Assembly: GCA_020845515.1 (NCBI GenBank)
Contig: JADLFQ010000036.1
Span: 1 to 41,850 of the forward strand
Source of the DNA: Anaerolineaceae bacterium
GTDB taxonomy: Bacteria > Chloroflexota > Anaerolineae > Anaerolineales > Anaerolineaceae
DNA: 41,850 bases
Direction of reading: 5' to 3'
Shown here: in pieces, positions 1-41,850 of the stretch
Numbering within the stretch: the first letter of the stretch is position 1
How the letters are laid out: every line of letters begins with the position of its first letter
Position numbers and translations under genes: made by a program
Notes under the pieces: generated by a model
The model's input: only the letters and a program-made list of their open reading frames with translations
What the model was told of the DNA's origin: nothing
Database searches by the model: none

Positions 1-2
1 CT

Positions 3-104
3 GTTTTGGATAAGGATAATACTGTGAACATCTTTGAAACCTTGATCAAGGAGGCGGACCCGTCGGTAACATTATCATTTGAACCAACGATGTCTTTTCG
101 GTAA
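3..104 (+). CDS. Possible C-terminal end of a gene cut by the window edge
   Basis: A reading frame is open from the window edge to a TAA at 102-104, giving 33 residues that end ...PTMSFR. It runs straight through the first direct repeat (63-81) and stops inside the second. I do not recognise the peptide. If the repeats mark the end of an insertion element, this could be the tail of its transposase or helper protein, but 33 codons can be open by chance. Confidence 0.25.
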   Translation, partial: VLDKDNTVNIFETLIKEADPSVTLSFEPTMSFR

Positions 105-116
105 CATTATCATTTG
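63..116. repeat. Two 19-bp direct repeats, 35-bp period
   Basis: The 19-bp word TCGGTAACATTATCATTTG occurs exactly at 63-81 and again at 98-116. The second copy is followed by GGCTTGACA. Read on the minus strand from about 124, the segment begins TGTCAAGCC and runs into both repeats. That arrangement, with tandem transposase-binding-like sites just inside a TG-starting end, resembles the ends of IS21/Mu/Tn7-like elements. The identity of any element is inference, because its genes would lie to the left of the window. Confidence 0.8.
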
Positions 117-124
117 GCTTGACA

Positions 125-443
125 GGGATCACGCGTTTGATCTTCGGGCATAAGTTCAGACATTATACGAAAAGGCGCCTCAAAGCCGGATAAACCCGGT
201 TTATAACAACGACTTTATAAGCATGGAGTTATCAAAGAACACCATTTCACTACAATAGCAAATTGCATTTTGTTGTAATGGAAGAAATCCATTCTTTTGT
301 ATTTTTGTTGGGCAGCCCCAGCCGTGCAGGAAACGTGATAAATTCTTCCGGTGAAGGGGATAAGCTTAACTTAACAGAGTTTCCCTCTCCGGGGGTGCAA
401 AAAAGATCCTGGAGTGCCGATCCACTAAAACACTTACGGCAAT
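125..443. other. Intergenic stretch with no convincing gene
   Basis: This stretch lies between the repeat pair and the ilvE terminator. The short open frames on both strands lack ribosome sites and recognisable protein content. The only structure I see is a 15-bp inverted repeat at 190-204 (ATAAACC, one central C, GGTTTAT). It could be an operator or the remnant of one, but there is no adjacent gene to attach it to. Confidence 0.5.
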
Positions 444-469
444 AAAAAAACCCGCCATTTACGGGCGGG
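444..469 (-). terminator. Intrinsic terminator of the ilv-leu operon
   Basis: Read on the minus strand, CCCGCC (464-469) and GGCGGG (451-456) form a 6-bp GC stem around a 7-nt loop. A seven-T run follows (A residues at 444-450 on the plus strand). It lies about 35 bp beyond the ilvE stop codon and closes the operon. Confidence 0.85.
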
Positions 470-502
470 AGTTCCACATTGGTTTTAGGTAAAAAAGAGC
501 AG

Positions 503-1426
503 CTACTCGTTCACATAATCCAGCCACTCAGCTGACCGCGCCCCCTTTCCTTGAACCGTATCATGAAATAGACGCTGGATCCGGCGGGTGACCGGCCCCA
601 TTTTTCCACTACCGATTGGACGAAAATCAATCTCGGTCACTGCCACCACTTCGGCGGCTGTGCCGGTCACAAATACCTCATCAGCAATATACAACTGATC
701 TCGAGAAATCAATTCTTCTTTCACAGTGTAACCCAGGTCTTGCGCCAGAAGAATGATCGCATCGCGCGTAATTCCCTCAAGGATCGTGGCGGTATGCGGG
801 GTATAGACAATACCGTTCCGCACCAAAAGAAGATTCTCCCCGGTACACTCAGCCACATAACCCTGTGGATCAAGCATAATCGCCTCGTCAAAACCCAGGC
901 GCACGGAGTCCGTTTTTGCCAAAACACTGTTGGAATAATTGCCCGTGACTTTGGCCTTGGTCATGGCGATATTAATGTGATGGCGGGTGTAGGAGGATAC
1001 ATTTGCTCGTACACCTTTTTCCATGGCTTCTTCCCCCAGATATGCACCCCATCCCCACACAGCAATACCGGCGCGCGCCCTGCCGCCGTCAAGGTTCAAC
1101 CCCAGATTGTCACTTTCCTGAAAGATCAGCGGACGGATATAACCGCTCTGGATGTCGTTAGCTCGGATAGTTTCCTTGGTGGCCGCACAAAAATCATCCA
1201 CCGTAAAAGCCAAGTTACGAAAACCCAGAACCTTGGCTGAATTCACCAGGCGTTCCATGTGTTCCCGTAGTCGGAAGACCGCCGCCCCCCGGTCAGTGCT
1301 ATAGAAACGAATTCCCTCGAAGACTCCCAGGCCATAGTGCAAAGCAGCATTGAGAAAATGTACCGTAGCATCCTGATATGCCACCAGTTTTCCATCCATC
1401 CAAATCACTTTCGATTCAGTTCCCAT
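503..1426 (-). CDS. ilvE: Branched-chain amino acid aminotransferase
   Basis: This cytosolic, PLP-dependent class IV aminotransferase performs the last step of Ile, Leu and Val synthesis, exchanging the amino group of glutamate with the branched 2-oxoacids. The protein has 307 residues, the usual size. The motif TKAKVTGNY carries the expected PLP lysine (Lys159), and ECTGENLL follows near residue 193. The ATG at 1426 is preceded by AAGGAG, which overlaps the leuB stop region (13-bp gap). It is the last gene of the operon, followed by a terminator. D-amino-acid aminotransferases share the fold, but the sequence and context both favour IlvE. Confidence 0.95.
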   Translation of the reverse strand: MGTESKVIWMDGKLVAYQDATVHFLNAALHYGLGVFEGIRFYSTDRGAAVFRLREHMERLVNSAKVLGFRNLAFTVDDFCAATKETIRANDIQSGYIRPLIFQESDNLGLNLDGGRARAGIAVWGWGAYLGEEAMEKGVRANVSSYTRHHINIAMTKAKVTGNYSNSVLAKTDSVRLGFDEAIMLDPQGYVAECTGENLLLVRNGIVYTPHTATILEGITRDAIILLAQDLGYTVKEELISRDQLYIADEVFVTGTAAEVVAVTEIDFRPIGSGKMGPVTRRIQRLFHDTVQGKGARSAEWLDYVNE

Positions 1427-1439
1427 GCTCCCATACTCC

Positions 1440-2501
1440 TTATTGCAGGTTTCGAAGAATTGCTTCAGTCACTTGTGCAGTAGAGCAACTACCGCCCAGA
1501 TCCGGGGTGGTACAGCCATCCTCGATCGTCTTCTCAACTGCCGCCTCAATCTGCGCGGCTTCTGTTCCCAGCTTAAGCGAATAGCGCAGTAAAAAAGCCG
1601 CACTCACAATCGTACCAATCGGATCGGCGATGCCTTTCCCGGCAATATCGGGCGCTGAACCGTGAATTGGTTCGTACATCCCAGGTCCGGAACTGCCCAA
1701 AGAGGCTGAAGGCAGCACACCCAGCGACCCTGTCAGAATAGCCGCCTCGTCCGAGAGAATATCGGCAAACAAATTCTCAGAAACAACAACATCAAAGCTT
1801 GAGGGGTTGGCAACCAATCGCATGGCAACCGAATCAACCAGCGCGTGTTCCAGCGTAACATCGGGGTATTCCTTGCCTATTTCAACGGTAATTGCCCTCC
1901 ACAAACGGGAAGATTCAAGGACGTTGGCTTTATCCACCGATGTCACCTTTTTTCGCCGGCCGCGCGCCAGGTCAAAAGCCATGCGCACAATGCGGTCAAT
2001 TTCATAATCATGATATTCGAGGGTATCAATGGCTTTCTCACGCCCATCTGTCACAAACCGCCCGCGCGGCTGGCCAAAATACAAACCGCCCGTAAGTTCC
2101 CGCACAATGATCATATCCACGCCAGCCAGTCTTTCCGGCCTGAGTGGAGAAGCGCCAGCAAGCTTGGGATAGATCTTAACCGGACGCAAATTAGCAAATA
2201 AGCCCAGGCTCTTACGCAATCCAAGCAAACCTTGTTCGGGGCGAACCGGCGCTGCCGGATTGTCCCATTTCGGCCCCCCAACCGCGCCGAGCAGGATGGC
2301 ATCCGACTGCTTGCACGCTTCCAGCGTCTCTTCTGTCAGCGCAACGCCATATCGGTCAATCGAGCAGCCGCCAATTAGATATTCGGAAAATTCAAAACGG
2401 TGACTCCCGCGCTTCGCAATAAACTCCAGCACCTGATGCGCCGCAGCCGTAATTTCCGGGCCGATGCCATCGCCCGGCAACAAAACAATCTTTGCATTCA
2501 C
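1440..2501 (-). CDS. leuB: 3-isopropylmalate dehydrogenase
   Basis: LeuB oxidises and decarboxylates 3-isopropylmalate to 2-oxoisocaproate with NAD+. In this operon it probably also handles the methylmalate intermediate of the citramalate route to isoleucine. The protein has 353 residues. The N-terminus LLPGDGIGPEIT, the motif ELTGGLYFGQPRG and the nucleotide-site motif YEPIHGSAPDIAGKG identify the isopropylmalate/isocitrate dehydrogenase family, and the gene context fixes the substrate. The start is GTG at 2501, placed 6 nt after GGGAGGGAG; the ATG two bases further on is out of frame. It lies 19 bp after cimA and 13 bp before ilvE. Confidence 0.95.
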   Translation of the reverse strand: MNAKIVLLPGDGIGPEITAAAHQVLEFIAKRGSHRFEFSEYLIGGCSIDRYGVALTEETLEACKQSDAILLGAVGGPKWDNPAAPVRPEQGLLGLRKSLGLFANLRPVKIYPKLAGASPLRPERLAGVDMIIVRELTGGLYFGQPRGRFVTDGREKAIDTLEYHDYEIDRIVRMAFDLARGRRKKVTSVDKANVLESSRLWRAITVEIGKEYPDVTLEHALVDSVAMRLVANPSSFDVVVSENLFADILSDEAAILTGSLGVLPSASLGSSGPGMYEPIHGSAPDIAGKGIADPIGTIVSAAFLLRYSLKLGTEAAQIEAAVEKTIEDGCTTPDLGGSCSTAQVTEAILRNLQ

Positions 2502-2520
2502 AAATAACTCCCTCCCGATT

Positions 2521-4080
2521 TTATTGGCAAACCATCAATCCGTATTCCACCGAATCCACCAGAGCTTGCCAGCTTGCTTCGATGATATTGGAGCTCGCGC
2601 CAACCGTGCTCCAACCCTTTTTCCCATTACGCGTTTCGATCAAAACTCGTGTGACAGCTTCAGTTCCATTGTGCCCATCCAGAATGCGCACTTTGTAATC
2701 CGCCAGATGGAAATGGCTGATGGCATTATAACGTCCTGAAAGAGCTTTGCGAAGTGCCAAATCCAGCGCATTCACCGGGCCATTGCCTTCGGCGGCCGTG
2801 TGGATAACTTCTCCGTCCACGCGCACTTTGACCGTAGCTTCCGATAACAAGCCGCGTCCCTGGCGATGTTCCACCAGCGCCGAGAAATCAATCAGTTCAA
2901 AGGGACTGGCATAACCCTCTTCCTGCCGTTTGAAGAGCATGACAACCGAAGCTTCGGCAGCCTCAAAAGAAAAACCCTGAGATTCCAATGTCTTCACGGT
3001 GGCAAGCACCCGGTTGACCTGCTCCTCTCCTTGTATTTTAATGCCGTACTCCTCCGCCTTGCTAAGCAGGTTCCCGCGTCCCGAAAGTTCAGAGACCAGA
3101 ACGACCATCTTGTTCCCCACCAGCGAAGGATCAATATGCTGATACGAGTTGACATTACGGCGGATCGCCGCTACATGGATGCCGCCCTTGTGGGCGAAAG
3201 CCGCACGGCCTACATAAGGCAGATGATCATCAAAAGAGAGGTTTGCCAGTTCCGCGACATAGTGAGAAAGTTCAGATAAGCAATGCAGTTTCCCGGGCGG
3301 TAGCGCCTGAAAACCCAGCTTCAGCTCTAAATTGGGAATGATCGAACACAGATTGGCATTTCCGCAGCGCTCACCATAACCGTTGATCGTACCCTGCACC
3401 TGGATACAGCCTTCTTTAACCGCAGCAATCGCATTAGAAACCGCACATTCGCTGTCATTGTGGGTATGGATGCCAAGCGGCGTCTGTACATGCGCCCGCA
3501 CGGCACGCACCTTCTCTGTGATCTCCCAAGGCATAGTGCCGCCATTGGTATCACACAGGACAAGCGTTTCCGCCCCTGCACGGGCAGCTGCCTGCAAAGT
3601 TTTTATTGCATAATCTGCGTCTTCTTTGTAACCGTCAAAGAAATGTTCCGCATCATAGATCACACCGCGTCCCTGTGCTCGTAAATAAGCCACGCTTTCT
3701 TCGATCATGCGCAGGTTGTTCTCTAGTGTGGTGCGCAAGACCTCTTTAACATGCAAAATAGAGGTTTTGCCCACCACCGTGCAATACGGGGTTTCAGCTT
3801 CGAGCAGCGCCTGAATATTCTCATCCTCTGCCGGAGACTTACGAGCACTGCAAGTGGAACCAAAAGACGCGATCTTCGCATGCTTCCAATCCATACGGGC
3901 AGCGCGCTTAAAAAACTCCACATCCTTTGGGTTCGAGCCAGGCCAGCCCCCTTCAATGAAATCCACACCCATCTCATCGAGGCGTTTGGCGATATTAACT
4001 TTATCCTCGCAAGATAGGGAAATATCCTTACGCTGTGTGCCGTCTCGGAGGGTCGTATCGTAAATTTGTATTTTTTGCAT
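2521..4080 (-). CDS. cimA: (R)-citramalate synthase
   Basis: CimA condenses pyruvate with acetyl-CoA to citramalate, the first step of the threonine-independent route to 2-oxobutyrate and isoleucine. The N-terminus IYDTTLRDGTQRKDISLS and the following DEMGVDFIEGGWPGSNPKD are characteristic of the CimA branch of the DRE-TIM family. HTHNDSECAVSNA carries the metal-binding His pair, and a LeuA-type regulatory domain fills roughly residues 370-519. I start at the ATG at 4080 (519 aa), preceded by AAGGAAG. A TTG at 4101 overlapping the leuD stop would add seven residues. Its neighbours leuD and leuB supply the next two steps of the same route. No ilvA is visible in the window. Confidence 0.93.
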   Translation of the reverse strand: MQKIQIYDTTLRDGTQRKDISLSCEDKVNIAKRLDEMGVDFIEGGWPGSNPKDVEFFKRAARMDWKHAKIASFGSTCSARKSPAEDENIQALLEAETPYCTVVGKTSILHVKEVLRTTLENNLRMIEESVAYLRAQGRGVIYDAEHFFDGYKEDADYAIKTLQAAARAGAETLVLCDTNGGTMPWEITEKVRAVRAHVQTPLGIHTHNDSECAVSNAIAAVKEGCIQVQGTINGYGERCGNANLCSIIPNLELKLGFQALPPGKLHCLSELSHYVAELANLSFDDHLPYVGRAAFAHKGGIHVAAIRRNVNSYQHIDPSLVGNKMVVLVSELSGRGNLLSKAEEYGIKIQGEEQVNRVLATVKTLESQGFSFEAAEASVVMLFKRQEEGYASPFELIDFSALVEHRQGRGLLSEATVKVRVDGEVIHTAAEGNGPVNALDLALRKALSGRYNAISHFHLADYKVRILDGHNGTEAVTRVLIETRNGKKGWSTVGASSNIIEASWQALVDSVEYGLMVCQ

Positions 4081-4097
4081 AGCTTCCTTTTCGCGGC

Positions 4098-4691
4098 TCA
4101 AACGGCCATTTGGCTCTTTTCATAAGCCGAAATTTGCTCTTCCAAACCAAGCAGGTAGCCCAACTCATCCACGCCATTCAGCAGGCAGGTTTTGGAAAAA
4201 TCATCAATAGGAAAATACGCCACAGGTTCACCAGCCACCTTGAGCGTTTGTGTGCCCAGGTCAATCTCCAATTCGCTCTGCGGCTCATTTTCCAGCCTCC
4301 TGAGCAGGCTGTGATAATAATCTGGGCTGACAACAACAGGCAGCAACCCGTTTTTCAAAGCATTGTTGCGAAAGATATCCGCGAAACTGGTAGAAATGAT
4401 CGCGCGAAAGCCAAAACCAGTCAGCGCCCATGGGGCATGTTCACGCGAGGAACCACAGCCAAAGTTATCCCCCGCGACCAAAATTGCGGCGCCCCGGCTT
4501 TCCGGCTTATTCAAAACAAAATCCGGCTTGGGAGAGCCATCCGGCAGATAGCGCCAGTCGGAAAACAGTTTTTCACCCAGGCCTGTCTTGTCAGTCACCT
4601 TTAGGAAACGCGCTGGAATAATCTGATCAGTATCAACATGATCTAGCGGCAAAAGGACTGCACGAGATTTTAAGAGAGTAAATTTATTCAT
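4098..4691 (-). CDS. leuD: 3-isopropylmalate dehydratase, small subunit
   Basis: LeuD is the swivelling small subunit that joins LeuC to isomerise 2-isopropylmalate to 3-isopropylmalate (and citramalate to methylmalate). The protein has 197 residues, close to the E. coli length. The motifs DHVDTDQIIPARFLK near the start and GDNFGCGSSREHAPWAL in the middle are diagnostic. The ATG at 4691 is preceded by AAGGCGG. It follows leuC by 17 bp and precedes the cimA ATG by 17 bp. Confidence 0.95.
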   Translation of the reverse strand: MNKFTLLKSRAVLLPLDHVDTDQIIPARFLKVTDKTGLGEKLFSDWRYLPDGSPKPDFVLNKPESRGAAILVAGDNFGCGSSREHAPWALTGFGFRAIISTSFADIFRNNALKNGLLPVVVSPDYYHSLLRRLENEPQSELEIDLGTQTLKVAGEPVAYFPIDDFSKTCLLNGVDELGYLLGLEEQISAYEKSQMAV

Positions 4692-4708
4692 TATGACCGC
4701 CTTTTTAG

Positions 4709-6136
4709 CTAAGGTTGCATCAGGGTGCGCGGGTCGGTGATTTTACCAGTCAGTGCAGTTGCAGCGGCTGTTAGCGGGCTGGCAAGAAAAGTCCTGCCCC
4801 CTTTCCCCTGCCGGCCTTCAAAATTTCGGTTGCTGGTGCTGACGGCATATTGCCCCGGTTCAAGTTGGTCGCCGTTCATCGCAATACACATACTGCAACC
4901 CGGCTCACGCCATTCTGCTCCGGCTTCCTTGAAGATCTGATCCAACCCTTCGGCTTCGGCCTGTCGTTTAACGCTATAGGAGCCAGGGACCACCAACACA
5001 CGCATTTGGGGGGCAATCTTACGCCCTTTGAGCAGTGTGGCTGCCAGACGCAGATCCGAAATGCGGCCATTGGTGCAACTCCCGATAAAGACCACATCCA
5101 CAGGATGGCCGAGCAACTGCTGGCCTGCTGTCAGTCCCATATAATCCAGGGCTTTTTGCAGTCCGCCTTTTTGAGCCTCATCGCCAACGGTATTTGGGTC
5201 GGGCAGCTTTCCGTTCACCGGAATGCTCATGCCCGGGTTGATGCCAAAAGTGACAACCGGCTCCAGATCGGAGACCTCCAACGTAACCTCATGGTCGAAA
5301 ACTGCTCCCTCGTCTGTAACCAATTCTTTCCAGCGGGCAAGGCTGCGCTCCCATTCTTCACCTTTTGGCGCAAACACACGTCCGGCGAGGTAATCAAATG
5401 TCTTTTGATCCGGCGCAACCAACCCAGCGCGCGCTCCTGCTTCGATGGTCATATTGCACAACGTCATCCGTTCTTCCATTGTCATGGCTTGAACAGCAGG
5501 GCCGCGATATTCAAAAACATACCCAACGCCACCACCCACTCCAATCTTTCGAATGAGCGCCAAAATTACATCTTTCGCGGTGACACCAGGTGACAGCTCA
5601 CCCTCAATATTGACCGCGCATGTCTTCGGCTGCCATTGCAGCAGGCATTGAGTTGCCAGGACATGCTCGACCTCACTCGAACCAATACCAAAAGCCAGTG
5701 CACCAAAAGCGCCGTGAGTAGCGGTATGGCTGTCGCCGCAGACAATGGTCATCCCCGGCTGGGTAAGGCCCAACTCCGGGCCAATGACGTGTACGATACC
5801 CTGATTCTCACTCTGCATCCCATACAGTGGGATGCCAAATTCATCACAGTTGGCTTCCAACTGGCGGATCTGGCGCACACTCATTTCATCCGCAAATGCC
5901 AGGCGGCCTATTTTACTGCCATCTTCACTGCGGGTTGGAACGCCATGATCAATGGTCGCCACTGTTTTGCTGGGTTGCCGCACTTTGAGGTTTCGGTTTC
6001 GCAAGCCGGAAAAAGCTTGGGGGGAGGTAACCTCATGCACCAAATGCAGATCAACATATAAAACCGCTGGAGAATTAGGCTGTTGGGTTACAACGTGTCG
6101 CTCCCAGATCTTATGAAACAGGGTTTTAGCTGTCAT
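4709..6136 (-). CDS. leuC: 3-isopropylmalate dehydratase, large subunit
   Basis: LeuC is the aconitase-family large subunit carrying the catalytic [4Fe-4S] cluster. Expected cysteines lie in [10 protein letters not shown] and in [11 protein letters not shown]. The motif [30 protein letters not shown] is typical of the bacterial LeuC type. With the ATG at 6136 it has 475 residues. That ATG overlaps the stop codon of the preceding small gene (TAATG) and has no visible ribosome-binding site of its own, so translation is probably coupled to that gene. A GTG at 6148 is a possible but less likely start. Confidence 0.95.
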
Positions 6137-6324
6137 TACGCGTGCCACATGCTATTCGAAAGAGATTTCGGTTCATTCGTCTCGTCCATTGAGTCTTGTG
6201 ATTTACGCGCGCCAGCACACATAATCGCTTCTGCATCCCAGCCAGCCGGTATGGTATGAGGTTCGTCAAATGGGTAAGCATAATTATCATAGAACTCAGG
6301 ATGATTACAATTCACAGGGTTCAT
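6136..6324 (-). CDS. Small protein (62 aa) coupled to leuC
   Basis: I do not recognise this protein. It begins [20 protein letters not shown] and ends ...SNSMWHA. It is rich in Asn, Pro, Glu/Asp and aromatic residues, has a Cys-x-His near the start, and contains only one leucine, so it is not a leucine-sensing leader peptide. Two facts support a real gene: AAAGGAGGA sits 6 nt before the ATG at 6324, and its TAA overlaps the leuC ATG (TAATG) while leuC has no ribosome site. It lies 38 bp after leuA. A role as a translational coupler, a LeuC partner or a small regulator is speculation. Confidence 0.75.
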
Positions 6325-6362
6325 TTCATTTCCTCCTTTGGAGACCAATTCAATTATTCGGG

Positions 6363-7982
6363 TTAGAGTGCTTCAGCGGCCACCTTTTCCGGGCTTCCAT
6401 ACCTGCCGGCGGCGACAATCATCTTGTTCAATGCCGAAAGATATGCTTTTGCGCTGGCAACAATAATATCGGTATCTGCCCCATAACCACCAAACGTCAA
6501 CGGTTGGCCAATTTCTTTTTGGGCATCCCAGATGGATTTGCCATTTTCTCCCTGGATACGCACAGTAACCTCTCCCAGGGCATCAATCCCCTCCGTAACG
6601 GCGTGAATAACAAATTCTTGCAAAGAGTTGGGGCATTGAACAATGGCATTGATGGCATTGTACGTGGCATCCACTGGCCCGGTTCCAATACTGGCATGGG
6701 TGCGTAAATCTCCGGATGGGTCGCGCAGTCGCACTGAAGCAGTCGGCATGCCCATTGTTCCACAAGATACTTGCAATCCATCCAGGGCAAACAATTCATA
6801 CGGTTGGTAAAGTTCATCGGAAACCAGGGCTTCCAGGTCGGCATCAGTGATCGTTTTCTTCTTATCTGCCAGAAGCTTAAAGCGTTCAAAGACCTGATCC
6901 ATTTCCTCCTCGTCAAGTGAGTAGCCGAGCGAGGTCAGACGGACTTTCAAAGCATGGCGGCCGGAATGCTTCCCCAGTACCAGTTTGCTTTGAGAAGCGC
7001 CTACATCCTCCGGGCGCATAATTTCATAGGTCTGGTTGTTCTTAAGCATGCCGTCCTGATGAATGCCAGCCTCATGCGCGAAGGCATTGGCGCCAACAAT
7101 TGCTTTATTGGGCTGAACGTTCATGCCTGTATAGTTGCTAACGAGCTTGCTCATGCGGGTGATCTGGCCGGTTTTAATACCAGTGGTGAGCCCCATGGAA
7201 GCATGGCGGGTGTGCAGCGCCATGACCACTTCTTCCAGCGCCGTATTGCCAGCCCGCTCACCAATTCCATTGATGGTAACCTCAGCCTGCCGCGCGCCAG
7301 CCCTTAAGCCTGCCAGGGTATTGGCAGTGGCCAGGCCGAGGTCGTTATGACAATGCACCGAGACCACACAATTTTCTATACCCTCTGTGTTGGCGATGAT
7401 CCCGGCAATCAGCTTGCCGAACTCATCCGGCATGGTATAGCCAACCGTGTCTGGAATGTTGAGTGTGCGGGCGCCGGAGCGGATGGCCTCAGCCAGCACC
7501 TGATACAAAAATTCGGGGTCGCTGCGGCCGGCATCTTCAGGGCTGAACTCAACATCCGCACACAAGCTGCTTGCAAACGCCACCATCTCACGTACTCGTT
7601 CCAAAACCTGTTGGCGCGTCATCTTCAACTTGTACTGCATATGAATTTCTGAAGTGGCAAGGAAGGTGTGGATGCGCGGGCGCGCGGCGGGTTGAACTGC
7701 CTCCCATGCCTTTTCGATATCCCCTTTGGTGGCACGCGCCAGGCCGCAAATGATCGGAGGAAGGCCCTCGCCACTCATATTTCCAACCTCCATGGCAATT
7801 TTACGCACCGCCTCCAGATCATCGGGTGAAGCAGCCGGAAACCCGGCCTCCATGACATCCACACCCAATCGTGCCAGCCCGCGCGCTACTTCCAGTTTCT
7901 CGGCGCTCGTCATGGTTGCCCCAGGAGACTGCTCGCCGTCTCTTAAAGTCGTGTCAAAAATTCGAACGTAGTTTTCTTCCAT
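6363..7982 (-). CDS. leuA: 2-isopropylmalate synthase
   Basis: LeuA condenses 2-oxoisovalerate with acetyl-CoA, the committed step of leucine synthesis. The motif [17 protein letters not shown] opens the DRE-TIM barrel. [17 protein letters not shown] supplies the metal-binding His pair, and [10 protein letters not shown] is the second signature. The last 150 or so residues form the LeuA regulatory domain that usually binds leucine, so feedback inhibition is likely. The start at 7982 (539 aa) has GGAGGAAAG directly upstream. An upstream in-frame codon at 8024 lacks support and would overrun most of the ilvC-leuA spacer. Confidence 0.95.
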
Positions 7983-8028
7983 CTTTCCTCCGCATTTGAG
8001 CGCCATGCTGCGCCCGCATTTCAAGCTG

Positions 8029-9153
8029 TTAGGCGTTTTTCACCAGTTCTCTGGCCGTAGGGGTCGCATCCGTTTCAGCAGTGGAAGAATGCTCTGACAA
8101 TTCTGTCTTTTTCCAGTTCTCTGGCCGCAAGGAGCGCACCTGCACGCCTGCCTGCCACATTTCAGAATCCCGAATCTGCTTTAACTCCACTTCCAGCTTG
8201 TCGCGGTAATCGGCAGCGCTGTTTGACTCAAGCACAATTCGGGTCTCTTCTCCGGATTCCACACTTTCATACAGTTTTTCATAGACCGGAAGAACTGCAT
8301 CGCGGAAGCGATGCCGCCAATCCAAAGCACCGCGCTGGGCGGTGGTGCTGCAATTGCCATACATCCAGTCCATGCCATTTTGTGCAACCAAGCGAATTAA
8401 GCTTTGGGTCAGCTCTTCCACCGTCTCATTAAATGCTTCGCTGGGGCTGTGGCCATGTTTGCGCAGCGTGTTGTACTGGGCTTCCATTACACCTGCCAGA
8501 GCGCCCATCAAAATGCCGCGTTCCCCTACCAGGTCGCTGTAAACCTCATGCTCGAAATTTGTTCGGAAAAGGTAACCCGAACCGATGGCAATGCCCAGGG
8601 CAAGGGTTCTCTCGGTGGCACGTCCGGTGTAATCCTGATAAACCGCAAAACTGCTGTTGATGCCACTGCCATCCAAAAAGTTGGTGCGCACACTTGCACC
8701 GGAACCTTTGGGGGCAACAAGGATTACATCCACATTTTTCGGAGGGACAACGCCAGTTTGATCGTGGTAAACGACCGAGAAACCGTGCGAGAAGTAGAGA
8801 GCATCTCCCTCATTAAGGCATGCTTTAACAACCGGCCAGACCATTTTCTGAGCAGCATCAGAAAGCAGATACTGGATTACCGTACCGCGCCGGGCAGCTT
8901 CTTCAATGGAAAATAAATTTTTGCCGGGCTGCCAGCCATCTTTAAGAGCTTTGTCCCACGATCGCCCCTGTTTCAAACCGACAATCACATTGATCCCGTT
9001 GTCGCGCATGTTCAAAGATTGCGCCACTCCCTGTGTGCCATAGCCCAATACGGCGACGACCTCATTTTTGAGAACCTGGCGTGCCTTCTCAAGAGGAAAT
9101 TCATCTCGAATAACCACTTCTTCTTCTACGCCGCTAAAATTCATTTTTGCCAT
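8029..9153 (-). CDS. ilvC: Ketol-acid reductoisomerase, fungal/Bacteroidetes-like type
   Basis: IlvC converts acetolactate or acetohydroxybutyrate to the dihydroxy acid with NADPH and Mg2+. The protein has 374 residues. The Rossmann motif is GYGTQG, and [18 protein letters not shown] carries metal ligands. The stretches [31 protein letters not shown] and the end [17 protein letters not shown] resemble, from memory, yeast Ilv5 and Bacteroidetes IlvC rather than the short class I enzymes with IGYGSQGHAHA. A low-complexity Ser/Thr/Glu tail of about 25 residues follows. AAAGGAG precedes the ATG at 9153. It lies 56 bp after ilvN and 46 bp before leuA. Confidence 0.93.
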
Positions 9154-9209
9154 TTTATATTTCTCCTTTCGTATCCTGTCCGTAATTGGTGTTATAGATA
9201 ATTTCTTGC

Positions 9210-9740
9210 TCAGACGGTAATACGGTTAAAATCGCTCACCGGGATGGGGTCCACCAGCAGGGAAGATGCACCGCGCGCCATACTGACCAGTCCGGTTCGC
9301 ACCATTTCAATAATTCCCCAGGGCTTAAGGACTTCGATAAACCCCTCGATCTTTTCTTCATCGCCTGTAATCTCGACCATCAACGAGTTACTATTTACAT
9401 CCACAATACGCGCACGGAAAACGTCCACAATCTGCATGATATGAGAACGGCTTTCGTCATTAGCCTGTACTTTGATCAGCGCCAGGTCACGGTCAACTGA
9501 TGGCGTTGCCGTCAGGTTGTATACCTGAATTACATTCACAAGTTTATAAAGGTAAGCGGTAAGTCTCTCAATATTTAACTGGTCACTATCCACCACAATC
9601 GTCATGCGGGAAACATCCGGGTTTTCGGTGCGTCCGACAGCCAATGAGTCGATGTTAAACGCGCGTCTTCGGAAAAGGGAAGCAACGCGGTTCAAAACGC
9701 CCGGTTTATTCTCAACAAGTACTACAAGTGTGCTTTTCAT
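9210..9740 (-). CDS. ilvN: Acetolactate synthase, regulatory small subunit
   Basis: This is the small subunit that activates the IlvB catalytic subunit and gives it valine feedback sensitivity. The protein has 176 residues. The N-terminal ACT domain, with the motif VENKPGVLNRVASLFRRRAF, is typical, and the C-terminal half is the conserved ALS small-subunit domain. The start at 9740 is preceded by AGGAG overlapping the ilvB stop codon (9-bp gap), so the two subunits are translated closely together. The symbol ilvH is used for the same family. Confidence 0.94.
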   Translation of the reverse strand: MKSTLVVLVENKPGVLNRVASLFRRRAFNIDSLAVGRTENPDVSRMTIVVDSDQLNIERLTAYLYKLVNVIQVYNLTATPSVDRDLALIKVQANDESRSHIMQIVDVFRARIVDVNSNSLMVEITGDEEKIEGFIEVLKPWGIIEMVRTGLVSMARGASSLLVDPIPVSDFNRITV

Positions 9741-9749
9741 CTGGTTCTC

Positions 9750-11483
9750 CTATTTCGCTTTGCTTTGTGCTTCTTCTTTCTCAAACGCTGTGTTCGGCAC
9801 TGGCCGGCGGATCATTTGGTGCAGGCTTGCACCCGCCGGCACCATCGGGTAAACGCTGTCTTCCTTTTCCACCTTAAATTCGATCAGCACGGTGCCTTCA
9901 GTCTGCCTGGCTTGCTGGATGGTCTTTTCAATATCAGCGCGCTGGGTGACCAGCAAACCGGTCAGTCCGTGCGCTTCAGCAATTTTGACAAAATCAGGGT
10001 TGCGCATGGGGGTTGCAGAGTAGCGGCGGTCGTAGAAGAATTCCTGCCATTGCCGCACCATACCCATGTAGCCGTTATTAATAAGCGCGATAGTGATCTT
10101 GATGCCCTCCTGTGCGGCGGTGGAAAGCTCAGCCTGCGTCATCTGAAAACCGCCATCGCCCACAATCAGCCAGACCTCTGCATCCGGATTGCCCATCTTA
10201 ACGCCCACCGCGGCAGGCAGACCAAAACCCATCGTCCCCAGCCCTCCCGAACTAATGAAGCGGGCAGGTTTATCCAGCTTGTAATACTGGGCAGCCCACA
10301 TCTGGTTTTGACCGACATCTGTAACAATGATCGCATCTCCATCAGTGCATTTCCATAACTCATCAATGACATGAGCCGCGTACAGGTGTTTATCTCCGGA
10401 GTCGGTCAGAATGCTATGGGCGCTGGCTTCGTCCTTCATCTGCTGAATTGTCTCAACCCATTCACGGTGTTCACAAGGTTGAATAAAATCAATCACCTGG
10501 CGTAGTGTGTGCCGTAAATCTCCAATCAAAGCGGCATCCACAGGCACGTTTTTATTGATTTCAGAAAGATCAATATCAAACTGGATTTTACGAGCTTTGG
10601 GAGCATAAGTTTTTACGTTGCCAGTAACGCGGTCATCAAAACGCATCCCAAAAGCAATCAACAGATCGGCTTCCTGAATCGCGGTGTTGACCCAAGATTC
10701 TCCATGCATGCCCATCATGCCTAACGCCAGCGGGTGGCTGGCAGGAAACGCACCCAACCCAAGAAGAGTCATGGCAACCGGCGTATTCGTATGCTCCGCG
10801 AAATCCAACACCTCATCCATGGCGCCACTGGCGATGATGCCATTTCCCGCCAGGATAACCGGCCGGCGGGCCGATTGGATCATATCTACCACCTGCTGAA
10901 CATGCCCGCGCGAAAGGGTGGGATCGGGGCGATAACCCGGGAGCTTGATGGGGGAATCGTCATACTCCCACTCAATCGCATTTTGTTGGGCATCTTTGGA
11001 AATATCAACCAGAACAGGTCCCGGGCGGCCTGTACGAGCAATGTAAAACGCTTCGCGTATGGCAGAGGAAATCTCGTTTACATCCGTTACCAGATAATTA
11101 TGTTTTGTGATTGGCAGTGTAATGCCAGTTACATCAATCTCCTGGAAAGCGTCGTACCCGATCAACTTGCTGGCCACCTGTCCGGTAATGAATACGGTAG
11201 GCGAGGAATCCATCATCGCGGTTGCAATTCCAGTCACCATATTGGTCGCGCCAGGTCCGGAAGTGGTCATTGCCACACCCACCTTCCCGGTGGAACGGGC
11301 ATATCCGTCAGCGGCATGGGATGCGCCCTGCTCATGCCGGACGAGCACATGGTGAATCGGGTAGTCCGGCAGCGCATCATACAAAGGCAGGTTCGCGCCC
11401 CCTGGGTAACCAAATACAACCTCCACCCCCTCCCGTATCAGGCATTCCCACACAATTTGTGCACCAGTCTGTTTCTTCTTCAT
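9750..11483 (-). CDS. ilvB: Acetolactate synthase, catalytic large subunit
   Basis: This ThDP-dependent enzyme joins two pyruvates to acetolactate (Val and Leu route), or pyruvate and 2-oxobutyrate to acetohydroxybutyrate (Ile route). The protein has 577 residues. RHEQGASHAADGYAR contains the catalytic Glu51. The ThDP/Mg motif is GDGGFQMTQAELSTA ending in INN near residue 470-500. The three-domain pyrimidine, central and pyrophosphate order is intact. The start ATG at 11483 has AAAGGAG seven bases upstream. It lies 12 bp after ilvD. Confidence 0.96.
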   Translation of the reverse strand: MKKKQTGAQIVWECLIREGVEVVFGYPGGANLPLYDALPDYPIHHVLVRHEQGASHAADGYARSTGKVGVAMTTSGPGATNMVTGIATAMMDSSPTVFITGQVASKLIGYDAFQEIDVTGITLPITKHNYLVTDVNEISSAIREAFYIARTGRPGPVLVDISKDAQQNAIEWEYDDSPIKLPGYRPDPTLSRGHVQQVVDMIQSARRPVILAGNGIIASGAMDEVLDFAEHTNTPVAMTLLGLGAFPASHPLALGMMGMHGESWVNTAIQEADLLIAFGMRFDDRVTGNVKTYAPKARKIQFDIDLSEINKNVPVDAALIGDLRHTLRQVIDFIQPCEHREWVETIQQMKDEASAHSILTDSGDKHLYAAHVIDELWKCTDGDAIIVTDVGQNQMWAAQYYKLDKPARFISSGGLGTMGFGLPAAVGVKMGNPDAEVWLIVGDGGFQMTQAELSTAAQEGIKITIALINNGYMGMVRQWQEFFYDRRYSATPMRNPDFVKIAEAHGLTGLLVTQRADIEKTIQQARQTEGTVLIEFKVEKEDSVYPMVPAGASLHQMIRRPVPNTAFEKEEAQSKAK

Positions 11484-11495
11484 CCTTTTACTCCT

Positions 11496-13175
11496 TTAGA
11501 AAGATAAATCATTATCCAGAACAGCCCCACGATCTGCACTGGTGACAAAACGAGCATAGCGTCCCAGCCACTTGCTCTTTGTACGCGGATAAAAAGCTGG
11601 CAAAGCCTGTAAGCGGCGGTCAATCTCCTCTTGCGGCAGACGAACATCCAGCCGGCGGGCTTCCAGGTCAATTTCGATCCAATCACCGGGCTGCACTGCG
11701 GCAATCGGGCCGCCAGCAGCTGCCTCAGGCGAAATATGCCCAATGCAAGCACCGCGCGTACCGCCGGAAAAGCGGCCATCCGTAATCAGCGCTACTTTCT
11801 CGCCCAAGCCCATCCCCATGATCGCGCTGGTTGGGCTGAGCATTTCCTGCATGCCGGGACCGCCGCGCGGTCCTTCATAGCGGATCACAACCACATCGCC
11901 GGCCACCACCTCTTTGGACATAATGCCCGCCATGGCTTCTTCCTGTGATTCATAAATGCGGGCAGGGCCTCCAAACTTCCACATCGCCGGGCTGACACCC
12001 CCGGTTTTAACCACCGACCCATTCGGGGCAAGATTGCCGAACAAGCAAGCCAGGCCGCCTGTGTTGGAATGCGGGTTGGTATGAGGACGGATCACCTCAG
12101 TATCCAACACCTCGGCAGCTTGTATAATTTCTCCCAAAGTGAGGCCCGAGACGGTGGGACGGTTGAGATGTAAACGGCCCGTTGCAGCTTGTACCTCCTT
12201 CAGAATGGCAGGGATCCCACCGGCGCGATGAATATCTTCCATATGCCAGTGACCCGATGGACTAACTTTCGAAAGGTACGGCACCCGGTCAGAGATGGTG
12301 TTGAGGCGTTCGAGGGGATAATCAAAACCGGCCTCCTGAGCAATTGCCAGGCCATGCAGAACGGTGTTGGTCGAGCCGCCCATCGCCATATCAAGGGCGA
12401 AGGCATCATCCATCGCATCCAACGTGACAATATCGCGCGGTTTGAGGTCCCGCGCCACCAAGTCCAGGATCAGACCGCCAGCTCGCGTTGCAAGCGCCTC
12501 GCGCTCCGGGGTCAGCGCCAAAGCAGAACCATTGTAAGGCAGCGCCACACCCAGCACTTCCATCAAACAGTTCATGCTGTTTGCTGTAAACATGCCGGAG
12601 CACGAACCGCAGGCCGGGCATGCAAAGTCTTCCAGGACTTTCAGCCGCTTCTGATCTATCCGGCCTTGCTGGTATGGACCAACACCCTCAAAAACTGAAA
12701 CCAGATCAATCACTTCGCCATCCGGCGTGCGGCCGGCCGGCATCGGCCCGCCGGAGACAAAAACCGTTGGAATGTTAAGTCGCATTGCCGCCAACAGCAT
12801 ACCAGGCGTAATCTTGTCACAATTGGGGATGCAAACCATGCCATCAAAACAATGCGCTTCGATCATTGTCTCGATACTGTCGGCAATCAACTCCCGGGAA
12901 GGGAGAGAGAATTTCATGCCTCCATGTCCCATCGCGATCCCGTCGTCCACGCCAATGGTATTGAACTCAAACGGCACCCCTCCGGCAGCCCGTACAGCCT
13001 CTTTCACAAAACGGCCAAAGGATTGCAGGTGGACATGACCGGGAACAATATCCACATAGGAATTAACCACTGCGATAAACGGTTTCCCCATATCGGCGTC
13101 GGTAACACCGGTCGCCTTCAGCAGTGCTCTATGAGGAGAACGCGCAAAGCCTTTTTTTATTTGATCTGATCGCAT
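11496..13175 (-). CDS. ilvD: Dihydroxy-acid dehydratase
   Basis: IlvD dehydrates the dihydroxy acids to the 2-oxoacid precursors of Val, Leu and Ile; it is an Fe-S enzyme. The protein has 559 residues. Ligand cysteines are expected in [12 protein letters not shown] (Cys119) and [17 protein letters not shown] (Cys189/Cys192), and Lys121 is the conserved lysine. The early motif reads [13 protein letters not shown], with Gly where [2Fe-2S] enzymes have a Cys. This resembles the E. coli-type enzyme, so the cluster type is uncertain. The ribosome site GGAGG (13180-13184) directly follows the T-run of the attenuator hairpin, so ilvD is the first structural gene under that control. Confidence 0.96.
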
Positions 13176-13184
13176 GAAACCTCC

Positions 13185-13220
13185 AAAAAAAAACCACCGC
13201 CCGATTGGTTCGGGCGGTGG
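13185..13220 (-). terminator. Attenuator terminator hairpin before ilvD
   Basis: On the minus strand, CCACCGCCCG (13211-13220), a 7-nt loop (13204-13210) and CGGGCGGTGG (13194-13203) form a perfect 10-bp GC-rich stem. Nine T residues follow (13185-13193), then at once the ilvD ribosome site. Placed between promoter and first gene, it works as an attenuator rather than an end-of-gene terminator. It is flanked by A/T runs on both sides, so it could also stop plus-strand transcription. Confidence 0.93.
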
Positions 13221-13271
13221 TTTTTTTGTTTTTTTGACTTTCTTTACCTACAATCTTCTTCCACCCGAACC
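13207..13271 (-). promoter_or_regulatory. Predicted antiterminator pairing of the ilv leader
   Basis: Leader-RNA bases GGUUCGGGUGG (13261-13271), which lie inside the last codons of the leader peptide, can pair with CCGCCCGAACC (13207-13217). That is 11 pairs with a single G-U. The second segment is the loop plus most of the 5' arm of the terminator stem, so the two structures exclude each other. A ribosome stalled in the Ile/Leu/Val run would leave 13261-13271 free and favour read-through. The pairing is read by eye; no folding energy was computed. Confidence 0.75.
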
Positions 13272-13351
13272 TCAAGAGGGCCTTTAATAATAAGGACAAC
13301 AATAATAAGGGAGAGGAGGCTAATTAGGGAGATGAAGAGATTGTTTATCAT
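13244..13351 (-). CDS. ilv operon leader peptide (35 aa), Ile/Leu/Val-rich
   Basis: The gene starts at ATG 13351 and stops at TAA 13244-13246. Residues 5-22 read [18 protein letters not shown]: 14 of 18 are branched-chain residues (6 Ile, 6 Leu, 2 Val), with Ile, Leu and Val codons in runs. This is the hallmark of ribosome-mediated attenuation, as in the enterobacterial ilv leaders. A weak AGG lies 6 nt before the ATG. The stop codon is 23 nt from the terminator stem, and the antiterminator segment overlaps codons 27-31. The peptide probably has no function of its own, though its hydrophobic core also looks like a small membrane helix. Confidence 0.9.
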
Positions 13352-13384
13352 TTTTGGCCTGTTTAGCTGCAATTAACGTTTATG

Positions 13385-13413
13385 ACTATAACATAAGTAT
13401 AAACGCTCGTCAA
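13385..13413 (-). promoter_or_regulatory. Sigma-70-type promoter of the ilv-leu operon
   Basis: The -35 is TTGACG (13408-13413), the spacer is 17 nt, and the -10 is TATAGT (13385-13390), matching the consensus at 5/6 in each box. AT-rich DNA with A/T tracts lies just upstream (13414-13440) and may act as an UP element. The predicted start is near 13378, about 27 nt before the leader-peptide ATG. Confidence 0.85.
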
Positions 13414-13665
13414 TAGGTTTTTTAAAAATTGAATCATTTTTTAAGATTGTAATTTGTAACATAAAAGAGCCAGCTATCCTGGCGTACTTGCGAAGTTTCA
13501 GGGAGCGCTGGAAACCTTCCGCTGTTCCGTGGGGGAATATTTTGCTGAACGCGCGGCATTACTGGTTGAGGCGCGCGGGTGTGGCAGTGTCTATAGTGTG
13601 CGGCTGCCAAAACAGACAATTGCCCGTTTTGCGGGGTGGTGCAAGCAGAAATTTCTCGCTTTTAT
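13414..13665. other. Divergent intergenic region, no gene seen
   Basis: This stretch separates the minus-strand ilv promoter from the plus-strand MOSC promoter. Short open frames on both strands show no ribosome site and no recognisable protein content. AT-rich DNA next to the ilv promoter gives way to GC-rich sequence, and I see no further strong hairpin. Confidence 0.5.
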
Positions 13666-13694
13666 TTGGCATTTACAGCAGCTTTCGTTATAAT
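13666..13694 (+). promoter_or_regulatory. Promoter of the MOSC gene
   Basis: TTGGCA (13666-13671), a 17-nt spacer and TATAAT (13689-13694) form a near-consensus sigma-70 promoter, 87 bp before the MOSC start codon. Transcription diverges from the ilv operon. Confidence 0.75.
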
Positions 13695-13780
13695 TTTAGA
13701 AATGAAGGCTCGGCGGGTGGGGTGGCCCCGCTGTTCACTTCGCCAGAGAACCATTACTCAAGCCAACGGAGTTTAACTGT

Positions 13781-14353
13781 ATGGACACAAAACTTCTAAA
13801 CGGAAGGGTGGAGGGCGTTTTTCTTGGGCTGTCCGCCGGCCATATTCTCTCCACCCCCTGCCAGCAAGCCGTGGTCACCTTCGCAGGTTTTGAGGGTGAC
13901 AGACATGCCGGCATAACCATGCGCTCCAACAGCCGCACTGCCCGCTATCCTCGCAATACGATGATCCGCAACAGCCGCCAGGTCTCCATCGTATCCATCG
14001 AGGAACTTGCCGCCATCACCAGCGACTTAAGAATTCCCGAAATTCAGCCGGAATGGCTGGGAGCAAACTTACTCGTTTCCGGAATCCCGGCGCTTACGCA
14101 CCTGCCGCCGGGGACACGCCTGTACTTTTCCAACCGCGCTGCACTGACGGTGGAAGGGCTGAATAAACCTTGCAGCAGCTCCGCAAAAGTCCTTCAGGAT
14201 CACTATCCTGAAAAGGATGGCCTGGCACAGGCTTTTATTGACGCCGCAGCCACGCGGCGCGGCATTGTCGCCTGGGTGGAACGCCCTGGTGTGATCGAAC
14301 TGGGCGATACCTTTGAGGTCGTTCTGCCTGAACCGGTTGTGTACCCTGCCTGA
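13781..14353 (+). CDS. MOSC domain protein
   Basis: The protein has 190 residues and consists of little more than one MOSC domain, the C-terminal domain of molybdenum-cofactor sulfurases. FEGDRHAG (37-44), RQVSIVSIEEL (66-76), WLGANLLVSGIP (92-103), LPPGTRLYF and the conserved Cys131 in the NKPCSS motif are all present. MOSC proteins bind or transfer sulfur or molybdenum cofactor, as with YiiM and the mARC enzymes; the exact substrate cannot be read here. CGGAG precedes the ATG. No molybdopterin gene is nearby. The next gene lies 42 bp downstream on the same strand. Confidence 0.85.
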   Translation: MDTKLLNGRVEGVFLGLSAGHILSTPCQQAVVTFAGFEGDRHAGITMRSNSRTARYPRNTMIRNSRQVSIVSIEELAAITSDLRIPEIQPEWLGANLLVSGIPALTHLPPGTRLYFSNRAALTVEGLNKPCSSSAKVLQDHYPEKDGLAQAFIDAAATRRGIVAWVERPGVIELGDTFEVVLPEPVVYPA

Positions 14354-14395
14354 CCAGACTTGCCAGCTTTCTTTCGGAAAGTGATGAGGCTATCC

Positions 14396-15166
14396 ATGAA
14401 AAATGAGACAAACTCCGCACTCGATCAGGCAATGGCGCTAATCCGCTCCGGCGCTCCGGAAGAGGCTGGCTCTCTATTGGCAGGCGCAGTGCGCAAAGAC
14501 CCAAAAAACGCAGCCGCCTGGATGTTGCTCGCCGGTTATGCTCCCGATCCGGAAAGGCAGCGTTTCTGCCTGGAGCGTTCACTGGCATTGGCGCCCGACA
14601 ATACCGCCGCACAGCAGCTCTTGCAAACGCTGGAGTTGAAGGCGTCCATCGCTCTCCCCGATCTGCTGGCCGCCGTTGGGAACCTGGCTGACCCCAAGGG
14701 AACTGACTTTATATCACTCTCCTGCCCAAACTGCGGCGGGACACTGCGCGTTACGGAGGAAAAAGAGCGTTACACCTGCCCCCACTGCGGTCAGGAACAC
14801 TTGCTGCGGGTGCGTGCCGGGCTGGAGCCGGTGTTGGAAAAACTCCATGGCGTCCAGCAAGGGGTTGACCGGGCAGCAGATGAGCTCGCGTTGCAGCGAC
14901 TTGGCGAAGAAATCGCGCGTTTAGAGCAGGCCATGCAAGCCAACAACCGCTTGTTCTCGCACGGTGGTCAGTTCTTGTTGACCGGCGTCCTCGTCCTGCT
15001 AATCTATTTCTTTGTCGTTATCTTCAACCTGCTTTTGTACCTGGGCGCGTTTCTGGTGGCTTTGGGTTTGTTCTACCTCTTGTATGGACTAAAAAATCGT
15101 GCCCAGTTGTACTCTGCCGTACAACTGAAACATCAAGAGGCAAGCCTTATCCGCCCAAAAGGATAG
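14396..15166 (+). CDS. Zinc-ribbon membrane protein with TPR-like N-terminus
   Basis: I do not recognise a named family. Of 256 residues, about 1-82 are helical with TPR-like alanine spacing (two helix pairs). A zinc ribbon follows with CPNC (110-113) and CPHC (128-131). A short coiled-coil-like stretch covers 155-185, and two adjoining transmembrane helices lie near 193-231, ending in a basic cytosolic tail. The start at 14396 has GAGG six bases upstream; an in-frame ATG at 14384 is possible. It is probably co-transcribed with the MOSC gene (42-bp gap). It may be an inner-membrane scaffold or sensor, but the function is unknown. Confidence 0.75.
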   Translation: MKNETNSALDQAMALIRSGAPEEAGSLLAGAVRKDPKNAAAWMLLAGYAPDPERQRFCLERSLALAPDNTAAQQLLQTLELKASIALPDLLAAVGNLADPKGTDFISLSCPNCGGTLRVTEEKERYTCPHCGQEHLLRVRAGLEPVLEKLHGVQQGVDRAADELALQRLGEEIARLEQAMQANNRLFSHGGQFLLTGVLVLLIYFFVVIFNLLLYLGAFLVALGLFYLLYGLKNRAQLYSAVQLKHQEASLIRPKG

Positions 15167-15209
15167 AGGTTCCCCTGCCGCACCGCATCCGTGACACAGC
15201 TTTTTCTCT

Positions 15210-16439
15210 TTACGAGCGCCGCTGCCGGTTTTGATAATTCCAGTAATGTTGTTTTTTACGCTCGTTTTCTTCCAGCCCTCTCTGCATGCGCTCAGCCAGT
15301 TGCTGATAATCCACCATTTGCTCAGCAGTGATGTGCGGCGCCGCGGCTGCCAGACCCTGATAAAGAACCTGTCGGGCGCGTTCCCGCTCTCCTTTGCGTT
15401 CCAGCTTGAGCGCCTCATTGGCTGCCTCGGCGATCTGTACTTCGCTAAAACGGTGCAGGATCAATTCATCCTGTTTGGCTGCCTGAATTTCATCAGGGCT
15501 GGCATATCGCAGCGTCAAGTGAGTTTTCTCTTCCAGCACCTCTTCATTTTCCCCCCGGGCGTGTACAGCCAGCCGGATCTCCAAAGAAGGCTGGTCAATT
15601 TCAGGAGGCGTCAGAAGCTGTATATAGATTTCGCGGCGCTGACCTGAAGCCATATCTCCCAGCCAAACTGTCAGCCGGCCTTTATCCAATTCCTGTTTCC
15701 AGCCGCCCAGCAGTTTGGCATCCGTATGGGGTGGTAATTCAATTTCCAATTCCACCGCTCGCGCTGTAATCGCGGTCAGCTCACCCAATTCACGTGCAAA
15801 AATCCGCGGAATCTCCTGGGGGTCTGCGATGTAATAGAAATTGCCGCCGCCTTGGTTCGCCATCAGTTCAAGCAGGTGCTCGTTGTAACCCTGCCCTACC
15901 CCAAAGGTCGAAGTCGCGATGCCGCGGTTGTGAAGCTGGCGCGCGTGCATGCCCAACTCCTCCATATCAGTGATACCCACATTTGCCAGGCCATCGGTCA
16001 ATAGCAGGGAACGATTCACCAGCCCCGGCGCAGCCGCGCTCGCCGCAAACTGGCAGCTTTGCAGCCAGCCGCCGGAAAGGTTGGTCATTCCGCCGGGCTC
16101 AACTCGCCGCAGCAATTGGTGCAACTCCGCACGGGCTGCCTCAGTCACCGCGACGCTTGGGGAGAGCGATTGCACTTCATTGTCATAAGTGACCAGCGCC
16201 AGCCTGTCTTTTTCGGTCAACAGGTTCACCACGTGTCCGGCGGCCTTTTTAACAAATTCAAGTTTCTCGCCGCTCATCGAACCGGAGCGGTCCAGCGCAA
16301 GCGCCAGGTTGAGACCCGGGCGGTCAGTTTTCTTCTGTACCTGCGGGGCATCAACCACCACCTCGAGAATACGTTGGGCAGGCATATCTTTTTGGATCAG
16401 ATCAAGATCAACCTGTGCGGAAAGTGAAAAGCTGCTCAT
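15210..16439 (-). CDS. von Willebrand factor type A domain protein
   Basis: This 409-residue protein has a VWA domain at about residues 40-225 with an intact metal-ion-dependent adhesion site: DRSGS at 50-54, Thr119 in GGMTNLSGG and Asp149 in LLLTDG. A beta-rich domain follows (about 225-325), then a charged helical C-terminus. No signal peptide or membrane segment is visible, so it is probably cytosolic. The start at 16439 has AAGGAGGAG just upstream. It lies 29 bp behind the MerR gene and is presumably under its control. VWA proteins of this kind often bind partner proteins; the partner here is unknown. Confidence 0.85.
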   Translation of the reverse strand: MSSFSLSAQVDLDLIQKDMPAQRILEVVVDAPQVQKKTDRPGLNLALALDRSGSMSGEKLEFVKKAAGHVVNLLTEKDRLALVTYDNEVQSLSPSVAVTEAARAELHQLLRRVEPGGMTNLSGGWLQSCQFAASAAAPGLVNRSLLLTDGLANVGITDMEELGMHARQLHNRGIATSTFGVGQGYNEHLLELMANQGGGNFYYIADPQEIPRIFARELGELTAITARAVELEIELPPHTDAKLLGGWKQELDKGRLTVWLGDMASGQRREIYIQLLTPPEIDQPSLEIRLAVHARGENEEVLEEKTHLTLRYASPDEIQAAKQDELILHRFSEVQIAEAANEALKLERKGERERARQVLYQGLAAAAPHITAEQMVDYQQLAERMQRGLEENERKKQHYWNYQNRQRRS

Positions 16440-16468
16440 GGCTCCTCCTTGGAGATGCGGTTTAAAAG

Positions 16469-17098
16469 TCAAACGAGTTTGGATTCAAAAAGCTGGCGTG
16501 CCAGTTCAAGCAAGCGCTGGATCACCATTTGCTTTTCCATCATTGCTTGCTGGCTGACATGCAGTTCAACACCCGGCGCCAAAAGAATGTGCTGCCACGA
16601 GGTTTGAGGTTGTAATGCAGGGTTTGGAACGCCGCCCTGCCACGGCGGGGATGCCGGAGCAGGCCTTTGTTCTAATTGCCGGATTCCCGGCTTTGATCGG
16701 TTTGGCGCTGGAATATGGGCTTCCAAGATACGCGCGATGTAGTCCATAGCGGAGGTGCTCTCCCCGTCTATATGCTGAAGGGCTGGCTCTTTTAAAAATT
16801 GATCAGACTTCTGGCTGGCGTTCCGCACCGCACTTTTTACATCCTGCTGGCCTAGTAATTCGCGCACTGCCTCAATGCCAAGTCCAGCCATTTTTTGCTG
16901 AATTTCCCGCAGCGGCAGGTAGGCTTCTTTCAGGCGCAAAATTAACGAAATCCGATCAAGATATTCCTCACCGTACAAGGTGTTCCGCCCGCGTACACGC
17001 GGAGGGGGAATTAACCCCTCATCAATATAAAAGCGAATCGTACGGATGGATACCCCTGCCTTTTTTGCCAACTCGCCAATAGTAAAAGTTTTGTGCAT
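16469..17098 (-). CDS. MerR-family transcriptional regulator
   Basis: The protein has 209 residues. The N-terminal winged helix-turn-helix FTIGELAKKAGVSIRTIRFYIDEGLI is typical of MerR, followed by the wing RGRNTLYGEEYLDRISLILRLKEAYLPLREI. The usual dimerisation helix is short. The C-terminal 60 residues are separated by a Pro-rich linker and hold no Cys cluster, so it does not look like a metal sensor. The effector is unknown. An inverted repeat over its own promoter suggests autoregulation together with the downstream VWA gene. Confidence 0.87.
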   Translation of the reverse strand: MHKTFTIGELAKKAGVSIRTIRFYIDEGLIPPPRVRGRNTLYGEEYLDRISLILRLKEAYLPLREIQQKMAGLGIEAVRELLGQQDVKSAVRNASQKSDQFLKEPALQHIDGESTSAMDYIARILEAHIPAPNRSKPGIRQLEQRPAPASPPWQGGVPNPALQPQTSWQHILLAPGVELHVSQQAMMEKQMVIQRLLELARQLFESKLV

Positions 17099-17121
17099 CT
17101 TCTGTTCTCCAGATATTCACA

Positions 17122-17161
17122 TTATCACTGTCATGATAACAGTATAACGTAATAGTGTCAA
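17122..17161 (-). promoter_or_regulatory. merR promoter with overlapping inverted repeat
   Basis: On the minus strand, TTGACA (17156-17161), a 17-nt spacer and TATCAT (17133-17138) make a strong promoter. The perfect inverted repeat TTATCA-N6-TGATAA (17122-17139) covers the -10. A second, overlapping pair, ACTGT-N7-ACAGT, lies at 17127-17143. This position suits repression or MerR-type activation of the MerR-VWA operon. Confidence 0.75.
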
Positions 17162-17282
17162 GCATTTTTCCCGCTCGGCGCTTCAACCCCTGCGCCTCCT
17201 CAAGATTTAGAAACTCAGGGTAAAAAGCTTGTGCATCTCAAGCCCGATTTTCTCACACCTTCCCCTTTAAAAAGTTTGCTCC

Positions 17283-17311
17283 TTGACATACATATATACT
17301 GATGCTATAAT
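17283..17311 (+). promoter_or_regulatory. Consensus promoter of the feo operon
   Basis: TTGACA (17283-17288), a 17-nt spacer and TATAAT (17306-17311) match the sigma-70 consensus at all twelve positions. Such a strong core promoter would need a repressor, and the 26-bp palindrome starts at the first base of its -10 box. Confidence 0.9.
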
Positions 17312-17331
17312 TTAGTCTAGACTAAATTATA
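17306..17331. promoter_or_regulatory. 26-bp perfect palindrome, likely DtxR-type operator
   Basis: The half-site TATAATTTAGTCT (17306-17318) is followed by its exact reverse complement (17319-17331) with no mismatch and no spacer. The core TTTAGTCTAGACTAAA has the form of DtxR/IdeR/MntR boxes (TTAGG-type half-sites in an AT-rich palindrome). It includes the whole -10 and the probable transcription start, so a bound repressor would block initiation. Either of the two DtxR-like proteins encoded downstream could bind it. Confidence 0.88.
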
Positions 17332-17368
17332 AGTTTTGTATAGAAAAATAAAACGGAAAAATACCTTC

Positions 17369-18397
17369 ATGCCTGATCCAATTGTTCTCCTACTCGCCGC
17401 CGCCCTGTTGTTTGCCCTGGCATTGCTGATCTTTCATCCACGCAAAGGTATCTTCATACGCTTGCGGGCAGGTCGGGCGGCTGCCCAGCGCGAAAAGATG
17501 GAAGATATCCTTAAATTTATACTCGACCGGCAGCAGGAAGGCCGTTTTACCAGCAACGAAGCACTGATAGATGTGCTTTCTATCCATCCAAATGAATTGC
17601 TCCGGGTGAGAAAGACCATGGAAGCACAAGGCTTGGTGCGCGTCGAAGGCGGCACGCTCGCCTTAACCGCCACGGGGCAACAACTGGCTTTGCAAATCGC
17701 CCGGGCACACCGCTTGTGGGAACGCTACCTGGCAACTGAAGCGCGTCTTCCACTGCAAAAAATCCACCGTGAAGCACATCGCATGGAGCACCGTATTTCA
17801 CAAAGCGAAGTGAATGCGCTGGATGCTGCGCTGGGATACCCTCTCTTTGACCCGCATGGCGACCCCATTCCGAACCGTGCCGGCGAGTTACCCGCCAAAG
17901 AACTGGGAAAACCGCTGACGGAGTGGGAGGCAGGAACACCCGGCCGGATCATCCAGTTCGAAGATGAGCCTCCGCTGGCGTACGAACAAATCCTGGCAGA
18001 AGGCTTAAAACTCGGGCAAACCCTGCGGGTGATAGAGGCAACGCCGGAGCGCTATGTGCTGACAGATGGCGAAAATGAATATCGCCTTGCACCAGCTGTG
18101 GCAGCCAATGTTTTTCTCGTTCCTTCCCCGAAAGCCGCCATACACGGTGGAGATGTTTTCCCTCTGGCTTCCCTGGACGACGACCAGCCTGCTGAGGTGG
18201 TAAACATTGACGAATCCTGCCAGGGCTTTACCCGCCGCCGCTTTCTCGACTTGGGATTGACACCCGGCACAATTATTTATCCGGAATTAAACAATTTCTT
18301 TGGCGACCCGCGCGCTTATCGCGTACGCGGCACTTTGATCGCGCTGCGGCGCGATCAGGCCGGTATGATCCAGGTAAGACGCCTCGAACCCGAGTAA
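17369..18397 (+). CDS. Membrane-anchored DtxR-like regulator with two FeoA-like domains
   Basis: The protein has 342 residues from the ATG at 17369; an upstream TTG at 17336 is possible, and the ribosome site is weak. The domains in order are: a transmembrane helix (about 4-22) followed by basic residues, which places the rest in the cytosol; a winged helix (about 45-110); a DtxR metal/dimer domain (about 112-170); and two FeoA/SH3-like domains (about 183-255 and 265-340). The second of these has the FeoA-like RRRFLDLGLTPGT and YRVRGTLIALRR. Metal-ligand positions appear as His114, Glu118, His133, Glu140 and His141, with His137 at the usual Cys/Glu position. It is the first gene of the feo operon behind the palindrome, and probably senses iron and represses or adjusts FeoB. 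Confidence 0.85.
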   Translation: MPDPIVLLLAAALLFALALLIFHPRKGIFIRLRAGRAAAQREKMEDILKFILDRQQEGRFTSNEALIDVLSIHPNELLRVRKTMEAQGLVRVEGGTLALTATGQQLALQIARAHRLWERYLATEARLPLQKIHREAHRMEHRISQSEVNALDAALGYPLFDPHGDPIPNRAGELPAKELGKPLTEWEAGTPGRIIQFEDEPPLAYEQILAEGLKLGQTLRVIEATPERYVLTDGENEYRLAPAVAANVFLVPSPKAAIHGGDVFPLASLDDDQPAEVVNIDESCQGFTRRRFLDLGLTPGTIIYPELNNFFGDPRAYRVRGTLIALRRDQAGMIQVRRLEPE

Positions 18398-18407
18398 GGA
18401 GATCAAG

Positions 18408-19223
18408 ATGTCATCCAATCCCTGTGAAACCTGCCCCGCGAATGCACAACTCGCTCAAATGGGATTGAAAATTGAGAAATTTGACCGCATCGTTGCACTG
18501 GCAGGCAACCCGAACACCGGCAAGTCCACCCTTTTCAACACCCTGACGGGTCTGAACCAACACACGGGCAACTGGCCCGGCAAAACCGTAACGCGCGCAG
18601 AAGGCGGCTACGAATTCAACAAGATCCGCTATAAGCTGGTTGACCTGCCCGGCACCTATTCGCTGCTTTCCGCATCGCAAGATGAAGAAGTCGCACGAAA
18701 TTTTATCCTCTTCGGCCAGCCCGATTGTGTGGTGGTGGTTACCGATGCCACTGCACTTGAACGAAACTTAAACTTGGTACTGCAAGTCATGGAAATCACC
18801 GACAAAGTGATCGTCGCCGTCAATCTGATGGATGAAGCCCGGCGCAAAGGTCTGGAAGTGGACGTACGCAGTCTGTCGCGCGATTTGGGCGCCCCTGCCA
18901 TCCCGATCACCGCGCGCAACGGTGAAGGCGTCCAAACACTTTTGAGCACCATTGAAGAAGTCATTAACGGCAACATCCAAACAAAACCCTTGCGGGTAAG
19001 CGGTACAGACCAGTTCCGCCGGTCGGTTGAAGAGCTTTCCGGCATGATCACCGCTCTAATTCCCAACATCCCAAACGCCCGCTGGCTGGCGATCCGCCTG
19101 CTGGATGGCGACGCCCGCGTGGAAGAGGCGCTGGTCAACGGCGAGCTGGCTGATCTGGTAATGAACCAGCGCCAATCCGATTTACGCCTGAGCAGCAAAA
19201 CGGCCCTGGCAGGCAATCAATAA
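18408..19223 (+). CDS. feoB: FeoB N-terminal half: G-protein domain
   Basis: This 271-residue protein holds the GTPase domain of the ferrous-iron transporter. G1 is GNPNTGKS (33-40), G3 is DLPG (79-82) and G4 is NLMD (139-142), with a probable G5 near 166-174. Part of the helical GDP-dissociation-inhibitor region follows (about 190-271). A CETC pair (Cys6, Cys9) precedes the G domain. No membrane segment is present. AAGGAG precedes the ATG, 10 bp after the regulator gene. The permease half is the next gene. Since each half has its own start and ribosome site, this is a true gene fission rather than a sequencing frameshift. Confidence 0.93.
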   Translation: MSSNPCETCPANAQLAQMGLKIEKFDRIVALAGNPNTGKSTLFNTLTGLNQHTGNWPGKTVTRAEGGYEFNKIRYKLVDLPGTYSLLSASQDEEVARNFILFGQPDCVVVVTDATALERNLNLVLQVMEITDKVIVAVNLMDEARRKGLEVDVRSLSRDLGAPAIPITARNGEGVQTLLSTIEEVINGNIQTKPLRVSGTDQFRRSVEELSGMITALIPNIPNARWLAIRLLDGDARVEEALVNGELADLVMNQRQSDLRLSSKTALAGNQ

Positions 19224-19237
19224 CCCGGAGTCTTAAT

Positions 19238-20647
19238 ATGTCCGTCCTGACCAATGAAAACCTCACTCCGCAAGACATTCTGGCAAAAGCTCAAAAACTG
19301 CGGCCACAACTGGGCGACGCCTTTCGTGATGAAATCGTAACCTCCCTGTACGGCGAGGCTGAGCGCATCGCACAGCGCGCCGTCCATACGACGAAGGACA
19401 AAAGATGGGATTTCGACCAGCGCATTGACCGCATTGTCACTTCGCCGGTGTGGGGCCTGCCGATCATGCTGCTGCTGCTCGCCGCTGTTTTCTGGATCAC
19501 TATCGTCGGCGCAAATATTCCCAGCCAGATGCTGGCAACCGCTCTGTTCTGGCTGGAAGACAAGGCATCCGGCTTGTTCACCGCCTGGGGTATCCCCTGG
19601 TGGATTACAGGATTCCTGTGGCACGGTATTTACCGCGGCCTCGCCTGGGTGGTGAGCGTCATGCTGCCGCCAATGGCAATTTTCTTCCCGCTCTTCACCA
19701 TCCTGGAAGATCTGGGGTACCTGCCGCGCGTTGCCTTCAACCTCGATTTTCTCTTCAAAAAAGCCGGCGCACATGGCAAACAAGCGCTAACAATGGCTAT
19801 GGGGTTTGGCTGCAATGCCGCCGGTGTCGTAGCCACGCGTGTAATAGACTCTCCCCGCGAGCGCTTAATTGCCATCCTCACCAACAATTTCGTGCCTTGT
19901 AACGGCCGCTTTCCAACCCTGATCATGCTCGCAACGGTCTTTGTGGCTGCTTCTTTCTCGCCTGTGGCCGCGTCCTTCGTTGCAGCGGGTTCTGTTCTGG
20001 CGGTGGTGTTAATCGGCGTTTTCTTTACCTTGCTTGTTTCCTGGGTACTCTCGCGCACCCTCCTCAAAGGCGAAGCTTCTGCTTTCACGCTGGAACTCCC
20101 CCCTTACCGCCGCCCGAACATCGGGCGCATCGTCTATACCTCCCTCATCGACCGGACGATCTTCGTCCTGTGGCGAGCCGTCTTAATGGCAGCACCAGCA
20201 GGCGCGGTAATTTGGGTCTTGGGGAATATCTATGTGAACGGCAACAGTCTGGCAATTTACATCGCCAACTTCCTCAATCCTTTTGGCGTACTCCTGGGAC
20301 TGGATGGGGTTATCTTGCTGGCTTACATCATTGCCATCCCGGCCAACGAAATCGTGGTGCCGACCATGCTTATGGTCTATACTGGAACAGGAATGATGAT
20401 AGACTTGCCAGGACTGGATGGATTGCGCACCCTGCTGATCGGTCAGCACGGCTGGACATTATTGACTGCCATCAATTTAATGTTGTTCTCACTGCTGCAT
20501 AATCCATGCGCCACAACCATTGCGACCATCTACAAGGAAACCAAGAGTGCAAAATGGGCGACTGTGAGCGTTATCATCACCCTGGGGCTGGCTTTTCTGG
20601 TAACCTTCCTCACGGCTTCGTTCGCCCGTCTGATTGGCTGGGCCTAA
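19238..20647 (+). CDS. feoB: FeoB C-terminal half: membrane permease
   Basis: This 469-residue protein starts with the remaining helical spacer (1-70) and then has about eight to ten transmembrane helices. The two Gate regions are visible around GFGCNAAGVVATRVID and NNFVPCNGRFPTLI, and around AIPANEIVVPTMLM and SLLHNPCATT. The Cys residues are those proposed to line the Fe2+ path. It must pair with the GTPase encoded 14 bp upstream; together they total 740 residues, near the length of single-chain FeoB. GGAG lies about 9 nt before the ATG. Confidence 0.93.
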   Translation: MSVLTNENLTPQDILAKAQKLRPQLGDAFRDEIVTSLYGEAERIAQRAVHTTKDKRWDFDQRIDRIVTSPVWGLPIMLLLLAAVFWITIVGANIPSQMLATALFWLEDKASGLFTAWGIPWWITGFLWHGIYRGLAWVVSVMLPPMAIFFPLFTILEDLGYLPRVAFNLDFLFKKAGAHGKQALTMAMGFGCNAAGVVATRVIDSPRERLIAILTNNFVPCNGRFPTLIMLATVFVAASFSPVAASFVAAGSVLAVVLIGVFFTLLVSWVLSRTLLKGEASAFTLELPPYRRPNIGRIVYTSLIDRTIFVLWRAVLMAAPAGAVIWVLGNIYVNGNSLAIYIANFLNPFGVLLGLDGVILLAYIIAIPANEIVVPTMLMVYTGTGMMIDLPGLDGLRTLLIGQHGWTLLTAINLMLFSLLHNPCATTIATIYKETKSAKWATVSVIITLGLAFLVTFLTASFARLIGWA

Positions 20648-20671
20648 GGAAAGAGGAGCGTATGGAAAAAG

Positions 20672-21361
20672 ATGGCTGCAACAATTGAACCACAACTGTT
20701 AACGGAATCCACTCAGGATTACCTGAAAGCGATCTATGAACTGACGCAAGCCGGCGGCGGCGCTGCCACAAGCAGCATTGCTGACCGGCTCTCGGTCTCT
20801 CCCGCTTCGGTCACCAACATGGTGCAGAAATTGGCGGAAAGACAGCCCCCCCTGGTAACATACCGCAAACATTACGGCGTTGAACTTACCAACGAGGGCC
20901 GCCTGGCCGCGCTGCGCACCGTCCGGCGTCACCGTCTGATCGAGCAATTCCTAACGCACGTACTGGGCTACAGTTGGGATGAAGTCCATCAGGAAGCGGA
21001 AAGGCTGGAGCACGCAATCTCGCCGCTCTTTGAGGAGCGGCTGGCGATTCTGCTCGGCGAGCCGCGCTTCGACCCGCATGGTGACCCCATCCCGGACGCG
21101 AACCTGACCCTGCCTGACAGCTGCGCCCTGCCGCTTTACCGGGCAGCGCCCGGTCAGGTTGTCAGAGTATGCCGGGTGCGCAATGACAACCCAGCGCTCT
21201 TGCGCTATTTGGATGAATTAGGCTTGCGGCCCGGTTTACGCGTGCGCGTCATTTCTTCACAACCCGTTGACTACACCTTGCAGGTGGAACTGGTGGATTA
21301 TGATAAACAAGTTGTCCTTGGACAGGCATTGGGGGAAGCCGTCATGGTGGAAGCCATCTGA
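20672..21361 (+). CDS. DtxR/MntR-family metal regulator with FeoA-like domain
   Basis: The protein has 229 residues: a winged helix (11-80), a metal/dimer domain (85-140) and a FeoA/SH3-like domain (about 153-229). By alignment from memory, Asp16 and Glu110, Glu113, His114 stand where B. subtilis MntR has Asp8, Glu99, Glu102 and His103, and His87 and Glu91 complete the site. This points to a Mn2+/Fe2+ sensor of MntR type. It shares the string FDPHGDPIP with the membrane-anchored regulator at the start of the operon, so the two are related. It lies 24 bp after the FeoB permease gene and closes the operon. Confidence 0.88.
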   Translation: MAATIEPQLLTESTQDYLKAIYELTQAGGGAATSSIADRLSVSPASVTNMVQKLAERQPPLVTYRKHYGVELTNEGRLAALRTVRRHRLIEQFLTHVLGYSWDEVHQEAERLEHAISPLFEERLAILLGEPRFDPHGDPIPDANLTLPDSCALPLYRAAPGQVVRVCRVRNDNPALLRYLDELGLRPGLRVRVISSQPVDYTLQVELVDYDKQVVLGQALGEAVMVEAI

Positions 21362-21434
21362 ACAAGCATTCCACAACTCAAAAACAAACGGAGCGTGTCC
21401 GCCCCGCGTCCATCTCAAACAAATCTTCGAGGCT

Positions 21435-22880
21435 TTACAACAATTTTAGCACGGCTTGCAAAGCCAGGTTCAAGAGCGAGCCGGGCAGCAACCCAAAGCC
21501 AATCACCCCCAGAGAGGTAATGCCAAGCGTCAGCGCCAACCAGGGGTCACGGCGCGCTTCTGCTTTGCCAGTCTGCATAAACATCATCACGACAACCCGG
21601 AAATAGTAAAAAGCGGAAAATATCGAAGCAAGCAGACCGAGCAGCGCCAGCGTGGTAAATCCCCCTTCAACCGCCGTGCGGAAGAGGTAGAACTTCCCCC
21701 AAAACCCTAAGGTAGGCGGAACGCCAATAAAAGAAAGCATAAAGAGTGTCATGGCAGCAGCCAGCCAGGGATGCCTTCGTCCCAACCCGGCGTAATCTGT
21801 CATTTCCAGCCCTTTGCCCTCCGCCTTCTCGACAGCGATCACCACCGCCCAGGCGCCCAGCGTAGTAAACATGTACCCCACAAGGAAGAAAAGCATGGCA
21901 GCAATCGTATCACTGAGCACCATCCCTTGAGCATAAGGCACAAATGCCATCATCAAATAACCGGCTTGGGCAATGCTGGAATAAGCCAGCAAGCGTTTGA
22001 GGTTGGTCTGTGCCAGCGCGATGACATTTCCCACGATCATCGTCAGAGCAGAAAGCCCCCATAATACCGGTGTAAAATCGGCGGAGAGGGTGGGGAAAGC
22101 TGTTACAAAAACACGCATAAGCGCGGCAAAACCTGCTGCCTTGGCGCCCACCGACATAAAAGCGGTCACTGAGGACGGCGCGCCCTGATAGACATCCGGC
22201 ACCCATTCATGAAAGGGAACGATTGCACTCTTAAAACTAAACCCAACCAACAGCAATGCCCCCCCTACCAGAAGCATCGCCGGGTTGGCAGAAGCTTGTT
22301 GGACGGCTGCCAAAATCCCCGGCAGATCTGTTCGGGCGGTGGCGCCAAAGATTAATGCAACCCCATAGAGTACCAGGCCTGAGGAAAACGCCCCCAGCAA
22401 AAAATATTTGAGTGCAGCTTCTTCCGAGCGTGAATTAAGTCGTATGAATCCGGAAAGGATATAGAGCGGAATAGAGAGCAGTTCCAGCGCCAGAAAGACA
22501 ATAATTAAATCGTAGGCGTAGGTCATCAGAATCATCCCGCTGATGGCATACAGCAAAAGAGCGTAGTATTCGCCGCGCGCCAGGTTCATGCGTTTGAGAT
22601 AATCGTGCGCCAGGGCAATTGAGAGCAACCCTGAAACAAGGAAAATCATATCGAGAAAGATGGCAAAACCGTCAACGATGACCATACCACCAAAAGCTTG
22701 TTGAGGTTGTTGGCCGCGCGTCAGAGAGAGTCCCATCGCCAGCGCTAACCCAAGGGCAGCCAGCACAGCCGTAATGCCTTTACGATCTTTGGGTATCCAT
22801 AAATCCACCAAAAGAAGCAAGGTAGCCCAGACAGCCAGCACAGCCAGCGGAAGGATTGTAACCAAGTCTGTAAGATTCAT
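21435..22880 (-). CDS. nuoN: NADH-quinone oxidoreductase subunit N
   Basis: This is an antiporter-like proton-pumping membrane subunit of complex I. It has 481 residues from the ATG at 22880; a GTG at 22886 is equally possible. About 14 hydrophobic helices are seen. The central motif SFKSAIVPFHEWVPDVYQGAPSSVTAF, with the trans-membrane Lys and the His, is typical of NuoN/ND2. It is the last gene of the nuo operon, converging with the feo operon across a 73-bp gap in which I see no clear terminator. Confidence 0.95.
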   Translation of the reverse strand: MNLTDLVTILPLAVLAVWATLLLLVDLWIPKDRKGITAVLAALGLALAMGLSLTRGQQPQQAFGGMVIVDGFAIFLDMIFLVSGLLSIALAHDYLKRMNLARGEYYALLLYAISGMILMTYAYDLIIVFLALELLSIPLYILSGFIRLNSRSEEAALKYFLLGAFSSGLVLYGVALIFGATARTDLPGILAAVQQASANPAMLLVGGALLLVGFSFKSAIVPFHEWVPDVYQGAPSSVTAFMSVGAKAAGFAALMRVFVTAFPTLSADFTPVLWGLSALTMIVGNVIALAQTNLKRLLAYSSIAQAGYLMMAFVPYAQGMVLSDTIAAMLFFLVGYMFTTLGAWAVVIAVEKAEGKGLEMTDYAGLGRRHPWLAAAMTLFMLSFIGVPPTLGFWGKFYLFRTAVEGGFTTLALLGLLASIFSAFYYFRVVVMMFMQTGKAEARRDPWLALTLGITSLGVIGFGLLPGSLLNLALQAVLKLL

Positions 22881-22893
22881 TTCCACCTACCTG

Positions 22894-24396
22894 CTAATGC
22901 AGCGCAACGGCTGCGGACTGGATCAGCGCCGCCAGTTGTTCCACGCCGGGGTTGATGAGATTAAAGAATGGCTTGGGATAAAGCCCAATCCAGAAGATGA
23001 CAATCAGCAGCGGAGTCAGGGTAATGATTTCCCGGAAGTTAAGGTCGCGAAGGACACGGTTTTCCTCCTTGTGAATCGCACCAAAGAAAACCTTCTCAAA
23101 CCAGTACAATAGATACACCGCCGCCAAAATAACGCCGAGCGTCGCAAAACCGGCAAACCACGGGCTGCCAAGAGCCTTGGCGCCAAAAGCGCCCAACAGG
23201 ATAGTGAACTCACCCACAAACCCGTTCAACCCCGGCAGGCCGGCCGATGAAAGCATCACAACCATCGCAATGCCGCCCAGGACAGGCATGGACTTCCAAA
23301 CTCCGCCAAATTCTGCCAGAGCGCGGGTATGGCGGCGCTCGTAAAGCATACCGACAATCAAAAACAGCGCGCCCGTGCTTATCCCATGGTTGACCATTTG
23401 CAGCACCGCGCCGGACATCCCCTGGAAATTGAGCGCAAAAATCCCTAACATGACGAATCCCAAGTGACTGACAGACGAATAAGCCACCAGCTTCTTCATG
23501 TCTTTTTGCGCATACGAAACCGCCGCCCCATACAAAATACCGATGATGGCCAGCACCGCCATCCACGGCGCCAATTGTACAGTTGCCTGTGGGAACAGGC
23601 TGAGATTAAAACGAAGAAAGCCATACGCGCCCATCTTCAAAAGGACGCCTGCTAAAATAACCGACCCGGCGGTTGGCGCTTCCACATGTGCATCAGGTAA
23701 CCAGGTGTGCAAAGGCCACATGGGAACCTTGATGGCAAACGCCACACCAAACGCCAGGAACAGCACAATCTGTGCAGCGGCAAACAACCCCCGATTGGCA
23801 GCCAGCTCCATCCAGGAAAAGGTGCCCGCTTGCAAACCCAGAAAAAGAATGGCAAGCAGCATTAATACGGAGCCAACCATCGTAAAAAGGAAGAACTTTA
23901 CGGCAGCATACACCTTGTTTTCCCCGCCCCAAATGCCAATCAAGAAGATCATTGGGATGAGGGTAAACTCCCAAAAGATATAAAAGAGCGCCAGATCAAG
24001 CGCCAGAAAAACCCCCAACATACCGGACTCCAGCAGCAGGAAGAGCAGCATAAAGCCCTTGACATGCTCCTGCACAGCCGACCAGGTGGAGAGAATCGAG
24101 ATCGGAGTCAGAAAGGTGGTCAAAAGCACCAGTAAAATACTAATGCCATCCACACCCATAATAAAACTGACCTGGGAACTGCCAATTTTAAACCAGGGTT
24201 GGTTTATAACAAGTTGCATACTGGCTTCTCCCACCCGGTAAAGAGAAAGTGCCCATAGCGAGAGGGCAAACGTCACCAGTGAGGTCCCCAGCGCGGTCCA
24301 ACGAAGGGTTTTTCTGTTTTCGGCTGGCAGAAAAACCACCAACAGCGCCCCCGCAAGGGGAAAGAAGGTCAACAGAACAAGAGGGTTAATGGTCAT
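22894..24396 (-). CDS. nuoM: NADH-quinone oxidoreductase subunit M
   Basis: This is an antiporter-like proton-pumping subunit of the complex I membrane arm, with 500 residues from the ATG at 24396 (AAGGAAGG upstream). The motif FYIFWEFTLIPMIFLIGIWGG carries the conserved Glu of helix 5. KVPMWPLHTWLPDAHVEAPTAGSVILAG is the M/L/N family signature. About 14 transmembrane helices are present. It lies between nuoL and nuoN. Confidence 0.95.
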   Translation of the reverse strand: MTINPLVLLTFFPLAGALLVVFLPAENRKTLRWTALGTSLVTFALSLWALSLYRVGEASMQLVINQPWFKIGSSQVSFIMGVDGISILLVLLTTFLTPISILSTWSAVQEHVKGFMLLFLLLESGMLGVFLALDLALFYIFWEFTLIPMIFLIGIWGGENKVYAAVKFFLFTMVGSVLMLLAILFLGLQAGTFSWMELAANRGLFAAAQIVLFLAFGVAFAIKVPMWPLHTWLPDAHVEAPTAGSVILAGVLLKMGAYGFLRFNLSLFPQATVQLAPWMAVLAIIGILYGAAVSYAQKDMKKLVAYSSVSHLGFVMLGIFALNFQGMSGAVLQMVNHGISTGALFLIVGMLYERRHTRALAEFGGVWKSMPVLGGIAMVVMLSSAGLPGLNGFVGEFTILLGAFGAKALGSPWFAGFATLGVILAAVYLLYWFEKVFFGAIHKEENRVLRDLNFREIITLTPLLIVIFWIGLYPKPFFNLINPGVEQLAALIQSAAVALH

Positions 24397-24478
24397 GTAG
24401 CCTTCCTTTGCATGGAGCAAAAACTTCCGCGTCTATTCTGATCTGTAAAATTGCGAGTTAAAAACATAGCGCCCACCC

Positions 24479-26443
24479 CTATCGGAAAAACAAGTAAGCC
24501 ATAATAGCGACCACACCCAGAAAAATCGTCAGGGCATACGAGCGCACATATCCGTTCTCAAGGCGGCGTAGTTGCCCGGCAAATGACCGTGCGGCCGAAC
24601 CCAGCCCGTTGACGGTGCCATCAATCCAACCCATATCTACCGTTCTCGCAAGCAGGTCAGAGAGCTGCTGGTATGGCCGCAGAATCACAGCTTGATAAAG
24701 TTCATCCACCCACCATTTGTTATACACAGCCGTAAAAAGGCCGCCCAGGGAGCGCGCCAATGGATCAGTGTCTTTGAAGGGCATGCGGCGTTGGCCATAC
24801 ACCATCCAGGCCAGGAACAATCCGGCCAGAGCAACCGCAAGCGAAAGCAAGGCGACCCCCGCGATAAATTCAACCGTCGGGGTATGTGCCAGCGATCCTT
24901 CCAGCCAGTGCCCCAGTGAATGCACTCCTGGCAGGTTGAGCGCGCCGCCGACCACCGAGAGCACTGCCAGGATGATGAGCGGGACGGTAATCACCGGCGG
25001 ACTCTCGTGAGCCTGTTCCGCCGCAGCAGACCGGGCCTTTCCGAAAAAGACCATGAAGATCTGCCGCCCCATGTAAAAAGCCGTCAGAAATGCCGCCGCG
25101 AGCAAGAGGATGAAGAGCACTGGCATATTGCGGAAAGCTGCCGCGAGGATCTCATCTTTCGAAAAGAACCCGGACAGTGGGGCAATCCCTGAAAGCGCCA
25201 GCGCGCCCGCCAGATACACCCAGAAGGTGGTGCGCATGCGGCCTTGCAAACCACCCATATTACGCATGTCCTGTGGATCCAAACTGTGTGCATCGCCTGG
25301 AGCGCGGCCATGTGCACTTTGTTCCTCGCCGTGTTCCATGCCCATAATCACCGATCCAGCCGCCAGAAAGAGCAGCGCCTTAAAGAAGGCATGTGTAACC
25401 AGGTGAAACATCCCCGCCACATAAGCGCCCATCCCAACAGCCGCAACCATGAACCCCAACTGGCTGATTGTGGAATAAGCAAGCACCTTTTTAATATCAT
25501 ACTGACCAACGGCTATCGTCGCCGCAAACAACGCAGTCAAGGCGCCCACCCACGCCACCGTCATTTGCGCAGCCGGAACTTGAATGTACAACGGACTGGA
25601 GCGCGCGATCAAATAAACGCCCGCGGTGACCATCGTGGCCGCATGGATGAGAGCCGAAACCGGTGTAGGCCCCGCCATTGCATCCGGCAGCCAGACATAC
25701 AGCGGAAGCTGTGCCGATTTTCCAGTAACGCCCAACAGCATAAACAAGGTGATGACCAATACCAATGCAGGCGCGGCTTTCGCCGCTGCCGCAAAAATGC
25801 CATCAAATTCCAGCGTGCCAAAATTCCAAAACAATAAGAAGATTGCAATTAAAAGCCCGAAGTCACCAATCCGGTTGACGACAAAAGCCTTTTTAGCCGC
25901 CCGGGCGTTGCCAATGCCTTCCGCCCCTTTATTAAACCAAAAGCCGATCAAGAGATAGGAACACAAGCCCACGCCTTCCCAACCCACAAACAACATCAGA
26001 TAGTTATTTGCAGAGACGAGCAGCAGCATCGCCACAATAAAGAGGTTGAAGTACACAAAAAAGCGGCGGTAACTTCCGGGGTCGCCCTGGTGCCGCACAT
26101 CTTTGTGCATGTAGCCGGTCGCGTATACATGGATCAATGTCCCTACACCTGTTACCGCCAGCATCATCGTAACCGAGAGTGTATCCACCCGGAAAGCCCA
26201 CGCGAGGTTAAGTTGCCCAACTGTGATCCAATCAGCCAGTGGGACGACAGTCGCTTCGGGATGGCGGCTGAGCGCGATCGCCAGCAGAACCGAGACGAGA
26301 AACGCCAGCCCCGTAGCCAGTGAGGCGATCAACCCAATCCCTTTTTCTCCAAGGCGTTTTCCAAACACCAAATTCAACAGCAGGCCAAAGACCGGCAGCA
26401 AAACCGCCCAAGGAGCTAGTGAAAACAACAGATTATTCTCCAT
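24479..26443 (-). CDS. nuoL: NADH-quinone oxidoreductase subunit L
   Basis: This is the distal antiporter-like subunit of complex I, with 654 residues, about 16 membrane helices and the C-terminal lateral helix region. MLFVGWEGVGLCSYLLIGFWF contains the functional Glu of helix 5, and KSAQLPLYVWLPDAMAGPTPVSALIHAATMVTAG is the proton-channel signature. A His/Glu-rich loop occurs after VIMGMEHGEEQ. GAGGGAG precedes the ATG at 26443; an 82-bp spacer follows before nuoM. Confidence 0.96.
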   Translation of the reverse strand: MENNLLFSLAPWAVLLPVFGLLLNLVFGKRLGEKGIGLIASLATGLAFLVSVLLAIALSRHPEATVVPLADWITVGQLNLAWAFRVDTLSVTMMLAVTGVGTLIHVYATGYMHKDVRHQGDPGSYRRFFVYFNLFIVAMLLLVSANNYLMLFVGWEGVGLCSYLLIGFWFNKGAEGIGNARAAKKAFVVNRIGDFGLLIAIFLLFWNFGTLEFDGIFAAAAKAAPALVLVITLFMLLGVTGKSAQLPLYVWLPDAMAGPTPVSALIHAATMVTAGVYLIARSSPLYIQVPAAQMTVAWVGALTALFAATIAVGQYDIKKVLAYSTISQLGFMVAAVGMGAYVAGMFHLVTHAFFKALLFLAAGSVIMGMEHGEEQSAHGRAPGDAHSLDPQDMRNMGGLQGRMRTTFWVYLAGALALSGIAPLSGFFSKDEILAAAFRNMPVLFILLLAAAFLTAFYMGRQIFMVFFGKARSAAAEQAHESPPVITVPLIILAVLSVVGGALNLPGVHSLGHWLEGSLAHTPTVEFIAGVALLSLAVALAGLFLAWMVYGQRRMPFKDTDPLARSLGGLFTAVYNKWWVDELYQAVILRPYQQLSDLLARTVDMGWIDGTVNGLGSAARSFAGQLRRLENGYVRSYALTIFLGVVAIMAYLFFR

Positions 26444-26458
26444 AAACCGCTCCCTCTG

Positions 26459-26764
26459 CTAGCCTTTCATACTGCTCATCTGGTCAACATCAATGCTCTT
26501 CTTCGCCCGGAAAATTTCGACGATCAAAGCCAGCCCTACGGCCACTTCAGCCGCAGCGACCGTCATCACAAAAAAGACGAACAATTGCCCCGCCAGCAGT
26601 TCATAATAAGCTGCAAAAGCCACAAAAAGAAGGTTGGCAGCATTAAGGATGAGTTCCAACGACATAAACACCACCAAGGCGTTGCGCCGCAGGAGTACAC
26701 CGGCAATTCCGACCACAAACATCAGCACCGAAAGCCCAACAAAATAATCAATCGGAATCATCAT
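26459..26764 (-). CDS. nuoK: NADH-quinone oxidoreductase subunit K
   Basis: This small membrane subunit of complex I has 101 residues and three transmembrane helices. The conserved Glu residues are in MSLELILNAANLLFVAF and in TVAAAEVAVGLALIVEIFR, as expected for NuoK/ND4L. GGGAGGGA lies directly before two adjacent ATG codons (26764 and 26761); the second has the better spacing. It lies 11 bp after nuoJ. Confidence 0.95.
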   Translation of the reverse strand: MMIPIDYFVGLSVLMFVVGIAGVLLRRNALVVFMSLELILNAANLLFVAFAAYYELLAGQLFVFFVMTVAAAEVAVGLALIVEIFRAKKSIDVDQMSSMKG

Positions 26765-26775
26765 TCCCTCCCTGC

Positions 26776-27330
26776 TTACTCTGCCTTATCTCCGCTCGTA
26801 ATGCCCAAGGTGCGCTTCCGGCTTTTAAATCCCTCGCCGCGCGTAAACAAGATGGCGCCAACCGTAGCTACAACCAGAATAAATCCGGTTACTTCAAAAG
26901 GCAGCGTGTATTTCTGAAAGAGCATCATCCCCACTGCAGCCGGGCTGCCAAACTCCAGCGAAGGTGCATTTACCACCGCCTGCATACCGCCGCGATAAAT
27001 CAAAAATAAAACCAGTTCGGCCAGAAAAACCAAACCGAACACAATCGCGAGCCAGCGGTGTCCACGCAGCGGTTCGCCCGGTGGCATCTTTTCTGCACCC
27101 AACAGCATAATTACAAAAAGAAACAGCACCATGATCGAGCCGGCATATACGGTGATTTGCACCAGCGCGATGAAGGGCGCGCCGAGAATGAGATAGAGCA
27201 CGGCAACGGTGGCAAAATTCAGCACAAGGAAAAGGGCAGAATATACTGCATTGCGACTCAGCAGCATTCCCAATGCAGAAGCCGCTACCACCAGTCCAAA
27301 CACCCCAAAAATAAGATAGGTTATCAACAT
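26776..27330 (-). CDS. nuoJ: NADH-quinone oxidoreductase subunit J
   Basis: This is the ND6-like membrane subunit of complex I, with 184 residues and five predicted transmembrane helices. The motif VYAGSIMVLFLFVIMLLGAEK is the family's signature around helix 3. The C-terminus is basic and cytosolic. GGGAGG precedes the ATG at 27330, 14 bp after nuoI. Confidence 0.94.
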   Translation of the reverse strand: MLITYLIFGVFGLVVAASALGMLLSRNAVYSALFLVLNFATVAVLYLILGAPFIALVQITVYAGSIMVLFLFVIMLLGAEKMPPGEPLRGHRWLAIVFGLVFLAELVLFLIYRGGMQAVVNAPSLEFGSPAAVGMMLFQKYTLPFEVTGFILVVATVGAILFTRGEGFKSRKRTLGITSGDKAE

Positions 27331-27344
27331 GCGCGGCTACCTCC

Positions 27345-27848
27345 CTACTCCGTTGTATCTTTCATTTCCGGCACCGAACGGGTAAAAGCGCCGGGCGGCG
27401 TGGATTGTGGAGTCAATTGATCTTCTGAAGCCACAGATTCGAGCAGCATATCTTTAGTGTAAATGGAAGCAGCCCGCCCTGTGAATGAAAGCTCGTAATT
27501 GTCCCCCAGGATAATCGCCTCTGTGGGGCAGGCGTCCTCACAAAATCCGCAAAAGATACAGCGCAGCATATTGATCTCATACGTGCTGGCGTAGCGTTCG
27601 CCGGGGGAGTAGCGTTTTTCATCCGTGTTTTCGGCTGCTTCCACAAAAATTGCATCGGACGGACATGCCGCGGCGCACAAGGCGCAGCCGATACACTTTT
27701 CAAGTCCGTTCTCATATCGTTTCAATATATGGCGGCCTTTATAGCGCGCCCGTACCGGCCTTTTTACTTCCGGATACTGGATCGTGACCGGTTTTTCAAG
27801 CAAAGACCGGAAGGTCTGTGCCATACCTTCAAGAATACCGCGTAACAT
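27345..27848 (-). CDS. nuoI: NADH-quinone oxidoreductase subunit I
   Basis: This peripheral-arm subunit carries two [4Fe-4S] clusters (N6a, N6b) on the electron path to quinone. The protein has 167 residues. The two ferredoxin motifs are CIGCALCAAACP and CIFCGFCEDACP, each followed by the lone Cys-Pro. The N-terminal amphipathic helix would lie on the membrane. AGGAGG precedes the ATG, 4 bp after nuoH. Confidence 0.96.
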   Translation of the reverse strand: MLRGILEGMAQTFRSLLEKPVTIQYPEVKRPVRARYKGRHILKRYENGLEKCIGCALCAAACPSDAIFVEAAENTDEKRYSPGERYASTYEINMLRCIFCGFCEDACPTEAIILGDNYELSFTGRAASIYTKDMLLESVASEDQLTPQSTPPGAFTRSVPEMKDTTE

Positions 27849-27852
27849 AAGC

Positions 27853-28857
27853 TTAACCTCCTGCCCAAACTAACACCACAGCCGTGATAAAAACGTTCAG
27901 CAGCGCCAGTGGGAAGAGAATTTTCCATCCAAACTGCATCAGGCGGTCATAGCGAATGCGCGGCAGTGTCGCGCGAATCCAGATAATCACAAAGAGAATG
28001 ACCACCACTTTGATAAATAGATAAAGCGGTCCCAGCGCAGGATAAAGGTCTATAAAAGGACCTCGATACCCTCCCAGGAAAAGCGATGCACCGATCATCG
28101 AAATCGCAATCATCTTAATGTATTCAGCCATGAAGAAAAGCGCGAATTTCATACCGGAATATTCGGTGTGATAACCGGCGGTTAGTTCCTGTTCGGCCTC
28201 CGGCATGTCAAACGGCGAGCGGTTGATTTCCGCCAAGGCAGCAATGAAATAGATCACAAACGCCAGCGGCTGAACGACCGCAAACCAGATTGACTTCTGT
28301 GATTCCACAATATCCACCAGGCTCATCGAGCCAGCCATCATCACCGGAACGATCATGGCAAAGCCAAGCGCCAGCTCATAACTGATCATCTGCGCCATAG
28401 CGCGTAGGCCTCCAAGTGTGGCGTATTTGTTGTTGGAAGACCATCCCGCCAGCGCAAGACCATATACCGAAATTGAAGTGACTGCCATCAAATAAAGCAC
28501 CCCAATATTAATATCCGCCAGGTAGAGTTTCACCACCCGCCCAAAGATCGAAACTTCCGTACCCCAGGGAACAACTGCGCCGATAATTAACGCAGGGATG
28601 ACAGTCAGTACGGGTGCCAGAATGAAGATTAATTTGTCTGCGTTGGTGGGGGTCAGTTCTTCTTTAAAGATTAATTTAATCCCATCCGCCACAGGCTGCA
28701 AGACGCCAAAAGGCCCGGCCCGATTTGGTCCGATCCGCACTTGAATGCGCGCCAGCAGCTTGCGCTCATATAAGGTAACATACGCGAACCCGACCGTCAT
28801 CGTCAGAATGAGGATCAGCGACTTGATCAACCACTCCAAAATCATGGTGCCATCCAT
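27853..28857 (-). CDS. nuoH: NADH-quinone oxidoreductase subunit H
   Basis: This ND1-type membrane subunit forms much of the quinone chamber. The protein has 334 residues and about eight transmembrane helices. RIGPNRAGPFGVLQPVADGIKLIFKEE and EINRSPFDMPEAEQELTAGYHTEYSG are the conserved loop motifs. GGAGG precedes the ATG at 28857, 13 bp after nuoG. Confidence 0.96.
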   Translation of the reverse strand: MDGTMILEWLIKSLILILTMTVGFAYVTLYERKLLARIQVRIGPNRAGPFGVLQPVADGIKLIFKEELTPTNADKLIFILAPVLTVIPALIIGAVVPWGTEVSIFGRVVKLYLADINIGVLYLMAVTSISVYGLALAGWSSNNKYATLGGLRAMAQMISYELALGFAMIVPVMMAGSMSLVDIVESQKSIWFAVVQPLAFVIYFIAALAEINRSPFDMPEAEQELTAGYHTEYSGMKFALFFMAEYIKMIAISMIGASLFLGGYRGPFIDLYPALGPLYLFIKVVVILFVIIWIRATLPRIRYDRLMQFGWKILFPLALLNVFITAVVLVWAGG

Positions 28858-28870
28858 CTACACCTCCAGC

Positions 28871-31366
28871 CTAGGCACTGACAATCTCTTTTTGGGCCAG
28901 CGCCGGCCCTTGTATCGGTACGCCCACACTGCGCGGCAGCAAAGCCGCGTTTACCGGAGCATTTTCATCGAAGATCACCTGTACAAGCGTGGATATGCCG
29001 TTCAACACAAGCTGAAAACTCTGCCCATCTTGCATGCCCGCTGCTGTCGCCAGATTCGGGTGAATATAAATCACCGGTTTTTCCATCCGTTCATGCAGCA
29101 GCGAAGTCGGTAACATTGTAGTGCCGCGATCGTACAGCCGGGTAATTGGAACAACCAGTAAACTGCCCTCCGGGACAGTTAAGGCGGGGTGTTCCGGCGC
29201 ATCCGGCAAGTACAACGGTTCCACACGCTGCGCGGCGGGCTTAAGCTGTACGCCCATCCCCTGATGATTGTGATACCCCGTTCCTCCATAATAGAGGTCT
29301 TCACGACCATAAATAGGCCACTGCTCTTCCACCTCAGCCAAATGTTGGTAGGTCAGACCATTGAAATCGGGCAGCGCTTCTGCAAGCCGCAAGAAGACGA
29401 GCGAAGCCACACGCCCTTCCAGAGGGATATTCAACAGCTCGCCGATCTGAGCCACAATCTGATAATCCGGGCGAAGGTCTGGCAGCCCCTTAACGGCGGG
29501 ATAATAACGCTGGACACGCCGTTCACCCGAAACGAAGGAGCCTTCCCGTTCGGTAAACGCCTGTACCGGCAGGATAAGATCTGCCATGCGCGCCGTTTGG
29601 GTCATAAATAGCTCTTGCACAATGATAAAACCAGTCTTGCGCAGCGCTTCAGCCAGGGCGGGGTCATCGCCTGCGGGGTCTGCACCGGCGATATAAACTG
29701 CTTGTGCTTCAGCAAGCCGCCCAGCCAGGTCTGGCATGGACCGGTATCCAATTTCAAATGCACCCTGTGTATTGGCATTCGGCCAAACACCGATCAAGCC
29801 GTTATTGGTGCGGCCAAAGTGATTGGTCTTAACCAGCAAATTGGCACAGGCTGTCGCCAGAGCAGTTGTCCCTTGCAAACTCAGGCCGTCGCTCCCGAAG
29901 AACACCACCACATTCTCCGCGCCCAGAATGCCCTGAATACCGTCGCGAACCGCCTCGGAAACCTCGGATTTATATTCCGGTACCAGAGAAGCAACTGCTT
30001 CCACCTCTTCGCCATAATTGTAGCGAATTACACTTTTGGCAAACTTGTCCAGGCGTGTGGGTCGTGCGTTGGCAACGATCAGCGTGGCGCCGCGCTCAGC
30101 AGCCTGTTTGACGCGCAGCCACCAAAGCGGTGCTTCTTGGTGCAAATCGCTGGCAATCACCAGAATAGCCGAGCCGGGACCCAAATCTCCCAAGTTTGTG
30201 CCCTGCCCAACGCCCACCTGGGTCAGCAGTTCCCCACCACCCATGATCGAATACAGTCCGGCTTCACCCCCCAGCCCCAAAGCCAGTTGGCGCAGATTGA
30301 ACAAATCTTCGTTCGCCAACCGTCCACCAGCCAGCGCCAGCGTTCGATCGCCGGCTTTCTTAAGCTGGGAGGCCGCCGCCTGAAGCGCTTCTTCCCAGCT
30401 AACAGGGACAAACTCATGCCCTTTGCGCATCATCGGTTCCGTAAGCCGCTGGTCGCTTTCAGTAAAGTGATGGGCAAAGCGCCCCTTGTCGCAAATCCAA
30501 ATCTCGTTCACCTTTTCATTCTGACGCGGCATAATCCTCTTGACAACATCGCGCCCTCCGGAACGTGCCTCGCGGCGGACATTAATGGTCAGGTTACAGC
30601 CCACCGGACAATGGGTGCAGATCGAGGCTGCTGCATTCAACTCCCACGGGCGCGCCTTGAAACGAAAATCAATCGTGGTCAGCGCACCCACCGGGCAGAT
30701 ATCCGTCGTGTTGCCGGAAAAAATTGAATCAAAGCCAGGCTCTGAATAAGTGATAATTTCCAGCGAACGACCGCGCTCGGAAAAACCGATCACAGGATCA
30801 TCCACAATTTCGTCTTGAAAGCGCACACACCGGGCGCACTGGATACAGCGCTCGCGGTCGAGGATGATCAATTCACCCAGCGGCATCTGTTTTGCAAGCC
30901 GCTTTTTTTCGTCAAACAAAAAGCGGCTCTTTCCCGGCCCAAAACGCATGGTCAGGTCCTGCAAGGGACATTCGCCGCCTTTATCACAGACCGGACAGTC
31001 GAGCGGGTGGGAAGTGAGCAAAAACTCCAGCATATCCTTGTGCTCAGCCGCCGCTTTATCATTATCCGTCATGACCACCATGCCGTCTGTTACAGGCGTG
31101 GTACAGGCCGTCTCAAGCTTGGGGCCAAAGGCCAGTTTAGGGCTGCCATCGGCCTCCAGTACCGGCTGGTTCGTTGCACGGTCCACAACAGGGCGCCCAA
31201 TTTCCACCATACATAAGCGGCACATGCCCACCGGTTCCAGTTTGGGGTGGTAACAAAAGACCGGGATGTCAATCCCCACCTTTTTTGCAGCGTCTACCAG
31301 CAGGGTGCCGGCCGGGACGCTGACCGAATGGTTGTCAATTGTAAGATTTACCATTTTCACAGCCAT
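28871..31366 (-). CDS. nuoG: NADH-quinone oxidoreductase subunit G
   Basis: This is the largest peripheral subunit, with 831 residues. The N-terminal ferredoxin domain holds the [2Fe-2S] cysteines in CYHPKLEPVGMCRLCMVE. The Cys-rich HPLDCPVCDKGGECPLQD and CIQCARCVRFQDE with CPVGALT bind further clusters. CTHCPVGC begins the molybdopterin-oxidoreductase-like domain, which probably has no cofactor activity. AGGAG precedes the ATG at 31366. A 107-bp spacer separates it from nuoF, the longest gap in the operon. Confidence 0.95.
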   Translation of the reverse strand: MAVKMVNLTIDNHSVSVPAGTLLVDAAKKVGIDIPVFCYHPKLEPVGMCRLCMVEIGRPVVDRATNQPVLEADGSPKLAFGPKLETACTTPVTDGMVVMTDNDKAAAEHKDMLEFLLTSHPLDCPVCDKGGECPLQDLTMRFGPGKSRFLFDEKKRLAKQMPLGELIILDRERCIQCARCVRFQDEIVDDPVIGFSERGRSLEIITYSEPGFDSIFSGNTTDICPVGALTTIDFRFKARPWELNAAASICTHCPVGCNLTINVRREARSGGRDVVKRIMPRQNEKVNEIWICDKGRFAHHFTESDQRLTEPMMRKGHEFVPVSWEEALQAAASQLKKAGDRTLALAGGRLANEDLFNLRQLALGLGGEAGLYSIMGGGELLTQVGVGQGTNLGDLGPGSAILVIASDLHQEAPLWWLRVKQAAERGATLIVANARPTRLDKFAKSVIRYNYGEEVEAVASLVPEYKSEVSEAVRDGIQGILGAENVVVFFGSDGLSLQGTTALATACANLLVKTNHFGRTNNGLIGVWPNANTQGAFEIGYRSMPDLAGRLAEAQAVYIAGADPAGDDPALAEALRKTGFIIVQELFMTQTARMADLILPVQAFTEREGSFVSGERRVQRYYPAVKGLPDLRPDYQIVAQIGELLNIPLEGRVASLVFLRLAEALPDFNGLTYQHLAEVEEQWPIYGREDLYYGGTGYHNHQGMGVQLKPAAQRVEPLYLPDAPEHPALTVPEGSLLVVPITRLYDRGTTMLPTSLLHERMEKPVIYIHPNLATAAGMQDGQSFQLVLNGISTLVQVIFDENAPVNAALLPRSVGVPIQGPALAQKEIVSA

Positions 31367-31473
31367 GTAGTGAAACTCCTATCCTGATTCCGCCTGACGT
31401 TCACAGAAACTGCTGAAAGCGGGAGGAAAACTACCATATTCCCGGCTCTCTGCTGGTTCCTGAGGCAGCAGGG

Positions 31474-32727
31474 TTATTTCTTTACCAATGCTTCAAAGTC
31501 ATCACGGAACTTCTCGATTCCCGAAGTAACCGCCATCGTCGAAAACTCACCCAACGCACACAAATTTCTGCCTTGCATTTGGGTGGCAACGTTGTAGAGC
31601 AAATCTACATCTTGCAGGCTGGCTTCACCTTCAATTAACCGCTGGGTGATGTGGTCCATCCAGTACGTTCCCTCGCGGCAGGGTGTGCATTTTCCACAAG
31701 ATTCGTGTTTGAAAAAATTAGCCGTCTTTTTCACCAGCCAGCCGATGTTAACCGCATCATCCACAACAATCACCGAAGCCGAGCCCAGTGGCGCTCCCAA
31801 CTCTTGAAGGGTAGATTCGTAATCCATCGGCGTATCCAGAGCTTTATCATCAGCCAGAATCAACGTGGAGGATGCTCCAGCCGCCATAATCGCTTTGACA
31901 CCGCGCCCGCCTGGAATACCGCCGCCATGACCGTAGATCAATTCGCGGAAGGGTGTACCCAGGGGCAATTCATAGTTACCCGGTTTGTTGATATTCCCGG
32001 AAAGGCTGAAGATCTTCGTCCCAGGACTTTTTTCCGTTCCAAAGGTGTGATACCATGCCGCGCCATGCTCAACAATCGGCGGGACATTTGCGAGTGTCTC
32101 CACGTTATTGATGACCGTAGGTTTGTTGAACAACCCGGACGTCGCCGGAAAAGGCGGCCGCAGACGGGGCTGCCCCAGATGGCCCTCAATCGATTCCAGC
32201 AGAGCGGTCTCCTCTCCGCAGATATAAGCGCCAGCGCCCAGGTGTGTATGGAGGCTCAGTTTGTAATTGCCGCCGAACAAGTTCTCGCCCAGCAAACCCG
32301 CGGATTCGAGCGCGGCGATACAACCATCAATCTGTTCGCTAATCTGCCAGAATTCTCCCCGCAAATACACATAACCCAGGTTGGCCTGAACGGCGTAACA
32401 TGCCAACATCAACCCTTCCAAAAACTGGAAAGGATTCTCTTCAAGCAGTTCGCGGTCTTTGAATGTGCCCGGTTCAGATTCGTCTGCATTCGCGACGACA
32501 TAATGCGGCCAGATTTTATCCGGCAGAAAACTCCATTTTATACCAGTAGGGAAGCCCGCCCCGCCCCGCTCGCGCAGTCCGGAATCTTTCACTTCCTGCA
32601 AGACTTCCTCGGGCTTCATCGTGGTGACAGCTTTTTGAAAAGCAGCAAAACCGCCGCTGGCTTGGTACCCGTCTAGTGTGTGCAAGTTCGGAGTGTCGCG
32701 GTGCCGCAAAAGAATGTACTGGCTCAT
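31474..32727 (-). CDS. nuoF: NADH-quinone oxidoreductase subunit F
   Basis: This is the NADH- and FMN-binding subunit, with 417 residues. GRGGAGFPTGIKWSF is the NADH/FMN motif, GAGAYICGEETALLESIEG the FMN motif, and SCGKCTPCREGTYWM with a later Cys binds cluster N3. Its presence with nuoE and nuoG means this complex I takes electrons from NADH, unlike the 11-subunit forms. The ATG overlaps the nuoE stop (ATGA), and AGGAGG lies upstream. Confidence 0.96.
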   Translation of the reverse strand: MSQYILLRHRDTPNLHTLDGYQASGGFAAFQKAVTTMKPEEVLQEVKDSGLRERGGAGFPTGIKWSFLPDKIWPHYVVANADESEPGTFKDRELLEENPFQFLEGLMLACYAVQANLGYVYLRGEFWQISEQIDGCIAALESAGLLGENLFGGNYKLSLHTHLGAGAYICGEETALLESIEGHLGQPRLRPPFPATSGLFNKPTVINNVETLANVPPIVEHGAAWYHTFGTEKSPGTKIFSLSGNINKPGNYELPLGTPFRELIYGHGGGIPGGRGVKAIMAAGASSTLILADDKALDTPMDYESTLQELGAPLGSASVIVVDDAVNIGWLVKKTANFFKHESCGKCTPCREGTYWMDHITQRLIEGEASLQDVDLLYNVATQMQGRNLCALGEFSTMAVTSGIEKFRDDFEALVKK

Positions 32728-33242
32728 GCTCCCTCCTTTTGTGCTTGACCATGCCGGCGCAAATCCTCAATCAAGGTGCGAAATGTCTCAAGAGTTTGGT
32801 TCTCGTGGTAAATGATCTCGTCCTCACCCTGTACCTGAAGCACGGGAGCGCGGTGGCACGCCGCCAAACACTTGACTTCTTCCACCGTAAAAAAGCCGTC
32901 AGAGGTGGTCTCGCCTGGAGCAACACCCAACTCCGCGCAGACGGATTGTAGAAAGGTCTCCGCGCCGCGCAAGGCGCAAGGCAAATCGGTGCAAATTTGA
33001 ATGCGATAGCGGCCGCCCTCTTCTTCATGAAAGAGGGTGTAAAAACCGCTCACCGACGCAACGTCGGTGGAAGAAATATCCAATATTTCGGCAATATTGC
33101 GAATGTCATCAGGCGAGACATACCCCTTCCGGCGCTGCGCAATATGCAGCAGCGGCATCACCGCCGAACGCTTATATTCGGGAGGATATTTCGCCAATAT
33201 TTGGCGGATCTCGTCGGAGTTTTTTTCTTGAAATTCGTTCAC
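32724..33242 (-). CDS. nuoE: NADH-quinone oxidoreductase subunit E
   Basis: This thioredoxin-fold subunit has 172 residues and one [2Fe-2S] cluster (N1a), ligated by Cys84 and Cys89 (CTDLPC) and Cys125 and Cys129 (CLAAC). The start is GTG at 33242, overlapping the nuoD stop as GTGA with no clear ribosome site, so translation is probably coupled. Its own stop overlaps the nuoF start. Confidence 0.94.
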   Translation of the reverse strand: MNEFQEKNSDEIRQILAKYPPEYKRSAVMPLLHIAQRRKGYVSPDDIRNIAEILDISSTDVASVSGFYTLFHEEEGGRYRIQICTDLPCALRGAETFLQSVCAELGVAPGETTSDGFFTVEEVKCLAACHRAPVLQVQGEDEIIYHENQTLETFRTLIEDLRRHGQAQKEGA

Positions 33243-34468
33243 CGGTCTGTATCTCCCAAAACAATATCAATACTGGCTATAATCGCTACCAGGTCAGCGA
33301 CAAAATGACCTTTTGCCAGCAACGGCATAAGCTGTAAAGCCGCGAAAGACGGCGTGCGATAATGTATCCGGTAAGGCTTGGAACCACCGTCGCTTTCCAG
33401 GTAAACGCCTAACTCGCCGCGCGGAGACTCCGCCGCAGCATAGATGGCGCCCTTAGGGATTGTAAAACCTTCTGTCCACAGTTTAAAGTGGTGAATAAGC
33501 GCTTCCATGCTAACGCCGATCTCCGAACGGGGCGGGGGAACATACTTTCGATTGTTGCTGTTAACAGGGCCATACGGCAGTTTGTCCAACGCTTGGCGGA
33601 TGATCTTAAGCGACTCACGCATCTCGGCTACACGCACAAGATAGCGGGCAAGCACATCTCCCTCGGCGCGGGTGGGAATGTCAAAGTCATATTGCTCATA
33701 GCCCATATACGGCATCGCTTTTCGGATATCCAAAGCCACCCCGCTGGCACGCGCAATCGGGCCGGTTGCACCCCAACGCAGGGCGTTTTCATACGTTAAC
33801 ACGCCAATTCCAGCAGTGCGCTCCAGAAAGATGGGGTTCTCATTGAGCAGGCTTTCATATTCTTCAATACGGCGCGGCATGATTTCAATAAAGCTGCGCA
33901 CGGCGCCCTCAAATTCCACCGGTATATCTCGCCACAGCCCGCCCGGCCGGACGTAGGTGGTCATCATGCGCTGCCCTGAACACAGCTCAAAAATATCTTG
34001 GATAATCTCGCGCTCGCGCATTGTGTACAGGAATAGTGACATCGCACCGACATCCAGCCCGGAAGTGCCCAGCCACAATAGATGTGAACTTAAGCGGGTC
34101 AACTCTGCCAGGATAACCCGTATCCCCTGAGCGCGCGCCGGGACATCAAGGTCCGCCAGTTTTTCTACCGCCAGACAGAAGACCAGGTTGTTACCAATCG
34201 GATTCAAATAATCCAGACGATCGGTCATCACCTCGGCTTTCTGGTAAATCTTGGACTCCATGTCCTTTTCCACCCCGGTATGCAAAAAGCCAATATCCGG
34301 GATACAGTTGACCACCTCTTCGCCATCCAGTTCCAGCATCAAACGCAACACGCCGTGCGTGGCCGGGTGCTGGGGTCCCATGTTCAGCAGCATCGTCTCG
34401 CCCTCGAGCGCCCGCTCCGAGACCAGGTGGCGTAATTCAGATATTTCAATATTACGAGTCTCAGTCAT
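33239..34468 (-). CDS. nuoD: NADH-quinone oxidoreductase subunit D
   Basis: This 49-kDa-type subunit, derived from a hydrogenase large subunit, lines the quinone site with NuoB. The protein has 409 residues. LNMGPQHPATHGVLRLMLELDGE is the conserved N-terminal loop holding the quinone-site His, and PIGNNLVFCLAVEKL follows. The C-terminus ends VLGDTDR; the conserved Asp-x-x-Arg of this family is seen in DTDR. It starts 5 bp after nuoC. Confidence 0.96.
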   Translation of the reverse strand: MTETRNIEISELRHLVSERALEGETMLLNMGPQHPATHGVLRLMLELDGEEVVNCIPDIGFLHTGVEKDMESKIYQKAEVMTDRLDYLNPIGNNLVFCLAVEKLADLDVPARAQGIRVILAELTRLSSHLLWLGTSGLDVGAMSLFLYTMREREIIQDIFELCSGQRMMTTYVRPGGLWRDIPVEFEGAVRSFIEIMPRRIEEYESLLNENPIFLERTAGIGVLTYENALRWGATGPIARASGVALDIRKAMPYMGYEQYDFDIPTRAEGDVLARYLVRVAEMRESLKIIRQALDKLPYGPVNSNNRKYVPPPRSEIGVSMEALIHHFKLWTEGFTIPKGAIYAAAESPRGELGVYLESDGGSKPYRIHYRTPSFAALQLMPLLAKGHFVADLVAIIASIDIVLGDTDR

Positions 34469-34473
34469 GGGCC

Positions 34474-34983
34474 TTATTCCATGGGCTGGGGTTTGCGCGT
34501 GAGAATTTCATCATAATTGAAGGTGAACTGTACTTCTTCATACCCTAACGGGTAATCCTTGCGCAGCGGATGACCCTCCCAATCGGCGGGCATGATGATA
34601 CGGCGCAAGTCAAGATGACCTTCGAAGCGAATGCCAAACATGTCCCACACCTCGCGCTCGTACCAGTTGGCATTCAGGAACACGCCAGTCAGCGTCGGCA
34701 GACCAGGTGCATTGCCTTCCAGCGCAGTGCGCAAGCGCAGGTATTGCCGGGCTTCTGTGTGATAAAGCTGGACGACAACATGAAAGCGCGGTTTTTCCTG
34801 TGGCCAGTAGTCCACTGCGGTCAGGTCGGCAAGTCTGTCAAACCCAAAATCATCCCGCAGCGCTTGGGCAACAGGGATAATGCGGTTGGGAGCTACATGC
34901 AACGATATTTCGCCGCGATACGTTTGACTGCGGACACCAAAACGCTCTTGCATGGCATTTAAAGCAGGTTGAAGATCCATCAT
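34474..34983 (-). CDS. nuoC: NADH-quinone oxidoreductase subunit C
   Basis: This 30-kDa-type hydrophilic subunit braces NuoD and NuoB. It has 169 residues from the ATG at 34983, which has GAGG eight bases upstream; an adjacent ATG at 34980 is as good. The motif ANWYEREVWDMFGIRFEGHLDLRRIIMPADWEGHPLRKDYPLGYE is diagnostic (quoted only to locate it: roughly residues 104-148). It is separate from NuoD, not fused as in E. coli. Confidence 0.95.
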   Translation of the reverse strand: MMDLQPALNAMQERFGVRSQTYRGEISLHVAPNRIIPVAQALRDDFGFDRLADLTAVDYWPQEKPRFHVVVQLYHTEARQYLRLRTALEGNAPGLPTLTGVFLNANWYEREVWDMFGIRFEGHLDLRRIIMPADWEGHPLRKDYPLGYEEVQFTFNYDEILTRKPQPME

Positions 34984-35020
34984 AAACCAATCCTCACTAA
35001 GCACCAGCAAATAGCCGGTG

Positions 35021-35503
35021 TTATTTCCACTGATTCAGTTTTTCTTGCTTGACCTTTTCGTGCAAAGTCATGATTCCATGAATCAAGGCTTCCGGGCGCG
35101 GCGGACAGCCGGAAACATACACATCCACCGGCACAATTTCATCCACACCCTGTACAATGGCATAGTTATTAAAAACACCTCCGCAAGAGGCGCAATCACC
35201 CATCGCAATTACCCATTTAGGGTCCGGCATTTGGTCATAGAGCTGGCGCAGCACCGGCGCCATCTTCCGGCTCACCCGCCCCGCCACAATCATCAAATCC
35301 GACTGGCGCGGGCTGGCACGCATCAGTTCCATACCAAAACGGCTCATATCATAGTTGGCAGCCTGCGCCGCCATCATTTCAATCGCGCAGCAAGCCAGAC
35401 CGAATAGCATCGGCCACATTGAGTTGGTTCGAGACCAGTTAACCACCTGTTCAAGTGTGGTGGTTACCACACCCATGTTTCCAGTTTTCTGCTCTATTCC
35501 CAT
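35021..35503 (-). CDS. nuoB: NADH-quinone oxidoreductase subunit B
   Basis: This subunit carries cluster N2, the last Fe-S centre before quinone. It has 160 residues from the ATG at 35503 (AAAGGAG upstream). The tandem Cys pair is in [10 protein letters not shown], and the other ligands are in GDCASCGG and VSGCPPRPE. The start lies within the last codons of nuoA (10-bp overlap). Confidence 0.95.
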
Positions 35504-35850
35504 TCCAAAGCTCCTTTCTTCCACGCGTACACAAACACGATCTCTAGAACAACCAGAAAAAATCCCATCACCACTAATCCAGGAGTGCCCAGTTCGCGGA
35601 AGATCACTGCCCAGGGAAGCACAAAAACGATTTCAATATCAAAAAGAATAAAAAGCACCGCCACCAGATAATAAGAAACATTCATCCGGCGCGTGCCAGG
35701 GCCGTAGGGGATCATGCCCGATTCATATGGCGCACCCTTGCGCTGCGTAGGGCGGCGCGGGCCAAAGATTGTACCGAGGAGCACCACAAAAAAGCCCATG
35801 AACACTGCAAGAGCCAGGATAATCGCGAGAGGGAGGTATGTTTCTAGCAT
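35494..35850 (-). CDS. nuoA: NADH-quinone oxidoreductase subunit A
   Basis: This ND3-like membrane subunit has 118 residues and three transmembrane helices. The conserved loop [24 protein letters not shown] has Ser where many homologues have the switch Cys (YECG), a known variation that is worth noting. It is the first gene of the nuo operon. AAGGA precedes the ATG. Confidence 0.94.
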
Positions 35851-35884
35851 AGGAATAAATCCTTACAGAACTAGTCTTATTTCA

Positions 35885-35893
35885 AGTATAACA
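35885..35893 (-). promoter_or_regulatory. Possible extended -10 promoter of the nuo operon
   Basis: On the minus strand, TATACT (35885-35890) is preceded by TG one base upstream (35892-35893), the extended -10 form. No good -35 sits at the right distance, which fits a promoter needing an activator. It lies 35 bp before the nuoA start. Confidence 0.5.
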
Positions 35894-35915
35894 CACGTTT
35901 TTTCTCACAGGAATA

Positions 35916-35937
35916 TTATGTGCTAATTTTCACATAA
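35916..35937. promoter_or_regulatory. CRP/FNR-like inverted repeat upstream of nuoA
   Basis: TTATGTG (35916-35922) and CACATAA (35931-35937) are perfect 7-bp arms with an 8-nt centre, giving TGTG-N8-CACA, the exact spacing of CRP-family sites. The centre lies about 48 bp upstream of the predicted nuo transcription start. Which regulator binds it is not known, since no crp/fnr gene is in the window. Confidence 0.6.
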
Positions 35938-36001
35938 AAAGAGGGCTTATCTCTCTTTGCGCCAATCTTGGCATATCAAAACAAGGCTAATACATTAGAT
36001 G

Positions 36002-37468
36002 CTACAGCATGGCTTGAATGAAAGGCAGAGCCTTTGCCGGCAGCAAGCGATAGACCATCACGCGCTCAGCTTTGCCCTTGAGCGCCCGCAAGCCTTGAGG
36101 ATCTAAACGGAAACCAGTGGTATGCTCCCCCAAGGCATTGAAGACCGCTTGTGTAATAAAAACCCCGCTGCCACTGGAAAGATCACGTGTTGTACTTTCC
36201 AGGCGCTGGGCTATGTTAACTGTCTCGCCAATCAGTGTGTAATGCAACCGGCCTTGTGGTCCAAGACCACCGGCAATCACCAGCCCGGTATTGAGACCAA
36301 TTCCTGTATGCAAGGGCATATCACCCCGGCGAGAACGCTGGAGATTCAAATCCTCGATAACCGCGTTCATCTCCAAAGCAGCCTGGCAGGCCATTTGCGC
36401 GCTCTCCTGCGGCGGCAGCGGCGCCGGTAAGACACCAAAAGAGGCAAGCAGCGTATCGCTATCTATCTTGTGGACTGCGCCGCCAAAGCTGGCAACAATG
36501 GGAAGCAGCAACGAAAAGTATTCGTTCAATCCTTCAAAAACCCGTACCGGATCCGCACCCTCCGAGAGCACCGTAAAATTGCGGATATCGCTCACCAAAA
36601 TTGTCGCGGCTGCCTCTTGTCCCTCCAGCCGGAAATTATTTTTGTCGAACGTACGTTGGAGCTGCTCATGCACCTCGGCTGAAACCACCCGGCCGAGCAA
36701 ATCGCTATAGAGGGAATCCTCTTGCAAACCTACCACCATGCGATTGAACGCGTGCGCCAAAAATACCGCTTCCGCGTCCCCTTTAGTCTCCGCCTTTACA
36801 TCCAAGTTACCCATACCCACCTGCATAAAAGCATGTACCAGAGGCTGGAAGGGGTTGGCAATCCGTCTTGCTGTATAAACACCAAGCGCCATAAGCAGCA
36901 GAATCAGGCCGGCGCTGACCGCAAATACTGTTACCGGGGTGATTCCATCAAGCCAAAGCGGCCGCGGGGAATTACTGTAAATATTGGTGACCAAAGCAGC
37001 CAGCCACAATGCCGCAATCAACGCCAGAATAAAAACCGGCAGAGAAACTTTCACTCCCGCCGGTATACGCACACGCCAGGGAGAGAGTGTCCATTGGGAG
37101 GAGTTCGCCCCGGTTTCAAGTGAAGCAAGTGCGCGCGCCAACCAGCGCTTGGTAAACGGCTGGCGCAGAAAGGTGTTCAACCCGTTTTGACGGGCAATAA
37201 TCTCACGCGGCAAATCGGGATATTTATTGGTGAGAATGATTTGGATACTGGGAAAAGTTGACCGCGCAAACCGGAGAAAACTTAGCCAGTCATCGCCAGG
37301 GAAATGCAAATCCAACAGCAGCAAATCTGGTGCAACTTGCTGCAGGAGCGCAGAAGCCTGCCCCAAATCCCACGCGATCCAGACTTCGTCGCCATGCTCG
37401 GTGAAAAAGCGCGCCAGTGTCTGAGCCGCTTCATGCTCGCTTTGGATTAGAAGAACATGCCGGCCCAT
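36002..37468 (-). CDS. Receiver-membrane-HAMP-class III nucleotide cyclase
   Basis: The protein has 488 residues from the ATG at 37468 (TTG at 37474 has the better-placed GAGG). In order: a receiver-like domain (1-118) with Asp53 and Thr80 but lacking the acidic pair and with Gln103 for the usual Lys; two transmembrane helices (141-160 and 177-198); HAMP (199-251); and a class III cyclase domain (285-470). Metal Asp294 and Asp338, and Asn418 and Arg422, are present, so the domain should be active. Lys334 and Thr411 match the Lys/Thr pair of CyaC-type adenylate cyclases, so cAMP is the likelier product. It follows rpoD by 34 bp. Confidence 0.85.
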   Translation of the reverse strand: MGRHVLLIQSEHEAAQTLARFFTEHGDEVWIAWDLGQASALLQQVAPDLLLLDLHFPGDDWLSFLRFARSTFPSIQIILTNKYPDLPREIIARQNGLNTFLRQPFTKRWLARALASLETGANSSQWTLSPWRVRIPAGVKVSLPVFILALIAALWLAALVTNIYSNSPRPLWLDGITPVTVFAVSAGLILLLMALGVYTARRIANPFQPLVHAFMQVGMGNLDVKAETKGDAEAVFLAHAFNRMVVGLQEDSLYSDLLGRVVSAEVHEQLQRTFDKNNFRLEGQEAAATILVSDIRNFTVLSEGADPVRVFEGLNEYFSLLLPIVASFGGAVHKIDSDTLLASFGVLPAPLPPQESAQMACQAALEMNAVIEDLNLQRSRRGDMPLHTGIGLNTGLVIAGGLGPQGRLHYTLIGETVNIAQRLESTTRDLSSGSGVFITQAVFNALGEHTTGFRLDPQGLRALKGKAERVMVYRLLPAKALPFIQAML

Positions 37469-37502
37469 TTTCAAAACAACCTCTTTCCCCCGTTCGTCAG
37501 AA

Positions 37503-39155
37503 TCACAAATATTCTCGCAAATGTCGGCTGCGGGTGGGGTGGCGCAGTTTCCGGAGCGCTTTGGCTTCAATCTGGCGGATACGCTCGCGGGTAACGTTGA
37601 AATAACGGCTGACTTCTTCCAGCGTATGGTCTTTTCCATCAATCAGCCCAAAGCGCAATTCCAGCACCTGCCGTTCCCGTTCAGAGAGTGCAGCCAGCGC
37701 ATTTTGTACCTGTTCGCGCAGCATCTCACGTGCAGCCGCATCCATCGGCTCGAGAGCGTCATCATCCTCAATAAAATCGCCCAACTGGCTGGATTCTTCG
37801 TCCCCGACAGGTCTCTCAAGGGAGACCGGCTCCTCGGCGGATTGTAAAACCCGCTGAACATATGCAATCGCAATCAACAATTTTCGGTGTGTTTCCGCAT
37901 CCAATGGGGCTTCGGTTTCCCTTGCCCGCAGGATACGGTCTTTCTCATCATCAGTCAGTTTGCCCGATTCAAACGCCAGTTCTTCAAAGGTCGGCTCCCG
38001 CCCATTGGTCTGAACCAGTGAGCGTTGAACCCGCAGCAGCCGGGAGATCGCTTCAAAGAGGTGGACGGGAATGCGGATGGTGCGTGCTTGCTCTGCAATA
38101 TAGCGGCTGATTGATTGGCGAATCCACCATGTGGCGTAGGTGCTGAACTTAAAGCCGCGTGTGGGGTCGAACTTGTTGACAGCCCGCAAAAGGCCCAGAT
38201 TGCCCTCTTGAATAAGGTCTAGAAAGGAGATGCCGCGCCCCAGATAGCGTTTGGCAATGCTAACCACCAGGCGCAAATTAGCGCGAATAAGGGTCTGGTT
38301 GGCTTCTTCTCCCCGCCAGTGGATGTCTTCAATTTCCTCCGCCAGCAAGCCTTCCGCCGGCAAATAATTCACAAAAAATTTTCGGGACGGCATGCGGTTG
38401 TTCCTGCGGAGAAGGTATTTAAGCAGCGCCGAGCCAACCGGTGCCGGTATAAGGTACACACCCAGAAAAACATGAAAGGCATCGCGCGCCAGGTTGTCCC
38501 AATCCTTATCCTTGCCCCACAAACCGTTATCTAAAAAAGAACGCAGGTAAGAAGGCTCATCTATATGCCATTGAAAACGCAAAATCTGCGACTCGGTCAG
38601 CATCAGGCTGAGATCGGGCAGCCGCCCCCCGGCGTCATTGCTGCTGGCTTTCAAGAGTTGCTTCCAACTCGCAATCAGGTGATCTGCTATAGCGTAATAC
38701 ACATCCGGGTAGGAACCCAGTTGTCCTTCTGCAAAACCTGCCTGCTTTTCAAACTCATCCAGGCAACGGGCTGCTTCGATACGTGCCGCCAAACGAAATT
38801 CGCTGTCGGCATCCAGAAGGTTGATCTGCCCAATTTCTTTCAGGTACAACCGGACGGGGTCTTCAGAAAGTTCAACCGCCAGAGAAGGATTTTCGAGCAG
38901 CGCAAGGGGGTCTTCCGTAACATCGGAAAATTCTTCGCCGGCTTGCGCTAAAAGCTGCTCATCCGGTTCATCTCTTTCGAGCATAACTTCATCATTCAAC
39001 ACCGAGAGGTTCTTCGGTTTCACAGTCGGCAGGAGCGGCGTCTTTTTAGGGCGCAGTTTTCTCGCCTTGCTGCCCGCTGCCTTCGGCGTGGATTTGCGCA
39101 CCGGTTTAGCAACAAGTTTATTCTTGGGAGTAGGGGATGGTTTTTTATAAACCAT
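37503..39155 (-). CDS. rpoD: Primary RNA polymerase sigma factor
   Basis: This group 1 sigma-70 factor (RpoD/SigA) has 550 residues. The N-terminus is a Lys/Pro-rich disordered stretch (1-50), then an acidic one (54-90). Region 1.2 is at about 97-130 ([17 protein letters not shown]). A non-conserved insertion of about 150 residues follows. Region 2 at 290-360 includes [16 protein letters not shown] and [12 protein letters not shown], and region 4 with its helix-turn-helix lies at about 480-548 ([20 protein letters not shown]). No ribosome site is visible before the ATG at 39155. It lies 26 bp after dnaG, the widespread dnaG-rpoD pairing. Confidence 0.95.
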
Positions 39156-39181
39156 GGGTTAAATATACCATAAGTAGAAAA

Positions 39182-41095
39182 TTAGTCCAGTTGAAGGGGT
39201 TTGCCAAGAGCACGATTCAGCCGTGCAAGTGTTTGGGTATAACCCAACACCATCTCTTGAAATGATTCCATCATCGTTTCGCCTTGTGCCTGCAGGTCCT
39301 CCTGCATATATCGCAGTTGGCCCAGGCTGCTGTTGATGCGTACCTGACGCAAACGCATGACCGCGCGTACCAGCTCCTCCACCAGGCGCTCGGGGGTGGG
39401 TTCGCCCTTTTCCAGCGGCAGCAGCATCTCTTTGGCTGTCTCTTGGAGTAATTCCGGCAGTGAAGTCATCAGGTAGGCTGCGGGTTCATCCTCATCCTGT
39501 TCCAACGAACGCTTGAGCAGACGGGTGAAAAGCTGGTAATCACCTTGCTCAAAATCCTCCGGCGAGAAACGCGACAAACCGGCGTGCTGCAAAGCGCGGT
39601 CAAGGGTGTAGAGCGCTTCGGGCTGGTGCAGTAACAGCCGTAAAATATGGCGCTCCAGCGAAGTGGATAACTCTGCCTTTGTAGATGCAGCCGGAGGGGC
39701 TGTGATTCCCTGAGCCTGTTCCTCCTGCCTGCTTCGCCGCCGCGCCGGACGGCCGCCGCTGCTTCGTGCACCCAACAGCGCACTCTCATCCACGCGCAGC
39801 AGGCGCGCCAGGCGTTGGCGGTAGGTATCCCGTTCCACGGCATCAGGCACATCTTCGATCAGCGGTGTTACTTGGGCGGCAATTTCGCTTTTGATTTTCG
39901 GATCGTCCAGATTACGCCCCGCCATGAGCGTATCCATCACATGGATGACCACCGGTTGTGCTCCGGCGATGATTTCAGCCCACTCCTGAGGATCGCGCAG
40001 CACAACCTCATCGGGGTCCATCCCTTCTGGCATCGTAGTGACCCGCAAGTCTGCCTGCAAACGCGCTTCGTATCGCAGCAGGCCGCGCGCATCAAAGACT
40101 AGCTCCGTTGAATGATCAAGCGCCTGGCGCGCAACCTCAAGCCCGCGCAGGGTGGCTTTTTCGCCTGCCGCATCGGCATCCAGTGCCATAATAATCCGGC
40201 GGGTATAGCGTTTAAGCATGCGTAGTTGATGCTCGGTCAACGCCGTACCCATCGGTGAGACAGCGTTAGAAAAACCGCTCTGGTGAAGCAAGATAACATC
40301 CAAATAGCCTTCAACGATCACAGCCTGATCCTGGCTGCGAATAGTTTTGCGCGCCAGATCCAAGCCATACAGCAACCGGCCCTTGTCAAACACTGCTGTC
40401 TGGGGAGAATTGAGAAATTTGGGAACATCCTCAGGATTTAAAATACGAGCGCCGAATCCAGCCATCCGGCCATTCGTATCGCGAATCGGGAAGAGGATGC
40501 GATTGCGGAAGCGGTCATACGCCCCTTCGCTCCCCTGGCGCTCTGTTGTCAGCCCGGCGTCCAGCATCTCCTGTTGTGTGTATCCCTTGCCGGTAAAATA
40601 AGTGAGTGCCGAATCCCAAGAGCCGGGGGCATATCCCAAGCCAAAAGTTTCGATGGTTTGCGGCAGCAGCCCGCGCTGCTGAAGATAAACGAGTGCGGGT
40701 TTTCCAGCCGGGGTTTGCAGCAGGTGGTGGCGGTAAAAATTTACCGCCTCTTCCAACAAGGCATACAACCGTTCGTACTGCTCATCTTCAGCTTTTTTCT
40801 CCGGGGTGAGCGGCTCCAATTCCACGCCGGCGCGCTGTGCCAGGTACTGCAAGGTTTGAGAGAAGTCCCAGCCTTCTTTTTTCATCACGTAGCCGAAGAT
40901 ATCACCACCCTCGTTGCACTGACCAAAGCACCGCCAGGTGCCCGAATCTGGAAAGACCACAAATGCCGGCGTGCGCGTATTGGCATGAAACGGGCAAAAT
41001 CCGGTGTAGTTTTTCCCGGCGCGGCGCAGTTTGACGTTCTCGCCCACCAACTCCACAATATCCAGCCGGCTTTTGATCTCATCAATGGCGGTCAT
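39182..41095 (-). CDS. dnaG: DNA primase
   Basis: DnaG makes RNA primers at the replication fork. It has 637 residues from the ATG at 41095; an in-frame TTG at 41119 is unlikely. The CHC2 zinc site is at Cys34, His37, Cys56 and Cys60. The TOPRIM core shows VIVEGYLDVI with the catalytic Glu and ALDADAAG with the metal Asp residues. The C-terminal 180 or so residues, after an Arg/Gln-rich linker, would be the DnaB-helicase-binding domain. It is the first gene before rpoD. Confidence 0.95.
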   Translation of the reverse strand: MTAIDEIKSRLDIVELVGENVKLRRAGKNYTGFCPFHANTRTPAFVVFPDSGTWRCFGQCNEGGDIFGYVMKKEGWDFSQTLQYLAQRAGVELEPLTPEKKAEDEQYERLYALLEEAVNFYRHHLLQTPAGKPALVYLQQRGLLPQTIETFGLGYAPGSWDSALTYFTGKGYTQQEMLDAGLTTERQGSEGAYDRFRNRILFPIRDTNGRMAGFGARILNPEDVPKFLNSPQTAVFDKGRLLYGLDLARKTIRSQDQAVIVEGYLDVILLHQSGFSNAVSPMGTALTEHQLRMLKRYTRRIIMALDADAAGEKATLRGLEVARQALDHSTELVFDARGLLRYEARLQADLRVTTMPEGMDPDEVVLRDPQEWAEIIAGAQPVVIHVMDTLMAGRNLDDPKIKSEIAAQVTPLIEDVPDAVERDTYRQRLARLLRVDESALLGARSSGGRPARRRSRQEEQAQGITAPPAASTKAELSTSLERHILRLLLHQPEALYTLDRALQHAGLSRFSPEDFEQGDYQLFTRLLKRSLEQDEDEPAAYLMTSLPELLQETAKEMLLPLEKGEPTPERLVEELVRAVMRLRQVRINSSLGQLRYMQEDLQAQGETMMESFQEMVLGYTQTLARLNRALGKPLQLD

Positions 41096-41161
41096 GGTTG
41101 GAATTCTCGTCCCCCGCAATTTTTCTTCTTAATCTCAACCTGTTCATTCTGTAGCTGTGAT

Positions 41162-41189
41162 TCTATACCTAATTTACCTTGGCGTGCAA
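41162..41189 (-). promoter_or_regulatory. Weak candidate promoter for dnaG-rpoD
   Basis: On the minus strand, TTGCAC (41184-41189), a 16-nt spacer and TATAGA (41162-41167) lie about 67 bp before the dnaG ATG. The -35 matches only half of the consensus, so this is a guess based on position. The rest of the gap to 41368 holds no gene I can support. Confidence 0.3.
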
Positions 41190-41368
41190 CTTAAGTTTCC
41201 AACAGGTCTGAACAGGATTCTCCAAAAAGACAGTTTCGCGGTTTTTGTACACTGCATGGATAAGATCGTGCTCCAGGCACTCTGTAAAGGCAGCGCCCCA
41301 GCCATCCAATCAGACGGGGAGGTTCTCAACTCATCACTGTGCCCCAATATCGGGAGTTATGACGAACA

Positions 41369-41850
41369 TCACGGCAAGGGGCATTTCCATTCCTGGGGCA
41401 ATGGTTCCCGCCAGTAATAATGATCTCCGTTAGAGGCCAGCACCACCACCAACAGGGCGTCCAGATACTCCGGCGTCTGACAACCAAAGGCAACCACGTC
41501 CGATGCGTCAGGGAAAAAATCCGGTTGTGCTGCACCCGGCAGAATCACCTCGCCAGGCTGCGGGCCAATAACCTCAAAACGCAAACGCCGCAGGTCGGAA
41601 AAAGCTTCATAAGAGCGCAAAGTCTCGCCCGCCTCAAAATAGCGCGGATACAACCCCCGGCCCCATTTCACCCGTGCCCCCGGCAGCGCGGCAAAATTCT
41701 GTAAATTTTCCAGGCGCTCTTCCCCCATCTCCTGGAGCTGGCGCGCTTGCAGCCTGCTTGCCGCCTCTGCAGGGGAAACGTCATCATACCGCGGGGGGAC
41801 AACCCACTCCGCCCCCAGGACAAGCATCCCGGCCGCCAAAATGACCACAC
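41369..41850 (-). CDS. C-terminal part of an unidentified membrane protein
   Basis: The frame is open from the window edge to a stop at 41369, giving about 160 residues. It begins with a hydrophobic segment (VILAAGMLVLGAEWV) that looks like a last transmembrane helix. A soluble domain follows with a helical part (SRLQARQLQEMGEERLENLQNF) and a beta-rich part ending ...EWKCPLP. I do not recognise the family. A large multi-pass membrane protein with an outside C-terminal domain would fit. The start lies outside the window. Confidence 0.6.
   Translation of the reverse strand, partial: VVILAAGMLVLGAEWVVPPRYDDVSPAEAASRLQARQLQEMGEERLENLQNFAALPGARVKWGRGLYPRYFEAGETLRSYEAFSDLRRLRFEVIGPQPGEVILPGAAQPDFFPDASDVVAFGCQTPEYLDALLVVVLASNGDHYYWREPLPQEWKCPLP

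Follow-up and report, generated by a model that had tools for sequence, protein, structure and literature searches.

For Proteobacteria, Actinobacteria, and some Firmicutes, ribosome-mediated transcription attenuation has been documented well. In the ilvGMEDA operon of Escherichia coli, a leader (ilvL) rich in isoleucine, leucine, and valine codons and overlapping antiterminator and terminator structures precede the ilv genes. An attenuator of the Corynebacterium ilvBNC operon, also described as the ilvB-II motif, has experimental support; its branched-chain-rich leader open reading frame (ORF) is accompanied by terminator, antiterminator, and anti-antiterminator hairpins (PMC10272879, PMC11857589). 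Predicted leader peptides followed by terminators have been described before ilvB in actinobacteria, in which the LEU element, a conserved pseudoknot, precedes leuA (PMC1262725). In Staphylococcus aureus, an ilv peptide described as leucine-rich provides a case of leader-peptide attenuation of branched-chain biosynthesis outside Proteobacteria (PMC5794164), and in the Salmonella mgtCBR operon two leader-ORF attenuators that respond to different signals, ATP and proline, are placed serially before one operon (PMC3641672). Published comparative work on attenuation deals with Actinobacteria (PMC1262725), Proteobacteria and some Firmicutes (PMC2965389), and Staphylococcus (PMC5794164); a search of the open-access literature for leader-peptide attenuation in Chloroflexi returned nothing relevant.

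Here, a stretch of 41,850 nucleotides (the window) from an Anaerolineaceae bacterium of the phylum Chloroflexota, represented by a 2.95-Mb assembly that is 85% complete, is considered. Judged from its sequence, the region upstream of ilvD is very probably a classical ribosome-mediated transcription attenuator of an ilvD-ilvB-ilvN-ilvC-leuA-leuC-leuD-cimA-leuB-ilvE operon. It resembles the ilvGMEDA system of E. coli in its multi-amino-acid leader, its overlapping antiterminator and terminator, and the length of its leader, but differs in that it heads an ilvD-led, combined ilv-leu-cimA operon in Anaerolineales, in that its leader ORF itself contains segment 2, the 5' half of the antiterminator, and in that the window contains no Rfam family matches. 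An earlier note on this DNA had emphasized that the leader would sense three amino acids at once; codons for all three are indeed present, although the property is not a novel one, as E. coli ilvGMEDA does the same. The branched-chain-rich leader ORF is shared with Corynebacterium ilvBNC, from which phylum and first gene differ (there ilvB), and the combination of predicted leader peptide and terminator with the actinobacterial ilvB leaders. In contrast to the leucine-rich peptide of S. aureus, isoleucine, leucine, and valine occur together here. Serial attenuators like those of mgtCBR also occur in Anaerolineales, except that both leaders of such pairs are rich in Ile/Leu/Val. The kind of attenuator is itself known; within the open-access literature, the system appears to be new for Chloroflexota, and the earlier note's statement that no description was known for Anaerolineae holds to that extent.

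The ilv-leu-cimA operon

The operon occupies one strand of the window:

11496..13175, minus strand: ilvD, dihydroxy-acid dehydratase, first structural gene (TIGR00110, 811.6 bits, cut-off 618)
9750..11483, minus strand: ilvB, acetolactate synthase large subunit (TIGR00118)
9210..9740, minus strand: ilvN, acetolactate synthase small subunit (NCBIfam)
8029..9153, minus strand: ilvC, ketol-acid reductoisomerase (TIGR00465)
6363..8024, minus strand: leuA, 2-isopropylmalate synthase (NCBIfam)
6136..6324, minus strand: 62-codon ORF between leuA and leuC, strong ribosome site (AGGAGG)
4709..6148, minus strand: leuC, 3-isopropylmalate dehydratase large subunit (NCBIfam)
4098..4691, minus strand: leuD, 3-isopropylmalate dehydratase small subunit (NCBIfam)
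2521..4101, minus strand: cimA, citramalate synthase (TIGR00977, 716 bits, cut-off 450)
1440..2501, minus strand: leuB, 3-isopropylmalate dehydrogenase (NCBIfam)
503..1426, minus strand: ilvE, branched-chain aminotransferase (NCBIfam)

Ten enzyme genes of what had been presented as an 11-gene operon are confirmed by NCBIfam models; the eleventh is the 62-codon ORF, for which no significant Pfam match was found. The true start of leuC is probably the ATG at 6136. As a separate observation, several relatives have a prephenate dehydratase gene 3' of cimA and in the same orientation, apparently in the ilv-leu-cimA operon region (G035:C229, G021:C10, G004:C1, and G039:C119).

The leader region

Upstream of ilvD, the following features are read in the direction of transcription:

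13385..13413, minus strand: sigma-70-type promoter with 10/12 consensus matches; TTGACG at 13413-13408, spacer of 17 nt, TATAGT at 13390-13385
13244..13351, minus strand: leader peptide ORF, 35 codons plus stop, with orthologous leaders before ilvD in relatives
13327..13343, minus strand: segment 1, CAATCTCTTCATCTCCC, candidate protector arm, paired with 13251-13266 in the minimum-energy fold
13286..13339, minus strand: control-codon cluster, leader residues 5-22, of which 14/18 are Ile/Leu/Val
13261..13271, minus strand: segment 2, GGTTCGGGTGG, antiterminator 5' arm, contained in the leader ORF; duplex -23.5 kcal/mol
13207..13217, minus strand: segment 3, CCGCCCGAACC, common to antiterminator (2:3) and terminator (3:4)
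13185..13224, minus strand: intrinsic terminator hairpin and nine-T tract (core 13194-13220, T tract 13185-13193)
13180..13184, minus strand: GGAGG ribosome-binding site of ilvD, assigned from the sequence

The elements described in the earlier note occur in the order it gave and are located on the minus strand, which it had left unstated. Its promoter, its 35-codon ORF with the Ile/Leu/Val-rich residues 5-22, and its 11-bp pairing of 13261-13271 with 13207-13217 were all recovered. Its terminator likewise carries nine T residues that abut the ilvD ribosome site, but the stem has 11 pairs instead of the ten stated. In composition the leader ORF stands alone: it is the only one of 445 small ORFs in the window to reach at least 12 Ile/Leu/Val in 15 residues, a density found in 0/13,272 cases in shuffled windows.

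One of the 11 antiterminator pairs, between GGTTCGGGTGG (13271-13261) and CCGCCCGAACC (13217-13207), is G-U. The duplex, compared with -10.5 +/- 2.6 kcal/mol in shuffled leaders, is also stronger than in synonymous recodings of the leader (z -3.8). The terminator core, CCACCGCCCGA-ACCAA-TCGGGCGGTGG (13220-13194), can be extended by A-U pairs and has a stem of -27.1 kcal/mol; the minus-strand call comes from a hairpin search of our own, as the consensus hairpin scanner lists the terminator on the plus strand only. The nine T residues (13193-13185) adjoin the GGAGG, with the ilvD ATG at 13175. Antiterminator and terminator are mutually exclusive through segment 3, and the fold of the region is equalled by only 1 of 200 dinucleotide shuffles.

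These parts suggest a familiar scheme. RNA polymerase would start just upstream, and a ribosome would translate the leader. With charged Ile-, Leu-, and Val-tRNA in ample supply, the ribosome would reach the stop codon and disrupt segment 2, so that segments 3 and 4 pair next to the U-tract and transcription stops before ilvD. If charged tRNA for even one of the three were scarce, the ribosome would instead stall among the Ile/Leu/Val codons, some 20 nt before segment 2; segments 2 and 3 would then pair, the terminator would be blocked, and the operon would be read. Under this scheme the leader would be translated, the operon would respond in vivo to each of the three amino acids, and its expression would actually be governed by the attenuator. 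Against it, no strong Shine-Dalgarno sequence accompanies the leader ORF, and the leader stop codon comes only after segment 2, so that a ribosome paused at the stop covers segment 2 only in part.

In the textbook design of such attenuators, a protector pairing (1:2) restores termination when the leader is not translated. Segment 1 may have this role, since the pairing is present in the minimum-energy fold of the window; across relatives it is weak (mean z -0.84), a further point against the scheme. A hairpin within the control codons (e.g. GGUCCUUA-UUAU-UAAGGACC), striking in some loci, was set aside as a candidate pause hairpin because it barely exceeds synonymous shuffles (mean z about -0.8).

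Conservation before ilvD in Anaerolineales

Loci of ilvD were taken from relatives, named genome records, and a sample of the phylum, and the 97 in which ilvD reached about 65% identity or more and sufficient upstream sequence was available were scored. A complete leader-antiterminator-terminator unit precedes ilvD in 94 of these 97 loci of Anaerolineales relatives, a count, like the others given here, across related sequences that do not represent independent events. The remaining three are Flexilinea flocculi (L096), in which a unit is recognizable by eye; L028, cut at a contig edge; and L101, which has none. Isoleucine, leucine, and valine occur together in 100 of 101 non-identical leaders, and variation among relatives is mainly among the codons for these three residues; the peptide sequence drifts while its Ile/Leu/Val content is kept. 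A promoter with at least 10/12 matches lies upstream of the leader ORF in 64 of 99 homologous leaders, as compared with 1.8% of mononucleotide-shuffled regions.

Constraint on the leader is specific to its reading frame: pN/pS is 0.52 in frame, but 0.97 and 0.89 when the other two frames are read. The terminator shows changes on both sides at 8 of 10 pairs in a 64-sequence alignment. For the antiterminator, bulges shift the register between lineages, and a swap test with foreign terminators was therefore used in place of column-wise covariation. Over 101 leader units the duplex averages -19.8 kcal/mol with the unit's own terminator, -15.2 with those of other species, and -12.5 for dinucleotide-shuffled leaders; it lies more than 2 sd below the shuffles in 82 of the 101 and is stronger than in synonymous leader recodings (mean z -2.0). 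The sequence checks that the earlier note had proposed come out in its favor. An Ile/Leu/Val-rich ORF under in-frame constraint is kept upstream of ilvD in nearly all relatives, and of the two stems the terminator covaries, while for the antiterminator the support is the preference for its own partner over foreign ones. Together, the frame-specific constraint, the terminator covariation, and the matched antiterminator pairing support its proposal of ribosome-mediated attenuation.

Protein-level constraint could also be expected if the ORF coded for a small, hydrophobic membrane protein with a function of its own, lying by chance before a constitutive terminator, and the peptide is very hydrophobic and about the length of one membrane span. 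Such an origin is nonetheless highly improbable: the sequence drifts freely with the amino-acid class alone retained, the composition tracks the gene that follows (as described below, Ile dominates at cimA and Phe/Tyr are used at pheA, while Trp/Met/Tyr are added at Liv transporters), and the pairing of the ORF's 3' end with its own terminator surpasses that of synonymous recodings.

The geometry of the unit bears on a further explanation. From the last control codon to segment 2 the median distance is 19 nt (10-90%: 13-24), which, with the ribosome footprint at its established value, leaves segment 2 free at the stall position; the leader stop codon lies a median of 16 nt beyond segment 2. 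It is a general observation that branched-chain operons of other phyla are under T-box or protein control, and the terminator here might respond to a T-box, a protein antiterminator, or a riboswitch, with the ORF incidental. This is very unlikely, given that the ORF itself forms the antiterminator, with a constant spacing between it and the control codons, and that a scan of the whole window at Rfam gathering thresholds matched neither a T-box nor any other leader family. Scarcely credible is a role for leader translation in controlling ilvD translation, by sequestration of its ribosome site or by reinitiation, rather than transcription, for although the T tract directly adjoins that site in the window, the hairpin-to-ilvD distance varies from about 14 to about 500 nt across loci and nearly all of them have a long T tract and a terminator-type stem, a combination that fits termination and not sequestration.

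The attenuator occurs in tandem in some genomes. Two complete units stand in series before ilvD in 6 of the 97 loci (L027, L104, L106, L109, L111, and L112), and tandem units were seen by eye in L041 and L042; both leaders of the tandem pairs are Ile/Leu/Val-rich. L245 likewise has a serial pair of leader-ORF attenuators upstream of ilvD.

Outside Anaerolineales, the same logic is realized with different sequences before ilvD in several families, for example with the leader MSNRPAFIIISNLLSLVIVVITRSLLCGRG, segment 2 GGGAGGGGCT, and the terminator arm AGCCCCTCCC; in many other Chloroflexota families of the phylum sample, no attenuator was found before ilvD. In one family outside the class (L136-L140), the interval between attenuator and ilvD holds another short, conserved ORF, MRNLLTLLVTMITPRPQFIILQPIPIWSCRVGRRLR, which has a good ribosome site and lies about 235-360 nt before ilvD.

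The same core before other genes

The core of the ilvD-type leader units was made into a covariance model, and a search of 121 relatives with it gave matches at E of about 1e-6 or better in about 53 genomes. Several of the strong matches lie upstream of genes other than ilvD. Many matches near 30 bits, or to the terminator end only, proved to be ordinary terminators or to have no leader and were discarded. Leaders were called with a detector that replaced a stricter one, which had missed known Liv-transporter leaders.

Detached cimA genes in two genomes (L240, L246) have leader attenuators of their own that are Ile-dominated, MPANLIVIIIISISALIIIESPFPVGLAEVEIKR and MSATLSNPQSIIFGIIIIESHPLPGRMEKAG. 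Among the leaders before ilvB, one has Leu and Val with no Ile (MFNLLVVLLVVLLVLVLVESSFPVGLAKVRSSR), and others are Leu/Val-rich with some Ile. The core is also carried by operons for Liv-type transporters of hydrophobic amino acids (Peripla_BP_6, two BPD_transp_2, and two ABC_tran), mostly in genomes without a close ilvD, where the leaders combine Ile/Leu/Val with Met/Phe/Tyr/Trp, as in MLNISLAIIIIMLYWFLHIIMEDQIQVGRAEKIKTK (L232, L233, L235, L236, L238, L244, L248, L250, L252, L259, L269, L270, L279, L312, and L328). Within residues 2-24, Trp occurs in 15/15 Liv-type leaders versus 2/101 ilvD leaders, and Met is found in 13/15 versus 1/101, in a Liv-type set that was obtained partly through a hydrophobicity filter requiring neither residue and most of which was first found by the model alone. 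ECF-type transporter operons in five genomes (L243, L249, L256, L262, and L275) combine the core with mixed hydrophobic leaders; in L307 the ECF-type transporter is followed by a fused ABC pair, CbiQ, and a gene of the acetamidase/formamidase family. The ECF S component scores near or just above the Pfam cut-off.

The window's own genome provides a different set of control codons. At G000:C27:217-439 (L292), a promoter, a Phe/Tyr leader (MDNAHLYVYGYFYFAAYAFISRNSAWAK), and a terminator precede the prephenate dehydratase gene (pheA), with a counterpart, MKNVQAYSFYFYFAAYGFISMLRAGRD, in the genus's other genome (L377). Among 30 loci searched for pheA leaders, they were found in this genus only, and no convincing Trp leader was found before trpE in relatives.

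Such changes of control codons with the downstream gene (Ile-dominated for cimA, Leu/Val only for one ilvB, Phe/Tyr for pheA) themselves argue for the attenuator reading at ilvD. Taken together, it is fairly likely that Anaerolineales possess a family of attenuators in which a common antiterminator-terminator core is joined to gene-specific cassettes of control codons, sometimes with two units in series, the cassettes being Ile/Leu/Val for ilvD, Leu/Val-rich for ilvB, Ile-dominated for cimA, Ile/Leu/Val with Met/Phe/Tyr/Trp for Liv-type and ECF transporters, and Phe/Tyr for pheA.

Implications

These observations extend ribosome-mediated attenuation to Chloroflexota, where it forms a system spanning a whole order and has more divergent instances in other parts of the phylum; its leader ORFs are short enough for the usual gene callers to miss. 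The tandem copies allow a direct test of whether control is additive or sharpened. Of greater interest than the ilv attenuator itself is the apparent exchange of codon cassettes across genes. Since the sensor codons differ according to the gene that follows, leaders become readable as specificity labels for the transporters and pathways of uncultured bacteria. If the family reading is true, leader codons would predict the purpose of an uncharacterized transporter or pathway, and leaders before transporters would be general sensors of hydrophobic amino acids.
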